Shown piece by piece: positions 1 to 64,000 of a stretch of DNA of 64,000 nucleotides. Within the stretch, counting starts at the first letter, position 1. Every line of letters starts with the position of its first letter. A program made the translations under genes and the position numbers. Under the pieces are notes generated by a model. That model was not told where the DNA came from, ran no database searches, and saw only the letters and a program-made list of their open reading frames with translations. Source of the stretch: Vulcanimicrobiota bacterium. GTDB taxonomy: Bacteria; Vulcanimicrobiota; Vulcanimicrobiia; Vulcanimicrobiales; Vulcanimicrobiaceae. Where the stretch lies: the NCBI GenBank assembly GCA_013036095.1, contig JAAXCW010000010.1, positions 1 to 64,000 of the forward strand, read 5' to 3'.

Positions 1-469
1 ACACGGCGGCGCCCGTGACGCCTTCGTTTTCGGGTGCTATTCCGTACGAGAAGACTCCGCCGCTTTGCGCGAAGGTCACGACCGGATTTGCGACGCCCGG
101 GTTGATGTTTTGCGGCGCTCCGCTGATGTGGTTCGTGCCTGCGTCGCCTGACGGCGAGGAGCAGGCGGGGACCGAAGCGGCGCATGCCGGCACCGGGGAG
201 ACCGGCGGCACTACGAATGTCGCCGGGCCCGTTATTGTCGGTGTGTTGACAAGTGTGGCCGTCAATCCGTTGGGCTGCCGAAACGTCGCGACGGTGTTCA
301 AACCGACCGTTCCGGTCTGCCCGATGTTCGCCGTGCCGACAGCGAACTGAAGCACGTTGGCCCCTAAGTTGCTGACGACACTCGTCGGCGGACTGGCGTT
401 GCCGTTTGCTGAGCACCCTGCAAGGAGCGCCCCAACGACAACTGCCGCGATGAGTTTTAGTTGAGTCAA
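1..469 (-). CDS. Secreted lipoprotein, partial (C-terminus beyond window)
   Basis: This frame starts at a TTG (469-467) and stays open to the left edge. The start has an AAGGAG ribosome site at 480-475, five bases away. The N-terminus has a hydrophobic stretch ending in LLAGCSANG, a good lipobox, so the product is probably a lipid-anchored envelope protein. The mature part is rich in Ser, Thr, Pro, Gly and Asn and resembles low-complexity extracellular domains; I recognise no family. The ribosome site overlaps the stop codon of the TonB-dependent receptor upstream, so the two are probably translated together. The protein may act at the cell surface with that receptor, but this is inference from position only. 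Confidence 0.75.
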   Translation of the reverse strand, partial: MTQLKLIAAVVVGALLAGCSANGNASPPTSVVSNLGANVLQFAVGTANIGQTGTVGLNTVATFRQPNGLTATLVNTPTITGPATFVVPPVSPVPACAASVPACSSPSGDAGTNHISGAPQNINPGVANPVVTFAQSGGVFSYGIAPENEGVTGAAV

Positions 470-478
470 TGTGGCTCC

Positions 479-3400
479 TTACATCTTGACTTGGAAGTAG
501 AAGTAGAATTGCCGGATGCCGGTGGGCGAATCGATATAGGCGTTCCGCCCGTAGCGGAGTGCTCCATAATCGCCGATCATGCCGTATTGCGGGAAGGCTA
601 GCCCGGTAGCATTTTGACCGGTCAGCGGACCACCAATACCATTGGCAAGCGGCTGCCACCGGCCGTTCAGCGACGGACCGCCGAAGAGCGACCCGAACAC
701 GTTGAAAACTTCCAGGCCCGCGGTCCACGTCTTCGGCGCATTGTATTCAATGTTGAAGTTCGTAACGGACGTTGGGTGGGAAAGTTTTCCGCCGTTTGCC
801 GCGGACATCGGGATGCCGCGGTTTACGGCGACGTTCGGTGCGAAGAATGAGCCGGGGTTCATCGGATCGACGTACTGGCCGGCGCCCGTCGTCGAGCAGC
901 CGGGGCATGCGTTCGTGAACGGAATGTTATACGGTTGACCGTTTACAAAGCCCGACGTGATCAAGCCGGGGCTCACCGGGTAACCTATGTTCCATTGCGT
1001 TTGGCTGCCCAAGCGCCAGCCGCCAAGCGTTTGATACGAAAGATCAAACGTCGAAACGAATGGCGACAGGAACCCTACGCGATAGACGTTGCCGAGCAGA
1101 ACCGACGCTGCGGGGATGGACGGGAAAAAGTCCTCGCTGCTCGAGGTCGGGATGACGCTCGTGAACTCGTTTTGGTACGTGAAACTGACCTGCCCGGAGA
1201 ATCCGTAGGTCTGTTCCTTGGTGAATTGCAGCTCGACGCCGGTGGCCTGGCTCTTTCCCAGGTTATTGGCAACCGAGGGATTGAAGATCAGCGCGCCGGT
1301 GATCGGGTTGGTCAGCTGGATGCCGCCAACGATTTTCGGCGTGGAGACAAACGCCCACTGATCTTGAGCTTTGCGATACCACGGTGTTAGTTTGAACGAA
1401 ACGCCGTTCATGAAACCGTGCGTGAACTGATGTTCCCACGAAAAGTCCGCGTTCACATAAACGGTAGGCCGGATCGGTTCCAAAGGAACGCTGCCGGCGA
1501 ATCCCTGCGCATTGTCCCAATAGAGTTGCTCTGCGTAGTTCACGCAGTGCTGATCCGCAAGGGCGCCGCAGTTGTTGCCGTAGCCCGGGATACTGAAGAA
1601 CGCTCCGCCCGGGCCTCCAAAATAGGCCGGATTGGCGGTGACGTCGACTGATGCCAAAATCGGCATTTCGACCGAACGTCCCCATGACGCGCGAATCGAG
1701 TCGTTGGCTCCTAAGCGGTACGTTGCCGAGAGAATCGGCTCCGGAACGATCGGGCGATGCGATTGAGACGTGAACTGCGGGAACGTGGCTACCGGGCAGT
1801 TTCCCGGAAGGGTCGTTTGGATCGCGCCCGAGACCGGATTGCGATAGGTCGTCACGGTCGCGGCGTTCGTGCTCGGGAAGGTCTGCAACGTACCGTCGGG
1901 GTTCGTGGAGTACGTCGGCAGGTAGAGAGACGTGCACGTTGCGGGGTCAATCTTTGGATTGGGGTATTGGAAGTTGACCATATCAACGCGCAGTCCGCCC
2001 TCGACTTTGAGCTTATCGTTGGGCGACCACGTGTCATCCAAATAGAACGCGTAGTCGTTGCGGGTCACCGATGTATTTTCGTACGCAGTCGGGACTCTTT
2101 GCGGCGACGTTACACCGGGGAATCCGTAGATATAGCCGCAGTTGGTGACCGGTAAGTACGGGCACTGTGACTGCGGAATGAAGTCCTGGAATTCCGCCGG
2201 AGCCAAAAAGAGCGATGGTGAGCCATTCGCACTACTCACCCTCGTGTTCTGGCCGCTCATGAGGTTAGCGATCATTCCATAATAATCGGGGTACGGAGCG
2301 TCGAAAACCGGGATGAGATATTTGTAAACGGCGCCCGCCTTGAAGAGGTTCTTGTCGCTGAGCTGTTTGGTGAAGTCCAGTTTGAGACCGTTCTCGATGC
2401 CGCCTTGCAGCGACCGGTGCTCCGTATTGGTGGAAGAGTATCCGCCATTCAGGGCGCGATCGAACGTGACGACCGCGTTGTCGCGGAAAGCCATGGCTTC
2501 AAGGAAGCTCGAGTTGCTAATGTTCCAAGCGTAGCCGAGCTTGTAGGCGATGTTTGGCTGAATGCCGAGGTCGGGGGGCTGACCCGTCGATCCCAGCGTT
2601 TGTATCGGAGAGGTCTGGCCCGGATAGAGCGTGAGCATGTTTTCGATCAGAGACACGTTCGGTGAAATAGCCGTGGTGTAGCCAGGACAGCTCAATGCCG
2701 TCACGCAACCGCTGGTCGCATTCAGCGCCGGCGCCGCCAACCCGGCGTTTGCAAGCGCAAAGCTCAGGAAGAACGGGTCGCACGAAGCGTAACAGAGGTT
2801 ATTGAAGTTATTGAAGCCGCCGTAGCCTGAGTAGAACTGGTGGTTCGCCATATCTACGAAAGCTTGCAGCTGCTGATTGTTGTTGTGTCCAAATTTGAGG
2901 ACGAAATTGCCGATGACTTCTCTCGACGTTTGCAAATAGCGTGAGAAGCAGGTTCCCAGGGCTAAGCAATTCGTGCTGAGCGTGTTGTAAGCGCTCGAGA
3001 GATTTCGGCCGTCATAAGATAGGTAGCCGGAAATGCGTCCGTTCGGGCTGGCGAAACCCCACTCGCCGTTAATACCGTGCCGGAACGTCGGCGCACCGAT
3101 ACCGATCTGCCCCGTGGCAAATCCCGGATACGCGCCGCGTTTAGCGATCAAGTTGAACGTACCGGTTCCATAGTTATCCTGCGACGCGTTCCCAAGGCCG
3201 GGCGTCAGCTGTGCACTCTGGAGGCCCAGCCCCGGCACCGCTAACGTGTTCGTGAATTGGTTCGTAAAGGCGTCGGTATAGGGAATGCCTTCGAACTCGA
3301 AGTTCTCTTCGTTCTCGCGGCCGCCGCGGATGACGGGATAGCCACTCGAGTCCGCCGAGCCGCCCGGCAGAGACGTGATAAGCGTCGATTCCGTGAGGTT

Positions 3401-3889
3401 CAGCGCCGTGCCCAGGATCGTCTGGACTTGGTGCTGGGTCACGCTATATGTATTTACCGTTTGATTCGGCTGAAACGCGCCGCCTGCGCTCCGTGAGGTT
3501 ACGTGCGCAATCGTGCGCAGCGACTTCACGAGCGTCGTACTGACGCTCGTCGACAGATCGGCGAAGATGTTTTGGCCCGGAATAGATACGGGCTCGTAAC
3601 CCAGAAGGTTGAACGAGACCGCGTATGTGTCAGGCGCGACGCCTGCTATTGAATAAAAACCCGCACTATTGGTAGTGGCAGAATACTTGCCGGTCGGCGC
3701 AACCGCCCAGACCTGTACTCCCGCCAAAGGCAGCTGCGTCGCGGAATCCTTCACGGTTCCGGTTAGGACCCCCGTGGTTCCAGCAAACGCGGGTGTGCCG
3801 ATTTGTACGAGCAATAAGCTCGTGATAAAAAGTGCCGCGAACAAACGTAAAATCGTCCGCGCACTTTGCTTGCCATGAAAAGAGCTCAT
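479..3889 (-). CDS. TonB-dependent outer-membrane receptor with carboxypeptidase-like regulatory domain
   Basis: A 1136-residue outer-membrane receptor. Residues 1-36 form a signal peptide ending near AFAG. Residues about 38-115 form a CarboxypepD_reg-like beta domain (TGVLTGTVKDSATQLPLAGV). A plug domain follows (VIRGGRENEENFEFEGIPYTDAF, split here as VIRGGRENEE and NFEFEGIPYT). The rest is a long beta barrel rich in aromatic and Asn residues, ending in FYFYFQVKM as expected for a last beta strand. Such proteins import substrates using TonB energy. The substrate cannot be told from sequence. The gene lies 129 bases downstream of rpoB on the same strand and is followed, with overlap of the ribosome site, by a lipoprotein that could be its surface partner. 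Confidence 0.9.
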   Translation of the reverse strand: MSSFHGKQSARTILRLFAALFITSLLLVQIGTPAFAGTTGVLTGTVKDSATQLPLAGVQVWAVAPTGKYSATTNSAGFYSIAGVAPDTYAVSFNLLGYEPVSIPGQNIFADLSTSVSTTLVKSLRTIAHVTSRSAGGAFQPNQTVNTYSVTQHQVQTILGTALNLTESTLITSLPGGSADSSGYPVIRGGRENEENFEFEGIPYTDAFTNQFTNTLAVPGLGLQSAQLTPGLGNASQDNYGTGTFNLIAKRGAYPGFATGQIGIGAPTFRHGINGEWGFASPNGRISGYLSYDGRNLSSAYNTLSTNCLALGTCFSRYLQTSREVIGNFVLKFGHNNNQQLQAFVDMANHQFYSGYGGFNNFNNLCYASCDPFFLSFALANAGLAAPALNATSGCVTALSCPGYTTAISPNVSLIENMLTLYPGQTSPIQTLGSTGQPPDLGIQPNIAYKLGYAWNISNSSFLEAMAFRDNAVVTFDRALNGGYSSTNTEHRSLQGGIENGLKLDFTKQLSDKNLFKAGAVYKYLIPVFDAPYPDYYGMIANLMSGQNTRVSSANGSPSLFLAPAEFQDFIPQSQCPYLPVTNCGYIYGFPGVTSPQRVPTAYENTSVTRNDYAFYLDDTWSPNDKLKVEGGLRVDMVNFQYPNPKIDPATCTSLYLPTYSTNPDGTLQTFPSTNAATVTTYRNPVSGAIQTTLPGNCPVATFPQFTSQSHRPIVPEPILSATYRLGANDSIRASWGRSVEMPILASVDVTANPAYFGGPGGAFFSIPGYGNNCGALADQHCVNYAEQLYWDNAQGFAGSVPLEPIRPTVYVNADFSWEHQFTHGFMNGVSFKLTPWYRKAQDQWAFVSTPKIVGGIQLTNPITGALIFNPSVANNLGKSQATGVELQFTKEQTYGFSGQVSFTYQNEFTSVIPTSSSEDFFPSIPAASVLLGNVYRVGFLSPFVSTFDLSYQTLGGWRLGSQTQWNIGYPVSPGLITSGFVNGQPYNIPFTNACPGCSTTGAGQYVDPMNPGSFFAPNVAVNRGIPMSAANGGKLSHPTSVTNFNIEYNAPKTWTAGLEVFNVFGSLFGGPSLNGRWQPLANGIGGPLTGQNATGLAFPQYGMIGDYGALRYGRNAYIDSPTGIRQFYFYFQVKM

Positions 3890-3930
3890 GAGCTTCCCTT
3901 TCAGATTTGCAAATAGCGCCGCTAATAAGT

Positions 3931-3951
3931 AGGTAGGCCGAAGGCCTGCCT
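3931..3951 (-). terminator. Imperfect hairpin after rpoB
   Basis: The bases form a 9-bp stem with one mismatch around a 3-base loop (AGGCAGGCC-TTC-GGCCTACCT on the minus strand). It lies between rpoB and the TonB-dependent receptor. There is no clear T-run after it, so it may be a weak terminator or a processing site for the rpoB mRNA. Confidence 0.35.
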
Positions 3952-3991
3952 GTCTGGCGGATTCCCCTAGCCTGCTCTAATCCCTTTTTAA

Positions 3992-4015
3992 CCCTTCGCC
4001 GCGCTCAGGGCAGAC
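3992..4015. repeat. Diverged copy of dispersed CCTTCG...GCTCAGG repeat
   Basis: This 24-base stretch directly follows the rpoB stop codon. It shares the CCTTCG and GCTCAGG blocks with a copy inside trpE/pabB (56856-56879) and with a diverged one at the end of recX (63695-63718). It is the most diverged of the three. All three sit at 3' ends of genes. Confidence 0.5.
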
Positions 4016-4018
4016 TGG

Positions 4019-7930
<3,912 letters not shown>

Positions 7931-7994
7931 TATCTCTCTCTCTTCGGTGGTATATAAGGAAGGAAGCCGATCGTCCCCGCCCCGAGCACACGAA

Positions 7995-8037
7995 AAAGAA
8001 CGACGCCGACCACCCCGCTCGTGGTGACTCGTTCTTT
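7995..8037 (-). promoter_or_regulatory. Terminator-like hairpin in the rpoB leader
   Basis: AAAGAACGA and TCGTTCTTT form a 9-bp outer stem, with an inner ACCAC/GTGGT stem at 8009-8025. On the minus strand it ends in TTCTTTTTC. It lies between the candidate promoter (8075-8080) and the rpoB ATG (7930). It could be an attenuator for rpoB, or the terminator of a transcript from further upstream. The dyad is directly visible; the role is inference. Confidence 0.5.
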
Positions 8038-8074
8038 CTTTTTTATATGCCTAGCGGCCAGGGCACAGGCGAAT

Positions 8075-8080
8075 AGTATA
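8075..8080 (-). promoter_or_regulatory. Candidate -10 element for rpoB
   Basis: TATACT on the minus strand, about 145 bases before the rpoB ATG. A 17-base spacer leads to TTGTAG, a poor -35. The rest of 7931-8158 holds only the leader hairpin and no other gene that I can support. Confidence 0.35.
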
Positions 8081-8158
8081 TCACCCGCCCAAAATCACTA
8101 CAAGGGCGGCGGAACCTAACCCCCCGGAGAAGTCCCCGAGGTTACTTGGCCTGCTCGG

Positions 8159-8323
8159 CTACTCGGCTGGCTGGATGAGGAGCGTGCGGCCGGAGCGGCG
8201 GCCGCGGTGAAGACGGTCGAAGATTTTGTGTCCAAAAACCAGCGCAAACAGCCAAGCGATTGGCAACAACGCTGTGAAAAAGAAAATCTCTTCAACCACA
8301 AAGGGTGGGTGATGTCGCGACAT
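8159..8323 (-). CDS. Small single-span membrane protein (54 aa)
   Basis: An ATG-to-TAG frame in the gap upstream of rpoB encodes 54 residues. It begins MSRHHPPFVVEEIFFF, followed by one hydrophobic span (about residues 14-31) and a basic tail DRLHRGRRSGR. This is the layout of a small bitopic inner-membrane protein with its positive end in the cytoplasm. It has no good ribosome site (CCCCGTAAC before the ATG) and I recognise no family. Support is the plausible composition and the otherwise empty gap. A different-frame 81-codon alternative over the same bases looks like random sequence. Confidence 0.45.
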   Translation of the reverse strand: MSRHHPPFVVEEIFFFTALLPIAWLFALVFGHKIFDRLHRGRRSGRTLLIQPAE

Positions 8324-8388
8324 GTTACGGGGAGTCTATCACACGCTTGACCGCGTGGCAAGCCCGAGATTGTGGAAGAACATTATGA

Positions 8389-8823
8389 ATGAACTGGTCG
8401 ATCGACTCCGCCGATGCATTCTCCGTCGCGCGCGTGCGCCGCAGCGCTATTGACGCCGTACGAGGACTCAGCGAAGATCCGGGAGCAGATCTCTTCGCGC
8501 TCGAGCTGGTACTCGGTGAGTTGCTTGCCGCCGAAACCGAGCGCGGCCATTGGGCGCTAGCGGTTTCCGTGGAGAGCGAGTTGGCGGGACCGACGATCCA
8601 CGTATACGCGCAGGGCCCGCCTGCAATCGGCGTCGATCACAACGAATACCGCCGCGCAATTTTGTTGGGGACGCGCGTTCCGCTCACGGTCGAAGCCAGC
8701 GCGCAGGGCACGCACATCGCTTTGCGCGTGCCGCCCGAAGCGTCGGGAGAAGCCATGTTCCGCTCGCGCGCTACGGAGACGTACCAGCGCGCGCAGGAGA
8801 TCAGCCGCCGCTACACCTACTAG
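8389..8823 (+). CDS. RsbW-like GHKL-fold protein, degenerate
   Basis: The 144-residue product resembles serine/threonine-kinase anti-sigma factors of the RsbW/HATPase_c_2 type, chiefly in the helix ALELVLGELLAAETERG, which aligns with the N-box helix (ELVxNAxxHG) of this family. The key Asn is absent and I see no DxGxG box, so ATP binding or hydrolysis may be lost. It may still bind partner proteins. An ATG four bases earlier (8385) is in another frame. It lies nine bases before the next plus-strand gene, so the two are probably cotranscribed. Confidence 0.5.
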   Translation: MNWSIDSADAFSVARVRRSAIDAVRGLSEDPGADLFALELVLGELLAAETERGHWALAVSVESELAGPTIHVYAQGPPAIGVDHNEYRRAILLGTRVPLTVEASAQGTHIALRVPPEASGEAMFRSRATETYQRAQEISRRYTY

Positions 8824-8832
8824 GGCCACGCG

Positions 8833-9537
8833 ATGCTATCCGTCGCGATCCTCGCAGCGCTTACACCGCTGCAGATGTTCTTTGCAGCCGAAGACGCGTG
8901 GGAAGCTCGCGCGCTTCCCGCCTATGTTGCTTTTGATACCCTCATCACGCATCGCGATGCGGCCGGCAACGTGACCCGCGGAAACGAGCACGTCGTGCTG
9001 CGGACGTTCGATCACTGGTGCGCAACCGTCGAGATCGATCAGGGCTTCGCGCAAACGAAAACGAGCCGCGGCCCCAACTGCGAAGGGCCGGCTTACTCTC
9101 CGCTCGGCTTTAATATTTCGTCGGTCTATCCGGGGAGCGCGCAGCCCGATCCGTTCGCACCCTCCAACCTTCCTGTTATCGCGCACGTTCGTGCCATCCA
9201 TTACGAGGTCACGCTCGCCGGCGACGAGCAACTCGACGATACCGGCGTTTATCACTTGACCTTGCGCCCGCTCAACGCAGCCGAGCATTATCCGCTGCGC
9301 GCGCTGTGGGTCGATCGCGCAACGTTTCAAGTGCGCAAGCTCACCTATGCGGAAAATCCGGGCGGGTGGAGCGCATCGATCGACTATTCGTTCAAACCAT
9401 ATGGTCCGCAAGCGATCTGGTGGATATCCCAAATCGACGCAAACTGGCAGCCCGCCGCGAACTCCAAGGATCGCGCGTTTTCGAGCACGCTCGTGTTGCA
9501 GAATGTGAGCTTTCCGGCGCTCGAAACTGCTAAGTAA
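8833..9537 (+). CDS. Predicted secreted protein of unknown function
   Basis: This 234-residue protein has a short hydrophobic N-terminus (MLSVAILAALTPLQMFFAA) that looks like a signal peptide. The rest is predicted beta-rich, with blocks such as YHLTLRPLNAAEHYPLRALWVD and FQVRKLTYAENPGGWSASIDYSF (given here only in part: RALWVDRATFQVRKLTY). This pattern recalls LolA/LolB or MucB-like half-barrels, but the match is only by eye. It has two Cys (near WCATVE and PNCEG). It follows the RsbW-like gene and overlaps by eight bases the 3' end of the convergent reductase gene. Confidence 0.6.
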   Translation: MLSVAILAALTPLQMFFAAEDAWEARALPAYVAFDTLITHRDAAGNVTRGNEHVVLRTFDHWCATVEIDQGFAQTKTSRGPNCEGPAYSPLGFNISSVYPGSAQPDPFAPSNLPVIAHVRAIHYEVTLAGDEQLDDTGVYHLTLRPLNAAEHYPLRALWVDRATFQVRKLTYAENPGGWSASIDYSFKPYGPQAIWWISQIDANWQPAANSKDRAFSSTLVLQNVSFPALETAK

Positions 9538-10453
9538 GCCTTTCCCGTCCGTGCGGCGTCAGGAGATCGAGGGTTGGCCCTATCGGAACGATCCGCGTCG
9601 GGTTTATCTCATCATGCGTCATGTAATAGTGGCGTTTAATTTGGTCGAAGTTCACCGTTCCGGCGATGCCTTCGATCTGATAGAGGTCGCGCAGGTAGCC
9701 CCAGAGGTTGGGATAGTCTACGATCCGGCGCAGGTTGCATTTGAAATGCCCGAAGTACACGGCGTCAAAGCGGATCATCGTCACGAACAGCTTCCAGTCG
9801 GTTTCCACCGGATGCGCTGCGACCAAGTACCGGCGATGAGCTAAGCGCTCTTCCAATCGATCGAGCGTTTCGAAGACGCGATACGCCGCTTTTTCATACG
9901 CTTCTTGCGAGGTGGCAAACCCGGCCCGGTACACGCCGTTGTTGACGGTTTCATAAATCAGCTCGTTGAGCGCCTCGATCTCCTCACGGTGTTCGGCGGG
10001 ATAGAGCTCAACGTGCCCCTTTGCAAACGCGTCGAACTGCGTCTCGAACGCACGCATGATATCGTCGTCGGAGTTGTTGACGATGCGGCCGGCCTGCTTA
10101 TCCCAAAGCGCCGGAACCGTGACCCGCCCGCGGTAATCCGGATCGCTTGCGGCATAGGCTTCGCTCAAAAACGTAAAGCCGTTCATGGGATCGCGCGAGT
10201 ATCCGGGTCCGTCGCGGAATGCCCAGCCGCGCTCGTCGCGTATCGGATCGACGGCCGTCATGCCAATCGCATCCTCGAGACTTTTGAGTTTGCGCACGAT
10301 GATCGTGCGCGAGGCCCACGGACATGCCCACGACACATAGAGATGGTAACGGCCCGCTTCGCCGGCAATGGCCTCGCGGAAGGCATCGACTTGGCGCTGG
10401 AAGTCCCCGCCGCTCTGTTCGTCCGGGAATTGGGCCTTGGCTATGGTGCTCAC
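9530..10453 (-). CDS. yqjG: Glutathionyl-hydroquinone reductase-like (Xi-class GST)
   Basis: The 307-residue protein matches the Xi-class glutathione transferase family (YqjG/EcoGHR, PcpF). These enzymes remove glutathione from glutathionyl-hydroquinones. Visible hallmarks are the catalytic Cys in YVSWACPWASRTII, the downstream VPALWDKQAGRIVNNSDDDI block that binds the gamma-Glu of glutathione, and the C-terminal helical domain with YLVAAHPVETDWKLF. It is likely cytoplasmic and used against quinone or electrophile stress. Whether the host makes glutathione cannot be judged here; a related thiol is possible. It is a single gene, convergent with the secreted-protein gene. Confidence 0.85.
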   Translation of the reverse strand: MSTIAKAQFPDEQSGGDFQRQVDAFREAIAGEAGRYHLYVSWACPWASRTIIVRKLKSLEDAIGMTAVDPIRDERGWAFRDGPGYSRDPMNGFTFLSEAYAASDPDYRGRVTVPALWDKQAGRIVNNSDDDIMRAFETQFDAFAKGHVELYPAEHREEIEALNELIYETVNNGVYRAGFATSQEAYEKAAYRVFETLDRLEERLAHRRYLVAAHPVETDWKLFVTMIRFDAVYFGHFKCNLRRIVDYPNLWGYLRDLYQIEGIAGTVNFDQIKRHYYMTHDEINPTRIVPIGPTLDLLTPHGRERLT

Positions 10454-10565
10454 GATGTAGATAACACGTTACCGTACCGAACGGAGGCGAACCCGCTAGG
10501 CCGCCGTAATGCTATTAGGGAAATGAGCGCTGCGCGCACAGCTCGCGTGGTCAGGACGTGCGTAG

Positions 10566-12287
10566 ATGGGTAATCTTGCGCGCGCAGTAGCATTCTTTGC
10601 TTTAAGCGTCGTGGCCGCATGGGTGCTGTACACGAATTTTTTTCGGCCTCCGTCCTGGACCTTTGGGCTCTGGGCATTCTCTTACTTTCCACCGATACAC
10701 GCACAACGCGGGCCCGGATTCGTCGATTTTCACGCCGTGGAAGTTCTGCCCGGCTCGCCCGCGGCCAAAGCCGGGATCGTTCCGGGCGATCGCGTGCGCA
10801 TTTTCGCCCGGTATCCGGAAGTGATCCTATTCCCTGTCGCGCACAGCAGTGTTCGCGTCTTACTATCGCATGCGGGGACGGTACGCGATGCGGTTCTCCG
10901 CGCCACTCCAATGTCAGGCGCATTCGAACCAGGCGACATGGTCTTACTCGTTATTGGACTCGTGCAGGTCGGCTTGGGCTTCCTGCTCGTTTGGAAACGC
11001 TGGAACAATCGTGACGCGCGCGCCCTTACATTGTACTTCGGCGCCAATGCCTGGGCGCTAGCCCCGTCTTTGCTCGTCTACCCGTTCGGCGCGCTCGAAG
11101 GGCCAATTCGGGATCTTTCCGATTTTTGCGCATACGGCGCGCTGGCGCTTTTCGCCGCGTCGTATCCTTCGGAGTCCGTACATGCCAGGGTTCGAGCTGC
11201 TATCGCGACATATGGCCCGATAGCCGCCATTGCTTTGGGTGCCTTTCTGTTCGGAAACGATGTGAGCTACTTCTGGTTCGGCCCCGCGCTGGATCTCTCG
11301 ATTCCCTATCACTACGGGACGCTATTTTTTGCAAGTTTGCTGCCATGCATCGGCCTAGTCGCGGGAGTGCTCACGGCAGCGCAGCCGCATCGTGCGCGGC
11401 TGGGAATTCTGCTTTGGTTCTTTCTGCTGAGCGTCACCGGCGCCGTGGCGTTCGATTTTCTCTTTTCGCTAGGGATTCCGTTCGTGACGATCCGCCCGCT
11501 CCTTTCCACGCTGTTAATTATGGACATCGGATTCGTCTACGTAATCCTGCGTCATCGGTTGTTCGATTTGAGTTTCGTTCTAAACCGGGCCGCAATTTAT
11601 GCGGTTCTCACGACTATTTTCGTTCCGCTTTTTGCGCTGTTTGAATGGCTGGCCGAACGTTACGTCTTGAGCCAAAACAGGACGGCTAATGCGCTGGTCC
11701 AAGTCGGCATTGCGCTGGTGCTCTTCATGTCCATCCGACGCGCCCACTCATATGCTGAGCGTTTTGTCGACCAATGGTTGTTTCGCGAGCGCCATGAAAA
11801 TGACCAGGCGCTGCGCACCTTTGCCCGTCATGTGGCCTTCATCACTGATAGCCGTACAATCGCTGACCGCAGCGCTCAGCTTGTCTGCACGAAAACCAAC
11901 GCTTCTTGGTCGGCGGTGTACACACGCGAGGGCTCATCGCCGTACTACCAACGAAGATCCGCTTGTGGCGATCTCGTTCCTCCGGCCACCATCGCCGAAA
12001 ACGATCCGGCGATAGTTGGGATGCGCGCGGATCGCGCAGCGTCCGAGCATCCCGAAAACTCGGTCATCGGCGATGCACTTGTTCTGCCGCTCCTCGCACG
12101 AGGTCAGCTGGCTGGTTTTATGGCATGCGGACCCAAGCGCAGCGGTGAGTCGTTTGCCCCTGACGAACGCGAAACGCTCCTACACGTCGCACACGAAGTT
12201 GCCTCCGCTCTCGACGGCGTACGCCTGACGGCGCTCGAGCGCGAAGTCGCACGTCTGCACGGCGGCTTATCACCCGCTAAGATCTAG
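10566..12287 (+). CDS. PDZ / multi-span membrane / GAF receptor without kinase domain (copy 1)
   Basis: A 573-residue membrane protein. Residues about 5-28 form one span. Residues about 40-115 form a PDZ domain (VEVLPGSPAAKAGIVPGDRV). Seven or eight more spans follow (about 125-390). Residues about 415-560 form a GAF-like domain ending in GQLAGFMACGPKR. No HisKA, HATPase, GGDEF or output domain follows. The layout is that of the input half of ComP-like sensor kinases. A paralog at 15983-17746 has the same order and the same GAF end (GFIACGPKR). The partner that carries the signal onward is unknown. Confidence 0.75.
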   Translation: MGNLARAVAFFALSVVAAWVLYTNFFRPPSWTFGLWAFSYFPPIHAQRGPGFVDFHAVEVLPGSPAAKAGIVPGDRVRIFARYPEVILFPVAHSSVRVLLSHAGTVRDAVLRATPMSGAFEPGDMVLLVIGLVQVGLGFLLVWKRWNNRDARALTLYFGANAWALAPSLLVYPFGALEGPIRDLSDFCAYGALALFAASYPSESVHARVRAAIATYGPIAAIALGAFLFGNDVSYFWFGPALDLSIPYHYGTLFFASLLPCIGLVAGVLTAAQPHRARLGILLWFFLLSVTGAVAFDFLFSLGIPFVTIRPLLSTLLIMDIGFVYVILRHRLFDLSFVLNRAAIYAVLTTIFVPLFALFEWLAERYVLSQNRTANALVQVGIALVLFMSIRRAHSYAERFVDQWLFRERHENDQALRTFARHVAFITDSRTIADRSAQLVCTKTNASWSAVYTREGSSPYYQRRSACGDLVPPATIAENDPAIVGMRADRAASEHPENSVIGDALVLPLLARGQLAGFMACGPKRSGESFAPDERETLLHVAHEVASALDGVRLTALEREVARLHGGLSPAKI

Positions 12288-14150
12288 AACCAACTCGGTC
12301 GTCAGCGCGATCAAAAATCCGCAAGCGAGCATGGACGTCACCAGCGGAGTGATGCCCAAGTTTCGCCGCAGCACGGCCCAGATTTCGCCGATCACGAAGA
12401 CGAGCGCGCCGATCGCGGTTGCTAAAAATAAGACCGAGAGAACCGGCGATTGAAACGTGTACCCGACGACGGTTCCTAGGAACGTCGGGCCACCTGCGAC
12501 GAGGCCGGCCAAGCCGAGCTGCGGCCACGACGGAATGACGCGTCCCGAAAGCGGCGCCGCAATGCCGAAGCCTTCGGTCGCATTGTGCAGAGCAAACCCG
12601 ATAATCAGTCCCACCGCAATCGCGGTTGCGCCGCTGGCGGCCGAGGCTCCGATAGCAAGGCCTTCCGCGAAATTATGCGCGCCGATCCCAATCGCGATGA
12701 CCGCAGCCAGCACCAGCGGCTGATGGATCGACGACGCAGCGTGGCTGCTGAGTTTGTTCGCAACAAAACCTAAACCGACCAGCCCCGCGAACAAGCCGCC
12801 CACATAAGCGGCCGCGAGCGACATGACTTCCCACGGCGCGCCCCCGCCGTGCCAGAAACGCGCCGCGCGCACCAGGGGCGCGGTAGCGCTTCCCGCGATT
12901 TCAACCACGAGGTAAACGAGGATCCCGATTGCCAGCGCGTTCAACGCGGCCATAACGGCGGGCGAGACGTTGCGCATGCGCGCCACCGGCAATCCGAGAA
13001 ATATCGTGAGCCCCGCGATCGCGCCCAAGAGAACCGTCATGCCGAATGACAGGCCACCCTGCGCGCGGCCGAATGAGGGCAGCATCGCACGCATTGCCGA
13101 GTTCATTGCCGCGCCGGTGTAGTGCGTACCCTGGTAATGAATCGCGGTGACTAAGCCGTCAGGCATGCCCGACCCGTCCTCGGTGTGATCGATCACGTGA
13201 CAGTGCACGAGCCACGTTCCGGGCGGCTGGTTCGCTAAGATGACGACGTCCACGCGCTGACCGGGTGCAAGGAGAACCGTATCCTCGATATCTTGGTACG
13301 TCACCGGCTGCGCGTCGCGGGCAACGATCCGCTGATAATGCCCGTGCGTGTGCATGGTGTGCATGTTTTCGCCCGAGATGTTGATCCAGCGGAGGCGCAC
13401 GCGCTGACCTTTGCGCACCTCGATCGGAGTTGTAAACGGATACTCTTTTCCGTTGATCGTGAAATGATTTTCGCTCAAACTTTGGATCGCCCAGGATGAG
13501 AGCACCTCGACGTAGTCGCGGTCCGATCGCTCCGAAGGCGACACGTGCGCCGGCAAGACGACAATCGCGCCGTACAATCCGCTGTTGACCATCTCTTCGT
13601 TGTCGTGCGAATGATAGATGAACGTGCCGGGGGTATCCGCGGTGAAAACGTAACGGTAGGATTGGCCCTGCGTGACGACCGGCTGTGAAATGCCCGCCAC
13701 GCCGTCCATACTCACCGGAACCTCGTGAATGCCATGCAGATGCACCGTGTCCGGCGTGCTCTGCTCATTGCGGTAGTCGATCACGACGCGATCGCCCTGA
13801 TGCACCACCAGGGTCGGACCGGGCACCACGCCGTTGTACGTTTTTGCCAGCACCGTCAGCCCGGGCTGAAGCGTCCAGGGCGCCTCACGCTCGACGAGAT
13901 GAAAAGTACGCGTGCGGCCGCTCGACTCCGCGACCGCCCCGAAGGTGCCGTCTTCGCGGCGCGCCAGCCGGGACTCGCCTGGGTAGGGGGTCGCGGTGGG
14001 GATGGCTCCGCGCATAGGCTGCATGCCGATCGATGCCGGATTGACCCCGGCGGTCGTCTCGTCCGTGTCCGCCCAAGCCGGGGCGGCGCCCAGGGCTCCC
14101 AAGACCAGTGCGAAGGCGAATAAGCCTCGCCTGACATTTGAATTCGGCAC
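12270..14150 (-). CDS. Multicopper oxidase fused to ZIP-family metal transporter
   Basis: The 626-residue protein has a signal peptide (cleavage near AWA-DTD). Residues about 70-345 form a two-cupredoxin multicopper oxidase with all four HxH copper motifs: HLHG (137-140), YHSH (179-182), MHTHGH (266-271) and HCHVIDH (317-323), plus axial Met 329. From about 365 to the end there are eight membrane spans of a ZIP (ZupT/GufA-like) transporter, with HNFAEG at 492-497 and HNATEG at 522-527, the metal-site motifs of spans 4 and 5. The oxidase would sit in the periplasm and could oxidise Cu(I), Fe(II) or Mn(II) before uptake. The ends overlap copy 1 of the PDZ/GAF receptor by 18 bases, convergently. 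Confidence 0.9.
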   Translation of the reverse strand: MPNSNVRRGLFAFALVLGALGAAPAWADTDETTAGVNPASIGMQPMRGAIPTATPYPGESRLARREDGTFGAVAESSGRTRTFHLVEREAPWTLQPGLTVLAKTYNGVVPGPTLVVHQGDRVVIDYRNEQSTPDTVHLHGIHEVPVSMDGVAGISQPVVTQGQSYRYVFTADTPGTFIYHSHDNEEMVNSGLYGAIVVLPAHVSPSERSDRDYVEVLSSWAIQSLSENHFTINGKEYPFTTPIEVRKGQRVRLRWINISGENMHTMHTHGHYQRIVARDAQPVTYQDIEDTVLLAPGQRVDVVILANQPPGTWLVHCHVIDHTEDGSGMPDGLVTAIHYQGTHYTGAAMNSAMRAMLPSFGRAQGGLSFGMTVLLGAIAGLTIFLGLPVARMRNVSPAVMAALNALAIGILVYLVVEIAGSATAPLVRAARFWHGGGAPWEVMSLAAAYVGGLFAGLVGLGFVANKLSSHAASSIHQPLVLAAVIAIGIGAHNFAEGLAIGASAASGATAIAVGLIIGFALHNATEGFGIAAPLSGRVIPSWPQLGLAGLVAGGPTFLGTVVGYTFQSPVLSVLFLATAIGALVFVIGEIWAVLRRNLGITPLVTSMLACGFLIALTTELVLDLSG

Positions 14151-14191
14151 GCCTAATTGTTCCGGAAAGGGGCCGGTTTCGCCCTCTTATC

Positions 14192-14380
14192 TCACCAGAG
14201 TTTGCCGCCGCCCACCAAGATATACAGAATTGGCCCAATGCCCCAGACGATCGAAAAAATACCCCAGATGAACTTCTGAGCCATCGTCAGGTCATCGCGG
14301 CCGGCAAGATCGATCATCACCAATATCCATGCAACTGGGTGCAGGATTATCGCGATGAAGATCTCGACCAGCAACTTCAT
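14192..14380 (-). CDS. Small two-span membrane protein (62 aa)
   Basis: A 62-residue protein with two hydrophobic spans (about residues 3-24 and 37-57) joined by a charged loop (DLAGRDDLTMAQK). The motif HPVAWILVMIDL and the second helix resemble small PLDc_N/DUF-type membrane proteins, but I cannot assign a family. Its start at 14380 is 36 bases from the likely start of the divergent MFS gene, so the short gap must hold promoters for both. No clear promoter is visible. Confidence 0.7.
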   Translation of the reverse strand: MKLLVEIFIAIILHPVAWILVMIDLAGRDDLTMAQKFIWGIFSIVWGIGPILYILVGGGKLW

Positions 14381-14416
14381 GCCATCACTATATGCGATTC
14401 GGCGGCCGCGGCCCTA

Positions 14417-15913
14417 GTGTCTAATCCTTTCCGCGCGCGCGCGAACGCGCCGGTCGCGCTGATCACGATCACCGTCATGCTCGGCCTCATCATGGCGATT
14501 ATCGACGCCACGATCGTGAACGTGGCGCTGAACGACATCGCGGGCAATTTGGGTGCGTCGATCGACGAGGTCGCTTGGGTGGCGACAGGCTACATTCTGG
14601 CAAGCGTCGTCGTCATGCCGCTCAACGGCTGGCTGACCGCTTATCTCGGACGCAAAAATTTCTATGCCGGCTGCCTGGCCATCTTTACGATCGCGTCGCT
14701 GCTTTGCGGAACGGCGCACAGTATTTGGCAACTCGTCTTTTACCGCGTCATTCAAGGATTCGGCGGCGGCGCGCTGCAGCCGACCGCGCAGGCGATCTTG
14801 TTCGAAACCTACCCGCCCGCAAAACGCGGTGCGGCGATGGCAATTTTCGGCCTGGGCGCGATGGTGGGACCGGCAGTCGGCCCCACGCTGGGCGGATACA
14901 TCATTGATAACTACACCTGGCCGCTCATCTTCTACATCAATATTCCGATCGGCATCGCGGCGTTCTTGATGACGCTCATGTTTATTCCGAATCCGCACTT
15001 CTTGGAAAAGCCGAAAGGCGGCATCGATTGGATAGGCCTTGGTTTGCTAACCGCCGGCTTGGCGTCTCTGCAGTACGTGCTCGAGCGCGGGCAACACGAC
15101 GATTGGTTTGACTCCGGCACGATCTGGACGCTGTCGATCGTCGCGCTTGTCACGCTGGCGTGGTTTATTTACAAGACAATGCGCGACCGGTATCCGCTCG
15201 TGGATATCCGCGTCTTTCGATTCAGGACGTTTACCATTGGCAACATCATCGGCATCGTGTTGGGATTCGGGTTATTCGGAACGAGCTTGATCCTGCCGCT
15301 GTTTTTTCAGACCGTTCTCGGATTCAATGCGTTTCAAACGGGTATGGCGCTGCTGCCGGGTGCGATCGCGACCGCGATCAGCATGCTCATGGTCGGAGCT
15401 TTGATGCGCTTCGTCGACTCGCGCGCGATGGTGATCTTCGGCATGCTGCTCTTTGGTCTGTCCACGTGGTGGATGGGCGGTCTCACGCAAGATGCAGGCT
15501 ATTGGGATGTTTTTTGGCCGCGGGTCTGGCAAGGGCTGGCGCTCGGTTTCATGTTCGTGCCGCTGACGACGGTAACGCTGGGAGCGGTTCCTAAGGAAGA
15601 GCTTGCCGGCGCGACCGGCGTCTCGGCGCTGATCCGCCAGCTCGGCGGCAGTTTCGGCATCGCGATTCTCACCACACTGCTCGCCCGGCAGAGTGCGATC
15701 GCTTGGAGCGAGCTCTCTTCGGGCGTGACCAACGCACACGGCTATTCTATACCGGTTCTCACGAGTTTGGTCGCGCAGCAGTCAGCGGTCAACGCCTACG
15801 ATTATCTCTTCAGACTCTCCGCGATCATCTTCTTCGTCTGCGCGCCGCTTGTGATCTTCATGCGCCCCTCGCGACGGGCCGCCGCGGTTGCGGCGGCAAT
15901 GGCGGCCGAATAG
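14417..15913 (+). CDS. MFS multidrug exporter, DHA2 (EmrB/QacA) family
   Basis: The product has 14 predicted spans and DHA2 hallmarks: span 1 with MAIIDATIVNVALNDI (motif D1), ATGYILASVVVMPLNGWL, motif A (LTAYLGRKNF) and motif C (GLGAMVGPAVGPTLGGYI, here GPAVGPTLGG). Such proteins export drugs or toxic compounds using the proton gradient. The frame is open upstream to 14138, but that part overlaps the divergent 62-aa gene on the other strand and does not look like a transporter N-terminus. I chose the GTG at 14417 (VSNPFRARANAP), which puts span 1 about 18 residues in and gives 498 residues, normal for the family. Confidence 0.88.
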   Translation: MSNPFRARANAPVALITITVMLGLIMAIIDATIVNVALNDIAGNLGASIDEVAWVATGYILASVVVMPLNGWLTAYLGRKNFYAGCLAIFTIASLLCGTAHSIWQLVFYRVIQGFGGGALQPTAQAILFETYPPAKRGAAMAIFGLGAMVGPAVGPTLGGYIIDNYTWPLIFYINIPIGIAAFLMTLMFIPNPHFLEKPKGGIDWIGLGLLTAGLASLQYVLERGQHDDWFDSGTIWTLSIVALVTLAWFIYKTMRDRYPLVDIRVFRFRTFTIGNIIGIVLGFGLFGTSLILPLFFQTVLGFNAFQTGMALLPGAIATAISMLMVGALMRFVDSRAMVIFGMLLFGLSTWWMGGLTQDAGYWDVFWPRVWQGLALGFMFVPLTTVTLGAVPKEELAGATGVSALIRQLGGSFGIAILTTLLARQSAIAWSELSSGVTNAHGYSIPVLTSLVAQQSAVNAYDYLFRLSAIIFFVCAPLVIFMRPSRRAAAVAAAMAAE

Positions 15914-15982
15914 CCGGCGAGAGGCCACCGGGGCCCCCCCAACAAAAGGTTCCTAGACCATCGGTCCAAACGAGGCGAGCTC

Positions 15983-17746
15983 ATGAGAATCGTCGTCATT
16001 TTTCTTGCGATTGCCGCCATTGGACTTGGCTGCTACGATATGGCGAATCCGTATCGCGTCGGCATGTTCGGCTTTGACAGCACAACGGCAAATAACGGCG
16101 ATCAAGTCCTAACGAGCATCTATCCTGATTCCCCGGCTGAGCGGGCGGGATTGCGGCCCGGAGACGTTTGGCTCTTGACGATGCCGGCGCGCGCCGCGCT
16201 CGACGCAAATTTCAAGCGCGCCGGTCAGACGGTTATTCTTCCAATCCTTCAACACGGAGTACTCGGCGACGTCAAGCTCGTGGCCGCCGAGTATAAGAGC
16301 CTGAAGCCTCTCGAAGAGGGCCCGCTGACTCTGTCCTTACTTACTATTTTCGCCCTAACAGGTGTGCTGGTCGCAATTCGGGGCGCCCGGCGGCGCGATG
16401 TAGGCTTACTTGCTCTGTTCTTTTCCGGTTACGGTCTGAGTATGGCGCTTTTATGGTTTGGCGACGTGGCGCCTTCGCCGCTCCTCGCGTTTGCCGGAAC
16501 CGTATTGAATCAGGTGACCAGCCTGTGCGTTTACTACTTCCTCTTGCTATTCATCGCGTGTTTTCCACCGGTTGTTTCCCGGCTGCGCGTCGCGATTGCT
16601 GGCGTCGCGCTTCCGCTCATTCTGCTCGCAGGCCTTGCCAGCGCGTGGACAGACCTGACATCGTTTGTGGCGCACGACCAGCTTTTCCAAATTGCCGGGT
16701 CCGTTGCACCAGCGTGGTTCGGAAACCTCACCTGGGCGATTGTTTCCCTTATCCTTCTCGCAGGAGCCATTGAAGGGCTCATCCGCGTAGACGAAGAGCA
16801 CCGCGCGCAGGCGCGCTGGGTCGGGGGCGCAGTGATGCTGTCGCAGGCTGCGTGGCTCATAACCAATTTTACGCTGTTGGCAAATCCGAATCCGCAGCCC
16901 TGGTCAGCGTGGATGTCTCTTTTTCAGGACGTTCCGCTGCTCGCGATCGCCTACGCAATTTTGAGGCACCGGCTCGTCGATGTTACGATCGTCTTCAGTC
17001 GCGCGGCCGTCTTCGGTTTCGTCTCTCTTACGCTGGTCGCGCTGTTTGTCGCCGGCGAATGGGTCGCAGCTCAAATTCTCGAGCGAGGGCTCGGGGCGGC
17101 GGCCGCAAACGGGTGGCTTGGCAAAGCGGTACCGCTGGGCGTGGCGTTGCTGGTCGGTCTTTCGGCGCGCTCGGTCCACGCGGTGGTTGATCGGCAGTTG
17201 AACGCACTATTTTTCGGTAAACGCGCGCAGGCGCTGTCGGCTATCCGCCGGTTGGCGCTCGAAGCCGACGTCGTCACTGATACCGAATCACTGCTAACGC
17301 TGACGTTTGAATCGGTTCGCGAAAACATAGAAGGGCGCTACGCCGCCATCTATATCGCGGCAAGCGGGCCCTACGAGTGCGTTCGATCATCAAACGAGAT
17401 ACTTCCGAGGCGGCTGGAACTTAACGATGCGGCAGTCGTTCGACTGCGCCGCTGGAACGAGCCTTTCGAATTAGAGTTTGGTTCGCACGTGTTGAGCGAA
17501 GCGCTGCTTCTTCCGATGAGCGTCCGCGGCTCGTTGCTGGGCTTCATCGCCTGCGGACCAAAACGCGAACGGACGCACTACTTGAGCGAGGAGATCGATG
17601 CGCTCGCTTTGGTCGCGCACCGCGTCGGAACGGCCTATGAATTGCTTTCCCGAGCGGTGCCCGAAGGCATTGCCGAGGTCGATATTGCCGTTCTTCGGGA
17701 TCTTATCCGCGCCGAGATGCTAGCGTTTAGCGTTCAGCCGACATAG
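15983..17746 (+). CDS. PDZ / multi-span membrane / GAF receptor without kinase domain (copy 2)
   Basis: A 587-residue paralog of the protein at 10566-12287. Order: one span (residues 3-20), PDZ domain (about 30-105, SIYPDSPAERAGLRPGDVWLL), eight further spans (about 112-380), then a GAF-like domain (about 420-570) ending SLLGFIACGPKRERTHY. A catalytic transmitter domain is missing. The ATG is preceded by GAGGCGAG. A threonine aldolase frame follows directly in the same reading frame after the TAG stop at 17744-17746. The two receptors probably sense envelope or membrane signals. Confidence 0.75.
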   Translation: MRIVVIFLAIAAIGLGCYDMANPYRVGMFGFDSTTANNGDQVLTSIYPDSPAERAGLRPGDVWLLTMPARAALDANFKRAGQTVILPILQHGVLGDVKLVAAEYKSLKPLEEGPLTLSLLTIFALTGVLVAIRGARRRDVGLLALFFSGYGLSMALLWFGDVAPSPLLAFAGTVLNQVTSLCVYYFLLLFIACFPPVVSRLRVAIAGVALPLILLAGLASAWTDLTSFVAHDQLFQIAGSVAPAWFGNLTWAIVSLILLAGAIEGLIRVDEEHRAQARWVGGAVMLSQAAWLITNFTLLANPNPQPWSAWMSLFQDVPLLAIAYAILRHRLVDVTIVFSRAAVFGFVSLTLVALFVAGEWVAAQILERGLGAAAANGWLGKAVPLGVALLVGLSARSVHAVVDRQLNALFFGKRAQALSAIRRLALEADVVTDTESLLTLTFESVRENIEGRYAAIYIAASGPYECVRSSNEILPRRLELNDAAVVRLRRWNEPFELEFGSHVLSEALLLPMSVRGSLLGFIACGPKRERTHYLSEEIDALALVAHRVGTAYELLSRAVPEGIAEVDIAVLRDLIRAEMLAFSVQPT

Positions 17747-17755
17747 GCGGGGCCT

Positions 17756-18784
17756 ATTCGCACTTTCGCCAGCGACAACAACGCGCCGATCGCCGCCGAG
17801 ATCCTGCAAGCGATTATCGAAGCCAACGACGGCGACGCTGTGGGCTACGGGCACGATCCGTACACCGAGCGCGCGAAGGCGGCGTTCCGAGAGATCTTCG
17901 GAGCCGAGAGCGATATCTATTTCACGTTCAACGGCACCGGCGCCAACGTCGTAGCGTTGAGTTGCTTGACGCAGCCGTACGAGGCTGTCATCTGTCCGGC
18001 CACCGCACATCTGCAGACCGACGAATGCGGCGCTTTCGAGCGGTTTGCCGGGTGCAAATTATTGGCGGTTGAATGCGAAGACGGAAAACTGACGCTCGAG
18101 CATCTCAAAGCTTTCGGACATCCATCGCGCGAAGAGCATCACGTCCAGCCGCGTGTCGTGTCGATCTCGCAATCGACTGAATTGGGGACGCTGTACGAGC
18201 CGGCCGAGCTGCGCGAGCTCTGCGAGTACGCACATGCCCAAGAGTGGTATGTCCACATGGACGGCGCCCGCATTTCGAATGCCGCGGCGGCTCTCGAGTT
18301 GGGACTGCGCGAAGCTTCGCGCGACCTGGGGATCGACGTCCTGAGTTTCGGCGGAACGAAAAACGGGCTGCTCGGTGGCGAGGCCGTCGTCTTCTTCGAC
18401 GGCACTCTGCACCGCGGCGCCGCTCCGTTCGCGCGCAAGCAAGGAATGCAGCTCGCTTCGAAGATGCGATTCATCGCGGCGCAATTTCTAGCGCTGTTGC
18501 AGGATGAGCGCTGGCGCCGCTATGCCGCTCGCGCCAACGCTATGGCCAAGAAATTGGAGAGTGGCGTCGCGGGCATCGGCGGCGTGCGCATCACGCGGCC
18601 CGTGCACTGCAACGCCGTCTTCGCGACGCTCGACCGTCGCGCGATCGAACGCATACAAAAGCGCTTCTTCTTTTACGTGTTCGACGAAACGCTGCCCGAA
18701 GTGCGCTGGATGACGCACCACGGCACCCGCGATGAAGACGTCGACGCATTCTGCAAAGCCGTCGCCGAAAGCTTAGCGCAGTAG
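17756..18784 (+). CDS. Low-specificity L-threonine aldolase family, probable ATT start
   Basis: A PLP enzyme of the threonine aldolase/beta-eliminating lyase family, which splits L-threonine or allo-threonine to glycine and acetaldehyde. The PLP lysine lies in SFGGTKNGLLGG, and HMDGARISNAAAAL is the conserved Asp-Gly-Ala-Arg block. The first canonical start is GTG at 17840. However, the 28 codons before it encode FASDNNAPIAAEILQAI, the conserved family N-terminus. Upstream of that there is no ATG, GTG or TTG before the in-frame TAG of the previous gene. ATT at 17756, with GGCGGGG four bases before it, is the best start. The end overlaps the GT2 gene by 12 bases convergently. Confidence 0.85.
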   Translation: MRTFASDNNAPIAAEILQAIIEANDGDAVGYGHDPYTERAKAAFREIFGAESDIYFTFNGTGANVVALSCLTQPYEAVICPATAHLQTDECGAFERFAGCKLLAVECEDGKLTLEHLKAFGHPSREEHHVQPRVVSISQSTELGTLYEPAELRELCEYAHAQEWYVHMDGARISNAAAALELGLREASRDLGIDVLSFGGTKNGLLGGEAVVFFDGTLHRGAAPFARKQGMQLASKMRFIAAQFLALLQDERWRRYAARANAMAKKLESGVAGIGGVRITRPVHCNAVFATLDRRAIERIQKRFFFYVFDETLPEVRWMTHHGTRDEDVDAFCKAVAESLAQ

Positions 18785-19660
18785 GCTCCGGGCGATTGGA
18801 TTCAAGAAGCGCGATCGCCAGCGCTGTTCGTAATTGAGTTTGAACGCAAAGTTGCGGGCGCGCACTAGCGGCGGTTGCGCGGCGCGCGCCAGCTCCCGCG
18901 CGCGAGCTTGCTCCCGCGCATACTCGTCCTTCAGTCGGGCAACAACTCCTCGCGCGGCGGGCGGATGCTGCCCGGTGAACCGCAGTACGAGCGGCCAAAT
19001 GCTGCGAAAGTAGGCCGCCGGATCGATCATATCCAGCTGTTCCTCAGGCACCACCTCACCGGTCTGCCCGAGGCCCGCGTACTGCCGCCCCTTTTCCGCA
19101 TGCCGCCGCGGCGGCAGCACGTGCCCGTAGTGCGCGTAGACGTATGGCAGTGCCAGCCTCCGCCCGTCGAGTCCACGCAGCTGTTCGTGAACCGCTCCCT
19201 CCCAGCGCACGCCGGGCTTCACGCGGAAAAATGCCATCCGCCGCTCGATCGACGTGTAAAGATCGAATGATTGAAAAAAGTGCCACGTGTATCCGTCCAC
19301 GAAATCATATGCATCGGGCGCGGCATCCAAATTACGCGTGATGCGCCGGAACGCTTCGCCGTGTACTTCGTCGGCGTCAACGAAAACGGCCCAGAGTCCG
19401 CCGCCGATTTGCGCGTGCAGGTCCAGGCAGCGATTGCGCGCCGCGGAAAAGTCCGTAAACGGCGCCCGATCGACGAAAAGGCGCCCGGTTCTCCCAAACC
19501 AACTCGCGCGCAACGTTTCGTCGTGCGGCGAAATGCCGCTGGAATTATCATTGACCACGAGCGCGTCCACGGCCCCGGCTAACGACTCGAGCAAAGATCC
19601 CAGGAACGGCTCGTCGCGCGATCCGACGATCAGATGCGCCGCGCAGCGCATCCCGCTCAT
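18773..19660 (-). CDS. Family 2 glycosyltransferase
   Basis: A GT-A-fold glycosyltransferase. It has an N-terminal strand (AHLIVGSRDEPFLGSLLESL), the nucleotide-binding end of GT2 (VVNDNSS), the metal-binding DxD-type site (AVFVDADEVHG) and a region with GVRWEGAVHEQL typical of lipopolysaccharide or polysaccharide GT2 members. I start it at the ATG 19660-19658, which overlaps the TGA of the upstream glycosyltransferase as ATGA; the frame is open to 19957 but that part lies inside the other gene. Likely role: building a surface glycan with the two GT4 neighbours. Confidence 0.85.
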   Translation of the reverse strand: MSGMRCAAHLIVGSRDEPFLGSLLESLAGAVDALVVNDNSSGISPHDETLRASWFGRTGRLFVDRAPFTDFSAARNRCLDLHAQIGGGLWAVFVDADEVHGEAFRRITRNLDAAPDAYDFVDGYTWHFFQSFDLYTSIERRMAFFRVKPGVRWEGAVHEQLRGLDGRRLALPYVYAHYGHVLPPRRHAEKGRQYAGLGQTGEVVPEEQLDMIDPAAYFRSIWPLVLRFTGQHPPAARGVVARLKDEYAREQARARELARAAQPPLVRARNFAFKLNYEQRWRSRFLNPIARSLLR

Positions 19661-20688
19661 GCGCACACTTCCGCAAGCACGTCGAGCGTCGCCCGTGTGG
19701 TCGCATCCCAGGAAAACTTTGCAGCCTGCTCGAGACCCCGCCGTGACAAGTCCGCGCGCAGCTTTTCCGAGGAGGCGACCTCGCGCAACGCGGTTTCCCA
19801 CGCGGCTACGCTGCGGGGTTCCTCGACGTACCGCGCGGCTTCGCCACAGACTTCCGGAAGCGATGCGACCCGTGAAACCACGGCAGGTGTGCCGCACGAC
19901 ATCGCCTCTAACGCCGGCAGTCCAAAACCTTCGTACAGCGTCGGGAATGCCAGACACAACGCGCCGCGGTACACGTCACAGAAACGTTCGGGACTCAGAT
20001 CGCGCAGGGCGATCACGTCAGCGGGAAGTTTCGCGCCGGTTACGATCGCAAGCGCGATGCCTTGCGATGCCAGCGAGTTGCGCCACGCGGCAAGCAGTGT
20101 CTCCACGTTCTTGCGTTCTTCAAGCGCGCCGACGTATAGCACGTACGGGCGGTCACGCAAAGCCGCAGGAAGTTCTTCCGGCTCTCCGGGCGAGAAGAGT
20201 TCGTCCGCCGCCAACGGGATGACCACGATCCGTTCCGGCCCGACGTCTAAGTGCATCTCAATGCCGCCCTTCGAAAAATGCGAATCGGCAATAATCCGGT
20301 CGGCCGTACGCGCGGAGATTTTGAAGGGCGCCTGCTGCGACCGGCGTTTATTCGGATCTTCCGCGGGATACGCGAACGGAGCGACGTCGTGCATGGTGAC
20401 GACGTTGCGTCGGCCGCCGCGAAAGAACGTTCCGTTCCAAGGATGCCACACGACCGCGGCACCGTGCGGAACGCGCGAGCGGAGATCGAACTCGCCCGAG
20501 CCGAGTTCTTGGGCCAGCGCGCGCTTCTTCAAGCCCGGCAGCGGATGCCGCACAAGCAGCGTCACCTTGCAGCCGCCGTTTGTGAGAATCCGCGAAAGGA
20601 CCGCGCGCAGATAGACGCCGATGCCGCGCCGGTCCGTCAGCAAATTATGAGCATCGACCGCGACGTGCACGGAGTTGAGTATGCCCAA
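19657..20688 (-). CDS. Family 4 glycosyltransferase
   Basis: A GT-B-fold retaining glycosyltransferase of 343 residues. The acceptor half starts VAVDAHNLLTDRRGIGVYLRAV. The donor half has PYVLYVGALEERKNVETLLAA and the E-x7-E block FPTLYEGFGLPALEAMSCGTPAV. It is translationally coupled (ATGA) to the GT2 gene. Its start overlaps, head to head, the start of a paralogous GT4 gene on the plus strand. A later start near 20671 (GTG, VHVAVDAH) would leave room for promoters between the two. Confidence 0.88.
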   Translation of the reverse strand: MGILNSVHVAVDAHNLLTDRRGIGVYLRAVLSRILTNGGCKVTLLVRHPLPGLKKRALAQELGSGEFDLRSRVPHGAAVVWHPWNGTFFRGGRRNVVTMHDVAPFAYPAEDPNKRRSQQAPFKISARTADRIIADSHFSKGGIEMHLDVGPERIVVIPLAADELFSPGEPEELPAALRDRPYVLYVGALEERKNVETLLAAWRNSLASQGIALAIVTGAKLPADVIALRDLSPERFCDVYRGALCLAFPTLYEGFGLPALEAMSCGTPAVVSRVASLPEVCGEAARYVEEPRSVAAWETALREVASSEKLRADLSRRGLEQAAKFSWDATTRATLDVLAEVCA

Positions 20689-21766
20689 TGAGCCCCGCCG
20701 CCCTGTACCGAACGCGCAATTCGGAATGATTGCGGTGGGCGTCGACGCTTGGAACCTGACAGGCGATCATCGCGGAATCGGCAGATACGTTCGCGCGATT
20801 CTGGCCGAATGGCGGAGTGCTTTTGCCGATCGCATCGGCGTCACGCTCATCGTGCCCGAGTGGCATACGTGGACCGTCGCCCACCGCTACCGCGCCGAAG
20901 CGGGCGGGGACTTCCGGGTTCGTTCGCGTCGTCTGCACGGCAGCAGCGATCTCGACGTCTTGTGGTTTCCGTTCAACGGCCCCAGCTGGGACGGCTTCTC
21001 TCTTCCGTCCGTCGCAACGCTGCACGACGCTTCCCCATTCGTGCGGCCCGAATACACGGAGGCCGATCGCGCAACGTTCCGCCGGGCGGCGCGGCGCTGC
21101 CGCACGATTATCACCGATTCGGAGTTTTCAAAGACGGAACTGGCGCGCGAACTTCACGTTGCAGCTTCACGGATTACGGCGATTCCGCTTGGCATAGGCG
21201 CGCCGCTTCCGCTCCAGCCGGTCGCACTCGACGTTGCGGCGTTGGGGCCGTTCGTCCTTTTCGTAGGCGAAAACGATCCGCGCAAAGGGTTGGACACACT
21301 AATCGAAGCCCTGACGCGCCTGCAAGGCGCGGGCATCAGCTTACCGCTGGTCGTCGCCGGAACTTCCACGATTGGGTCGCGGGCGCTCATCGAGGGCGCT
21401 CATTGCCGTCTGCACGCACTCGGTCACATTGACGACGCGACGCTTGCGGCGCTCTATCGTGCATGCGCGGTGTTCGTCTATCCCTCGCACTATGAAGGGT
21501 TCGGGCTGCCGGTTTTGGAGGCGATGAGCTACGGCGCTCCCGTGATCGCATCGTCGGCCGCGGGCATTCCGGAAGCCGGCGGAGAGGCTGCGGCCTACGT
21601 TCCGCCGGGCGACGGACCCGCGCTGGCCCAAGCGTTGCGGCGCGTGACCGGGGACGAATCGCTTGCGGCGGCGATGCGCGAACGCGGGTACGCTCGCGCG
21701 CGCGAAATGCCGTGGCGAAAGACCGCGGAGCGCACGCTCGCCGTGCTCGAGAAGGCTGCGGAATGA
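20675..21766 (+). CDS. Family 4 glycosyltransferase (head-to-head paralog)
   Basis: A GT-B-fold glycosyltransferase of up to 363 residues, clearly related to its minus-strand neighbour (VGVDAWNLTGDHRGIGRYVRAI; FVLFVGENDPRKGLDTLIEAL; YPSHYEGFGLPVLEAMSYG). The ATG at 20675 would overlap the other gene's start by 14 bases. The ATG at 20726 (MIAVGVDAWN) fits the family start better and may be the real one. The stop overlaps the start of the Nudix gene (ATGA), so the two are cotranslated. Confidence 0.87.
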   Translation: MSMPNEPRRPVPNAQFGMIAVGVDAWNLTGDHRGIGRYVRAILAEWRSAFADRIGVTLIVPEWHTWTVAHRYRAEAGGDFRVRSRRLHGSSDLDVLWFPFNGPSWDGFSLPSVATLHDASPFVRPEYTEADRATFRRAARRCRTIITDSEFSKTELARELHVAASRITAIPLGIGAPLPLQPVALDVAALGPFVLFVGENDPRKGLDTLIEALTRLQGAGISLPLVVAGTSTIGSRALIEGAHCRLHALGHIDDATLAALYRACAVFVYPSHYEGFGLPVLEAMSYGAPVIASSAAGIPEAGGEAAAYVPPGDGPALAQALRRVTGDESLAAAMRERGYARAREMPWRKTAERTLAVLEKAAE

Positions 21767-22215
21767 ACCGCATTCACCTGGCGACCGCGCTCGCGCGACG
21801 TGGCGACGACATTTTGCTGGTTGCGTCCAAGTATCGCAATCACGCCCAGCCGCTGTGGAATTTGCCGGGAGGACGGCAGATGCCGGGCGAGCTGCTCGCG
21901 GAAACCGTCGTGCGGGAACTGTTGGAAGAAACCGGCTTGCACGGCTGCGTGCGCGAGCTCTGTTACGTGAGTGAGTCGTACGACGGAGAGACGCAGATCA
22001 CCAACGTCACCTTTGCGGTCGAAGCGCACGGCACGCCGTCCGTTCCTACGCGCGATGGCGATCACGTCGTCGCCGTCGAATGGGTAACGCCCACCGAGCT
22101 TGCCGCCCGGCTGGCGATCGCCGTCGTGCGCGAACCGCTGCTCGCATATCTAAAAGAGGGCACGCGCTACGCCGGTTATGCCGAGGCCGGTGTCTCCATC
22201 GTCTTCCCGGATTGA
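21763..22215 (+). CDS. Nudix hydrolase
   Basis: A 150-residue Nudix pyrophosphohydrolase. The full Nudix box G-x5-E-x7-REUxEExGU is seen in GGRQMPGELLAETVVRELLE followed by ETGL. Substrate cannot be told from sequence; nucleotide sugars would fit the glycosyltransferase context. I chose the ATG at 21763 because it overlaps the TGA of the upstream GT4 gene and the protein start MNRIHLATALARRGDDILLV fits the fold. The 3' end overlaps the convergent GNAT gene by 40 bases. Confidence 0.88.
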   Translation: MNRIHLATALARRGDDILLVASKYRNHAQPLWNLPGGRQMPGELLAETVVRELLEETGLHGCVRELCYVSESYDGETQITNVTFAVEAHGTPSVPTRDGDHVVAVEWVTPTELAARLAIAVVREPLLAYLKEGTRYAGYAEAGVSIVFPD

Positions 22216-22748
22216 AGCCAGACGTCGCGTTCCAACTTGTGCACGAGCACGTCTACGGGACGGCCGCTGATCGTGGCGCCGTGCGGCAGCACGCCGTCCG
22301 AGCGAAAATTTAAGCGTTTCAGTAATCGCCGCGACGGTTCGTTCGCGGGAACGCAGAAAGCCTGAACGCGCGCAACGCCGGCGACGTCAAAAGCTTGTTC
22401 CAGCAGCGCGCGCACCGCTTCGGTCGCCACGCCCTTCCCGCGATGTTCGCGTAAGATGCTGTAGCCGATTTCTCCGGCGATCTCTTTACGGTCGGGAATA
22501 CGCAGCGAAACCCAACCTAAGACGCCGGAAGAATGTGCGAACTGCACGAGCCATTCGAAACGACCGGTCGATCCGGCAGCGAGCTCGGTCGGGCGCGCCG
22601 CGACCATTTGGCCGAACGCTTTGCGGCCGGCCGCCGGCAGATCCTGATACGTCCTCAGATCCGGCTGCTGGAGCACTTCCCAGAGCGTGCCCGCGTTCCG
22701 GGGCGTCACGGGTACCAACCGCAGGCGCGGAGTTTCGACGATGTGCAT
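22176..22748 (-). CDS. GNAT N-acetyltransferase, RimJ/RimL type
   Basis: A 190-residue acetyltransferase with the family start MHIVETPRLRLVPVTPRNA, the beta4 strand GVLGWVSLRIPDRKEIAGEIGYSI (in part), the acetyl-CoA loop REHRGKGVATEAVRALLEQA and the closing SRRLLKRLNFRSDG block. It may acetylate a protein N-terminus or a small amine. The last 13 codons overlap the 3' end of the Nudix gene on the other strand. Confidence 0.85.
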   Translation of the reverse strand: MHIVETPRLRLVPVTPRNAGTLWEVLQQPDLRTYQDLPAAGRKAFGQMVAARPTELAAGSTGRFEWLVQFAHSSGVLGWVSLRIPDRKEIAGEIGYSILREHRGKGVATEAVRALLEQAFDVAGVARVQAFCVPANEPSRRLLKRLNFRSDGVLPHGATISGRPVDVLVHKLERDVWLQSGKTMETPASA

Positions 22749-22832
22749 CTTCTTCAGGAGATTTTACCAGTTTTGGGGCCGGCTCATGTTGTCTAAGCGG
22801 GCGCTCGTCGTGATGGAGAGGGCGGAGGGATT

Positions 22833-23162
22833 ATGGACCTATACTCCGCCTACGCAGCCGCCGCGCCGGCCGAAGTGGTGTTTTCGGGTACGGTGACGGG
22901 CGCCCCACGATACTTTTTCGGAACGCATACGCACTGCGAACACGAGACGTTCGGCGTCCGGACGCCCGCCGGCCCCGTGCGAGTCGTCGATAACACAGGC
23001 ATTGCGCCGCGCGTTCCAGTCCAACCCGGCGACCGCATCGAGGTGCGCGGCGAGATGGTGCACGATCCCGGCCGGATCCCCATCGTGCACTGGACGCACC
23101 ACGATCCGCAAGGGAAGCACACCGGCGGGTTTATCGAACTGCGCGGGCACTATTACGCGTAG
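22833..23162 (+). CDS. DUF3465 family protein
   Basis: The 109-residue product has the DUF3465 signature: VRVVDNTGIAPRVPVQPGDRIEVRGEM followed by VHWTHHDPQGKHTGGFIEL (both cited here in part). It is probably a small OB-fold protein. Many members have a signal peptide; this one has only a short AYAAAAPA stretch at the N-terminus. Function is unknown. It has a strong ribosome site (GGAGGG, five bases before the ATG). The end overlaps the convergent deacetylase gene by 32 bases. Confidence 0.8.
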   Translation: MDLYSAYAAAAPAEVVFSGTVTGAPRYFFGTHTHCEHETFGVRTPAGPVRVVDNTGIAPRVPVQPGDRIEVRGEMVHDPGRIPIVHWTHHDPQGKHTGGFIELRGHYYA

Positions 23163-23907
23163 ATCGTCCCGAGATTAACTCGGGAATCGTCACAAAGCGG
23201 TAGCCGCGCTTCTTCAACTGATCGATCACGATGCGCGTGGCCGCAATATCGGCGCTGCGGTCGCAGATGTGCGGGTTCAAATGGCGTTGCGCGCAGAGCT
23301 CGCCGCGGTTGCCGTCGTGCAGTACGATAATCGACCCGTCGCCCGCTATTCGCAGAACGCGCTGCGCAATCTGAGCCGCTGAGGGGTACTCCCAATCGCG
23401 CGGAAGCGGTCCCGACCACATGACCACCGTGTAGCCCAGGCGCTGTGCCGCCCGCATAACGATCCAGTCACGCGCCCCAAAGGGCGGCCGAAAAAGCTGC
23501 GTGTGGATTCCGGCGGCCGATCGGATCGCGGCGTCGGTCCGCTGGATGGAGGCTGCAACGGCCGAGGACGGATAGACGATCAGGTGGCGGTGGTCCCAGC
23601 TGTGGTTGCCGAGCGCATCGCCGTCGCGCACTTCGCGCCGCACCACGTCGGGATACGCCTGCACCGCCCGCCCGACCAGAAAAAACGTCGCGTGCACGCC
23701 CTCCCTCTCGAGTACGTCGAGAATGCGGTTCGTATAAGGCGGATTAGGTCCATCGTCGTAGGTGAGGGCGATCACACGTTGGTTCGAGGGGCCGCGCGTC
23801 AGCGTATGCCCGAACAGTTGATTGGCCGGCTGCTCGAAGTGCTCGTAAGCCACAAAGGCCAAGGCCGCAAGCACGGCCGCGGCCATGGCGATTCGAAGCG
23901 CGATCAA
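23131..23907 (-). CDS. Polysaccharide deacetylase (NodB domain)
   Basis: A 258-residue carbohydrate esterase family 4 protein with one N-terminal membrane anchor. Motif 1 TYDDGP carries the catalytic Asp, HSWDH holds the two zinc-binding His, and FRPPFGARD is motif 3. It likely removes acetyl groups from peptidoglycan or an exported glycan outside the inner membrane. The start is a TTG overlapping the TGA of the upstream gene (TTGA), so the two are coupled. Confidence 0.9.
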   Translation of the reverse strand: MIALRIAMAAAVLAALAFVAYEHFEQPANQLFGHTLTRGPSNQRVIALTYDDGPNPPYTNRILDVLEREGVHATFFLVGRAVQAYPDVVRREVRDGDALGNHSWDHRHLIVYPSSAVAASIQRTDAAIRSAAGIHTQLFRPPFGARDWIVMRAAQRLGYTVVMWSGPLPRDWEYPSAAQIAQRVLRIAGDGSIIVLHDGNRGELCAQRHLNPHICDRSADIAATRIVIDQLKKRGYRFVTIPELISGRSTRNSARAVR

Positions 23908-24554
23908 TGAGACTTGCTGACCAGGCGCTGCGCTTGGAAAATTTTCTGGCGAAAAGAGGACGGCCCGAACGAACGAAACGCGCGCACGATTTTCTCGAAG
24001 CGCGGGTCGGCCAGTGCCGTGCTTTTGAGTTTGAGTAAATCGGGCGTCGGGCTGTTCGGACTCAGGTGGATCTCGTACTGATGCCCTGCCGTGACCGCCC
24101 AGTAGTGGGGATCGGTGAACGTCACCGTGCGCGAGCCCTGCCTGCGGTTAGCGACTTCATGCACGTACAGCGTGTAGTGCACGTCGGTATTCCCGCGCGG
24201 GGGCCGGTTCATCAGCTGCCAGATGCCGTCTTGAACGACGTCCTCGAAGAAAAAGGTCATGTCGTAGCGCTTGGCCGGCGGGATCGTGATGGTGACGACC
24301 TTCCCGGAATAGCCGGTGATCTTGTACTGGGCGGTCGAGAGCCCGTTGTTGTTGCGGACGACATATTGCTCTTGGTAGATCGGAGGCTTGTCATAGGCGA
24401 TGGTCAGCCGCAAGTCGAGCACGGTCGGCGCTTGCAGAACTTTTGAAACTTGCGGCTTGTTCTGGAAATCGGGCCACTTGATCAAAAACGTTCCTGCCAA
24501 CAGAAACACGATTGCGAAAACAAAGAGCGTGGTAGGCAGCCAGGGGCGCCGCAT
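23904..24554 (-). CDS. Membrane-anchored protein of unknown function
   Basis: The 216-residue product has one N-terminal span (residues 8-25, TTLFVFAIVFLLAGTFLI) and a soluble, beta-rich exported part with no motif that I recognise. It lies between RNase H and a polysaccharide deacetylase, directly abutting the first and overlapping the second, so all three are probably one operon. A role in cell-wall or glycan handling with the deacetylase is possible but only inferred from position. Confidence 0.7.
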   Translation of the reverse strand: MRRPWLPTTLFVFAIVFLLAGTFLIKWPDFQNKPQVSKVLQAPTVLDLRLTIAYDKPPIYQEQYVVRNNNGLSTAQYKITGYSGKVVTITIPPAKRYDMTFFFEDVVQDGIWQLMNRPPRGNTDVHYTLYVHEVANRRQGSRTVTFTDPHYWAVTAGHQYEIHLSPNSPTPDLLKLKSTALADPRFEKIVRAFRSFGPSSFRQKIFQAQRLVSKSH

Positions 24555-24988
24555 TAGACCTCCTCCTGATCGAGAACGCGGTTAACCACGGCGTCGGCCA
24601 GCTTGTTGTCGTTGCGCCGCACGTGAGCGATGTCGACATGCGCAAACTTCCGGAGCAGGCTCTTGACGCGGCTGTGAAGCGGCTGAAGATCCGGATGCTT
24701 CACCCGGTATTCGCCCGAAAGCTGCCGCACGACGAGCTCGCTGTCCATGCGCACCGACAGGCTGCTGACGCCATGTTCGAGCGCGGCTTCCAATCCGAGC
24801 TGCACGGCGGTCCACTCGGCAACGTTGTTGGTCGCGACGCCCAGAAAATGCCCCACCTCGTGCAATATCCGGCCGTCGGGTCCCACCAGCACCGCGCCCG
24901 ACGCCGCCGGGCCGGGATTGCCGCGCGAGCCGCCGTCCGTAAAAAGCGTGGCCTCAACCGGCGGCGGCGTGAAGAGCTTCTCCATCAA
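24554..24988 (-). CDS. RNase HI family protein
   Basis: A 144-residue RNase HI-fold nuclease. Catalytic acids are seen in FTDGGSRGNPGPAA (Asp), TNNVAEWTA (Glu), VRMDSELVV (Asp) and NKLADAVVN (Asp). It degrades RNA in RNA-DNA hybrids or a related substrate. The short form without the basic protrusion resembles the reverse-transcriptase-like/YpdQ group. The stop overlaps the start of the next gene by one base. Confidence 0.88.
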   Translation of the reverse strand: MMEKLFTPPPVEATLFTDGGSRGNPGPAASGAVLVGPDGRILHEVGHFLGVATNNVAEWTAVQLGLEAALEHGVSSLSVRMDSELVVRQLSGEYRVKHPDLQPLHSRVKSLLRKFAHVDIAHVRRNDNKLADAVVNRVLDQEEV

Positions 24989-24994
24989 GGAATC

Positions 24995-25069
24995 TCGGGC
25001 TGGCGGGATTCGAACCCACGATCTCCTGACCCCCAGTCAGGCGCGATAACCAAGCTTCGCTACAGCCCG
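24995..25069 (-). tRNA. tRNA-Pro (anticodon GGG)
   Basis: The minus strand folds as a standard cloverleaf of 75 bases. The acceptor stem is CGGGCTG/CAGCCCG with discriminator A. The D stem is built on GCG/CGC. The anticodon stem is CCTGA/TCAGG with loop CTGGGGG, giving anticodon GGG. The T arm holds GGGTTCGAATCCC. CCA is not encoded. Confidence 0.93.
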
Positions 25070-25112
25070 ATGGCCGGGGCCAAACGGACTCCGCAGGGGC
25101 CGGCGGAGATGC

Positions 25113-25436
25113 TTAGCGCCTGCGCTTTTTCTTCGCTGCCGTCTTTTTGGAACCGCCGCGTCCGCCGGCGACGGCATCTTTCAGCGCTTTTCCGGCGACG
25201 AACGCCGGTACTTTGCGCGCCGGAATCTTAATCTTTGCGCCCGTTTTGGGGTTGCGCCCCTCGCGCGCTTTCCGGTGGCGCACCTTGAATCTTCCGAACG
25301 GCGTGAGAGCAACTTCATCACCCTTTTGCAGCGCCGACGTGATCTCTTCGATGATCAAGTCGACTATTTCCGTCGCTTGGCGTTTCGAGAGTTCGGACTC
25401 GCTGGCAACGGAATCTACGATTTCGGCTTTCGTCAA
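25113..25436 (-). CDS. HU family DNA-binding protein
   Basis: A 107-residue histone-like protein that bends and compacts DNA. The HU fold is plain: N-terminal helices (TKAEIVDSVASESELSKRQA), GRFKVRHRKAREGRNPKTG with the HU signature, and IPARKVPAFVAGKALKDAV. The last 14 residues are a Lys/Arg-rich tail (SKKTAAKKKRRR) beyond the normal end, which should add non-specific DNA binding. It starts at TTG with AAGGAG upstream. Confidence 0.93.
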   Translation of the reverse strand: MTKAEIVDSVASESELSKRQATEIVDLIIEEITSALQKGDEVALTPFGRFKVRHRKAREGRNPKTGAKIKIPARKVPAFVAGKALKDAVAGGRGGSKKTAAKKKRRR

Positions 25437-25541
25437 GTTCTCAAGTCTCCTTATGCGGCGCTAGTGCGATGATGGGCCCGGCCGCCTGGATTGTTATACG
25501 GAGGGACTCGGTGGCCTCCTTCCGCGCATGCAGCGAAAAAC

Positions 25542-25970
25542 TCATATTTTATGGGCCGCGGCGCGCAGCGCCAGCAGATAGGAATCAACGCCGAAACCGC
25601 CGATCGTGCCCGCGCAAACGGGCGCTATGACGCTCTTCCGGCGGAACTCTTCGCGCGCGAAAATATTCGACAGGTGTACCTCGAAGACGGGAATGCCGAT
25701 CGCTGAAATCGCGTCGGCGATCGCATATGCGTAATGCGTGTACGCGCCGGGATTGAAGATCACGGTTTCGTACGCGCCGCGCGCCGCGTGCAGCTCGTCG
25801 ACGATCGCACCCTCCGAATTATGCTGCACGCTGCGCACGTCGAGATGCAAGTTTTTGGCGAGCTCGGCGATTTGCGCGTCGATTTGCGCAAGTGTTTCCG
25901 TTCCGTAGACGGCGGGCTCGCGCTCGCCGAGCAGATTCAGATTCGGCCCGTGGATAACCAGGACTCGCAT
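25542..25970 (-). CDS. aroQ: 3-dehydroquinate dehydratase, type II
   Basis: The 142-residue enzyme makes 3-dehydroshikimate in the shikimate pathway. Hallmarks are the start VLVIHGPNLNLLGEREPAVYG with the catalytic Tyr, the HNSEGAIVDEL loop, FNPGAYTHYAYAI and PVFEVHLSNIFAREEFR with the catalytic His. The frame is open further upstream, but the ATG at 25970 gives the exact family start. It is divergent from hslO, with 57 bases between. Confidence 0.95.
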   Translation of the reverse strand: MRVLVIHGPNLNLLGEREPAVYGTETLAQIDAQIAELAKNLHLDVRSVQHNSEGAIVDELHAARGAYETVIFNPGAYTHYAYAIADAISAIGIPVFEVHLSNIFAREEFRRKSVIAPVCAGTIGGFGVDSYLLALRAAAHKI

Positions 25971-26027
25971 GGGCGGCGCTTTCGGGAAGGAAAGAAAGCG
26001 AACCTCGGGGCAAGTGCGGGCCGGATT

Positions 26028-26918
26028 ATGCTCGATGTGATCGTCACCGCCTCGGTGCCCGAAGCCGGATTTGCGATAACGGCGGCGGTCACCACCCGAC
26101 TGGTCCGCGAAACCCAGCGCCGGCACGGTTTGAGCCCTACTGCCACAGCGGCGGCGGGGCGGCTCGTCACGGGGGCGGCGCTGCTTGGCGCCGGACTGAA
26201 AGATACACTGCGAATCTCGCTGCAGGCGGCCGGCGACGGACCTCTGCAGCGCATGGCCGCCGAGGCATGGCTCACCCCATCCGGCCGGATCGGTGCGCGC
26301 GCCTACGTAAAGGCGCCGCGTGCGGATCTGCCGCTGAACGCCGCCGGGAAGTTCGACGTCGCCAGCGCGATCGGATCGGGAACGCTGCACGTCACCAAAG
26401 CTTACGAAGAGGGACAGCCGTACACCGGAGTCGTTCCACTGCAAAGTGGAGAGATTGCCGAAGATCTCGCGTTCTATCTTTTGAAGTCGGAACAAATTCC
26501 GAGCGTCGTCGCGCTCGGCGTGCTCGCGGATCCTTCGGGAGTCGTTGCGGCCGGCGGCGTCATCGCCCAAGTCTTGCCCGATGCCGACGGCAAAGCGATT
26601 GCGATGCTCGAACGCCGCGCACTGGAGCTGCCGCCGATCACCACCTTAATTTCAAACGGCGCCGGCGCACACGAGCTGATACAACGTTTCGCCGGCGCCG
26701 CGGTGGTACGATCGGAGCGTGCCCTTGAAGTCGGCTTCGCCTGCCTCTGCACGCGCGAGCGAGTTGAGACCGCTTTGGCCGGCTTGGGTGCGGACGAACT
26801 GCTCAGGATGTCGCGGGAGCGGCCGCGCACCGATGCGACGTGCGAATTCTGTAAGAGCGTCTACGTCTTCAGTTCGGCGGAGCTTGCCGAACTCGTCACC
26901 CTTTTGAAAAAAGTGTAG
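26028..26918 (+). CDS. hslO: Hsp33 redox-regulated chaperone
   Basis: A 296-residue Hsp33. It is a cytoplasmic holdase switched on by oxidation. The zinc-binding redox-switch cysteines are present as CLC and CEFC near the C-terminus. The core domain carries LQAAGDGPLQRMAAEAW and the VTKAYEEGQPYTGVVPLQSG block. I start at ATG 26028; the open frame upstream overlaps the divergent aroQ. The last 23 bases overlap the convergent zinc-ribbon gene. Confidence 0.94.
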   Translation: MLDVIVTASVPEAGFAITAAVTTRLVRETQRRHGLSPTATAAAGRLVTGAALLGAGLKDTLRISLQAAGDGPLQRMAAEAWLTPSGRIGARAYVKAPRADLPLNAAGKFDVASAIGSGTLHVTKAYEEGQPYTGVVPLQSGEIAEDLAFYLLKSEQIPSVVALGVLADPSGVVAAGGVIAQVLPDADGKAIAMLERRALELPPITTLISNGAGAHELIQRFAGAAVVRSERALEVGFACLCTRERVETALAGLGADELLRMSRERPRTDATCEFCKSVYVFSSAELAELVTLLKKV

Positions 26919-27078
26919 TGGGCGGGTCGCGGTACGGATCGATGCGCTCCCAGAACGCCTCGCGGATTTTCCCTCGCACGTTTTCGTACCACCAGCCGCA
27001 CTCGCACTTGATCGGCGGGCCGCCGGGGCTGGGATAGGCGTATTCGCGCTTGCAGCGCTTGCAAATAAATCGCTTCAT
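26896..27078 (-). CDS. Small zinc-ribbon protein (60 aa)
   Basis: A 60-residue protein starting MKRFICKRCKREYAYPSPGG, with CxxC followed by CxC (CECGWWYENVRGK). The four Cys fit one zinc knuckle like those in rubredoxin-type or FmdB-like ribbons. It starts one base after the tyrS stop, so it is the last gene of the long rlmD-to-tyrS operon. Function is unknown. Confidence 0.7.
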   Translation of the reverse strand: MKRFICKRCKREYAYPSPGGPPIKCECGWWYENVRGKIREAFWERIDPYRDPPTTLFSKG

Positions 27079-27079
27079 A

Positions 27080-28267
27080 TCAGTTGGGCAATACTCTTAC
27101 AAATTTTCGCGCCCCGACCGAGAGCGTCACCGGTCCGCTAGCGGGCCACGGCGCTTTCGGGTCCTCGACGAGTATACCATCGATGCGCACGCCCCTACCC
27201 ACGACGAGCCTCTCCGCCGCGCGCCGGCTTTCCGCCAGCCCAGCGGCGACGATCACGTCGATGACACGCCGCGCATCGCCCTGCTTGATCTCGGGAACGT
27301 TCTCTTTCGGCAGCTCGCGTTGCTGAACGGTTCGCTCGAAGTATTCCCGGGCGGCGTTCGCAGCCGCTGCGCCGTGATAGAGCGCGACGACTTCCTGGGC
27401 GATCTGTTTCTTCTCTTGCATCGGGTGCGCCTTGCCGCTTGCGAGCGTCTGCGAAAGACGGCCGCATTCCACTTGCGAGCGAAATGCCGCCAGCCGCGCG
27501 TAGCGCGGGATCGCTTCGTCCGGAATCCGCATCAGTTTCCCGAACTGCTGTTCCGCCGGCTCGGTCAAACCAACATAGTTGCCGGCCGACTTCGACATTT
27601 TTTTGGAGCCGTCCAAACCTTCGAGAAGCGGGACGGTCATGCAGACCTGTTCGCGTTGCCCGGCCGCGCGCTGGTATTGGCGCCCCATCAGGAGATTGAA
27701 AAGCTGATCGTTGCCGCCGAGCTCGACGTCCGCGTGCAACGCGATGCTGTCGTACGCCTGCGCGATAGGATAGAGAAACTCGTGCAGGGCAATCGGCGTA
27801 CCGGCTTTATAGCGTTCGTGAAAATCTTCACGCTCGATCATCTGCGCGACCGTGACTTGAGAGAGCAACCGAAGCAGATCGGCCGATGTCAAGCGGTCGA
27901 GCCAGGTAGAGTTATATTCGAGCCGCACGCGGTCCATGTCGAGCACTTTCCCGGCTTGCTCCGCGTACGTTTTCATGTTTGCCGTGATCTCGGCGGTCGT
28001 TAGCGGCGGACGAAGTTCGTTCCGCCCGGACGGATCGCCGATCCGGGCGGTGAACGATCCGATGACCAGTACAACCTTGTGTCCGGCTTCGACGAACTGC
28101 TGAAGTTTACGCAAGACGACGGCATGCCCAAGATGTAGATCGGGCGACGTCGGATCGAGACCGAGTTTGACGGTCAGCGGCTCCCCGCCGGCCAGCCGGT
28201 CTTCGAGCTCGCGCTGCGTCTCGACGTGGTCGAATCCGTCGAGGAGCTCGTCAATCGCTATTGGCAT
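27080..28267 (-). CDS. tyrS: Tyrosyl-tRNA synthetase
   Basis: The 395-residue class I synthetase charges tRNA-Tyr. LGLDPTSPDLHLGHAVVLRK contains the HxGH motif, and GSKKMSKSAGNYVGL is the KMSKS loop. The C-terminus is an S4 RNA-binding domain (DVIVAAGLAESRRAAERLVV). It lies two bases after mutS2 and one base before the zinc-ribbon gene. It is close to the bacterial TyrRS group with a shortened linker. Confidence 0.96.
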   Translation of the reverse strand: MPIAIDELLDGFDHVETQRELEDRLAGGEPLTVKLGLDPTSPDLHLGHAVVLRKLQQFVEAGHKVVLVIGSFTARIGDPSGRNELRPPLTTAEITANMKTYAEQAGKVLDMDRVRLEYNSTWLDRLTSADLLRLLSQVTVAQMIEREDFHERYKAGTPIALHEFLYPIAQAYDSIALHADVELGGNDQLFNLLMGRQYQRAAGQREQVCMTVPLLEGLDGSKKMSKSAGNYVGLTEPAEQQFGKLMRIPDEAIPRYARLAAFRSQVECGRLSQTLASGKAHPMQEKKQIAQEVVALYHGAAAANAAREYFERTVQQRELPKENVPEIKQGDARRVIDVIVAAGLAESRRAAERLVVGRGVRIDGILVEDPKAPWPASGPVTLSVGARKFVRVLPN

Positions 28268-28269
28268 CG

Positions 28270-30615
28270 TCAGCGCAGTTCAAAAATCGTTACGCCGCCG
28301 CCTCCCTCGTCTTCGCCGCCATAACGCACGTTGGCCACCTGCGGATGCGCGCGCAAATATTCTTGCAGCCCGCGCCCAAGCATGCCGGTCCCCTTTCCAT
28401 GAATGAGCCGCAGCGGCGAATTTCCTGCCAGCACCGCTTCGTTGATCCAGCGATCGACCAGCGGCTCGGCTTCGACGAACCGTTTGCCGCGCACGTCAAG
28501 TTCCGCCGTGGTGCGGCCGGCAGCTTCGAGCCGGGTCTGGCCCGGAGAAGGTCCGGAAGTCTTTGCGGCCGCTGCGATCGGACGCACATCGTTCTTGCTC
28601 ACCATCATCTTCATCGAACCAATCGCGACCAGCACGTTCTCGCCGTTGTCGGCGATGACGGAGCCGTCTTGAGCGAGCGAAAGGACGCGCACCGCATCGC
28701 CTTGCAAGAATGCGCGCGGCGGCACGATACCGCCGGCCTGCTCATCCGACGACATCCCCAGGTCGCGGTGCAGCTCGTCGAGTGTCCGCTGCAAGAGTTC
28801 TGCTTGACCGCGTGTCACCTTAGGCGCCGTTCGCTGCGCGTCGTGCGCGGCGAGGGTTGCCGCAAACTCACGCAGCGTTTCGCGCAACCGCGCATCGGCG
28901 TTTTGCGCAAACGCACGCCGCTCGCGCTCGTGCGATTCGCTTCGCGATCGCAGATTTTCTTGCAGCGTGGCCACATGCTCGCGATCGCGCTGGAGCGTTT
29001 CGCGCTCCCGCTGCAGATTCGCGTTGAGGTCGGCAAGCTGGCTTAGAGCTCGTTCGTAATCGCGGTCGCGCGAGGTCAACAGCGCTTCGGCATTGGCGAT
29101 CAGTCCGCGATCGATGCCGATCGATCGCGCGAGCGCAAAGGCCAGCGACTGACCCGGAGTCCCGACGTCCAGATGAAATGTGGGCGCGAACGTCTGGGGA
29201 TCGAACCTCACGCTGGCGTTCATGACTTTGCCGGCTTCGTGAGCGAAGAGTTTGAGCTCGGTGCTGTGCGTCGTGACGATAGCGCACGCGCCGGCGGCAA
29301 GCAGCCGTCCGAGCATCGCTACCGCGAGCGCCGCGCCGCTACCCGGCTCAGTTCCACCGCCGATTTCGTCAACGAGCACCAGCGAACGCGGGCCCGCCCG
29401 CGCGAGAATGTCGCGCATGCGCGCGAGGTGAGCTGAAAACGTCGACGTATTTGCCGCGATCGACTGCTCGTCGCCGATGTCGGCAAAGACGCAGTCGAAC
29501 CGCCCGATGCGCGTTCCGTCAGCGGCCGGCACTTGCATTCCGGCATACGTCATCAGAACGAACAAGCCGACCATTTTGAGCGCAACCGTCTTGCCGCCCA
29601 TGTTCGGACCGCTGACCACGAGCACGCGGGTGTTTTCATCGAGGGTGAGCGACTGGGGAACGGCGCGATCGCCGAGCAGCGGATGGCGGCCTGACTGCAC
29701 GCTCACGCCGGATTCTTCAGTCAGGTCGGGAGGACGAGCGTCCATCGCTTGCGCGAGAGTCGCCTTGGCTGCCAACAGATCGAGCTCTGCGAGCATCTCC
29801 ATATTCGCTTCGATCTGCGGCGCTAGAGCGCCGGCTTCGCGCGAGAGCTGCGCGAGGATGCGCGCGACTTCCCGCTCTTCATCGATGTGCAGCGTACGGA
29901 CGCGGTTGTTCGTTTCGAGCGCCGCCAGCGGCTCGACGAAGACGGTCTGGCCGCTCGAACTCGTATCGTGCACGATGCCCGGCACGTCGCCGCTGAACTC
30001 CGTCTTCACCGGCACGACGAAACGGCCGTCCCGAATCGTGACTACGGAGTCTTGGATCGCGCGCGAGTATTTGGGCGAGCGTAGCAGCGCGCTCACGCGA
30101 TCACGAGCTTCGCGTTGCGCGTTCTGCAGATTCTTGCGGATGCGTCCGAGTGCGGGCGACGCGCGGTCGAGCACGGTGCCGCGCTCATCGATCGCATCGG
30201 TCAGCGCTCTCTGAAGATCTTTCAGCGGGCGGTAAGGGGCCGTTACGGGCACGAGCGCATCACCGCTATATTCGCGCGTCTTATTGAAGGCCGCCGCAGC
30301 CGCGCCGATCGCCTCGGCGAGCGACCGCAAATCGATCGCCGAAAGCGACGTGCCGATCGCGGCCCGCGCCGTGAGATCGGCCGTTTCGACGGCGGGCAGA
30401 ACGTGGAAGTCGGCGGCGGCCGAAAGATCGCGGACGGCCGCAGTCTTGGCTTGCTCGAGAACGGCGCGCTCAAAAGCCGCAAGCGGGTGAAGTTCTTCGG
30501 CGTGCCGCCGCCCGCGCTCGGTAACGCATCGGTCCGCGACGCGCGCGCGCAGCGCCGCAAAGTCGAGAGTCTCGAGCGTGCGATCGTCGGCGAGCGCTAC
30601 GTTTTTCGCTTGTGT
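28270..30615 (-). CDS. mutS2: MutS2 family ATPase/nuclease; start codon unclear
   Basis: MutS2 binds branched or ribosome-associated nucleic acids and carries an ATPase and a Smr nuclease domain. The ATPase has VLVVSGPNMGGKTVALKMVG (Walker A) and LVLVDEIGGGTEPGSGAAL. The C-terminal Smr domain has LDVRGKRFVEAE and LIHGKGTGMLG. The first canonical start is TTG at 30330 (686 residues). The 95 codons before it are open, in frame, and encode the conserved family N-terminus (ADDRTLETLDFAALRARVAD), back to the gatB stop at 30616. No ATG, GTG, TTG or ATT occurs there. GTA at 30600 would be one base from GTG; a consensus error or rare start is possible. Confidence 0.9.
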   Translation of the reverse strand, partial: TQAKNVALADDRTLETLDFAALRARVADRCVTERGRRHAEELHPLAAFERAVLEQAKTAAVRDLSAAADFHVLPAVETADLTARAAIGTSLSAIDLRSLAEAIGAAAAAFNKTREYSGDALVPVTAPYRPLKDLQRALTDAIDERGTVLDRASPALGRIRKNLQNAQREARDRVSALLRSPKYSRAIQDSVVTIRDGRFVVPVKTEFSGDVPGIVHDTSSSGQTVFVEPLAALETNNRVRTLHIDEEREVARILAQLSREAGALAPQIEANMEMLAELDLLAAKATLAQAMDARPPDLTEESGVSVQSGRHPLLGDRAVPQSLTLDENTRVLVVSGPNMGGKTVALKMVGLFVLMTYAGMQVPAADGTRIGRFDCVFADIGDEQSIAANTSTFSAHLARMRDILARAGPRSLVLVDEIGGGTEPGSGAALAVAMLGRLLAAGACAIVTTHSTELKLFAHEAGKVMNASVRFDPQTFAPTFHLDVGTPGQSLAFALARSIGIDRGLIANAEALLTSRDRDYERALSQLADLNANLQRERETLQRDREHVATLQENLRSRSESHERERRAFAQNADARLRETLREFAATLAAHDAQRTAPKVTRGQAELLQRTLDELHRDLGMSSDEQAGGIVPPRAFLQGDAVRVLSLAQDGSVIADNGENVLVAIGSMKMMVSKNDVRPIAAAAKTSGPSPGQTRLEAAGRTTAELDVRGKRFVEAEPLVDRWINEAVLAGNSPLRLIHGKGTGMLGRGLQEYLRAHPQVANVRYGGEDEGGGGVTIFELR

Positions 30616-32076
30616 TTACTCCAATTTCTTGCGCAGCAGCTCGTTGACGAGCGCCGGATTAGCTTTCCCGCGTGACGCCTTCATCACCGCTCCGGTCAGA
30701 AAGCCGAGAATGTTCGTCTTGCCGGCCTTATAGTCGGCAGCCGCCTTTTCGTTCGCGGCCAAGACCTCGTCGATCAGCCGCTCGATTTCACCGGTATCGC
30801 TGGTTTGCGCGAGGCCCTCTTTCTCCACGATCGCTTTGGGAGGGCCTTCGCCGCCCCACATCCGTTCGAGCAGCTCTTTCGCTATTTTTGAATTGATCGT
30901 TTTGGCTTCCACAAGTGAAACGAGCTCCGCCAATGCTGCCGGCGTGACCGCTGAGTCGTGCACCGCCGTGCCGGATTCATTCGCCAGCCGCGACAGATCG
31001 CCAAGAACGAAATTCATGCTCGCCTGAGGGTTTGCACCGGCGGCAACGGATGCGTCGAAATAGTCCGCCAGCGGCGAGTTGTCGACGAGCTGCGTAGCCT
31101 GCTTGGCGTCCATTCCGTACTCCCGATACTTTGCAAAGCGCTCGGGGGGAAGAACCGGAATCGTCTTCTTCAGTTCTTCGATGAGCGCGGCGTCGATTTC
31201 GATCGGGACGAGGTCTGGATCGGGAAAATAGCGGTAATCGTGCGCCTCTTCTTTGCTGCGCATCGAATGTGTCACGCCTTGACCTTCATCCCAGCCGCGC
31301 GTTTCCTGAACGATCCGCCCTCCCGATTCGAGTACGGAAATCTGCCGCTCGATTTCGCTTTCGACCGCGCGCAACACCGACCGGAACGAATTCATGTTCT
31401 TGATCTCGGTCTTGGTCCCCAGCTCCGTACCGCCTTCGGGACGGATCGAGACGTTGGCATCGCAGCGCAGCGAGCCTTCCTCCATTTTTACGTCGCTTAC
31501 GCCCAATACCACGAACGTACGCTTGAGCGCCTCCAAATACCCGACCGCTTCTTGGGCACTGCGAAGATCCGGCTCGCCGACGCACTCCATCAGCGGTACG
31601 CCGGCGCGGTTGAAATCGACGAGAGAGAACGAGCTGCCCGCGATGCGGCCGTCTTCACCGCCGCCGTGCATCGATTTTCCGGTGTCTTCTTCCAAGTGAA
31701 TGCGCGTGAGCTTGCATTCTTTCAGCGTGCCGTCTTCGAGCCAGTAGCGCACGCTGCCGCCGAGCGTCAGCGGCATGTCGTATTGGGAAATCTGGTAATC
31801 CTTGGGCATGTCCGGATAGAAGTAATTCTTGCGATCGAACTTCGAAAAGGCCGGAATCTGCGCACCGAACGCGAGCCCGGCGCGAATCATGTGCCGAATT
31901 GCAGCGGCGTTGGCGACGGGCAACGCGCCCGGCAGCGCCAAGCAAACCGGACAAATCCTGGTGTTCGGCTCGCCGCCAAATTCATTGGCGCAAGCGCAAA
32001 ACATTTTGCTGCGCGTCTTCAGCTCGACGTGACATTCGATCCCGATCACGGCTTCGTAGCGCGTCTTGCCCATCAT
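30616..32076 (-). CDS. gatB: Asp/Glu-tRNA amidotransferase subunit B
   Basis: A 486-residue GatB. With GatA and GatC it converts mischarged Glu-tRNA-Gln or Asp-tRNA-Asn to the right species. The kinase-like core has YEAVIGIECHVELKTRSKMF, KFDRKNYFYPDMPKDYQISQ and RADVNVSI-type block (CDANVSIRPEGG), and the tail is a YqeY-like helical domain ending in NPALVNELLRKKLE. The ATG overlaps the gatA stop (ATGA). Confidence 0.97.
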   Translation of the reverse strand: MMGKTRYEAVIGIECHVELKTRSKMFCACANEFGGEPNTRICPVCLALPGALPVANAAAIRHMIRAGLAFGAQIPAFSKFDRKNYFYPDMPKDYQISQYDMPLTLGGSVRYWLEDGTLKECKLTRIHLEEDTGKSMHGGGEDGRIAGSSFSLVDFNRAGVPLMECVGEPDLRSAQEAVGYLEALKRTFVVLGVSDVKMEEGSLRCDANVSIRPEGGTELGTKTEIKNMNSFRSVLRAVESEIERQISVLESGGRIVQETRGWDEGQGVTHSMRSKEEAHDYRYFPDPDLVPIEIDAALIEELKKTIPVLPPERFAKYREYGMDAKQATQLVDNSPLADYFDASVAAGANPQASMNFVLGDLSRLANESGTAVHDSAVTPAALAELVSLVEAKTINSKIAKELLERMWGGEGPPKAIVEKEGLAQTSDTGEIERLIDEVLAANEKAAADYKAGKTNILGFLTGAVMKASRGKANPALVNELLRKKLE

Positions 32077-33533
32077 ACAGCCAGCGCGCCTTTTGCAGAG
32101 TACGCGGTCGCGCGTTCGTAAGCGTGCGCGGCGCCGAGCAGCTTCGCTTCCTCAAAGAGCGGAGCCGCGAGCTGCAGCCCCATCGGCAGCGCCGGCGTGC
32201 CGGCATAGCCGCACGGAACCGAGAGCGCCGGCAAGCCGGCCAGCGACATGGGAATCGTGTAGTAATCCATCATGTACATGCTGTACGGGTCGCTCTTCGA
32301 GTCGAATTCGAATGCGGGGCTACTGGCAGCGGGCGCCGCAATCAGGTCGCAGACCTCGAACGCTTTTCGAAAGTCTTGGGCGAACATGGTCCGCGCCTTC
32401 TGAGCTTTGACGTAATACGCGTCATAGTATCCGCTCGAAAGCGCATACGTGCCGATGAGGATGCGGCGCTTCACTTCGGGACCAAAACCGGCCGCACGCG
32501 TCTGTTCGTACATCTGTCCGACGTCGGCGCCGTCAACGCGCAAACCGTAGCGGACTCCATCGAATCTCGCCAAATTGCTGCTGCACTCCGCCGGCGCAAT
32601 CAAATAATAGGTCGCGAGTCCGTAATCCGCGGTCGGCAGCGAGACTTCGACGAGCTCGGCACCCAAGTTCTCGAGTTCTGAATACGCGCGTTTATAGAGC
32701 GCGTCGATTTCGGGGCCGAGCTTAGCCGTTACGAATTCCCTGACGATGCCGATGCGCAAGCCTTTGAGATCATCGCGGAGCGACGACGCGGCCGGTTCGA
32801 CCGGACGATCGATGCTCGTGGAATCCATCGGATCGTGTCCGGCCATTGCGTCGTAAGCCAGTGCCGCGTCTTCGACCGTCCGGGTCAGCGGCCCGATCTG
32901 ATCCAAGCTCGACGCAAAGGCAATCAATCCATACCGCGAGACGCGTCCGTACGTCGGCTTGAAACCGACAACGTTGCAGAACGCGCCGGGTTCGCGAATC
33001 GATCCGCCGGTATCGCTTCCCAGCCCGATCGCGGCTTCAAAACCTGCGACGGCTGCAGCCGAACCACCCGAGCTGCCGCCAGGCACGCGCTGCAAGTCGT
33101 ACGGATTGCGCGTGACGCCGAGCGCGCTGTTTTCGCACGAACTGCCCATCGCGAATTCGTCGAGATTTGACTTTCCAATCGGGATCGCGCCCGCATCGAG
33201 CATACGCTGAACCGCCGTCGCTGTGTACGGCGCGATCCAGTTCTCCAAAATTTTCGAGCCGGCCGTCGTCCGCGTTCCTGCCAAGCACATGTTGTCTTTG
33301 ACGGAAAGGGGGATTCCCGCGAGCGGCAATGTTTCACCCGCCGCGACCCGTTCGTCAACGCGCCGCGCCTGCCGGCGCGCGAGCTCGTGCAGCCGCGCGA
33401 GGTAACACCCCAACCGGTCGTCGACTTCATCGACGCGGGCGAGCACCGCTTCAGTCACGTCCGCAGCGGAAATTCGTTTCGCGTTGACGTCGCGTGCGAT
33501 TTCCGTCGCCGAACGTTTAACGAGATCGTTCAC
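32073..33533 (-). CDS. gatA: Asp/Glu-tRNA amidotransferase subunit A
   Basis: A 486-residue amidase-signature enzyme that frees ammonia from glutamine for GatB. The catalytic Ser-cisSer-Lys set is visible: SVKDNMCLAG (Lys) and GSSGGSAAAVAGF followed by GSDTGGSIREPGAF (two Ser). Stops and starts overlap with gatC upstream and gatB downstream, each as ATGA, so the three are translated together. Confidence 0.97.
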   Translation of the reverse strand: MNDLVKRSATEIARDVNAKRISAADVTEAVLARVDEVDDRLGCYLARLHELARRQARRVDERVAAGETLPLAGIPLSVKDNMCLAGTRTTAGSKILENWIAPYTATAVQRMLDAGAIPIGKSNLDEFAMGSSCENSALGVTRNPYDLQRVPGGSSGGSAAAVAGFEAAIGLGSDTGGSIREPGAFCNVVGFKPTYGRVSRYGLIAFASSLDQIGPLTRTVEDAALAYDAMAGHDPMDSTSIDRPVEPAASSLRDDLKGLRIGIVREFVTAKLGPEIDALYKRAYSELENLGAELVEVSLPTADYGLATYYLIAPAECSSNLARFDGVRYGLRVDGADVGQMYEQTRAAGFGPEVKRRILIGTYALSSGYYDAYYVKAQKARTMFAQDFRKAFEVCDLIAAPAASSPAFEFDSKSDPYSMYMMDYYTIPMSLAGLPALSVPCGYAGTPALPMGLQLAAPLFEEAKLLGAAHAYERATAYSAKGALAV

Positions 33534-33823
33534 GGTTCAGCGATGATCTTTGGAACTCGGAAGAACGAGCCTTCGCGTTGCGGCGCCATAGCGAGCACGG
33601 TTTCGCGATCCAGGCACGGACCGGCCTCATCGGCACGCTCCACGTTTGTGGACTCAACCACTTGCGCCGTGGCCGGTACGGCCGAGGTTTCCAATTCGGA
33701 AAGCACGTTGACGTGCTCGAGCAGATCGCCCAGCTGTTTGCCGAAGCGCTCGACCTCGTCTTCACTCAAAGCGATCCGCGCGAGTTTTGCGACGTACCGG
33801 ACGTCAATTTTTTCAGATGCCAC
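33530..33823 (-). CDS. gatC: Asp/Glu-tRNA amidotransferase subunit C
   Basis: A 97-residue GatC, the small strap subunit that holds GatA and GatB together. It begins VRYVAKLARIALSEDEVERF and ends GSFFRVPKIIAEP, both typical. It starts seven bases after the rlmD-like gene and overlaps gatA. Confidence 0.95.
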   Translation of the reverse strand: MASEKIDVRYVAKLARIALSEDEVERFGKQLGDLLEHVNVLSELETSAVPATAQVVESTNVERADEAGPCLDRETVLAMAPQREGSFFRVPKIIAEP

Positions 33824-33830
33824 GCCTACC

Positions 33831-35174
33831 TCAGGAACGGGCGAGCAGCGCTAGCGTCTCCACGTGTCCGGTCTGCGGAAACATGTCGAACGGCTGTGCC
33901 TCGCCGGGGCGGTACCCTTTGGCGGCCAGAAACTTCAAATCCCGGGCGAGCGTGGCCGGGTCGCACGACAGGTACCAGATCGCGGGGATCCGCCGGGCGG
34001 CGATCGCTGCGAGCGCGCGCTCCTCGCAGCCCTTGCGTGGCGGATCGAGGAAGACTGCGTCCATCCCGGCGATCTCCTTCGTCATAGCGGGATGGGTGAG
34101 CGCGCGCTCCACCGTGCTCGTTTGAAAGCGCGCCTTCGAAACAAGTCCGTTGAGCGCCGCGTTTTCGCGCGCCTCAGCAACGGCCAGCGCATTCTCCTCG
34201 ATTCCCAAGACCGTTGCGCCGCGCTTCGCGAAGTACAGCGCAAACGCCCCGGCGCCGCAGTACAAATCGAGGATGCGCAGCGGCCGCGTCAACAGCGGAT
34301 CCAGCCGCTCGAAGATACGCTCGAGTATCTCCATGTTGACTTGAAAGAACGAACCCGGCGAAACGCGATAGCGCAAGCCGCCCATCGACTCTTCGATCGT
34401 TGCAGAACCTGTCAGCGTTCGTTGCCTGCGCCCCAAGATCGCATTCGCTCCGGAGAGCTCGTATGAGTTGGTCAGCCCCGAAACCTTATCCAGTTTTCCG
34501 GCGACCTGTGCGGCTTTTGCTTTCAGCACATCGTCGGGACGATCGGTCGTGAACGTCACCACGACTTCGCCGGTCGCTTGCGCGGTTCGCGCGACGACGT
34601 GGCGCGTGCGCGCGAACGCATCCGACATCGTTTGGTCGGCCTTGGCAGCGTTGAGTCGCGGTATCTGCGCGTCGAGCCTCGGCAAAACGATCGGGCAGCC
34701 GTCGATTTGCACGACGTCGTGCGAGCGTTGCTTGTAGAAACCGACGCGCTCGCGAGACCGGTCCACGACCAGCGACATCTTGTTACGATACGCTCGCGGG
34801 TTTCGCATGCCAATCGTTTCGGCCACGGTCATCTCCGCGAAGCCGCCGATGCGCACGAGCGCGTTACGAACGACCTCGCGTTTCCAAGCCAACTGCGCCG
34901 GATAGGCGAGATGCTGGAGCTGGCATCCACCGCACTCGCCAAAGACCGGACAGAATGGCGCCACCCGGTCGATAGAGGTCTCGACGATTTCCAGAAGGTC
35001 CGCAACGGCGTATTTTGGCTTGACCGCCGTGATGCGAACGCGCGCGCGCTCGTCGGGAAGTGGTCCGGAACAGAAAACAACGACGCCGCCTGCGCGCCCA
35101 ACCGCTTGGCCGTTGGCGAGGACGTCGGTAAACGCGAGTTCGAGTTCGGAGCCGAGACTAACGCTGATCGTCAA
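33831..35174 (-). CDS. TrmA/RlmD-family RNA (uracil-5-)-methyltransferase
   Basis: A 447-residue enzyme that methylates C5 of a uridine in 23S rRNA or tRNA. It has an N-terminal TRAM domain, the iron-sulfur cysteines in CPVFGECGGCQLQHL, the SAM site LDLYCGAGAFALYFA, the DPPRKGCEERAL block and the catalytic Cys in YLSCDPATLARDL. The N-terminal Fe-S cluster points to the RlmD/RumA branch. The TTG at 35174 is the only start compatible with the family; it overlaps the small membrane gene upstream by 17 bases. Confidence 0.92.
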   Translation of the reverse strand: MTISVSLGSELELAFTDVLANGQAVGRAGGVVVFCSGPLPDERARVRITAVKPKYAVADLLEIVETSIDRVAPFCPVFGECGGCQLQHLAYPAQLAWKREVVRNALVRIGGFAEMTVAETIGMRNPRAYRNKMSLVVDRSRERVGFYKQRSHDVVQIDGCPIVLPRLDAQIPRLNAAKADQTMSDAFARTRHVVARTAQATGEVVVTFTTDRPDDVLKAKAAQVAGKLDKVSGLTNSYELSGANAILGRRQRTLTGSATIEESMGGLRYRVSPGSFFQVNMEILERIFERLDPLLTRPLRILDLYCGAGAFALYFAKRGATVLGIEENALAVAEARENAALNGLVSKARFQTSTVERALTHPAMTKEIAGMDAVFLDPPRKGCEERALAAIAARRIPAIWYLSCDPATLARDLKFLAAKGYRPGEAQPFDMFPQTGHVETLALLARS

Positions 35175-35364
35175 GCGTTTTGAGAAGTTGGTTTGCCTCG
35201 TCGATCAGTTGTTGAATGCGCCGGCTCGTGGGATCGGCGGGCCGCCGCGAAATCGCCGCGCGTATCAGCGCGAACGCAAGGGCGGCCGAAAGCCCCGCAA
35301 CGCCGACCCAGACCAGCGTTCGAGTCATGCTGCCGTCGCGTTTTCCTTGCGATCCGTCGTTCAT
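35158..35364 (-). CDS. Small membrane-anchored protein (68 aa)
   Basis: A 68-residue protein with a short polar start (MNDGSQGKRDGS), one span (TLVWVGVAGLSAALAFALI) and a charged helical tail (RIQQLIDEANQLLKTLDDQR). It resembles small bitopic proteins. It is the first gene of the rlmD-gatCAB-mutS2-tyrS operon and overlaps rlmD by 17 bases. The frame is open upstream, but that part is low-quality sequence. I recognise no family. Confidence 0.6.
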   Translation of the reverse strand: MNDGSQGKRDGSMTRTLVWVGVAGLSAALAFALIRAAISRRPADPTSRRIQQLIDEANQLLKTLDDQR

Positions 35365-35475
35365 ATCGATCTCGTCTATGGGGTGCGCGTGCATCGAGTC
35401 GGCTATGCTCCCTTGGGTTGCTTTGTTCTCACCGTTATGAGGAATGTCTTTTCGCGCCACGGAAAGTCGGGTCTC

Positions 35476-36276
35476 ATGAAGCTCGCAGCGCTGTTCCTCG
35501 CCGCGGCCGTTATGTTGATACCCGATTCCGCGCCGGCTGTTTCGGTTGCCTACGCCGCCTCGCTGGTGGCGGTCATGGAAGGACCTATCGCGCGAGCTTT
35601 CGACTCGCGCACCGGAGTGCATTTTGCCGGGGAAGCGAAAGGAAGCCGCGCGCTCGCGAACTTGATTCGCGCGGGCCTGCGCAATCCGGATGTCTTCATT
35701 AGCGCGGACCCGAAGTTATTCAAAGGGATCGTGCGATCGTACACCGTCTTCGGCTCGGCGAGAATGGTTGTGGCTTACTCTTCTAAATCCGCCCACGCGC
35801 ATCTTTTCGCGAAGGCGGCCAACGGCAGCGTCTCAATCTTGGATGCGCTCAGTGCGCCGGGGGTGCGCGTCGGACGCACCGACCCCGCGATCGACCCCAA
35901 AGGCTACCGTACCGTGCGCGCCCTCCAATTGCTGGGGCTGTATTACCATCGACCCGCGTTAGCGCAGAAGCTGCTTGGAAGCGCACACGAGTTTCCTGAG
36001 GAAGACCTCGCGGTGCGCGTCCAAACCGGCGAGCTCGACGCGGGCTTCTTCTACTCGACGGAGGCGGCGCCGATGGCTTTACGGACGATCGAACTGCCCC
36101 CAGGGACGAATCTCGCAAACGAAATCGCGTTCGGCATCGCGATTCTGCCGCATGCGGCCCACCCTCAAAACGCACAGAGTTTCTTGAACTTCATCCTGTA
36201 CGGTCAAGGCAAACGTATCCTGGAGTCCGCGGGGCTGCATTATTTCAAACCATTACGGGTCGTCTCTGAGATCTAG
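35476..36276 (+). CDS. Extracellular solute-binding protein, ModA/WtpA-like
   Basis: A periplasmic binding protein of 266 residues. It has a signal peptide (MKLAALFLAAAVMLIPDSAP). The mature part starts VAYAASLVAVMEGPIARAF, the signature of molybdate/tungstate-binding proteins, followed by GSRALANLIRAG and PDVFISADPKLF. Near the end are GELDAGFFYSTEAAP and FLNFILYGQGKRIL. No permease or ATPase gene is next to it, so it is an orphan here. I chose the ATG at 35476, which gives a clean signal peptide; an in-frame ATG at 35437 is possible. Confidence 0.82.
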   Translation: MKLAALFLAAAVMLIPDSAPAVSVAYAASLVAVMEGPIARAFDSRTGVHFAGEAKGSRALANLIRAGLRNPDVFISADPKLFKGIVRSYTVFGSARMVVAYSSKSAHAHLFAKAANGSVSILDALSAPGVRVGRTDPAIDPKGYRTVRALQLLGLYYHRPALAQKLLGSAHEFPEEDLAVRVQTGELDAGFFYSTEAAPMALRTIELPPGTNLANEIAFGIAILPHAAHPQNAQSFLNFILYGQGKRILESAGLHYFKPLRVVSEI

Positions 36277-36307
36277 ACCACGGCGCGACCGCGCCCAGCA
36301 GTTCCTG

Positions 36308-37081
36308 TTGTGGGCCTTTCTCTTCTCCATCGCGTTTCATCTCATTGCAGGCCCGCTGCTGGCGTGGCTTTTGCGCGCGCGTTTCGTCGCCGGCGCACAG
36401 CAACTTCAGCCGGTGGAAACGATCTCGATAACGTCGAGCGCGATTCGCCTCGAACACCGCACGCGGCCGCAGCCCCCTTCGATCCGGCTGCCGGCGCCGC
36501 AGCCTGCGCCGCGAGCGATCACTCGTCCGCAGATCGATCAGGCTCCGCATCGCGAACTCGCGCGCATAACGCCGCGAGCGGCAATCAGCGTGCCGCGGGC
36601 AACTATTCACTACGGGCCGCAAACGCAAAGCTTCAGCCAGCAGATTGCGCAGCAGCAGCAGCAATTCGCAAAGACGATCGCCAAGCTGCGTGAAGAAAAC
36701 AATCCGGTATTGAGCGCCGCGCAACCCGTGAGTGCCCCTGCGACGACCAAACGCTACACGTACGATTTTTCGGGCAGCATCGGCTCTCCGAATATCGGAC
36801 AGGGGATTCTGTATCCCACGCAATCGTGGCAAGTCGGGCCGTGGGATTATTACTACGTCCGCTATTGGGTGCTCTACCCGGATGGAACGAGTGAAACGGG
36901 AACCGTTCCGTGGCCCGTTCGTTTTCCGCAATCGCGGGATCCCATCAAACTCGGATGGCGCAGCATGCCGCTTCCGGGGCCTGAAGCCGGCTACGTTATG
37001 CCGTCCGATGCCAATCCGCATCCGCTCGTCGCCTATTGTTACGAACACCATTTCGCTTCGTGTCCCGTGGCGCACGATTAA
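36308..37081 (+). CDS. TonB-like membrane-anchored periplasmic protein
   Basis: A 257-residue protein with one N-terminal span (FLFSIAFHLIAGPLLAWLL), a Pro-rich and Gln-rich stretch (residues 55-125, with QQQQQ), and a C-terminal globular part with GWRSMPLPGPEAGY. The layout is like TonB/energy-transducing proteins, but the last domain is not a clear TonB_C. The first usable start is TTG at 36308. The in-frame codons before it encode basic residues (LRSRPRRDRAQQF), as expected for the cytoplasmic end, so the real start may be upstream, such as CTG 36266 or ATT 36242. Confidence 0.6.
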   Translation: MWAFLFSIAFHLIAGPLLAWLLRARFVAGAQQLQPVETISITSSAIRLEHRTRPQPPSIRLPAPQPAPRAITRPQIDQAPHRELARITPRAAISVPRATIHYGPQTQSFSQQIAQQQQQFAKTIAKLREENNPVLSAAQPVSAPATTKRYTYDFSGSIGSPNIGQGILYPTQSWQVGPWDYYYVRYWVLYPDGTSETGTVPWPVRFPQSRDPIKLGWRSMPLPGPEAGYVMPSDANPHPLVAYCYEHHFASCPVAHD

Positions 37082-37096
37082 AGGAACGATCATAAC

Positions 37097-37891
37097 ATGT
37101 CAATGTGGGAACCGTTTAACGTGGAAGCGCGGAATAGCATCATGCTGGCGCAAGAGTCCGCCGTGGAAGCCGGTAATCATTACATTGGAACAGAGCATAT
37201 GCTCATCGGAGTTGTATCCGTCGCGAAGAGCGCCGCGGCCAAGCTCCTGACCGAACTTGGTGTCGCACCGGACGAGGTTGCGAAGGCTGCGAGAGAGATA
37301 ATTGGAAGCGCACCCGCGGCGACGGTGGAAGAATTGATCTTCACGCCCAACGGAAAGCGCGCGATTGAACTCGCGTTCGCCGAAGCGCGCGCGCTTGATA
37401 AGAATTATATCGGCAGCGAACATTTGCTGCTGGGGATCCTCGGAACGAAAGGCGTCGGGAGCCGCGTGTTGGGAAGATTCCAAATCGATGTGGCGGCTTT
37501 GCGAAGAAAGGCAAGCGATGTCATCGCGCGTCGGCCGAGTCGGTTCGCGTACGATCACGTTCAACTTGCGATGCCCGCCGGTAAGGAAGACGAGGCCCGC
37601 TCGTTTTATGGCGGCCTCCTTGGAATGGAGGAGGTTAGCAAGCCGTCGCATCTCCAAGCCAGGGGTGGCGTTTGGTTTGCAAGCGGTTCGACGAAGTTGC
37701 ATCTTGGTGTAGATCCGCACTTTCGACCCGCCGCAAAAGCACATCCCGCGCTTCGATGCACCGATTACGCGGAATTAACTGCGCGGTTGCGCGCAGCCGG
37801 GATCACCATTCAAACGGAACCCTATGAGGACCGCTTAGAGCACGCCTATATCAACGATCCGTTCGGAAACCGCATAGAATTGATCGGCTGA
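37097..37891 (+). CDS. Clp_N repeat domain fused to VOC (glyoxalase-fold) domain
   Basis: The first 145 residues hold two Clp_N repeats as in ClpC/ClpA (FNVEARNSIMLAQESAVEAG and YIGTEHMLIGVV; then TPNGKRAIELAFAEARALDK and YIGSEHLLLGIL). In Clp ATPases this domain binds substrates or adaptors. Residues about 152-264 form a vicinal-oxygen-chelate domain (YDHVQLAMPAG; LHLGVD; YINDPFGNRIELIG), known in glyoxalases and drug-binding proteins. No AAA+ domain is present. It is possibly a substrate adaptor or a drug-binding protein. It ends six bases from the convergent dnaE2 gene. Confidence 0.88.
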   Translation: MSMWEPFNVEARNSIMLAQESAVEAGNHYIGTEHMLIGVVSVAKSAAAKLLTELGVAPDEVAKAAREIIGSAPAATVEELIFTPNGKRAIELAFAEARALDKNYIGSEHLLLGILGTKGVGSRVLGRFQIDVAALRRKASDVIARRPSRFAYDHVQLAMPAGKEDEARSFYGGLLGMEEVSKPSHLQARGGVWFASGSTKLHLGVDPHFRPAAKAHPALRCTDYAELTARLRAAGITIQTEPYEDRLEHAYINDPFGNRIELIG

Positions 37892-37897
37892 TCATGC

Positions 37898-40800
37898 TTA
37901 CTGAAAGTTACGCGAGCGGACTCCGCCGACGACATCGCTTGCATCGAAGCTCCAGACCTTGCGCGCGAGCACGTCGATGCAGCCGCCTTCCTTCTGGAGT
38001 TTGCCTTCGACGATAACGGTCATCGACTGACGGATTGTCCGGCGGTAGCGCTCGTAGACGTCGGGCCGGACGATGACGTTCACCAAACCCGTCTCGTCCT
38101 CGAGCGTTAAAAAGACGAACCCTTTCGCAGTGCCGGGTCGCTGCCGGGTGATCACCAGTCCGCCGACCTTACAGACGAGATTGCCGGGCAACTCCGCCAA
38201 CCGGGCGGCAGGGATGACGCGTTCTTTTTCGAGTTCGGCGCGCATGTGCGCGATCGGCTGAACGTTCGCCGAGATGCCGGTCGACCAGAGATCGAATGCT
38301 GTTTCTTGCCGCGCCGAGATCGCGGCGAAATGCGCCGCCGGCTCGTCGACGTCCATCAGCCGGCCGAGTTCGCCGCGCGTTTCCCGTTCGTCCAAGCCGC
38401 GTAAAGCCCACATGGCTTCGCGTCGCGAAGCAAACCATGGATCGAAAGCGCTCGCGACCGCCAGGTTCTCGATCGCTTCTTTTTCGAGCTGCGTGCGCTG
38501 CGCGAAGTCCCGCAAGTCCGCAAACGGTCCTTGCCCCAGCGCAGACTGCAACCGCTCGCGCTGCGCTTCGCCCAGGCCACGAATCACGTGAAAGCCCAGT
38601 CTGAGCGCACCTTGCGGATCCACAAAACTCCAAAACTCACTCGCATTGACGGCAACGGGTTTCACGGTAACGCCGTGCCGGCGCGCGTCGTTGACGAGAA
38701 CTTCGGTAGAGTAAAAACCCATCGGCTGCACGTTGAGAATCGCGGCGGCAAAAACGGCCGGATGATGACACTTGAGGTAGGCCGACTCGTAAGCGAGCAG
38801 CGCGAAACTGGCGGCGTGCGATTCGGGAAAACCGTAATCGGCGAACCCTTCGAGCATGTGGAAGAGCTGCTCGGCTGCGGCGCGATCGATGCCGTTCTCG
38901 ACCATGCCTTCGACGAGTTTCGGATAGAGTTCGCGCATGCGCTCGTGCGAGCGCTTATGCCCCATCGCGCGACGCAAGCGATCCGCTTCGGCGGGTGAAA
39001 AGCCCGCGGCTTCGACCGCCATGCGCATCCCCTGTTCTTGAAAGAGCGGCACGCCCAGCGTGCGCTCGAGCACCGGTTTGAGTTTAGGGTGCGGGTAACT
39101 GACGATCTCCTGACCCGACCGCCGCCGCAAAAACGGATGGATCATTTGTCCTTGAATCGGTCCGGGCCGGATGATTGCGACCTGCATCACGATGTCGTAA
39201 AAACAGACCGGCTTCATGCGCGGCAGCATCGACTGCTGCGCGCGCGACTCGATTTGGAAGACGCCGATCGTATCGGCTTTTTGGATCATCGCGTACGTCG
39301 CCGGATCGTCTTGCGGGATCGTATGCAGCTTGAGGCGCTCGCCGCTCACCCGTTCGTGCAGCGCAAACGCTTCGCGCAAGAGCGAAAGCATGCCCAGCCC
39401 GAGCAAGTCGATCTTGATCAGTCCCAAGTCTTGCAGATCGTCTTTGTCCCACTGCACGATGGTGCGGTCGCGCATCGTGGCCCACTCCACCGGAGCGACC
39501 CGTACGAGCGGATCGCGTGTCATCACCATGCCGCCGGAGTGAATCCCCATGTGGCGCGGAAAGCCGTCGACGCGCCGGCACAGGGCAAAAAGCCGTTCGC
39601 CTAGCTCTCCTTCGAGCGGCGCTTTCAAGTGAGGGTCGGGATTGTCAGCATAATCGCGATCCGTCAAGCCGTGATAATCGTGCGCGTGTCCCAGCGCAGG
39701 CTTGGTGACAACACCGCGAGGGGGCGGGGCATCGACGGGTTCGGCATCGCGCACTCCCGTTGCGCCGGCCAGCGATTCCCGCGCATCGTATTCCCGCGCG
39801 ACGGCGTCCACTTGCGCGAGCGTCAGCCCGATCGCTTTTCCGACGTCGCGAATGGCCGAGCGCGTATGATATGTCACCACTTCCGCCGCCATCGCTGCGT
39901 GCGTGCGTCCGTAGCGCCCGTAGACGTATTGAATGACTTTCTCACGATCCTGGTGGGCGAAATCCACGTCGATGTCGGGAATCTCTTGGCGCCCTTCCGA
40001 CATGAACCGCTCGAAGAGCAAGTTCATGCCGATCGGATCGACCGCGGTGATGCCGAGCGCGTAGCAAACTGCCGAATTGGCCGCCGAACCGCGTCCCTGA
40101 CAGAGCACGCCCATTTCAGCGGCGGCGCGCACGATGTCCCAGACGATCAAAAAGTAGCCGGCCAGATCGGCCTTGGCGATCATCCCCAGTTCGTACTCGA
40201 GCTGGCGTTCGACGGCGGAGTCGAACGGCGTTTTGTAGCGCTCGGCTGCGCCGCGATACACGAGTTCGCGCAAATAGCTTTGCCGCGTATATCCTTGCGT
40301 GACCGGGAAGAGCGGGAACTGCCCCGTTAACCGTTCGAGACGAAATGCGCAGCGTTCCGCAATTGCGAGTGTGTTGTCGAGCGCCTGCGGGTAGCTTTCG
40401 AATATCTGCGCCATCATGCGCGGCGCTTTCACGTAATATTCGGCGTTCGGACGAAGTGTCGCGTCTTCGCGCGCCTGCGCGAGCGTCGTTTTTGCTTTCA
40501 CGCAAAAAAGAACGTCCGCCAAGCGCGCGCTATCTTTATTTGCGTAAAAGACGCCGTTGGTCGCCACACACGGAATGTCAAACCGGCGGGACAACTCGAG
40601 CGTCTCCCGGCAAGCGCGTGCGTCGGCGGCATGCAGGTGATGCTGCAGTTCCAAGTAGAGCGCCGGGCCGAAGCGTTCGCGTAAACCGGCAGCTTTTCGC
40701 GCGGCGGCCCCGCCGCCCGCAAGGATCACCAAGCCGCCGGTACGGTTATCGAAATCCTCCAGATGCAGCCGGGGATCGCCTTTGCTCCCACGCAGTTGAC

Positions 40801-41086
40801 CGAGCGAGATCAGTTCGCAAAGATTGGCGTACCCGAAGGCGCTTTCCACAAGCGCGACGATCCGATCACCGTCGCCGAAAGTTAGTTCGCTTCCGATAAT
40901 CCCCGGAAGTTTACGCTCGGCCGCGGCTTTGCTGAATCGTACCGCACCGTAGAGCCCGTCGCGGTCGGTAAGGGCCAGCGCCGTCAGGCCCAGGGCGGCG
41001 GCGGCCTCGACTAATTCTTCAGGGTGCGACGAGCCTTCGAGAAACGTGAAGTTGCTGTGCGCGTGCAGCTCGGCGTAGCCACGCAT
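37898..41086 (-). CDS. dnaE2: Error-prone DNA polymerase III alpha subunit
   Basis: The 1062-residue product is the mutasome polymerase (C-family). It starts with a PHP domain (YAELHAHSNFTFLEGSSHPE), has the catalytic aspartates in IPDIDVDFAHQDREKV, fingers and thumb with GVFQIESRAQQSMLPRMKP and GFADYGFPESHAASFALLAY, and an OB domain (GFVFLTLEDETGLVNVIVRP). It lacks the long C-terminal tail of replicative DnaE1. It is the last gene of an SOS operon after imuA, imuB and a GIY-YIG protein, with a 3-base gap. Confidence 0.96.
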   Translation of the reverse strand: MRGYAELHAHSNFTFLEGSSHPEELVEAAAALGLTALALTDRDGLYGAVRFSKAAAERKLPGIIGSELTFGDGDRIVALVESAFGYANLCELISLGQLRGSKGDPRLHLEDFDNRTGGLVILAGGGAAARKAAGLRERFGPALYLELQHHLHAADARACRETLELSRRFDIPCVATNGVFYANKDSARLADVLFCVKAKTTLAQAREDATLRPNAEYYVKAPRMMAQIFESYPQALDNTLAIAERCAFRLERLTGQFPLFPVTQGYTRQSYLRELVYRGAAERYKTPFDSAVERQLEYELGMIAKADLAGYFLIVWDIVRAAAEMGVLCQGRGSAANSAVCYALGITAVDPIGMNLLFERFMSEGRQEIPDIDVDFAHQDREKVIQYVYGRYGRTHAAMAAEVVTYHTRSAIRDVGKAIGLTLAQVDAVAREYDARESLAGATGVRDAEPVDAPPPRGVVTKPALGHAHDYHGLTDRDYADNPDPHLKAPLEGELGERLFALCRRVDGFPRHMGIHSGGMVMTRDPLVRVAPVEWATMRDRTIVQWDKDDLQDLGLIKIDLLGLGMLSLLREAFALHERVSGERLKLHTIPQDDPATYAMIQKADTIGVFQIESRAQQSMLPRMKPVCFYDIVMQVAIIRPGPIQGQMIHPFLRRRSGQEIVSYPHPKLKPVLERTLGVPLFQEQGMRMAVEAAGFSPAEADRLRRAMGHKRSHERMRELYPKLVEGMVENGIDRAAAEQLFHMLEGFADYGFPESHAASFALLAYESAYLKCHHPAVFAAAILNVQPMGFYSTEVLVNDARRHGVTVKPVAVNASEFWSFVDPQGALRLGFHVIRGLGEAQRERLQSALGQGPFADLRDFAQRTQLEKEAIENLAVASAFDPWFASRREAMWALRGLDERETRGELGRLMDVDEPAAHFAAISARQETAFDLWSTGISANVQPIAHMRAELEKERVIPAARLAELPGNLVCKVGGLVITRQRPGTAKGFVFLTLEDETGLVNVIVRPDVYERYRRTIRQSMTVIVEGKLQKEGGCIDVLARKVWSFDASDVVGGVRSRNFQ

Positions 41087-41089
41087 CGG

Positions 41090-41584
41090 CTAGCGCGCGA
41101 GCCACGCACTCAACATCGTGAGGTCCAGCCGCGCATTGAACTGCGGGCACGCTTGCGAACAGACGTGGATCTCGCGCAGCTGCGAGCGCATCTGCTCACG
41201 CGAACTGCGGAAGTACTCGTCGATGATCGGATGAGCTAAAAACAATTCGTTCTTGACCCGCAAGCTCTTGAAGCGCCGGTGCGCGAAACGCTCGGCGGGC
41301 GGGTCGCCGACGAAGCAGGCGCGCAGGCGCAGCCTTCCTTTATAAGCGGGCTGTAATTCCCGGATCCGCCGTATCGGATGCTCGGAATAGCCAATTTTCG
41401 TCAGAAAATTGGCCTGAACGAGACGCAGGGGCGTGGCGTCGCCCTGTATTTCGAGCAGGTAGATGAACCCGTAATTGAACCCGGCTAATTCTTCGAGCGG
41501 TGACAACATATGTGCCGTGCGCGTCATCTCACCGCTGCGCAGCCAATCCCAGGCCACGCGCTGGAAGCGCAGGCACTCAGTCAT
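41090..41584 (-). CDS. GIY-YIG (T5orf172/MUG113-like) domain protein inside the mutasome operon
   Basis: A 164-residue protein. The GIY-YIG elements are in order: YGFIYLLEI (GIY strand), TKIGYSEHPIRRIREL (YIG strand and conserved Arg), AERFAHRRF (Glu and His) and KNELFL. This is the T5orf172/MUG113 branch, a metal-dependent nuclease fold. I start at ATG 41584, which overlaps the imuB stop by 8 bases; it ends 3 bases before dnaE2. The tight position between imuB and dnaE2 suggests SOS control and a role in damage processing. I know of no standard mutasome member like this. Confidence 0.8.
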   Translation of the reverse strand: MTECLRFQRVAWDWLRSGEMTRTAHMLSPLEELAGFNYGFIYLLEIQGDATPLRLVQANFLTKIGYSEHPIRRIRELQPAYKGRLRLRACFVGDPPAERFAHRRFKSLRVKNELFLAHPIIDEYFRSSREQMRSQLREIHVCSQACPQFNARLDLTMLSAWLAR

Positions 41585-43052
41585 ACGCGCCGCGCAGATA
41601 CCACTTCTCGCCTTGCCTGTAGACGCGCCAGAGCATACCGCCGTCGAGCAGCACGTCGTACTCGTCGCGCGCAACGTGTGCGCTCTCAAACCAGCCGTCG
41701 TCCACGCGCCAGGGCCCGGCGCACTTCACGACCGGCCGCGCATCCACACTGACCGGCGCATTGCCGCGCAACCTCACTGCGACTTCGCGAACCGGCAGCA
41801 TGCGGAGCTGCGACGCATAAGTGCGCTCCTCGCCCTTCGACACGCGTCCTTCGACGACGTGCGCCAATGGCGCACTACTCAGGGTGACACTGGCATGGCT
41901 CAAGTCCGGATGAGACATTGCAAAGCGCGATTCCAAAAGGTGGGCGGGACGCACGTGCGCCTGATGCGCCTGGACATCTCCAACCGCCTGCAAACGCTCG
42001 AATGCAATCGCGAGCATCTGCGGATCGGGCTGCGTTCCTGAAAAGAGCGTGGTGAAGGTACCGCACTCTTCTAAACGCAGCGCTTGCAGCTTCAGCCCCG
42101 TTACCGGCGCGTCGAAGATCAGGCCTTCCAGCTTCGCCCGCAAAATATCGAGCACGACGCGCGGATCGGCAGTGGGCTGCGCGAAGCCGGCGTCCAATTC
42201 GCGCAGATCTCCGTTCTCGCATTCGAAGGTCGTGCGCAAGAGCACGGCCGCTTTCCCCGCGCGGCTCAAATCGCTGCAGATGCGCTCGGCCAAAACGCGC
42301 AGCGCAAAATAGACTTGCTCTTCTTGCGCTGCGCTGCCTTCGCCGAACGCGGCCGCTTCGATCTGCAGCGCGTAAGGACGCGGACGAAAAGGCACGGCAT
42401 CGATCCCCCGCGCGCATTCGTGCCAGCGCGCGGCTCGCGCGCCGAAACGGCGAACGAACGGACCATGCGGCAAGCGCGCCAGTTCGCCCAGCGTCGAAAT
42501 GCCGAGCAAGTGCAGCCGCTCGAGGATGGCCGGCTCAACGTCGAGCACTTCGAGCCGCAGGGGGGCCAGCAACTGAGCTGCTTCGCCGGACGCGCAGATG
42601 CAGCCGTCGCGCACGTAGGTTGCCGCGCGCGCCGCGAACTTGTTGGGACCGACCGCAGCGCGCACCGGTAAATCAAAACGTTCCAAGATGGCGTGTGCGC
42701 GCGCGATCCAGTCGCTCGCCATGCCGTCGCAGCCGCGCATCTCCACGTATGCGGTACCTTCGGCCGTGTCGTCCACCAGCGGCGAAAGCGCATCGAGTTC
42801 GTCGAGCATGTCTTCCCACACGGTATGCGCGTAGGAAGTATCGTGAACGAGCACGCGCGCTCCGCCTGCCGCCGCGCACGCCTGCAAGACCGTCTGTCCG
42901 GGACGCGCGCCAAGAGCGCGAGCGCGATCGTCGACCTCGAGGACGCGCCCGCGATCGGCTTTATCGGCCAGAATAAAGAGATCGTCCGGAGTATCGATGC
43001 CCCGCCGGGCTACCGCTAGCCGGAATGCGGCAACGTGTAGGCAGAGCAGCAT
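41577..43052 (-). CDS. imuB: ImuB, Y-family polymerase-like mutasome subunit
   Basis: A 491-residue Y-family polymerase homolog that links DnaE2 to the sliding clamp. The DinB-type active-site acids are missing: the N-terminus is LLCLHVAAFRLAVARRG instead of a D-x-D-x-F block, and GTAYVEMRG stands in place of the SxDE block. The helix-hairpin-helix DVEPAILERLHLLGISTLGELARL (in part) is intact. The ATG at 43052 shares its A with the TGA of imuA (TGATG); the frame open to 43118 lies in imuA. Confidence 0.92.
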   Translation of the reverse strand: MLLCLHVAAFRLAVARRGIDTPDDLFILADKADRGRVLEVDDRARALGARPGQTVLQACAAAGGARVLVHDTSYAHTVWEDMLDELDALSPLVDDTAEGTAYVEMRGCDGMASDWIARAHAILERFDLPVRAAVGPNKFAARAATYVRDGCICASGEAAQLLAPLRLEVLDVEPAILERLHLLGISTLGELARLPHGPFVRRFGARAARWHECARGIDAVPFRPRPYALQIEAAAFGEGSAAQEEQVYFALRVLAERICSDLSRAGKAAVLLRTTFECENGDLRELDAGFAQPTADPRVVLDILRAKLEGLIFDAPVTGLKLQALRLEECGTFTTLFSGTQPDPQMLAIAFERLQAVGDVQAHQAHVRPAHLLESRFAMSHPDLSHASVTLSSAPLAHVVEGRVSKGEERTYASQLRMLPVREVAVRLRGNAPVSVDARPVVKCAGPWRVDDGWFESAHVARDEYDVLLDGGMLWRVYRQGEKWYLRGAYD

Positions 43053-43714
43053 CAGGCGATTCGCAAGCGCGCGACCGCGCCGGGAGCGCTGCGGCGGTGC
43101 TTGAAGACGTGTGTGCAAACTTCGTAGCCTGCCAGCTCGCGCAGCACTCCGCTTTCTTCAGTCCAAAAGATGCGATCGATGGCGCACCGCACGCGCGTCG
43201 ACGCAAAATACCCCAGCTCCGTGCTTGCCTGTCCCAACGTCAGCAGCAGCGCGTCGGATTTTTTCGCGAGCGCGCCTAAGCGGGACCAGACTGTGCCGCG
43301 CACGGGCACGGCCGGAAGCGTCACCAGCGAGAAAGCTCGCGAGCGCAGCAAAATATCCGCGCATCGTGCGCACGCCAGCGGCGACGTTGCGCTCACTAGC
43401 AGCAGCCTATCGAGAACGACGCCCGCGCGTGCTAAATCCGGGGGATAGAGCGTGCCGTCATCAATCGCCGCCGCCAAACCGGAACGCGTTGCACTCGCCA
43501 GCGCCGCGGCCAAAATCGCTGTCCGCCCCGAACCGGTCCCACCCTCGAGGGTCGCGATGCTTCCGCGGATGAACCCGCCGGCCAGCGCCCGGTCCAGCTC
43601 CGGAAAGCCGCTCGAAACCGGCTTACCGCCGGATTCCACGATTCGTCCCGCGGCGCGCCCCTCCAAGCCGGCTTTTAGGCTTGCGAACGTGTCGGCAACC
43701 GTGGCGGAAACCAT
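43052..43714 (-). CDS. imuA: ImuA, RecA/SulA-like mutasome subunit
   Basis: A 220-residue RecA-fold protein of the ImuA/SulA-like group. GFPELDRALAGGFIRGSIAT leads into a Walker A-like GGTGSGRT at residues 58-65, where the usual Lys is Arg, so ATPase activity may be reduced. It is the first gene of the imuA-imuB-GIY-YIG-dnaE2 operon. The promoter and LexA box lie so close to the ATG that the mRNA probably has almost no 5' leader. Confidence 0.88.
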   Translation of the reverse strand: MVSATVADTFASLKAGLEGRAAGRIVESGGKPVSSGFPELDRALAGGFIRGSIATLEGGTGSGRTAILAAALASATRSGLAAAIDDGTLYPPDLARAGVVLDRLLLVSATSPLACARCADILLRSRAFSLVTLPAVPVRGTVWSRLGALAKKSDALLLTLGQASTELGYFASTRVRCAIDRIFWTEESGVLRELAGYEVCTHVFKHRRSAPGAVARLRIA

Positions 43715-43722
43715 GGGCTCTG

Positions 43723-43751
43723 ATCCTAATCGAACATATGTTCGATGTCAA
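43723..43751 (-). promoter_or_regulatory. Mutasome promoter
   Basis: On the minus strand TTGACA (43751-43746) and TAGGAT (43728-43723) are 17 bases apart. The start of transcription should fall about 0-5 bases before the imuA ATG (43714), so the transcript is likely leaderless. The spacer is filled by the LexA-type palindrome. Confidence 0.75.
43730..43745. promoter_or_regulatory. LexA (SOS) box
   Basis: TCGAACATATGTTCGA is a perfect 16-base palindrome that fits the Gram-positive-type LexA consensus CGAAC-N4-GTTCG. It lies exactly between the -35 and -10 of the mutasome promoter, so bound LexA would block RNA polymerase. Confidence 0.9.
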
Positions 43752-43834
43752 CAGGCCGTTTGGCCCCTCCCCACGGGGACGCTCCAGGCTGCCGGGCACC
43801 GGAACAACATTACGTTACGCTGTAAGTAAGCGGG

Positions 43835-45883
43835 ATGGCCGCAGCCATCTTGCGCGTGGGAATCGACGTCGGAGGCACCTTTACAGATGTAGCCGCTGTC
43901 GACGTTGTCACGGGCGAACGGATTTCGCTGAAAGTGAGCTCGACGCCGCAAGCGCCCGAACTGGGCGTCATCTCAGCCCTCCGCTCCATCATTGCAATGT
44001 TTCCGGCGCCTCCGCAGTTCGAGCATATCGCGCACTCGACGACGATCGCCACCAACGCGCTCCTCGGGCAGATCCATCTCGAACTGCCGCGCGTCGTTTT
44101 TCTCACGACCGCGGGATTCCGCGACGTCATCGAGATCGGGCGGCAAAACCGCAGCGAAGTCTACAATCTCTTCGTAACGCGTCCGAAACCGCTGGTCGCG
44201 CGCGGCGACCGGATCGCGGTACGCGAACGCATCGATCATTGCGGCGAAGTGCTCGTTGCGCTCGACCAGGATGAGATCGATCGCGTAGTCGAGGCCACGC
44301 GCGAGCGTAACCCTGCGTCGATAGCTGTAGGCTTCTTACATTCGTACGTCAACGGATCTCACGAACTCGAGCTAGGAGCAGCATTGGCGCGCGCGTTCCC
44401 GGAAATTCCCGTAACGCTGTCGTGCGAGATCGATCCCGAGTATCGCGAGTACGAACGTTTTTCGACCGCCGTCGTCAATGCCGCGCTGGCGCCGATCGTG
44501 GGCGGCTACATCGAACGGCTGACTGCCGCTTTAAGCGATCTGAATATTGCCGCGCCGCTCTACGTGATGCAAAGCAACGGCGGACTCGCCGACGCGCAAC
44601 GCATCGCCGCTACACCCGCGGCCATCATCGAAAGCGGCCCCGCAAGCGGAGCGATCGCGGCTGCGGAGCTTGCGCGCGCCGCCGGAATCGAACGCGCAAT
44701 TTCATTCGACATGGGCGGCACGAGCGCCAAAGCCGGGACGATTTCGGGCGGCGCCGTGCAGATTGCAGCCGAGTTCGAAGCTGCCGGTGCGACCCACAGC
44801 GGGCGCGGCGTCAAGGGCAGTGGCTATCCGGTTCGCTTTCCCTTTGTCGATTTGGCCGAGATCAGCGCGGGGGGCGGAACGATCGCGTACGTCGACGAGG
44901 CCGGCGCGCTGGGCGTCGGACCGCTTTCCGCCGGCGCGGATCCCGGGCCGGCATGCTACGGAATAAGCGAACGGGCCACGGTTACCGACGCCAACGTCGT
45001 GCTCGGACGCTTGAATCAAAAGGCGCTGGCGGGCGGAACGTTTCCCATCGACGCGCAGCGCTCGCACGCCGCAATCGGAAAGCTGGCGCGCGGCATCGGC
45101 CTCTCGACTCCGGAGACGGCCGCCGGAGTCGTGCGCATCGTCGATTCGCAGATGGCGCGCGTGCTTCACATCGTCACGACCGAGCGCGGGCTCGATCCGC
45201 GCGATTTTGCGTTGGTGGCGTTTGGCGGAAACGGACCGCTTCACGCGTGCGCGCTCGCGGCCGAACTCGGCATCGCGCGGATCGTCATTCCGAAAAGCCC
45301 GGGCGTTTTTTCAGCGCATGGTTTATTGGCAGCCCCGCTGCAAACGTCGCTCGTGCGATCCGTACTCCGCGTCGCCGATCTCACGAAGGCGCAGCTCGCC
45401 AGCATTTTCGAGGAGCTGGAAACGCAAGCGCGGTCGGCGCTCCGGGCGCAGGGCGCGGCAAACGGAAGGCTTTCAATGCGACGCACTTTTGACGCGCGTT
45501 ATCAAGGCCAAAGCTTCGAGCTCGAGGTCGAGGGCAGCGAGCATGCCGCGCGATCGTTTCACAACGAACATCGCCGGCGCTACGGCTATTGCGTCGAAGA
45601 CGAACCCGTCGAGATCGTGAGCGCACGCTTGACCGCGACCGCGGCATTGGCCACGCTTCCGCGCGTGCCGCAAGGAACTCCGCACGGCGCTGCCGCGGCG
45701 TCGCGCGATGTGTGGCTCGACGGGCGATACGCACCGGCGTCCGTGCACGATCGCGCGACCTTATCCGAGGGATCGTCCACTACCGGCCCGGCACTGATAG
45801 AGGAAGCCAACAGTTGTACGTACGTTGCTCCCGGCTGGAAAGCTCGCGTCGAGGATTCGGCGCTCCTTCTCAAGAGATCGTGA
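43835..45883 (+). CDS. hyuA: Hydantoinase/oxoprolinase family, subunit A
   Basis: A 682-residue ATP-dependent amidohydrolase subunit of the N-methylhydantoinase/5-oxoprolinase/acetone carboxylase group. It starts with the ASKHA-type phosphate loop RVGIDVGGTFTDVAAVD, and has AISFDMGGTSAKAG, RGLDPRDFALVAFGGNGPLH and GIARIVIPKSPGVFSAHGLL (each in part). With subunit B it opens a hydantoin, oxoproline or similar ring. The stop overlaps the GTG of hyuB (GTGA). Confidence 0.93.
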   Translation: MAAAILRVGIDVGGTFTDVAAVDVVTGERISLKVSSTPQAPELGVISALRSIIAMFPAPPQFEHIAHSTTIATNALLGQIHLELPRVVFLTTAGFRDVIEIGRQNRSEVYNLFVTRPKPLVARGDRIAVRERIDHCGEVLVALDQDEIDRVVEATRERNPASIAVGFLHSYVNGSHELELGAALARAFPEIPVTLSCEIDPEYREYERFSTAVVNAALAPIVGGYIERLTAALSDLNIAAPLYVMQSNGGLADAQRIAATPAAIIESGPASGAIAAAELARAAGIERAISFDMGGTSAKAGTISGGAVQIAAEFEAAGATHSGRGVKGSGYPVRFPFVDLAEISAGGGTIAYVDEAGALGVGPLSAGADPGPACYGISERATVTDANVVLGRLNQKALAGGTFPIDAQRSHAAIGKLARGIGLSTPETAAGVVRIVDSQMARVLHIVTTERGLDPRDFALVAFGGNGPLHACALAAELGIARIVIPKSPGVFSAHGLLAAPLQTSLVRSVLRVADLTKAQLASIFEELETQARSALRAQGAANGRLSMRRTFDARYQGQSFELEVEGSEHAARSFHNEHRRRYGYCVEDEPVEIVSARLTATAALATLPRVPQGTPHGAAAASRDVWLDGRYAPASVHDRATLSEGSSTTGPALIEEANSCTYVAPGWKARVEDSALLLKRS

Positions 45884-47478
45884 CTTCGCAGCTCGATCCG
45901 ATTACCGTCGAAGTGATCAAGAACTCGCTGATCTATGCGAGCGAAGAGATGGGCGTCGCCCTGCGCAACAGCGCTTACTCTCCCAATATCAAGGAACGGC
46001 TCGACCACTCGTGCGCCCTCTTCGATCGCGACGCGCGGCTGATCGCGCAGGCCGAGCACATTCCCGTTCACTTGGGTTCGCTTCCCTGGGGATTGCTCCG
46101 CACCGTCGAGATCATCGTGCGCGACACGGGCGCGCCGGAAGAGGGCGAGATGTGGGTCGTCAACGATCCCTATATTTCCGGAACGCACCTCAACGACGTC
46201 ACCGTTATCCGTCCTATCTTTTTCCGCGGCGCACTCGCCGGATATGCCGCCAATAAAGCGCACCATACCGATGTGGGCGGAATGGTTCCGGGATCGATGT
46301 CCGCCGGCGCGCCCGATCTCTTTGCGGAAGGCCTGGTCGTCCCGCCAATGCGGCTGGTCGTGCACGACCGTAACGTCGCCGCGACGATCGCCCTGTTCCG
46401 CGCAAACTCGCGCACGCCCGACGCGCGGAGCGGCGATCTTCGGGCACAGACCGCCGGCAACTACACGGGCGAACGGCGTTTTCAGGAGCTCTGCGAACGG
46501 TACGGCATCGAGACGCTGCGCGCGGCGATCGACAAGGTTCTCGACCAAAGTGAAATGCGCATGCGTTCCGCGCTCGGCCGCATGCGCCAAGGAACGTTCG
46601 AGAGCGAAGACGTCTTGGAGGATCTCGACGGCAGCCCTTCGATCCGCATCGCTCTGCGTCTCACGCTGAAAAACGGGAGCGCGCACTTCGATTACGGCGG
46701 CACTGCGCCGCAGCTGCCGTTTCCAATGAATGCCGTCTACGGCGTAACACTCTCGGGCGTTTACTACGCGCTGCGTGCCGTTACCGATGCCGCAATTCCG
46801 ATGAACGAGGGATGTTTCCGCCCGGTTTCCGTCGACGTTCCGGAAGGCTCGCTCCTCAATCCCCGGCGGCCCGCCGCGGTGGGCGGCGGCAACGTGGAGA
46901 CGAGTACGCGCAATGCGGACGTCGTGCTCGGCGCGCTCGCGCAAGCCGCGCCCGACCGCGTTCCGGCGCAAAGCGGCGGAACGATGACCAACGTCATGAT
47001 CGGTGGGACGCGCGCCGACGGCACGCCGTGGGCTTTCTACGAGACGAACGGATGCGGGATGGGCGCGCGTCCCGGCATGAACGGGATTGACGCAATTCAG
47101 TGTCACATGACGAACACGCTAAACACGCCTATCGAAGCGATCGAGCGCGATTACCCGCTGCGTGTTACGCGGTATGAAATCGTTGAGGGTACGGGCGGAG
47201 ACGGACGTTTCAAAGGCGGGAACGGACTCGTTCGCGCGCTCCGGCTCACCCAGGGCAGTGCGCGCGTTTCACTGCTCTCCGAACGGCATACGGTCGAACC
47301 GCGCGGAACCGGCGGCGGAAAGAACGGCGCATGCGGGCGGCACACCCTCGTGCATGCCGACGGAACGGAAGAATCGCTTCCTGCAAAGACGACGTTTGAA
47401 TTCGAAGCGGAAGAGATGCTGGAAGTGCAGACGCCGGGTGGGGGCGGTTTAGGGAACGTGACCTCCGCAAAGCGGTAG
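45880..47478 (+). CDS. hyuB: Hydantoinase/oxoprolinase family, subunit B
   Basis: A 532-residue partner of HyuA. Hallmarks: DPITVEVIKNSLIYASEEMG, FDRDARLIAQAEHIPVHLGS, WVVNDPYISGTHLNDVTVI and the end block ELVEGTGGDGRFKGGNGLVR-like (VEGTGGDGRFKGGNGLVRAL). The GTG at 45880 overlaps the hyuA stop; the upstream open frame is inside hyuA. The 3' end overlaps the convergent secreted-protein gene by 30 bases. Substrate is unknown. Confidence 0.93.
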   Translation: MTSQLDPITVEVIKNSLIYASEEMGVALRNSAYSPNIKERLDHSCALFDRDARLIAQAEHIPVHLGSLPWGLLRTVEIIVRDTGAPEEGEMWVVNDPYISGTHLNDVTVIRPIFFRGALAGYAANKAHHTDVGGMVPGSMSAGAPDLFAEGLVVPPMRLVVHDRNVAATIALFRANSRTPDARSGDLRAQTAGNYTGERRFQELCERYGIETLRAAIDKVLDQSEMRMRSALGRMRQGTFESEDVLEDLDGSPSIRIALRLTLKNGSAHFDYGGTAPQLPFPMNAVYGVTLSGVYYALRAVTDAAIPMNEGCFRPVSVDVPEGSLLNPRRPAAVGGGNVETSTRNADVVLGALAQAAPDRVPAQSGGTMTNVMIGGTRADGTPWAFYETNGCGMGARPGMNGIDAIQCHMTNTLNTPIEAIERDYPLRVTRYEIVEGTGGDGRFKGGNGLVRALRLTQGSARVSLLSERHTVEPRGTGGGKNGACGRHTLVHADGTEESLPAKTTFEFEAEEMLEVQTPGGGGLGNVTSAKR

Positions 47479-48231
47479 CGCCTTCACGACCAAATCCGCG
47501 GCGTGACCTTCGCTCGATTGCAGCATCTGCTGATATTGCCCTATCGCGTTATCGAAAACGTCGAGCGGGTTATGTCCTATGACCATCCCCGTCTCTTGCA
47601 GCGCCGGATCTGCCGCTTGCTGCGGCGTATTGCGGACGCCGGCATTGAGAATCTCCGACGGCGGCGGTGTCGGCGCGGCGCCCACAGATTGCGCGCTCTG
47701 GGGACCGGTTCCACCTTGAGCCTTGGGAATTTCGCGCGTCTGCGTGAGTTTGAGCGCTTCGCTGCCTGCCGCTTGCATCTGACCGAGCTGCTCGGTATCT
47801 ACGAAACCGCTGATGACATCGAGCGCGCGCTTCTGTTGCTGCACGACCTGTTGCAAATACGCGCGTATTTCGAGGAGCTGCCGGTCTGAATCAGATATCG
47901 CGCGCCTGGGAAAGACGAAAGGATCGTTGAGCAACCTCTCGATCGCGGCGGTATTTTGAACGAGCGGCGTTATCAGGCGCTCGATGCGCGAGACCTGGAG
48001 ATCTTTTGAGATGCCGCTAGTAGCGGAGGCCTTCACATATCCGCGCAGCAACGGACGGCTTTGCGCGATCGTGTTGTCGTTTTGTAAAACCTTGCCGATT
48101 GCGGGACCGATGTTTTGCCGCAAGCCCGTGCAGAGCGGCGAAACGTGCAAGTGCTCAATCGTCTTGAGGGGCGTGGCAGCCGGTGCCGGAGCAGCGAGCG
48201 AGACCACCAATGCGAGCGTCGTCGTCCACAT
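47449..48231 (-). CDS. Secreted protein of unknown function
   Basis: The 260-residue product has a signal peptide (MWTTTLALVVSLAAPAPAAT). The mature part is mostly helical with two Cys near its ends (PLCTGL, PLCGGH) that could form a disulfide, and a Pro/Gln/Ala-rich middle (about residues 170-205). No family is recognised. It starts 24 bases after the DUF5916 gene and may be the last gene of the blaI cluster. Confidence 0.65.
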   Translation of the reverse strand: MWTTTLALVVSLAAPAPAATPLKTIEHLHVSPLCTGLRQNIGPAIGKVLQNDNTIAQSRPLLRGYVKASATSGISKDLQVSRIERLITPLVQNTAAIERLLNDPFVFPRRAISDSDRQLLEIRAYLQQVVQQQKRALDVISGFVDTEQLGQMQAAGSEALKLTQTREIPKAQGGTGPQSAQSVGAAPTPPPSEILNAGVRNTPQQAADPALQETGMVIGHNPLDVFDNAIGQYQQMLQSSEGHAADLVVKALPLCGGHVP

Positions 48232-48255
48232 GCCCCTTTTTACGCCGCGAGCGGC

Positions 48256-50322
48256 TTACGTTCCCTTATCCGCGCCGAAATAGTGCACGACTTTGAAGAT
48301 CAGCTGCGGTGAAGTGGAGAATGCGCTTGCATCTCCGTACACGAGGTATATCTCGTTGTGCTCCAGCAGCTTATGGTAGGCAAACGAAAGATTCCAGCCG
48401 CTGGAAAACGACGGCGTTTGCGCGAGATCGAGCACAGGCGAAAAGCCGATGATGCGGCGGACGCCCACCGCGAACGACTCGTTCAAACCGCTTTGGTATG
48501 AATAGCTCAGACGTTCTAGCCATTGGGTGTACGTTTTTCCGCTATCAAGGTGCTGGGCGGTGTCGTTGGCCTGAACCGTGACCGAGGCGCGGTTGCCGAC
48601 GCGGATGACGCTGCTGCGGGCCCATGACGCGATGCGTCCCGGCCCGAATCTGCCGCTGTCGTACTCGATGAACGTCGGATACGCCGTCGTGCTGCGCCAG
48701 CCAAAACCGCGCGAGTTTATCGTGATCGGCGCAAAAACGCCGTTGCCGAGCAGCAGGTATGACGAGCCCGTGTTGGCCCAGAGTTCTACGAAGTTCTTGG
48801 TGAGTAAGTCGAAACCGAGATTGTTGTCGGTCTGGTTGAGGGCGCCATTGGTTCCGTGATACCGGTCGATCGAACCGTAGACCTGGATCCACTTGAAGGC
48901 GCTTTTGCCCGAATAGTTCCACTGCTTCCAAAGATTGAGATTGTAGCCGGCGATTCCCGGATGCGAGACAATACCGTCAAAGGGATTGTAGTACGTCCCA
49001 ATCTTCCGGATGCTGAAGCCGGCGAAGAGATTCGGCGGCTCGTAGCCGATCCCGAAATCGGAGCGTTTGTTGTCGTTGTTGTCCAGTACCGCCGTGCCGC
49101 GGTCGTAGCCCCAATTATAGTAAGCGAACAAGTCCGAGTGGTTGTTGTAGGTGACGCCGTCTGTGACGGTGACATCGTTGAAGCCCGGCATGCTCACGGC
49201 GACGCGCTGCGTCGCGATCTGTACGCGACGGTTGGGCGTCTTGTAATAGAACGATTGCGCGTTGTCGTTACGGCCAACGCCGGCGGCGTCGAAACCAGCG
49301 AAATTGAAGCGCCCTTCTTTGCCTTCGATTGCATAGCCGTCTCGCGGCGTCGGGATGGCGGGCGTATAGAGCTCCTGTATTCCGGGACATCCCGTGCACG
49401 AGAATGGGTTATAAAAGTTCGCTCCCTGCGTGAAGAACGGCCGGACCTCGCTAAAGAACCGCCTGAACGCAGTCGGCGAGATGCTCTGCTGATCTTTTTC
49501 CACGTTGGAGTAGTCCGGGTGCAGCGTTGCGACAAACGTCGTGCTGGAATCCAGCGGGATCGAGAGGTCGGCGCCCGCGCGCGACGTGCTGCCGCCAATC
49601 GAGCGCGAAGCGAGGGAGCCCAGTCCGTACAGCGCGATGCGGCTCTTCGGACGCGTGCTTCCGACGGTCGGAATTCCGGCCAGGCGGCCGGCAAAGGTCA
49701 CATCGTTGAAGTTTGTGTCGCTGGCGGTTCCGCGCCAGACTAAATTTTCGCGCGTTGCCGGCGATAGCCGAATAAACTGTACGAGCCAAACCTTGCCGGC
49801 GCCGCGCATTCCGGAGAGCGGAATCTTCATCGTCACCGTGTAGCCGCCTGAGGTAATCTTTCCGGCCGACGTCCAATTTGGTTCGTATGAATTATTTTCG
49901 GTTGAAAACTGGTAATGCGTACCGATCGGGGTTGAGGTGAACTTGTACATAAAGCCTTGGTCGCCGCCCGGCCACAGATCAACCTGAACTTCGTCATCGG
50001 TGTCCATGCCGACACCGTTCGTGTGTTCTTGCGCACTGATGGGCGCCGTGGTTTTTACGTCGAACGCGACGTAGAGAAACTTGCCGTCCGTCAGAACGTA
50101 GGCGATTGTCGGCTGTTTCGCCGGCTGGTGGAAATTGACGTCGTAACCGAGGCTCGCCGTGGCAGCTTTTTGCCATAGCGGATCGCTCAGCGTGCCGTCC
50201 ATAGCGGGCGCCGACGTAACCACGGGAACCGTGAGCACGTCTTGTGCGGGTGCCGGTTCGATGGCGGAGGCCGTCCCGGATGCAAATGCGGCAAGGATCG
50301 CCGCGGCGAGCAACGCTTTCAT
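48256..50322 (-). CDS. Predicted outer-membrane barrel with CBM9-like domain (DUF5916 family)
   Basis: A 688-residue exported protein. It has a signal peptide (MKALLAAAILAAFASGTASA). Residues about 30-215 form a CBM9-like domain of the type found in DUF5916 proteins (PAMDGTLSDPLWQKA, DEVQVDLWPGG). The rest is a beta barrel with the family block FRRFFSEVRPFFTQGANFY. Such proteins sit in the outer membrane; function is not known. I chose the ATG at 50322, which gives the signal peptide and lies one base after the stop of the pentapeptide gene, so the two are coupled. Confidence 0.85.
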   Translation of the reverse strand: MKALLAAAILAAFASGTASAIEPAPAQDVLTVPVVTSAPAMDGTLSDPLWQKAATASLGYDVNFHQPAKQPTIAYVLTDGKFLYVAFDVKTTAPISAQEHTNGVGMDTDDEVQVDLWPGGDQGFMYKFTSTPIGTHYQFSTENNSYEPNWTSAGKITSGGYTVTMKIPLSGMRGAGKVWLVQFIRLSPATRENLVWRGTASDTNFNDVTFAGRLAGIPTVGSTRPKSRIALYGLGSLASRSIGGSTSRAGADLSIPLDSSTTFVATLHPDYSNVEKDQQSISPTAFRRFFSEVRPFFTQGANFYNPFSCTGCPGIQELYTPAIPTPRDGYAIEGKEGRFNFAGFDAAGVGRNDNAQSFYYKTPNRRVQIATQRVAVSMPGFNDVTVTDGVTYNNHSDLFAYYNWGYDRGTAVLDNNDNKRSDFGIGYEPPNLFAGFSIRKIGTYYNPFDGIVSHPGIAGYNLNLWKQWNYSGKSAFKWIQVYGSIDRYHGTNGALNQTDNNLGFDLLTKNFVELWANTGSSYLLLGNGVFAPITINSRGFGWRSTTAYPTFIEYDSGRFGPGRIASWARSSVIRVGNRASVTVQANDTAQHLDSGKTYTQWLERLSYSYQSGLNESFAVGVRRIIGFSPVLDLAQTPSFSSGWNLSFAYHKLLEHNEIYLVYGDASAFSTSPQLIFKVVHYFGADKGT

Positions 50323-50323
50323 G

Positions 50324-51154
50324 TCAGGGTCCTTTCGCACCGGTGAGGTTGGCGTGCGCGACATCGCGCAGCGTCGCCGCATCGAGCGGCGAACAGACGC
50401 GCTTGTCGTCATAGCCCGAACGGTCGCCCGGATCGCAAAGCAGCGCGCCGCGCAGATCGGCTCCGCGCAAATCGGCACCGCGCAGGTTCGTGCAAAAGAT
50501 CCGCGTACCGATTGTGTAGTTACCCTCGTTCCAATTCGTCTCGTGTCCGCAGAGCGCGGCCCCGTTCAAGTCCGCGTTTTGAAGATTCACGCGCGAAAAG
50601 TTGTCAGCCAGCAACGAGGCTCCGCGTAAACTCGCGCCGCTTAGGTTCGAATCCGAAAAATTGCTGCCCGCCGAATGGATGCCTTGCAGATTCTTGCCAT
50701 GCAGGTCTATGTGGCTCAGATTGCATCCTGCGCAATTCGAAAGGAGCGCGTGGACTTGCGCATCCGGTAGTCCGTTCAAAAAACTGCCGGAGAGATTGAC
50801 CCCCGCGAGTTTGATTCCGCCCAGACGCGCGCCGTCGAGTTTGGCGCCGCGAAGGTCGCAGCCGGCCAACTTTGCGCCCCGGAGATCCGCCCCGCGCAAA
50901 TCGGCACCACGAAAATCGACACCGGCCAACTCCGCGCCTGAGAAATTCGTGTTTTGCAGGTTAACGCCGCTCAGATCCACACCCACCCACGAAACTTCGC
51001 GCAGGTCGCGTCCGTGGAGGTCGTTGCCGCGCAAGTCGCACCCAACGCACGAGTGAGGAATTCCCAGCTGCGCGCGCGCAGCGCTCGCGCTGCCGGCGAT
51101 CAGCGAGCCCGCGATAGCGGCCGCGCCAAGGAGCGTAGCAAGTCGTCTCTTCAT
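50324..51154 (-). CDS. Secreted pentapeptide-repeat protein
   Basis: A 276-residue protein with a signal peptide (LATLLGAAAIAGSLIAGSAS) followed by many A(D/N)LxG pentapeptides that fold as a right-handed quadrilateral helix. Cys pairs recur: SCVGCDLRG, NCAGCNLSH. The same pairs, with the same linker type (AQ-x4-LL-x-NCxGC), occur in the sensor part of the BlaR1-like protein encoded upstream. The ATG at 51154 has GGAGAGAG before it. It may be the ligand, the target or a shield for that sensor; this is inference. Confidence 0.85.
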   Translation of the reverse strand: MKRRLATLLGAAAIAGSLIAGSASAARAQLGIPHSCVGCDLRGNDLHGRDLREVSWVGVDLSGVNLQNTNFSGAELAGVDFRGADLRGADLRGAKLAGCDLRGAKLDGARLGGIKLAGVNLSGSFLNGLPDAQVHALLSNCAGCNLSHIDLHGKNLQGIHSAGSNFSDSNLSGASLRGASLLADNFSRVNLQNADLNGAALCGHETNWNEGNYTIGTRIFCTNLRGADLRGADLRGALLCDPGDRSGYDDKRVCSPLDAATLRDVAHANLTGAKGP

Positions 51155-51229
51155 ATTCTCTCTCCGAAAAACTCCGCAAGAAACCAAGCCTGCACGCGCA
51201 GGCGCTTAAATCGGCCGGGTTGCCGGGTC

Positions 51230-53314
51230 CTACCTCATGATGTTGATTTTGCTGCCCGTGATTTGGGTGTGACTCAAGTCCACGTTACGCAGATCGACGC
51301 CCGTGAAATCACAACCGTTGAACGACGTTCCCTCGAGATGCGCACCGTCGAATTTGGCGTTCTTGAAATCGATGCCGTTGAACGAGGCGTTGCGCATGTC
51401 GGCACCGCGCAAGTCCGCCGAACTGAAGTCGTCTCCCGAGGCGGAGATGCCGCGCAAATCTTGTCCCCGCAGGTTTGCGCCCCGGAAATCGCACCCTTGG
51501 CAGTTGGCGAGGATCGAACGAGCCTGCGACGGAGCCAGTTTAGATATCTCGATGTCGCAACCGTTGATGTGCGCGCCCGCAAAGTTCGCACCGGTCAAAT
51601 CGGCTCGCCGCATGTTGCAACCGTTCAGATTTGCGTATCCAAAGTTGACGTCGCGCAGGTTGGCGCCCGAAAAATCGACGCCGCTCAGATTAGCATACGA
51701 GAAATTCGCCCCGTGCAGATCCGCGTTGGAGAAATCCGACCCCGTCAGTGCGACGCGCGAGAGGTTGCGCCCGGCCCACTGTACCCCGCTGAAATCGCAG
51801 CCCGTGCAAGACCCGTTGAGGTCCGCGACGCGCTTGAGAGTCGATTTGTAACCGTACGGCACCTTGTAGCGCATAGCCGGAATATTCAGATCCATTCCCC
51901 GCACGTGCACGTTGATCGCCGGCACGTGAACGTCCGTCGCCGGCACATGTATCTTCATGGCCGAGACCTGCACGTCGACCATGCCGTCGTGGATCGTCGT
52001 GCGCTTGGAGATCGCCGTGTGTTTCTTTACGGCAGGAGCGGTGCGCGGTGCCGAAGTGGCGGCCGCCACGATCGCAGATGGGAACGCGGCCGGTCGCGCA
52101 GGCAGATACTTGTCGCGATAGACGACGGTCGTTTTGGCGGCGGCGGATTTCGCCGTCACCGGCGCATGCGTGGCCGTTTGTGAAGTGGCCGAAGCGGCGT
52201 GAGCTGCGAGCGCGCCGGCCGAAAGTGTGAACGCAAACGATGGAGCGACGTTTTGCGCGACAAAGAACGTCACGATCAGCGCCGCGGCGACCGCGCCGGC
52301 CGGGCCGAACGAAACGCTCGTGCGGACGTTGCGGCCTGCCCGAAGCAGCCTTTCCACGCGTACCGATAGCCCGCGGCGCGTAAGAAATACGCCCGGAGCC
52401 GCAAGTGCACGATGGGGCCACGCCGTGACTTCTGCCATCCGCGTGAGACAGGTGGCGTAAGGGCGAACGTCGCCGGTCTGGTGCAGCACCCAATCGTCGC
52501 ACGCGACTTCGCGTTCCACGTCGAGCTGTTGCGCCATGAAGAGGACGGCGGGATTGAAGAAAAAGATCGCTTGAATGATGCGCTGCAGTCCGTTGGTCCA
52601 GTCGTCGGCGCGGCGCAAATGCGCGAGTTCGTGCAGCGTGATTTGGTCGATCTCTTTTTCGGAGAGCGTTTCGAGCAGATGCTTTGGAATCAGCACCATA
52701 GCGTCGAAAAGACCGACTGCCACGGGAACTTCGATCTGCTCGGAGACGCACAGGCGCACGTCGCGCGTGCCCTTCTCCGCGCGTGTCCAGCGCGCCAGCT
52801 GTTCGCGGTAATCGAGCGAGAGCGGCAGCGCGTCGCGCTTGAGCGCCTCGAGCTTGAACAGATTGAAAGCCAACCGCATTAACAGGAAGAGCGATGCCGC
52901 GAGCCACACGGCGAAGATCGCCAAGGCCAACGCTTCGGGCAGCGCAAAGCGCAGGCGGCTCGGAAAAGCCGGCGCAAGTGCGGCGGGGCGTGATGCCGTG
53001 AGCGCAAGACCGGGCTTGTAGACGACGTGAGCGTTGCGCGCTATCGTCCTTTGGGATGCTACCGCCGCTTGATGGTGATACGCGGGCGCCCTCTGCACGC
53101 TAACCTGCGGGATGGCGGTGACGACCGGAACGACGAGTGCCGCGAGCAGCGCGACGCACCAAGCGGCGTATCGCGTCGTGGCGTTGATGTTCGGCAGATA
53201 GTTTAGCAGCGCCCAAACGGCGAGCGCGAGGATCGCCCCTTCCCATAAACTATTGAAGAGGGTTGCGACGGCGATGCGCGCGGCCGGTTCGGCAAGAGCA
53301 GCGAGCGCGTGCAT
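51230..53314 (-). CDS. BlaR1-like M56 metallopeptidase with pentapeptide-repeat sensor domain
   Basis: A 694-residue membrane protein. Spans lie near residues 12-40, 48-68, 128-152 and 335-360. The zinc-protease site is HELAH (228-232) with the distal acidic site VEREVACDDW (266-275), as in BlaR1/MecR1. After the last span comes a linker with three VHVPA-like repeats (about 450-485), then a pentapeptide-repeat domain (about 500-690) instead of the penicillin-binding domain. It starts with no gap after blaI. By analogy it would cleave or trigger cleavage of BlaI when its outside domain is engaged. Confidence 0.9.
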   Translation of the reverse strand: MHALAALAEPAARIAVATLFNSLWEGAILALAVWALLNYLPNINATTRYAAWCVALLAALVVPVVTAIPQVSVQRAPAYHHQAAVASQRTIARNAHVVYKPGLALTASRPAALAPAFPSRLRFALPEALALAIFAVWLAASLFLLMRLAFNLFKLEALKRDALPLSLDYREQLARWTRAEKGTRDVRLCVSEQIEVPVAVGLFDAMVLIPKHLLETLSEKEIDQITLHELAHLRRADDWTNGLQRIIQAIFFFNPAVLFMAQQLDVEREVACDDWVLHQTGDVRPYATCLTRMAEVTAWPHRALAAPGVFLTRRGLSVRVERLLRAGRNVRTSVSFGPAGAVAAALIVTFFVAQNVAPSFAFTLSAGALAAHAASATSQTATHAPVTAKSAAAKTTVVYRDKYLPARPAAFPSAIVAAATSAPRTAPAVKKHTAISKRTTIHDGMVDVQVSAMKIHVPATDVHVPAINVHVRGMDLNIPAMRYKVPYGYKSTLKRVADLNGSCTGCDFSGVQWAGRNLSRVALTGSDFSNADLHGANFSYANLSGVDFSGANLRDVNFGYANLNGCNMRRADLTGANFAGAHINGCDIEISKLAPSQARSILANCQGCDFRGANLRGQDLRGISASGDDFSSADLRGADMRNASFNGIDFKNAKFDGAHLEGTSFNGCDFTGVDLRNVDLSHTQITGSKINIMR

Positions 53315-53698
53315 TTACGGACCTTCCTCGTACTGTTCGATGAGCGTCTTGAGCCGTTGAAGTTCCGCTTCACCCGGGCGTTCGTTCTCGATCAGACGTA
53401 GCGCGAGCTCGGCGGATTTGTTTCCAAAGAAACGGTTGAGCAATAGGCCGACCGCGGATTGCGCCGCTTCTTCGCGCTCGACGAGCGGTGAATAGACGTA
53501 CGCGCGCCCCTCTTCTTCGTGGCTCACGTAGCCCTTTTGTTCGAGAATGCGCATCGTCGTCAGCACTGTGTTGTAGGCGATCGGCGGCGGCGGAAGCGCT
53601 TCGGTCACATCGGCGATGGTGGCGCTGCGCTTTTTCCACAGCACCTCCATGAGGCGCAACTCGGCCTCAGTCAGCGTCGGGGATTTCTTTCGAGCCAC
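53315..53698 (-). CDS. blaI: BlaI/MecI/CopY-family repressor
   Basis: A winged-helix repressor of about 127 residues. The DNA-binding part is PTLTEAELRLMEVLWKKRSA followed by AYNTVLTTMRILEQKGYVSH. The C-terminal helices form the dimer part and contain the region cut in BlaI homologs. I chose the GTG at 53698, which has GGAGG five bases before it; another in-frame GTG is at 53710. It is followed directly by the BlaR1-like gene and preceded by its likely operator. Confidence 0.9.
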   Translation of the reverse strand: MARKKSPTLTEAELRLMEVLWKKRSATIADVTEALPPPPIAYNTVLTTMRILEQKGYVSHEEEGRAYVYSPLVEREEAAQSAVGLLLNRFFGNKSAELALRLIENERPGEAELQRLKTLIEQYEEGP

Positions 53699-53725
53699 AG
53701 CAACCTCCACGTGCGATTCAGCGTC

Positions 53726-53743
53726 CTACTAATTCTTTAGTAG
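53726..53743. promoter_or_regulatory. BlaI-type operator
   Basis: CTACTAA-TTCT-TTAGTAG is a perfect dyad with 7-base arms. It directly follows the -10 of the blaI promoter, thus covering the start of transcription. The TACTA/TAGTA core is like the operators of BlaI and MecI. Autorepression is expected. Confidence 0.8.
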
Positions 53744-53772
53744 ACTATAAGCGGGCGGGCGCCGCTTGTCAA
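53744..53772 (-). promoter_or_regulatory. Promoter of the blaI cluster
   Basis: On the minus strand TTGACA (53772-53767) and TATAGT (53749-53744) are separated by 17 bases. It is a near-consensus sigma-70-type promoter driving blaI and the genes after it. Confidence 0.8.
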
Positions 53773-53864
53773 CTATAGAATTAATATACAGGCAAGGGTG
53801 GCGGGCCCCGTTCGGAGAGAGGACGAATAGCGCCGATTCGTTACCCCTATCCATGGAGACTCGA

Positions 53865-54887
53865 ATGCGGCGTCCCTTCGTCTTTCGCAGCGCCGGGTTA
53901 GTCCCGGCCGCCCTGGCCTTGTTGGCCTCAACTGCCTGCTCCGGCGGCACAGTGATCGGCAGTGGACCTTTGCCCACTCCCACACCGGTCGTGCCGCACG
54001 TTTCGGCGGAGTTCACGGTTCCCACGGCCGCCAGCTCGCCGCAGGGAATCACCCTGGGTTTCGACGGTTTCATCTACTTCGTGGAAACCGCGGGCAACAA
54101 GTTCGTCAAGATGACGACCGGCGGCGTCTTCGTTGAAACGGCGGTACCAACCGCGAACGCGGGCCCGTTCGGCATCGCCGGCATGCCCGACAGCAGCGTC
54201 TGGTACACCGAAAACACCGCCAATAAGATCGGCACCCAATCGGGCACGACCGCGAACGAGTATCCGCTGCCGACCGCAAACGCCGGGCCGACGTATATCA
54301 CGCGCGGACCGGACGGCGCGCTTTGGTTCAGCGAAACCAACGCCAACAAGCTTGGCCGCATCGACCTCAACGGCAACATTACTGAATTTCCCGTGCCCAC
54401 GGCAAACGCCGGGCTGGCGGGGCTCGTCGGTTACAGCGACGGTGGAATCTGGATTGCGGAAAGCAACGCTTCGGCGATCGTCCGCTTCGACGTCACAGCG
54501 AAGACGTTCGGCACCCCGCGTCCGACGCTGACGGCAAACGCCGCGCCTACGCAAATTGTCGTCTGCCCCGACGGTCAGACGCTGTGTTTCACCGAGAATA
54601 ATGCAGCCAAGCTTGGCCAGATCACGCCCGCGGGCGTCGTCACCGAACACTCGCTCGCACCGGCGACTTCAGCCTTCGGGTTGATTAACGGCGCCGACTT
54701 CAACCTCTACTTCACCGACCGCGCGCAGAACAAGGTCGGCCAGATTTCCGGCGTCTCATTCGCCGTCAGCGAGTTTGCGATCCCAACCGCCGGTTCGCAA
54801 GCTTCGTTCCTTTCGCTCGGACCGGACGCGCAGATCTACTTTACCGAAACCGCCGCGAACAAAGTCGGGCGGCTAACCTACTTCTAA
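53865..54887 (+). CDS. Vgb-like beta-propeller lipoprotein
   Basis: An exported protein of 340 residues with repeats of about 40-45 residues of the form ExxIPTAxAxPxxIxxGPDGxxWFTExxAxKIGRI, typical of the virginiamycin B lyase/NHL-type seven-bladed propeller (for example DGALWFSETNANKLGRIDL). The N-terminus has a signal peptide ending LLASTACSGG, a probable lipid-attachment Cys. ATG 53865 has GGAG seven bases before it; an earlier ATG at 53853 is in frame. Many such propellers have no lyase activity. The last four bases overlap the convergent fliO-like gene. Confidence 0.82.
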   Translation: MRRPFVFRSAGLVPAALALLASTACSGGTVIGSGPLPTPTPVVPHVSAEFTVPTAASSPQGITLGFDGFIYFVETAGNKFVKMTTGGVFVETAVPTANAGPFGIAGMPDSSVWYTENTANKIGTQSGTTANEYPLPTANAGPTYITRGPDGALWFSETNANKLGRIDLNGNITEFPVPTANAGLAGLVGYSDGGIWIAESNASAIVRFDVTAKTFGTPRPTLTANAAPTQIVVCPDGQTLCFTENNAAKLGQITPAGVVTEHSLAPATSAFGLINGADFNLYFTDRAQNKVGQISGVSFAVSEFAIPTAGSQASFLSLGPDAQIYFTETAANKVGRLTYF

Positions 54888-55153
54888 GCGAAGGTTTCGC
54901 CGGAGTCACACGGCAGTTCGGCTAAGAACGCGACGCAGTTACCGGCCGTCCCTACGAGGTACCGGCGGCCTTCGACGCCGGCGACGTGAAGCGCGGCCTG
55001 CTTCGTCAGCGGGGCCGAATCCAGAATACGCACGGTCTTTTTCTCTAACGAGATTGCGCGGCTACGCGCGAAAAGGCAGGCCGCCGCGTTCAAACCCAAC
55101 AGCAATAAAGCCACAACGCCGAGCGCGAAGAGATAATGCAGCGCAAACTCCAA
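54884..55153 (-). CDS. FliO-like small membrane protein
   Basis: An 89-residue protein with one span (HYLFALGVVALLLLGLNAAA), then a beta-rich part with VRILDSAPLTKQAALHVAGV and RRYLVGTAGNCVAFLAELP. The pattern of span followed by LTKQAALHVVxVxGRxYLLG is that of FliO, which helps assemble the flagellar export gate. No other export-gate gene is near. I chose TTG 55153; the frame open upstream runs into aroF. The assignment is by eye. Confidence 0.55.
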   Translation of the reverse strand: MEFALHYLFALGVVALLLLGLNAAACLFARSRAISLEKKTVRILDSAPLTKQAALHVAGVEGRRYLVGTAGNCVAFLAELPCDSGETFA

Positions 55154-55214
55154 ACCCCACCGCCCTTCTCGCTTCGTTCTCTTATAAGAGCCCGGTAAGG
55201 TTCGGGACGCGCCA

Positions 55215-56042
55215 TCAGGTGCAGGCTGCCAGTCTGGGTTTCGGTTCGAGCGAACCGCGCAGCGCCTCGAGCTTACGCATGAGCTGCGCGAAGGCGTCGA
55301 AGTCGAGCGCCTGCGCCGCATCGGAGAGCGCAGCCGGCGGCTCCGGATGAACCTCGACGATGGCGCCGTCGAGACCGGCGGCTGCCGAAGCCAGCACGAG
55401 CGGTTCGATGAGACTCGCGCGGCCCGTCGCGTGACTCGGATCGGCAATCACCGGTAGATGCGTGAGTTCCTTGAGCCGCAGCGCTCCGCCCAGGTCGAAG
55501 AGATTGCGCGTTTGCGGATCGAATCCGCGCACGCCGCGCTCGCACAAGACGACGTTGGGATTGCCTTCGAGCAGAATATACTCGGCCGCGTAGAGCACCT
55601 CGTCGAGCGTCGCGAAGGGCGCGCGCTTGAGCAACACGGGTTTACCGGTGCGAGCCGCCGCCTGCAGCAGCGTAAAGTTCTGCATGTTGCGCGCGCCGAT
55701 CTGGATCATGTCGACATACCAATCGAGAACCAGCAGCTGCGTTTCGGCGAGCGCCTCCACCACTGCCGGCACGCCCGCAGTTTGGCAGGCCGCTGCAATC
55801 AGCTTGACGCCTTCTTCTCCAAGACCTTGAAACGCGTACGGCGAGGTCCGCGGCTTGTAGGCGCCCCCGCGCACCATCGCCGCGCCCGCCGAAGCGACGA
55901 ATTTCGCCGTCAGCTCGATCTGCGCGCGGCTTTCGATCGCGCACGGACCGGCGATCATCGTAAAACTTCCGTCGCCGAAGCTGGCCGTTCCCACGCGAAC
56001 GACGGTCGCCCCGGCTCCTTCTTTACTCGCTAGCTTGTACAC
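55215..56042 (-). CDS. aroF: 3-deoxy-7-phosphoheptulonate synthase (type I beta)
   Basis: The 275-residue enzyme joins phosphoenolpyruvate and erythrose 4-phosphate at the start of aromatic amino-acid synthesis. Blocks: MIAGPCAIESRAQIELTAKF, RGGAYKPRTSPYAFQGLGEE, MQIGARNMQNFTLL-like (IQIGARNMQNFTLLQAA), KRAPFATLDEVLYAAEYIL and VIADPSHATGRASL. It has no added ACT or ferredoxin-like regulatory domain, so feedback control on the protein may be absent. Control is instead expected through the Tyr/Trp leader-peptide attenuator just upstream. Confidence 0.95.
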   Translation of the reverse strand: MYKLASKEGAGATVVRVGTASFGDGSFTMIAGPCAIESRAQIELTAKFVASAGAAMVRGGAYKPRTSPYAFQGLGEEGVKLIAAACQTAGVPAVVEALAETQLLVLDWYVDMIQIGARNMQNFTLLQAAARTGKPVLLKRAPFATLDEVLYAAEYILLEGNPNVVLCERGVRGFDPQTRNLFDLGGALRLKELTHLPVIADPSHATGRASLIEPLVLASAAAGLDGAIVEVHPEPPAALSDAAQALDFDAFAQLMRKLEALRGSLEPKPRLAACT

Positions 56043-56061
56043 GATTGCAGCCTCAAGTGAT

Positions 56062-56092
56062 AAAAAAACCGCCCCGGTAAGGGCGGCTTTTT
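56062..56092 (-). terminator. Attenuator terminator before aroF
   Basis: CCGCCC/GGGCGG stem with a 6-base loop followed by seven T on the minus strand. It lies between the Tyr/Trp leader peptide and aroF. Its 5' arm and loop hold CTTACCG, which can instead pair with CGGTAAG inside the leader (56134-56128). Confidence 0.9.
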
Positions 56093-56123
56093 GAAGAGTG
56101 ATTGACGATCTTCGCTAGCGCGC

Positions 56124-56186
56124 TTAACTTACCGTAATTTCTGCGGCGAGGTACCACCAATAGGAATAGCGCGCGGACGAGATCAT
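56124..56186 (-). CDS. Tyr/Trp leader peptide controlling aroF
   Basis: A 20-codon frame (ATG to TAA) encodes a peptide with the core ARYSYWWYL: three Tyr and two adjacent Trp within six codons. Codons 18-20 (ACG GTA AGT) contain CGGTAAG, which is fully complementary over 7 bases to CTTACCG in the terminator downstream. A ribosome stalled on Tyr or Trp codons leaves CGGTAAG free to break the terminator; a ribosome at the stop codon covers it. No ribosome site is seen. The promoter -10 ends only ten bases before the ATG, so it is probably a leaderless message. Confidence 0.85.
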   Translation of the reverse strand: MISSARYSYWWYLAAEITVS

Positions 56187-56195
56187 GTGGAGGGC

Positions 56196-56224
56196 AGTCT
56201 ATCACGGGCGGGCCGAGCTGTCAA
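56196..56224 (-). promoter_or_regulatory. Promoter of the aroF attenuator transcript
   Basis: TTGACA (56224-56219) and TAGACT (56201-56196) with a 17-base spacer on the minus strand. The -35 overlaps the TGA stop of trpG. The predicted transcript start is within about three bases of the leader-peptide ATG (56186). Confidence 0.85.
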
Positions 56225-56802
56225 TTTTGGGAGTGTAAGCCGAGCGCGTTGCGGACGATTCGGGCGCCGTTTTCACTGAGGACCGACTCGGGGTGGAATT
56301 GCACGGCGGTAATCGGCAGCGTGCGGTGCGCGATCGCTTGGACGACGCCGTCGGAGCTGCGCGCGCAGACCTCGAGCTCCCCCGGGAGCGACGCGGGATC
56401 GAGGCAAAGTGAATGGTAACGCGTGGCGTGCAGCGGTGACGCGAGTCCCTCGAAAAGCGTTCCGCCGCGATGTGTGATCGCGGAGACTTTCCCGTGCATC
56501 GGCTCCGGTGCGCGCGTGACGCGCGCGCCGAACGCTTCGCCGATGGCTTGCAGCCCCAAGCAGACGCCGAAGACGGTCATTTTTCGCGCCGCGGCGTCAC
56601 GAACGAGCTGCCCGATCTGCGGCGTTTGCCCCGGATTTCCGGGGCCCGGACCGATCACGAGCGCGTCATACTCTCCCAGCAATTTCGCGCCAAGGCGCGG
56701 ATCGTCGTTGTGTACGACATCCGGCTGCGCGCCCTGTTCCGCCAAGAGGTGCACGACGTTATAGGTGAACGAATCGAAGTTCTCGACAAAGAGCACTTTC
56801 AT
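56221..56802 (-). CDS. trpG/pabA: Anthranilate/aminodeoxychorismate synthase, glutamine amidotransferase subunit
   Basis: A 193-residue class I amidotransferase that supplies ammonia to the TrpE/PabB subunit. The nucleophile is in FGVCLGLQAIGEAF, and the His-Glu pair in VQFHPESVLSENG. The oxyanion block GPGPGNPGQ is intact. The ATG overlaps the stop of the synthase subunit (ATGA). Such subunits often serve both tryptophan and folate synthesis. Confidence 0.94.
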   Translation of the reverse strand: MKVLFVENFDSFTYNVVHLLAEQGAQPDVVHNDDPRLGAKLLGEYDALVIGPGPGNPGQTPQIGQLVRDAAARKMTVFGVCLGLQAIGEAFGARVTRAPEPMHGKVSAITHRGGTLFEGLASPLHATRYHSLCLDPASLPGELEVCARSSDGVVQAIAHRTLPITAVQFHPESVLSENGARIVRNALGLHSQN

Positions 56803-58196
56803 GTGGCGGCAAGCTCCGCGCCCTTCGAGTGGCGCGCCGTCGCGCGCTGCTCAGGGTCCTTCGACAGGCTCAGGATGACGCGTGCTATCTCAGTCTTGCT
56901 CATTATCTCATCGTACTCGGCTTCGGGATCGCTGTCGGCGACGATTCCCGCCGACGCTTGCCAGTGGATGCTTCCATCGTGCACGTGCATGCTGCGCAGC
57001 GTGATGCACGAATCGAAATCACCGCTGAAGGCCCATCGCCCAATACTGCCGGCATAAAATCCACGCGCGACCGGTTCGAGTTCGTCGATCAACTGCATCG
57101 CGCGGATCTTCGGTGTGCCCGTGACCGTGCCCGCCGGGAAACCGGCGGCAAAGAGATCGAGTGCGTCGCACGCCGAGCGCAGCGTGCCCGTCAGGTCGGA
57201 GACGATGTGCATGACGTGGCTATAGCGTTCCAGCTGCAGCAGCTCCGAAACTTTAACCGAGCCGAATTCGCAGACGGCCCCGAGATCGTTGCGTCCGAGA
57301 TCGACCAGCATGACGTGCTCGGCACGTTCTTTTTCGTTCGCGAGCAGCTCGCCGGCGATGATGAGATCCTGTGACTCGTCACTTCCGCGCGGCCGCGTGC
57401 CGGCCAATGGACGTATGCGCGCCGTTCTGCCTTCGAGGCGCACCAAGAACTCGGGCGAAGCGCCGAGCAGCTGGCCAAACGGCGCGTCTACGTAAAACAT
57501 GTAGGGCGACGGGTTGCGCGAACGAACCGCTCGGTACACGTCGAAAGCCGGTCCGTCGAGTTCGGCTGCGAAACGTATTCCGAGTTGCAGCTGGTACACC
57601 TCGCCGTCCAAGATGTACCCTTTCACGCGTTGCGCCAGATCGAGAAATTGCGCGCGGTCCAGCGACGCGTTGACCGGTTGCACGCCTCGCACCGGGCCTG
57701 GGAGTGAAGGGCGCGCCGACATTAGGCGGTCGACGTATGACCCAATGCGGGATTCCAGTTCGTCTTCACGTTCGCCGCATGTCCAGATCGCAAGCTCGTC
57801 GCTAAAGTGATCGAAGATCAGCCACGTCGCGGGAAGGGCGACGTATGCGGCGGGCATCGGCGGTTCGGCGGGTGCACGCGCAGGCAATCGCGCGAACGAG
57901 CGCGCGGCGTCGTACGAGAATGCGACGAGCGCGCCCCCCTGCCGGCGCGGATCGTCGACGCGTTCGCGGTGGCTCTTTACGAATGCGCGAATTCCGGCGA
58001 TCATATTCCCGTCGTCTTCAAAACTGCGCGCTTCAAGATAATCGATGCCAACGAACGAATAGCGCGAGATCCGGCCGCCGCTTTCCACGCTCTCGAGCAA
58101 ACACGATGCCCCCGGCGTTCCAAGCGCGGCGAGCGCGCCGATCGGCGTTATCGTATCGGATGCTATGGTGCGGCTGCGGGAAACGAGGCTGGCCAT
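56799..58196 (-). CDS. trpE/pabB: Anthranilate/aminodeoxychorismate synthase, component I
   Basis: A 465-residue chorismate-utilising enzyme. Blocks: IRPLAGTRPRGSDESQDL, MLVDLGRNDLGAVCEFGSVKV (in part), FPAGTVTGTPKIRAMQLIDE, GFYAGSIGRWAFSGDFDSCI and GIVADSDPEAEYDEIMSK. Anthranilate and aminodeoxychorismate synthase cannot be told apart safely by eye. The last 27 residues (from VILSLSKDPEQ) are not family sequence; they are encoded by a dispersed repeat (56856-56879) that has lengthened the gene. The start directly follows the fliJ-like stop. Confidence 0.92.
   Translation of the reverse strand: MASLVSRSRTIASDTITPIGALAALGTPGASCLLESVESGGRISRYSFVGIDYLEARSFEDDGNMIAGIRAFVKSHRERVDDPRRQGGALVAFSYDAARSFARLPARAPAEPPMPAAYVALPATWLIFDHFSDELAIWTCGEREDELESRIGSYVDRLMSARPSLPGPVRGVQPVNASLDRAQFLDLAQRVKGYILDGEVYQLQLGIRFAAELDGPAFDVYRAVRSRNPSPYMFYVDAPFGQLLGASPEFLVRLEGRTARIRPLAGTRPRGSDESQDLIIAGELLANEKERAEHVMLVDLGRNDLGAVCEFGSVKVSELLQLERYSHVMHIVSDLTGTLRSACDALDLFAAGFPAGTVTGTPKIRAMQLIDELEPVARGFYAGSIGRWAFSGDFDSCITLRSMHVHDGSIHWQASAGIVADSDPEAEYDEIMSKTEIARVILSLSKDPEQRATARHSKGAELAAT
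56856..56879. repeat. Dispersed repeat copy inside trpE/pabB 3' end
   Basis: GTCCTTCGACAGGCTCAGG followed by ATGAC. It matches 21 of 24 bases of the copy at 63695-63718 (read in reverse). It is translated as SLSKD in the minus-strand gene. It is the kind of short palindromic repeat often seen at gene ends in environmental genomes. Confidence 0.75.
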
Positions 58197-58577
58197 TTAG
58201 GCCTGATTAGCTTCGTCGAGCTCCCGCTCTTCCTTTCGGACTTCGCGCGCAGCATATTCCGCTCTGCGGCGCATCGTCAGCGCTTCAGCCGCTTCGCGTT
58301 CGCGGACCGCCGCCAGCGCTTGATTACGCAGCTCTGCGGTTTCACCCCGCTGTAGCAAAACGCCCGATCTCGCCCGCGCAACCGCCCGTTCCATGCTTGC
58401 GGCCAACGCCGCTCCCCTCTCCCCGACATCGCGACATGCACGGGCGAAATCATTCTCAAGCCTAGCGAGATCGCGCTCGGCTTGCTCGAGGCGCGCCTGA
58501 GACTGCGCGAGCGCCGCGCGCTTCGTCCGCTCGACAGACAGGCGCTGCGCGAGCAGCGCTTCGAGTGCGCCGGGAAT
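58197..58577 (-). CDS. FliJ-like coiled-coil protein, probable ATT start
   Basis: A 126-codon frame encoding an almost fully helical, Ala/Glu/Arg-rich protein: LEALLAQRLSVERTKRAAL at the start, EQAERDLARLENDFARACRD, then ERAVARARSGVLL and MRRRAEYAAREVRKEERELD near the end. The start LEALLxxR and the length fit FliJ, the stalk of the flagellar export ATPase. No ATG, GTG or TTG lies at the N-terminal end; the ATT at 58577 is the only AT-type start after the in-frame purA stop. A shorter TTG start exists at 58406 but would drop half the coiled coil. It ends directly before trpE/pabB. Confidence 0.55.
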   Translation of the reverse strand: MPGALEALLAQRLSVERTKRAALAQSQARLEQAERDLARLENDFARACRDVGERGAALAASMERAVARARSGVLLQRGETAELRNQALAAVREREAAEALTMRRRAEYAAREVRKEERELDEANQA

Positions 58578-58583
58578 GCGACC

Positions 58584-59729
58584 CTACACGGCGAGTTGCG
58601 AGCGCTCCGGGCCGACCGAAACGCACTCGACCGGGACCGCGAGAGATTCCTCGATACGTTTTACATATGCGCGCGCTTCGGCGGGAAGGTCGGCGATGCG
58701 CGTGACGCCGGTAATGGCGGCGCTCCAGCCCGGGACGTATTCAACGTCAACTTCCAGGCGTGGAGCCGAAGCCGACGCAAACGCAACCGGTTTCCCGTCA
58801 ACTCGGTATGCCGTCACGATGCCGATTTTTTCCAGTCCCGATAGCACGTCGAGCTTCGTGATCGCCGCTGCCGTCAAACCGTTGAGACGCGACGCGTAGC
58901 GCGCCGCAACCGAGTCGAACCAACCACAGCGTCGCGGACGTCCTGTCACCGTGCCGAATTCCGCGCCGGCCACGCGCAATTGCTCTCCCTCTTCGCCGGG
59001 AAGTTCCGACGGAAATGGACCGCCGCCGACGCGCGTCGCGTAAGCCTTCGCGACTCCCAGCACGCGATCGATCGCCCGCGGCCCGACTCCAAGGCCAATA
59101 CACGCGCCACCCGCAAGCGTGTGCGAACTCGTGACGTATGGGTAGGTGCCATATCCCACATCCAGTAGCGTGCCCTGGGCCCCTTCGGCCAGGACTTTTT
59201 CTCCGCGTTCGAGTGCGGAATGCAGATACTCGACGCCGTCCACGACGTGACTCGCGATGGATTCTTCCAGATCATGAGCGGCGAGCAGTGCGCCGAAGGT
59301 CACGCCCTTGCGCGCGACTTTATCGATATAGGCCGGTCCGATGCCGCGTCCCGTCGTCCCCAACGCGCCCGCGCCGCGGGCCTGTTCCGCCTCGCGATCT
59401 GCGTCGGCGTGGTGCGGGAAGACCACGTGCGCGCGATCGGAGATTTTGATCCGCGAGAGATCCACGCCAATCTTAGCGAGCGCTTGGAGCTCCGCGCGCA
59501 AACCGGCCAAACGAATGACTGTCCCGCCGCCGATGAAGAGTTGGCAGCGCTCTTGCAATACTGCGGATGGAACGACGCGCAGCGCGAGCTTCCGATCGCC
59601 TACGCGAATGGTATGTCCCGCGTTGTCGCCGCCGCCGAAGCGCGCCACGATGTCGAAGTCGCGCGCGTAATAATCGACGATGCGGCCCTTGCCTTCGTCA
59701 CCCCATTGAAGGCCGACGATTACGTCGAT
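58584..59729 (-). CDS. purA: Adenylosuccinate synthase, probable ATC start
   Basis: The enzyme joins IMP and aspartate with GTP toward AMP. GLQWGDEGKGRIVD is the conserved P-loop with catalytic Asp, followed by FGGGDNAGHTI, GTTGRGIGPAYIDK, AEGAQGTLLDVGYGTYPYVT and TRVGGGPFPSEL. The first canonical start would be at 59648 and would remove the P-loop. In frame, codons GAA ATC GAC GTA ATC GTC GGC precede GLQWGDEGKG after a TGA, so ATC at 59729 (giving MDVIVGLQWG) is the likely start. The length of 381 is shorter than the usual 420-430. The start overlaps the end of the GH125 gene. Confidence 0.93.
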   Translation of the reverse strand: MDVIVGLQWGDEGKGRIVDYYARDFDIVARFGGGDNAGHTIRVGDRKLALRVVPSAVLQERCQLFIGGGTVIRLAGLRAELQALAKIGVDLSRIKISDRAHVVFPHHADADREAEQARGAGALGTTGRGIGPAYIDKVARKGVTFGALLAAHDLEESIASHVVDGVEYLHSALERGEKVLAEGAQGTLLDVGYGTYPYVTSSHTLAGGACIGLGVGPRAIDRVLGVAKAYATRVGGGPFPSELPGEEGEQLRVAGAEFGTVTGRPRRCGWFDSVAARYASRLNGLTAAAITKLDVLSGLEKIGIVTAYRVDGKPVAFASASAPRLEVDVEYVPGWSAAITGVTRIADLPAEARAYVKRIEESLAVPVECVSVGPERSQLAV

Positions 59730-61021
59730 TTCTCACCCATCGGGATCGGTGAGACGCCGCCGAACGATGTCAGCACGTATTCGCTAAAAAGCGCGTTCGG
59801 CCAGCCGAAATCCGCCCGGGTGTATCGCTTCGGATCGTTCGGATCGAACGATTCGTGCAGCAGATGATCGCCGGGATCGCTAGCCAGCAGCTGGTTGAGG
59901 ACGTCTTGCTTTTCCGTCTGCGAATCGGACGTGAGGCCTTCCATCACCAGCGCCAGCGGCCAAATCCAGTGATCCGGCGTGTGGTAGCTGCCGATTCCGC
60001 GGGCCACGATTCCGGAATAGTACGAAGCGTTGTCCTGCGAAAGTAAGAACGCTCGCGTGTTCAGATAGTAGCGATCGCCCGGTGTCGTATAGCCGATGTA
60101 CGGCGCGGAGAGAAGGCTCGGGATATTGGCGTCGTCGGTGACGATTGCGTTTCCTAATCCGTCGGCTTCGAACACGTAGATCTTTCCGTATTTTTTGTCG
60201 GTCACCATGCCGTATTTTTCTATCCCGCGGCGAACCTGGTCGCGCAGTGTGGCTGCGGCGCGCGCCTTGGCGCCGTCACGATAGACCTGGCGTTCGATCT
60301 GCTCCATATCGCCGAGCGCCACGACGGCGAACATCTCCGATGGAATCAAGTAGTTGTAATAGCAAGCGTCGTCGGAGGGACGAAAGCCGGTCCATATCAT
60401 GCCGGTGTAGCCGACGGGCCGCCCCCCGCCGCTAACAAGCTCGCGGTGCGAGTAGCGCGAATCCCGCGCGTGATTTTGTTCGCGCTGCATCGTCGCCAGC
60501 GTGGCATCTAACGCTTTTTGCTCGTCCGGCGTGAAAATGGCTGAGTCGCCGGTCTCGTGCCAGTAGCTCCACGCCAGCGTCACGGGATAGGCGAGCGAAT
60601 CGAGCTCGTATTTTTCCTCCCAGACGCGATAGTCGAGCGTGAACGCGTTCGCGTAGGGATCGATCTGCACGTATTTTGCCTGGCGCGCGATGATCGCGCG
60701 CAAGAGCGCGCGGACGGCCGGATCGGTCTTCGCGTAGTAAAGATAGGGGCGCACTTGGGCGCTCGCGTCGCGCAGCCACTCCGCCGGAATGTCACCGGTC
60801 TTCACGTAGGCGGTTCCGTCGGGGGCGAACTCCGCGAGCTTGGTCGTATCCAAGAGCGCTGTGCGGAACATCGTCTGCAAATGGGGATTGGAATTCTGGT
60901 ACTGCGCGGCTGCGCGCACGATAGACTGGATCTCCAAGCCCGATGCGGGCGCAACGGCAACCAGCGCGATCAGCAGCAGCCCGAAAAACGTCGAAATCCG
61001 GCGCTGCACGCTGCTGGACAC
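59720..61021 (-). CDS. GH125 exo-alpha-1,6-mannosidase family protein
   Basis: A glycoside hydrolase of family 125 (former DUF1237), about 433 residues. It has a signal peptide (STFFGLLLIALVAVAPASG), so the enzyme is exported. Blocks: GDIPAEWLRDASAQVRPYL (catalytic region), GMIWTGFRPSDDACYYNYLI, and SYHTPDHWIWPLALVMEGL. It trims alpha-1,6-linked mannose. I chose GTG 61021; the frame open to 61135 lies in hpt. It overlaps purA by ten bases. Confidence 0.88.
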   Translation of the reverse strand: MSSSVQRRISTFFGLLLIALVAVAPASGLEIQSIVRAAAQYQNSNPHLQTMFRTALLDTTKLAEFAPDGTAYVKTGDIPAEWLRDASAQVRPYLYYAKTDPAVRALLRAIIARQAKYVQIDPYANAFTLDYRVWEEKYELDSLAYPVTLAWSYWHETGDSAIFTPDEQKALDATLATMQREQNHARDSRYSHRELVSGGGRPVGYTGMIWTGFRPSDDACYYNYLIPSEMFAVVALGDMEQIERQVYRDGAKARAAATLRDQVRRGIEKYGMVTDKKYGKIYVFEADGLGNAIVTDDANIPSLLSAPYIGYTTPGDRYYLNTRAFLLSQDNASYYSGIVARGIGSYHTPDHWIWPLALVMEGLTSDSQTEKQDVLNQLLASDPGDHLLHESFDPNDPKRYTRADFGWPNALFSEYVLTSFGGVSPIPMGEKST

Positions 61022-61028
61022 GCCGGCG

Positions 61029-61541
61029 TTACCGCGGCCAGCTGCCGTGAGCGTAGAGCGCGGGCAACTCTCTGTACTGTCCCTGATAATCGAGACCGTA
61101 GCCCACGACGAAGACGTCGGGAATCTCAAACCCACGATACTTTACTTCGAGCCCGGCGATCCGGCGGTGCGGACGATCGAGCAGCGTGCATATTTCGAGC
61201 GAGGCCGGCTGCCGCGCGCGCAACGTGCGCGAAACATATTGCAGGGTGAGGCCGGTGTCGATGGTGTCCTCGACCAAAATGACGTGGCGTCCTTCGACCG
61301 AGGCCGATGTGTCTTTGACGAAACGTAAACCTTCGGCGTCCTGGTATCGCGTCAGAGCGATCACGTCGAATTCGCACGGGATATCGATCGCACGCGTGAG
61401 GTCGGCCAAGAAGACCGCGGAGGCGGTAAGCACGCCGACGACCATCGGGTTGCGTCCGGCATAGTCGCGCGAGATGGCTGCTCCGAGCTCTCGAACCCGC
61501 GCCGAGATGGCGGCCTCATCATAGAGCTGTTCGGCGATCAC
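61029..61541 (-). CDS. hpt: Hypoxanthine phosphoribosyltransferase
   Basis: The 170-residue purine-salvage enzyme makes IMP or GMP from free base and PRPP. The PRPP loop is VILVEDTIDTGLTL, and FDVIALTRYQD and PDVFVVGYGLDYQGQYRELP are typical. Its stop is eight bases before the mannosidase start and its start overlaps the stop of the upstream gene by four bases. It sits one gene away from purA, fitting purine metabolism. Confidence 0.94.
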   Translation of the reverse strand: MIAEQLYDEAAISARVRELGAAISRDYAGRNPMVVGVLTASAVFLADLTRAIDIPCEFDVIALTRYQDAEGLRFVKDTSASVEGRHVILVEDTIDTGLTLQYVSRTLRARQPASLEICTLLDRPHRRIAGLEVKYRGFEIPDVFVVGYGLDYQGQYRELPALYAHGSWPR

Positions 61542-61870
61542 GAAGCCCGCGCGAGCCTATTGGAGAAGACGCGTTCAACGTCGCGCCGGGTGAAAAGCTT
61601 GATCTGCACGTCGGGGTATGCTTGGCGCAGCAGCCTCATCTTACGATTCTTGCGGGTCAGCAGGCGCGGGCTCAGCACGGTCATCTCTACAAAAAGATCG
61701 AATTCAGGCAAGAAAAAATCTGGTGTAAACCACTCGCTGACGTAGCCGTGCGCGTCCCAGCAGATCGGAAAGGCACATGGTTCGTAGATCCAACTGACTT
61801 CGTAAAAATCCAGAAGCCGGGCGAATTCTTCTTCGCTGCGATGAGCGAACCGGGCGACAGTCGTTGCCAC
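61538..61870 (-). CDS. Small PD-(D/E)XK-like protein (110 aa)
   Basis: A 110-residue protein. The core YVSEWFTPDFFLPEFDLFVE followed by MTV, then KNRKMRLLRQAYPDVQIKLF, has the PD...ExT pattern and downstream strand of small restriction-endonuclease-like folds (DUF559/TnsA-like). I use GTG 61870; the frame is open to 61990 but that part is in the histidine kinase. It overlaps hpt by four bases. Function is unknown. Confidence 0.6.
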   Translation of the reverse strand: MATTVARFAHRSEEEFARLLDFYEVSWIYEPCAFPICWDAHGYVSEWFTPDFFLPEFDLFVEMTVLSPRLLTRKNRKMRLLRQAYPDVQIKLFTRRDVERVFSNRLARAS

Positions 61871-61880
61871 GGACTTACAT

Positions 61881-62978
61881 CTACGACGGCTCCGTGGAAA
61901 ACTCCGCCTGGGCGGGCAGGACCACTTCGAATCGAGCTCCGCCCAACATCGAATCGGCCACCGACACGCTGCCGCCGCACCGCTCGGCAATCAGTTTCAC
62001 GATCGCCAGACCGATGCCGGCTCCGCGCCGGAGCGCCGCATCTTTACCGCGGACGGAGAGATCAAAAACCGACGCGCGATCCTCGGCGCCGATGCCGGGA
62101 CCGTCATCCTCAACGGTGACGACGACTTTATCGCCGATCGTACGTCCTTGGATCGCGATCGTTCCGCCATCCGCTCCGTACTTTGTTGCATTTTCGAGCA
62201 GGTTGATGAACAACTGCAAGCATGCGTCGGGATCGATGGCGGCGGCAGCGCCGGCGCTTACATTTCGCTGCACGATCATTCTGCGCGCTCGCGCCAGGGG
62301 CGCCACCGCATCGCAAGCCAGCCCGAGCTGCTCGCCGACGTCGCAGACGCGCGCACCGGCGATTCCCGCCGATAGGTCGAGCAGCGAAAATTCGAACATG
62401 CCGTCGATCATGCGCCCCATCCGGAGCGCCTCGCGCTGCGCGGTCTGCAGGAAATGAAGCGACGTCGGCACGTCGATCTCTCCGTCGAGCAGCGTTTCGA
62501 GATAGCCGCGAATCGAGGCCAGCGGCGTCCGCAGCTCGTGTCCGACCGCGGCGAAGAATTCGTAGCGCTCGCGCTCGCGCGCGCCCCGTTCAAGCGCGAT
62601 TTCGATCTCCGCCTCCAAATCGAGTGGGATCTGCGTCAGGGTCCATCCGCTCTCGACCTGCAAGCCGGTTTCGGCCGCCATTTCGGAAGCGATTCGCTGC
62701 AGCATCGCGCGGCAGACGCTTGGATTCGGACGCGAGGTGCCGCGCGGCGGCCCGGCCACGAGTACGGCGAAAATGTCGCGGCCACGATCGTGGATACGGC
62801 TATCTCCACGACGCAATACGCGCTGGGAGGCGGCCGCAAAGGCCTGCGAGGCGCGGAGCTCGACCCGTCGAGCCGCGCGTTTGCCTTCGCGCCAAGCGAT
62901 GTGCTCGAACTCTGGAACGCGCAGCACGAGCAGCGGTACGCCGCCGTTAGCGGCAGGCAAACTTATAGCCGAAGCCAT
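61881..62978 (-). CDS. Soluble sensor histidine kinase with degenerate GGDEF-like input domain
   Basis: A 365-residue kinase with no membrane span. The first 125 residues resemble a degenerate GGDEF fold (RGRDIFAVLVAG in place of GGDEFAVLL). The HisKA box is FFAAVGHELRTPLASIRGYL (phospho-His). HATPase boxes are NLLENATKYG (N), VEDDGPGIG (G1) and GAGIGLAIVKLIAERCGG (G2). It is encoded directly after an OmpR-type regulator with a 32-base overlap; a later start near 62939 is possible. Confidence 0.9.
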   Translation of the reverse strand: MASAISLPAANGGVPLLVLRVPEFEHIAWREGKRAARRVELRASQAFAAASQRVLRRGDSRIHDRGRDIFAVLVAGPPRGTSRPNPSVCRAMLQRIASEMAAETGLQVESGWTLTQIPLDLEAEIEIALERGARERERYEFFAAVGHELRTPLASIRGYLETLLDGEIDVPTSLHFLQTAQREALRMGRMIDGMFEFSLLDLSAGIAGARVCDVGEQLGLACDAVAPLARARRMIVQRNVSAGAAAAIDPDACLQLFINLLENATKYGADGGTIAIQGRTIGDKVVVTVEDDGPGIGAEDRASVFDLSVRGKDAALRRGAGIGLAIVKLIAERCGGSVSVADSMLGGARFEVVLPAQAEFSTEPS

Positions 62979-63636
62979 GCACGGTCAGCAGAATGCCTGG
63001 AAGTTTACGCTGCTCCTCGAGCTTCAAACGGATGCGCCGGACGTGCACGTCGACAGTGCGTTCGTCCCCTTCAAAATCGAAACCCCAGATTTTTTCGAGC
63101 AGCATTTGGCGGGACATCGCCATGCCGGCATTGCTCGCTAATTCTAGCAGCAGCGAGAACTCGCGAGGCTTCATTCTGATGCAGGCTCCATCGACGCGCA
63201 CCTCGCGCGCGACCTCGTCGATCTCGAGCCGCCCGAATTTCAGGATCGCGGGGTGGTCCTGGTAGGCTTTGCCGATGCGCCGCGCGAGCGTTTTTACGCG
63301 CGCAATCAGCTCGCGCGGTGAGAACGGTTTGGCGACGTAATCGTCGGCCCCTAATTCCAAGCCGACGATGCGGTCGACTTCGTCGGCCCGCGCTGTCAGC
63401 ATCACGATCGGCAGTTCACGCTTCTCGCGGCGCAGCGTGCGCGCAACCTCGAATCCGTCGATCGCCGGTAGGCCTACGTCCAAAATCAGCATATCCGCCC
63501 AGTTGCGGGCCATGCGTAGCGCCACGTTACCGTCGCCTGCGATGCAAACGTCGAGCCCTTCCCGCTGTAAGTGATGCTTCACCAGATCCGCGATACTCGC
63601 GTCGTCCTCGGCAATCAGCACGCGGAGCACCGGCAT
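62947..63636 (-). CDS. OmpR/PhoB-family response regulator
   Basis: A 229-residue regulator. The receiver has VLIAEDDASIADLV (acidic pocket), MLILDVGLPAIDGFEV (phospho-Asp) and LGADDYVAKPFSPRELIARV (Lys). The C-terminal winged helix has VRVDGACIRMKPREFSLLLE, WGFDFEGDERTVDVHVRRIR and LTVHGFGYKFACR. It pairs with the histidine kinase downstream. Target genes are not known. Confidence 0.94.
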   Translation of the reverse strand: MPVLRVLIAEDDASIADLVKHHLQREGLDVCIAGDGNVALRMARNWADMLILDVGLPAIDGFEVARTLRREKRELPIVMLTARADEVDRIVGLELGADDYVAKPFSPRELIARVKTLARRIGKAYQDHPAILKFGRLEIDEVAREVRVDGACIRMKPREFSLLLELASNAGMAMSRQMLLEKIWGFDFEGDERTVDVHVRRIRLKLEEQRKLPGILLTVHGFGYKFACR

Positions 63637-63694
63637 GCCAAGTCGTGTGCCCGCACTTAAGAGGCTTGCGCCACCTCGGCCTGTCCTGAGCTAT

Positions 63695-63718
63695 GTCATC
63701 CTAAGCTTGTCGAAGGGC
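63695..63718. repeat. Dispersed repeat copy at recX 3' end
   Basis: Read on the minus strand it is GCCCTTCGACAAGCTTAGGA then TGAC, 21 of 24 bases identical to the copy at 56856-56879. It encodes the last residues (LRPSTSLG) and the stop of the recX-like gene. Confidence 0.75.
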
Positions 63719-64000
63719 GAAGGGCAAAGGGTCCGAACTCCGCAGCGTGCTCGCGTAGCCTCCGGTAGACGAGCGGCGCCGGAAATCCCAGCCGCTCGAG
63801 CGCGCGCGCGGCCGACGGATAACTCAACTCAGTTTTCGTGCGGAAGAGTTTATCGAGTGCCCTTCGCAAGCGCGTCTCTTCGCCCGCCGAGGCCGCCTGC
63901 ACGGCGTGCCAGGCAGCCGCGCGATCGATGCCTTTGCGTACGAGTTCCCCGACAAGCCGCACGTCGCCGACGGCCTTCTGCTTCCCCTCGACATAGAGTT
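63696..64000 (-). CDS. recX: RecX-family protein, partial (N-terminus beyond window)
   Basis: The frame is open to the right edge, reading [20 protein letters not shown] and then [40 protein letters not shown]. The three-helix RecX repeats are visible. RecX limits RecA filament growth. The last residues ([10 protein letters not shown]) come from a dispersed repeat and are not family sequence. Confidence 0.65.

Follow-up and report, generated by a model that had tools for sequence, protein, structure and literature searches.

Pairs of a BlaI-type repressor and an M56 metalloprotease occur in many bacteria and extend beyond antibiotic resistance, and to our knowledge the signals of those outside the β-lactam systems are largely unknown. 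The stretch of DNA analyzed here (the window, 64,000 nucleotides) comes from a 2.58-Mb genome of Ca. Eremiobacterota, a soil bacterium of a little-known phylum, and encodes such a pair in which the M56 protein ends in a pentapeptide-repeat (PRP) domain. The gene that follows encodes a secreted PRP. What might such a sensor read, and why does its neighbor resemble it?

A five-gene operon around an M56-PRP fusion

A single promoter precedes five minus-strand genes (47449-53710) in the order blaI, M56-PRP fusion, secreted PRP, CBM9/DUF5916 protein, and P5, with 0, 75, 1, and 24 bp between consecutive genes (Table 1). The coordinates given in an earlier note on this DNA stop at 50324; the operon continues to 47449, where the P5 gene overlaps a convergent plus-strand ORF. 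The DUF5916 protein and the secreted protein that the note had placed downstream were both recovered. P0004 matches DUF5916 (E=1.2e-6) and CBM9_1 (E=6.7e-6) in Pfam, and in most loci belonging to the same subtype as the window, its gene comes after those for BlaI and M56. Pfam and NCBIfam gave no family for P5, whose homologues occupy the same position in many relatives.

Table 1. Features of the operon and its promoter region (window coordinates).
Feature	Position	Strand	Basis
P5, small conserved protein, predicted secreted, 260 aa, last gene of the operon	47449..48231	-	
P0004, signal-peptide protein with CBM9-like and DUF5916 (outer-membrane β-barrel type) regions, 688 aa	48256..50322	-	signal peptide; Pfam
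P0002 (partner), two-stack secreted PRP of 276 aa with Sec-type signal peptide	50324..51154	-	Pentapeptide E=6.5e-38
Partner Cys pair 2, C141-A-G-C144 (NCAGCNL)	50723..50734	-	
Partner Cys pair 1, C36-V-G-C39 (SCVGCDL)	51038..51049	-	
P0001, M56 (BlaR1-type) membrane metalloprotease fused to PRP sensor, 694 aa	51230..53314	-	Pfam M56 + Pentapeptide
PRP sensor domain, residues 499-694 (5 coils, helix 595-604, 4 coils)	51233..51820	-	AlphaFold2
Sensor Cys pair 2, C605-Q-G-C608 (NCQGCDF)	51491..51502	-	
Sensor Cys pair 1, C503-T-G-C506 (SCTGCDF)	51797..51808	-	
Repetitive V-H-V-P-A type linker, TM4 to sensor, residues 446-482	51869..51979	-	sequence; in several relatives
HELAH zinc-binding motif, residues 228-232	52619..52633	-	alignment to BlaR1
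BlaI/MecI/CopY-family repressor, 127 aa	53315..53698	-	Pfam Penicillinase_R E=1.1e-30
Operator O2 CTACTAAAGAATTAGTAG, perfect dyad, immediately after -10 box	53726..53743	-	putative
-10 box TATAGT, 17-bp spacer	53744..53749	-	sequence
-35 box TTGACA	53767..53772	-	sequence
Operator O1 ATATTAATTCTATAGTTG, degenerate, overlaps -35 box	53770..53787	-	putative

The claim that a PRP domain takes the place of the penicillin sensor in the BlaR1-like protease was borne out by the Pfam matches of P0001 to M56 (E=4e-36) and Pentapeptide (E=4e-43, repeats at ~499-694). Residues 135-287 align to the BlaR1 cryo-EM chains 8EXP/8EXS, and E269 (EREVACD) is aligned with the Glu of BlaR1 NEVEAD, the third Glu ligand. 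Hydropathy predicts three helices ahead of the protease domain (~19-37, 50-68, and 128-146) and a fourth behind it (~334-356). Because helices flank the protease domain as they do in BlaR1, the PRP sensor domain probably lies outside the inner membrane. AlphaFold2 gave a pLDDT of about 70-92 for P0001 in the stretch 499-694 only and of only about 25-45 for the M56 half, so we base the presumed signal path through this protein on homology.

The gene adjoining the M56 gene encodes a winged-helix repressor of the BlaI family, relatives of which have known structures (BlaI 1P6R, MecI 1OKR). Its ORF reaches upstream to a GTG at 53710, but the start is very probably the GTG at 53698, because relatives (including L034 and L036) begin M/VARKKSPTL and a GGAGG lies upstream. 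The promoter (TTGACA-N17-TATAGT) and dyad described in the earlier note were confirmed, but not the single operator, since a degenerate second site overlaps the -35 box. Across the scanned loci, 56 O1-type sites have their start at exactly 15 bp upstream of the -35 box, and in 44 cases O2 follows the -10 box at 0-1 bp. The 310 bp preceding fusion-linked BlaI genes hold on average 1.36 core operator sites versus 0.036 expected (~38-fold), and a near-consensus promoter between two BlaI-type operators recurs across the phylum. At the level of sequence, homology and the putative operators together make it likely that the BlaI/M56 switch is autoregulated. The exact O2 dyad occurs once in the 2.58-Mb genome, suggesting that the regulon probably comprises this operon alone; with 2 mismatches, 1 further genomic site was found versus 3 for reversed-pattern controls.

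Matching folds in the sensor and the secreted neighbor

P0002 has the hydrophobic N terminus of a secreted protein and, as had been read earlier, carries the same Cys-pair motifs as the sensor. The A(D/N)LXX repeats of these proteins form a quadrilateral β-helix according to Pfam, AlphaFold2, and structure comparison, and both repeat domains are predicted as two-stack β-helices; the P0002 model, computed with four orthologues, has a mean pLDDT of 79.7. The AQ-x4-LL element, reported as a turn, is present in both proteins and is predicted to be an α-helix separating the two stacks (sensor 595-604, partner 131-139). Every stack in sensor and partner begins with a CxGC pair. Of 55 M56-PRP sensors, 46 have the two pairs 102-103 residues apart; among the 37 adjacent partners identified below, 26 have two Cys pairs spaced by 100-106. 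In the window's own genome the motif is present in four PRPs, namely the sensor, the partner, and two secreted stand-alone PRPs that are nearly identical; the remaining genes with PRP repeats lack it, and several of them continue into longer, barrel-like proteins. The Cys-pair motif thus marks a PRP subtype and is not common to all PRPs. As a 71-aa stretch, it had no match in plasmids. Genus g19, on inspection, carries a C-x3-C variant of the Cys pairs rather than having lost them; its sensor consists of a single stack, and a partner gene is missing.

To see how far this arrangement extends, P0001 was used as a query against 149 genomes of the phylum, 83 of which matched at E<=1e-20, many via the M56 part only. 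About 100 M56 loci were collected and classified by explicit class models; 55 had a PRP sensor, 54 of them with readable downstream sequence. The next gene was a PRP in 37 of these 54 loci, spanning 19 genera and two families, and in 0/46 loci with other M56 genes. Inspection added at least two more PRP neighbors (L042, L167). The genes therefore stay together in relatives, in at least 19 genera. A neighboring PRP is lacking at about 15/54 fusions; the partner is thus not obligatory, or is encoded elsewhere. The M56-PRP loci fall into two subtypes, that of the window (usually with DUF5916 and often with P5) and a second without DUF5916.

Other M56 proteins of the phylum end in HEAT-type repeats, in a short tail, or in a helical repeat of 22 residues (GYTNLSVDDLIRLRDHGV..., R22 below) for which Pfam and NCBIfam hold no family. 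Next to R22 sensors, the following gene encoded a signal-peptide protein with R22 repeats in 15/17 cases (9 genera), often with a 4-bp overlap of the M56 stop codon; such a neighbor was found at 0/83 M56 loci without an R22 sensor. At L163, a TonB-C-like tail, a domain named by reading the sequence, lies beside a small secreted TonB-C-like protein. Cross-fold matches between sensor and partner (PRP versus non-PRP) numbered 0/2585 comparisons in both directions, and no matched neighbor gene was found for HEAT-type and other M56 sensors among the classified loci. Each kind of circuit, PRP and R22 (L076), is present once in the window's genome, in both cases with DUF5916. Fisher tests of the matching gave p-values of 2e-14 and 5e-16, which ignore kinship; since loci from related genomes are not independent, the genus counts are the safer measure. 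Neither an M56-PRP fusion nor an R22 relative turned up in searches of plasmids. That the matching rule reaches beyond PRPs, to the unrelated R22 sensor repeat, is new here. We note that R22 matching and the second operator were both absent from the earlier note.

The earlier note had also suggested a duplication. Sensors grouped with sensors and partners with partners in a maximum-likelihood tree built from 74 two-pair PRP domains, with 3 label changes versus a minimum of 2 and 23 expected by shuffling. Distances between sensors and between partners were correlated (r=0.90; 0.60 once the M56 distance was removed). The separate groups and the correlated distances indicate that the sensor-partner pair is old and co-inherited; a recent tandem duplication as its origin was rejected by the tree. 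Locus-specific pairing by overall similarity was likewise rejected, as the partner from a sensor's own locus was not top-ranked (ranks 1-19 of 24).

A proposed envelope circuit and its alternatives

We favor, with moderate confidence, an autoregulated envelope circuit working by regulated proteolysis, in which the sensor and the secreted PRP recognize the same ligand or each other. By analogy with the family, BlaI bound at O1 and O2 would keep the operon off, and the PRP sensor outside the inner membrane would see an envelope cue and relay it by way of TM4 to the M56 protease in the cytosol; this protease would inactivate BlaI, in this family by cleavage. Derepression would then yield more sensor together with the secreted PRP, P5, and the outer-membrane-type DUF5916 protein. 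Most likely, the secreted PRP would bind the ligand or surface that the sensor binds, or the sensor itself, and would thus be effector and feedback together, as β-lactamase is to the penicillin-binding BlaR1 sensor. It may compete with the sensor for a ligand, be that ligand, or act at the outer membrane. The wiring of the operon is well supported by its sequence. We put forward the shared ligand, the feedback, and a site of action at the outer membrane more tentatively than repression, signal relay, and BlaI cleavage.

In the bla system, the sensor and the β-lactamase both bind penicillin, and the matched pairs suggest that this logic recurs here with another ligand. A general design may follow, to which we give about even chances: an M56/BlaI switch with a swappable extracytoplasmic sensor and, in the same operon, a secreted free copy of the sensor's fold, the pair reading a shared ligand or each other. 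The fold kinds concerned are PRP β-helices, 22-residue helical repeats, and once a TonB-C-like domain. If true, this design would extend BlaR1/β-lactamase logic to non-antibiotic envelope signals.

A possible but doubtful alternative casts the secreted PRP as an outer-membrane sentinel like YjbI, holding the sensor PRP directly in a hetero-β-helix, so that envelope damage removes the partner and the protease fires; the ligand would then be the partner itself. This would fit the matching folds and co-inheritance of sensor and partner, the dimerization of PRPs such as MfpA (6ZT5 homodimer), and the observation that Caulobacter YjbI is proteolyzed on zinc stress, leading to signaling that replenishes it (PMC12864828). 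However, the partner is missing at some fusion loci, the Caulobacter sensors are two-component kinases and not PRPs, and the YjbI cysteines are dispensable for zinc-induced turnover (PMC12864828).

We think it unlikely that the PRP sensor and its partner are merely structural, serving as two-stack spacers or envelope anchors while the membrane part of M56 senses the signal. Neutral spacers would not predict the fold-by-fold matching of neighbors, and the Cys-pair spacing is near constant, even though M56 tails are interchangeable in the phylum (PRP, R22, HEAT), some being very short, and a DUF5916 gene follows PRP and R22 types alike. Very improbable is a secreted PRP gene that arose as a by-product of local domain duplication, unconnected to sensing. 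Tandem repeats are easily duplicated, and some loci have extra PRP genes downstream (L055, L153, L167), but sensor and partner each have their own signal peptide or anchor and their own lineage, their pairing is old and kept across genera, and R22 repeats show an equivalent pairing. A genuine β-lactam response system with a degenerate sensor, favored by the BlaI/BlaR1 homology only, was rejected as scarcely credible, because Pfam and NCBIfam matched no penicillin-binding or transpeptidase domain in the five window proteins and P0001 scored 89 of 400 bits against the BlaR1 equivalog model blaR1_generic. In place of the penicillin-binding, class-D-like sensor that defines BlaR1/MecR1 in the strict sense, the C-terminal domain of P0001 is a PRP; the window system would work like BlaR1 but is not a β-lactam sensor.

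Relation to known systems

The open-access literature searched contained no account of M56-PRP sensors or the matching rule. The earlier note had called the circuit undescribed; a conserved circuit of the BlaI/BlaR1 type was supported (at least 19 genera), but a secreted PRP with paired cysteines has already been described for YjbI (PMC12864828). Caulobacter crescentus YjbI is a secreted PRP that silences envelope-stress signaling, is replenished by such signaling, and has paired Cys at both β-helix ends (PMC12864828). By this published description, it shares with the window's partner a secreted PRP β-helix, two Cys pairs, and, as proposed for the partner, a link to envelope signaling and feedback; in the partner each pair opens one of two stacks, and the C terminus of P0002 (...RDVAHANLTGAKGP) has no lysine cluster and hence no charged tail with functional lysines of the YjbI type. 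The targets of YjbI are the two-component systems UzcSR and ChvGI, and the paper makes no mention of M56 or BlaR (PMC12864828). Secreted PRPs, recently tied to outer-membrane control in Caulobacter, are thereby placed within a proposed one-operon circuit.

The PRPs Qnr, MfpA, HetL, and NP275 have the same quadrilateral β-helix (NP275, rmsd 1.1 Å over 84 columns). Qnr and MfpA, however, are cytosolic and act on gyrase, whereas the window's partner is secreted, split by a helix into two stacks, and marked by CxGC pairs; it scored 56 of 240 bits against the curated Qnr model, below the Qnr cut-off. Also comparable is the second M56 system of the window's own genome (G000:C8, L076), which likewise has BlaI, an M56 repeat sensor, a secreted same-repeat protein, and DUF5916 but differs in its 22-residue helical repeat sensor and its operator-like site, CACCTAA-N4-TTAGGTG. 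The rule that the neighboring secreted gene mirrors the sensor offers a genome-readable handle on the ligand and output of orphan M56 systems.

The BlaI/BlaR1 and MecI/MecR1 systems of Staphylococcus and Bacillus share with the window a repressor and an HExxH M56 protease, helices around a cytosolic protease domain, an extracytoplasmic C-terminal sensor, operators at the promoter, and an output that, in the window presumably, is tied to the sensor by ligand class. They differ in that their sensor is a class-D β-lactamase-like domain, whereas that of the window is a PRP solenoid, its output being a secreted PRP and an outer-membrane-type protein in a diderm host.

Sensor variation around the operon

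In one genus (g19; loci L129, L130, L133 and L134), the sensor is reduced to a single stack with a C-x3-C pair, no separate pentapeptide-repeat protein (PRP) gene is present at these loci, and the DUF5916 gene follows directly. We note that the second stack of the sensor and the partner are absent jointly in this genus. The V-H-V-P-A-x-x linker is expanded in g19 and in locus L051. Upstream of the window operon, the product of the divergent gene is secreted and carries NHL/Vgb-type repeats (LGFDGFIYFVETAGNKF...).

Features by locus
Feature	Coordinates	Location or remark
Divergent upstream gene	window 53766-54887 (+)	
V-H-V-P-A-x-x repeat linker, TM4 to PRP sensor	window 51869-51979	also in relatives
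R22-type circuit	L076 10059-13266 and 7962-10052	G000:C8
M56 with TonB-C-like tail and small secreted TonB-C-like neighbour	L163 5922-7521	
Stand-alone secreted PRP, double CxGC pairs	L083 874-1767	G000:C2
Stand-alone secreted PRP, double CxGC pairs	L084 874-1767	G000:C12
PRP repeats without Cys pairs, N-terminal in long proteins	G000:C5:120826, C2:236417-238136, C6:51797	L077, L079, L081

Other sensor-partner pairs

The genome of the window (G000) holds a second BlaI-M56 circuit, composed of a sensor with 22-residue helical repeats (R22), a secreted R22 protein and DUF5916, with an operator-like CACCTAAATCCTTAGGTG. L163 represents a third type of sensor-partner matching, seen at one locus.

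Pentapeptide repeats elsewhere in the genome

The two stand-alone PRPs are near-identical and have similar flanking genes, one encoding a membrane protein that starts MKRRRxRPTYRHSLVTR; PRPs and flanks are a duplicated block. The long proteins whose repeats lack Cys pairs are exported and barrel-like, and that at C6:51797 resembles an outer-membrane assembly protein.
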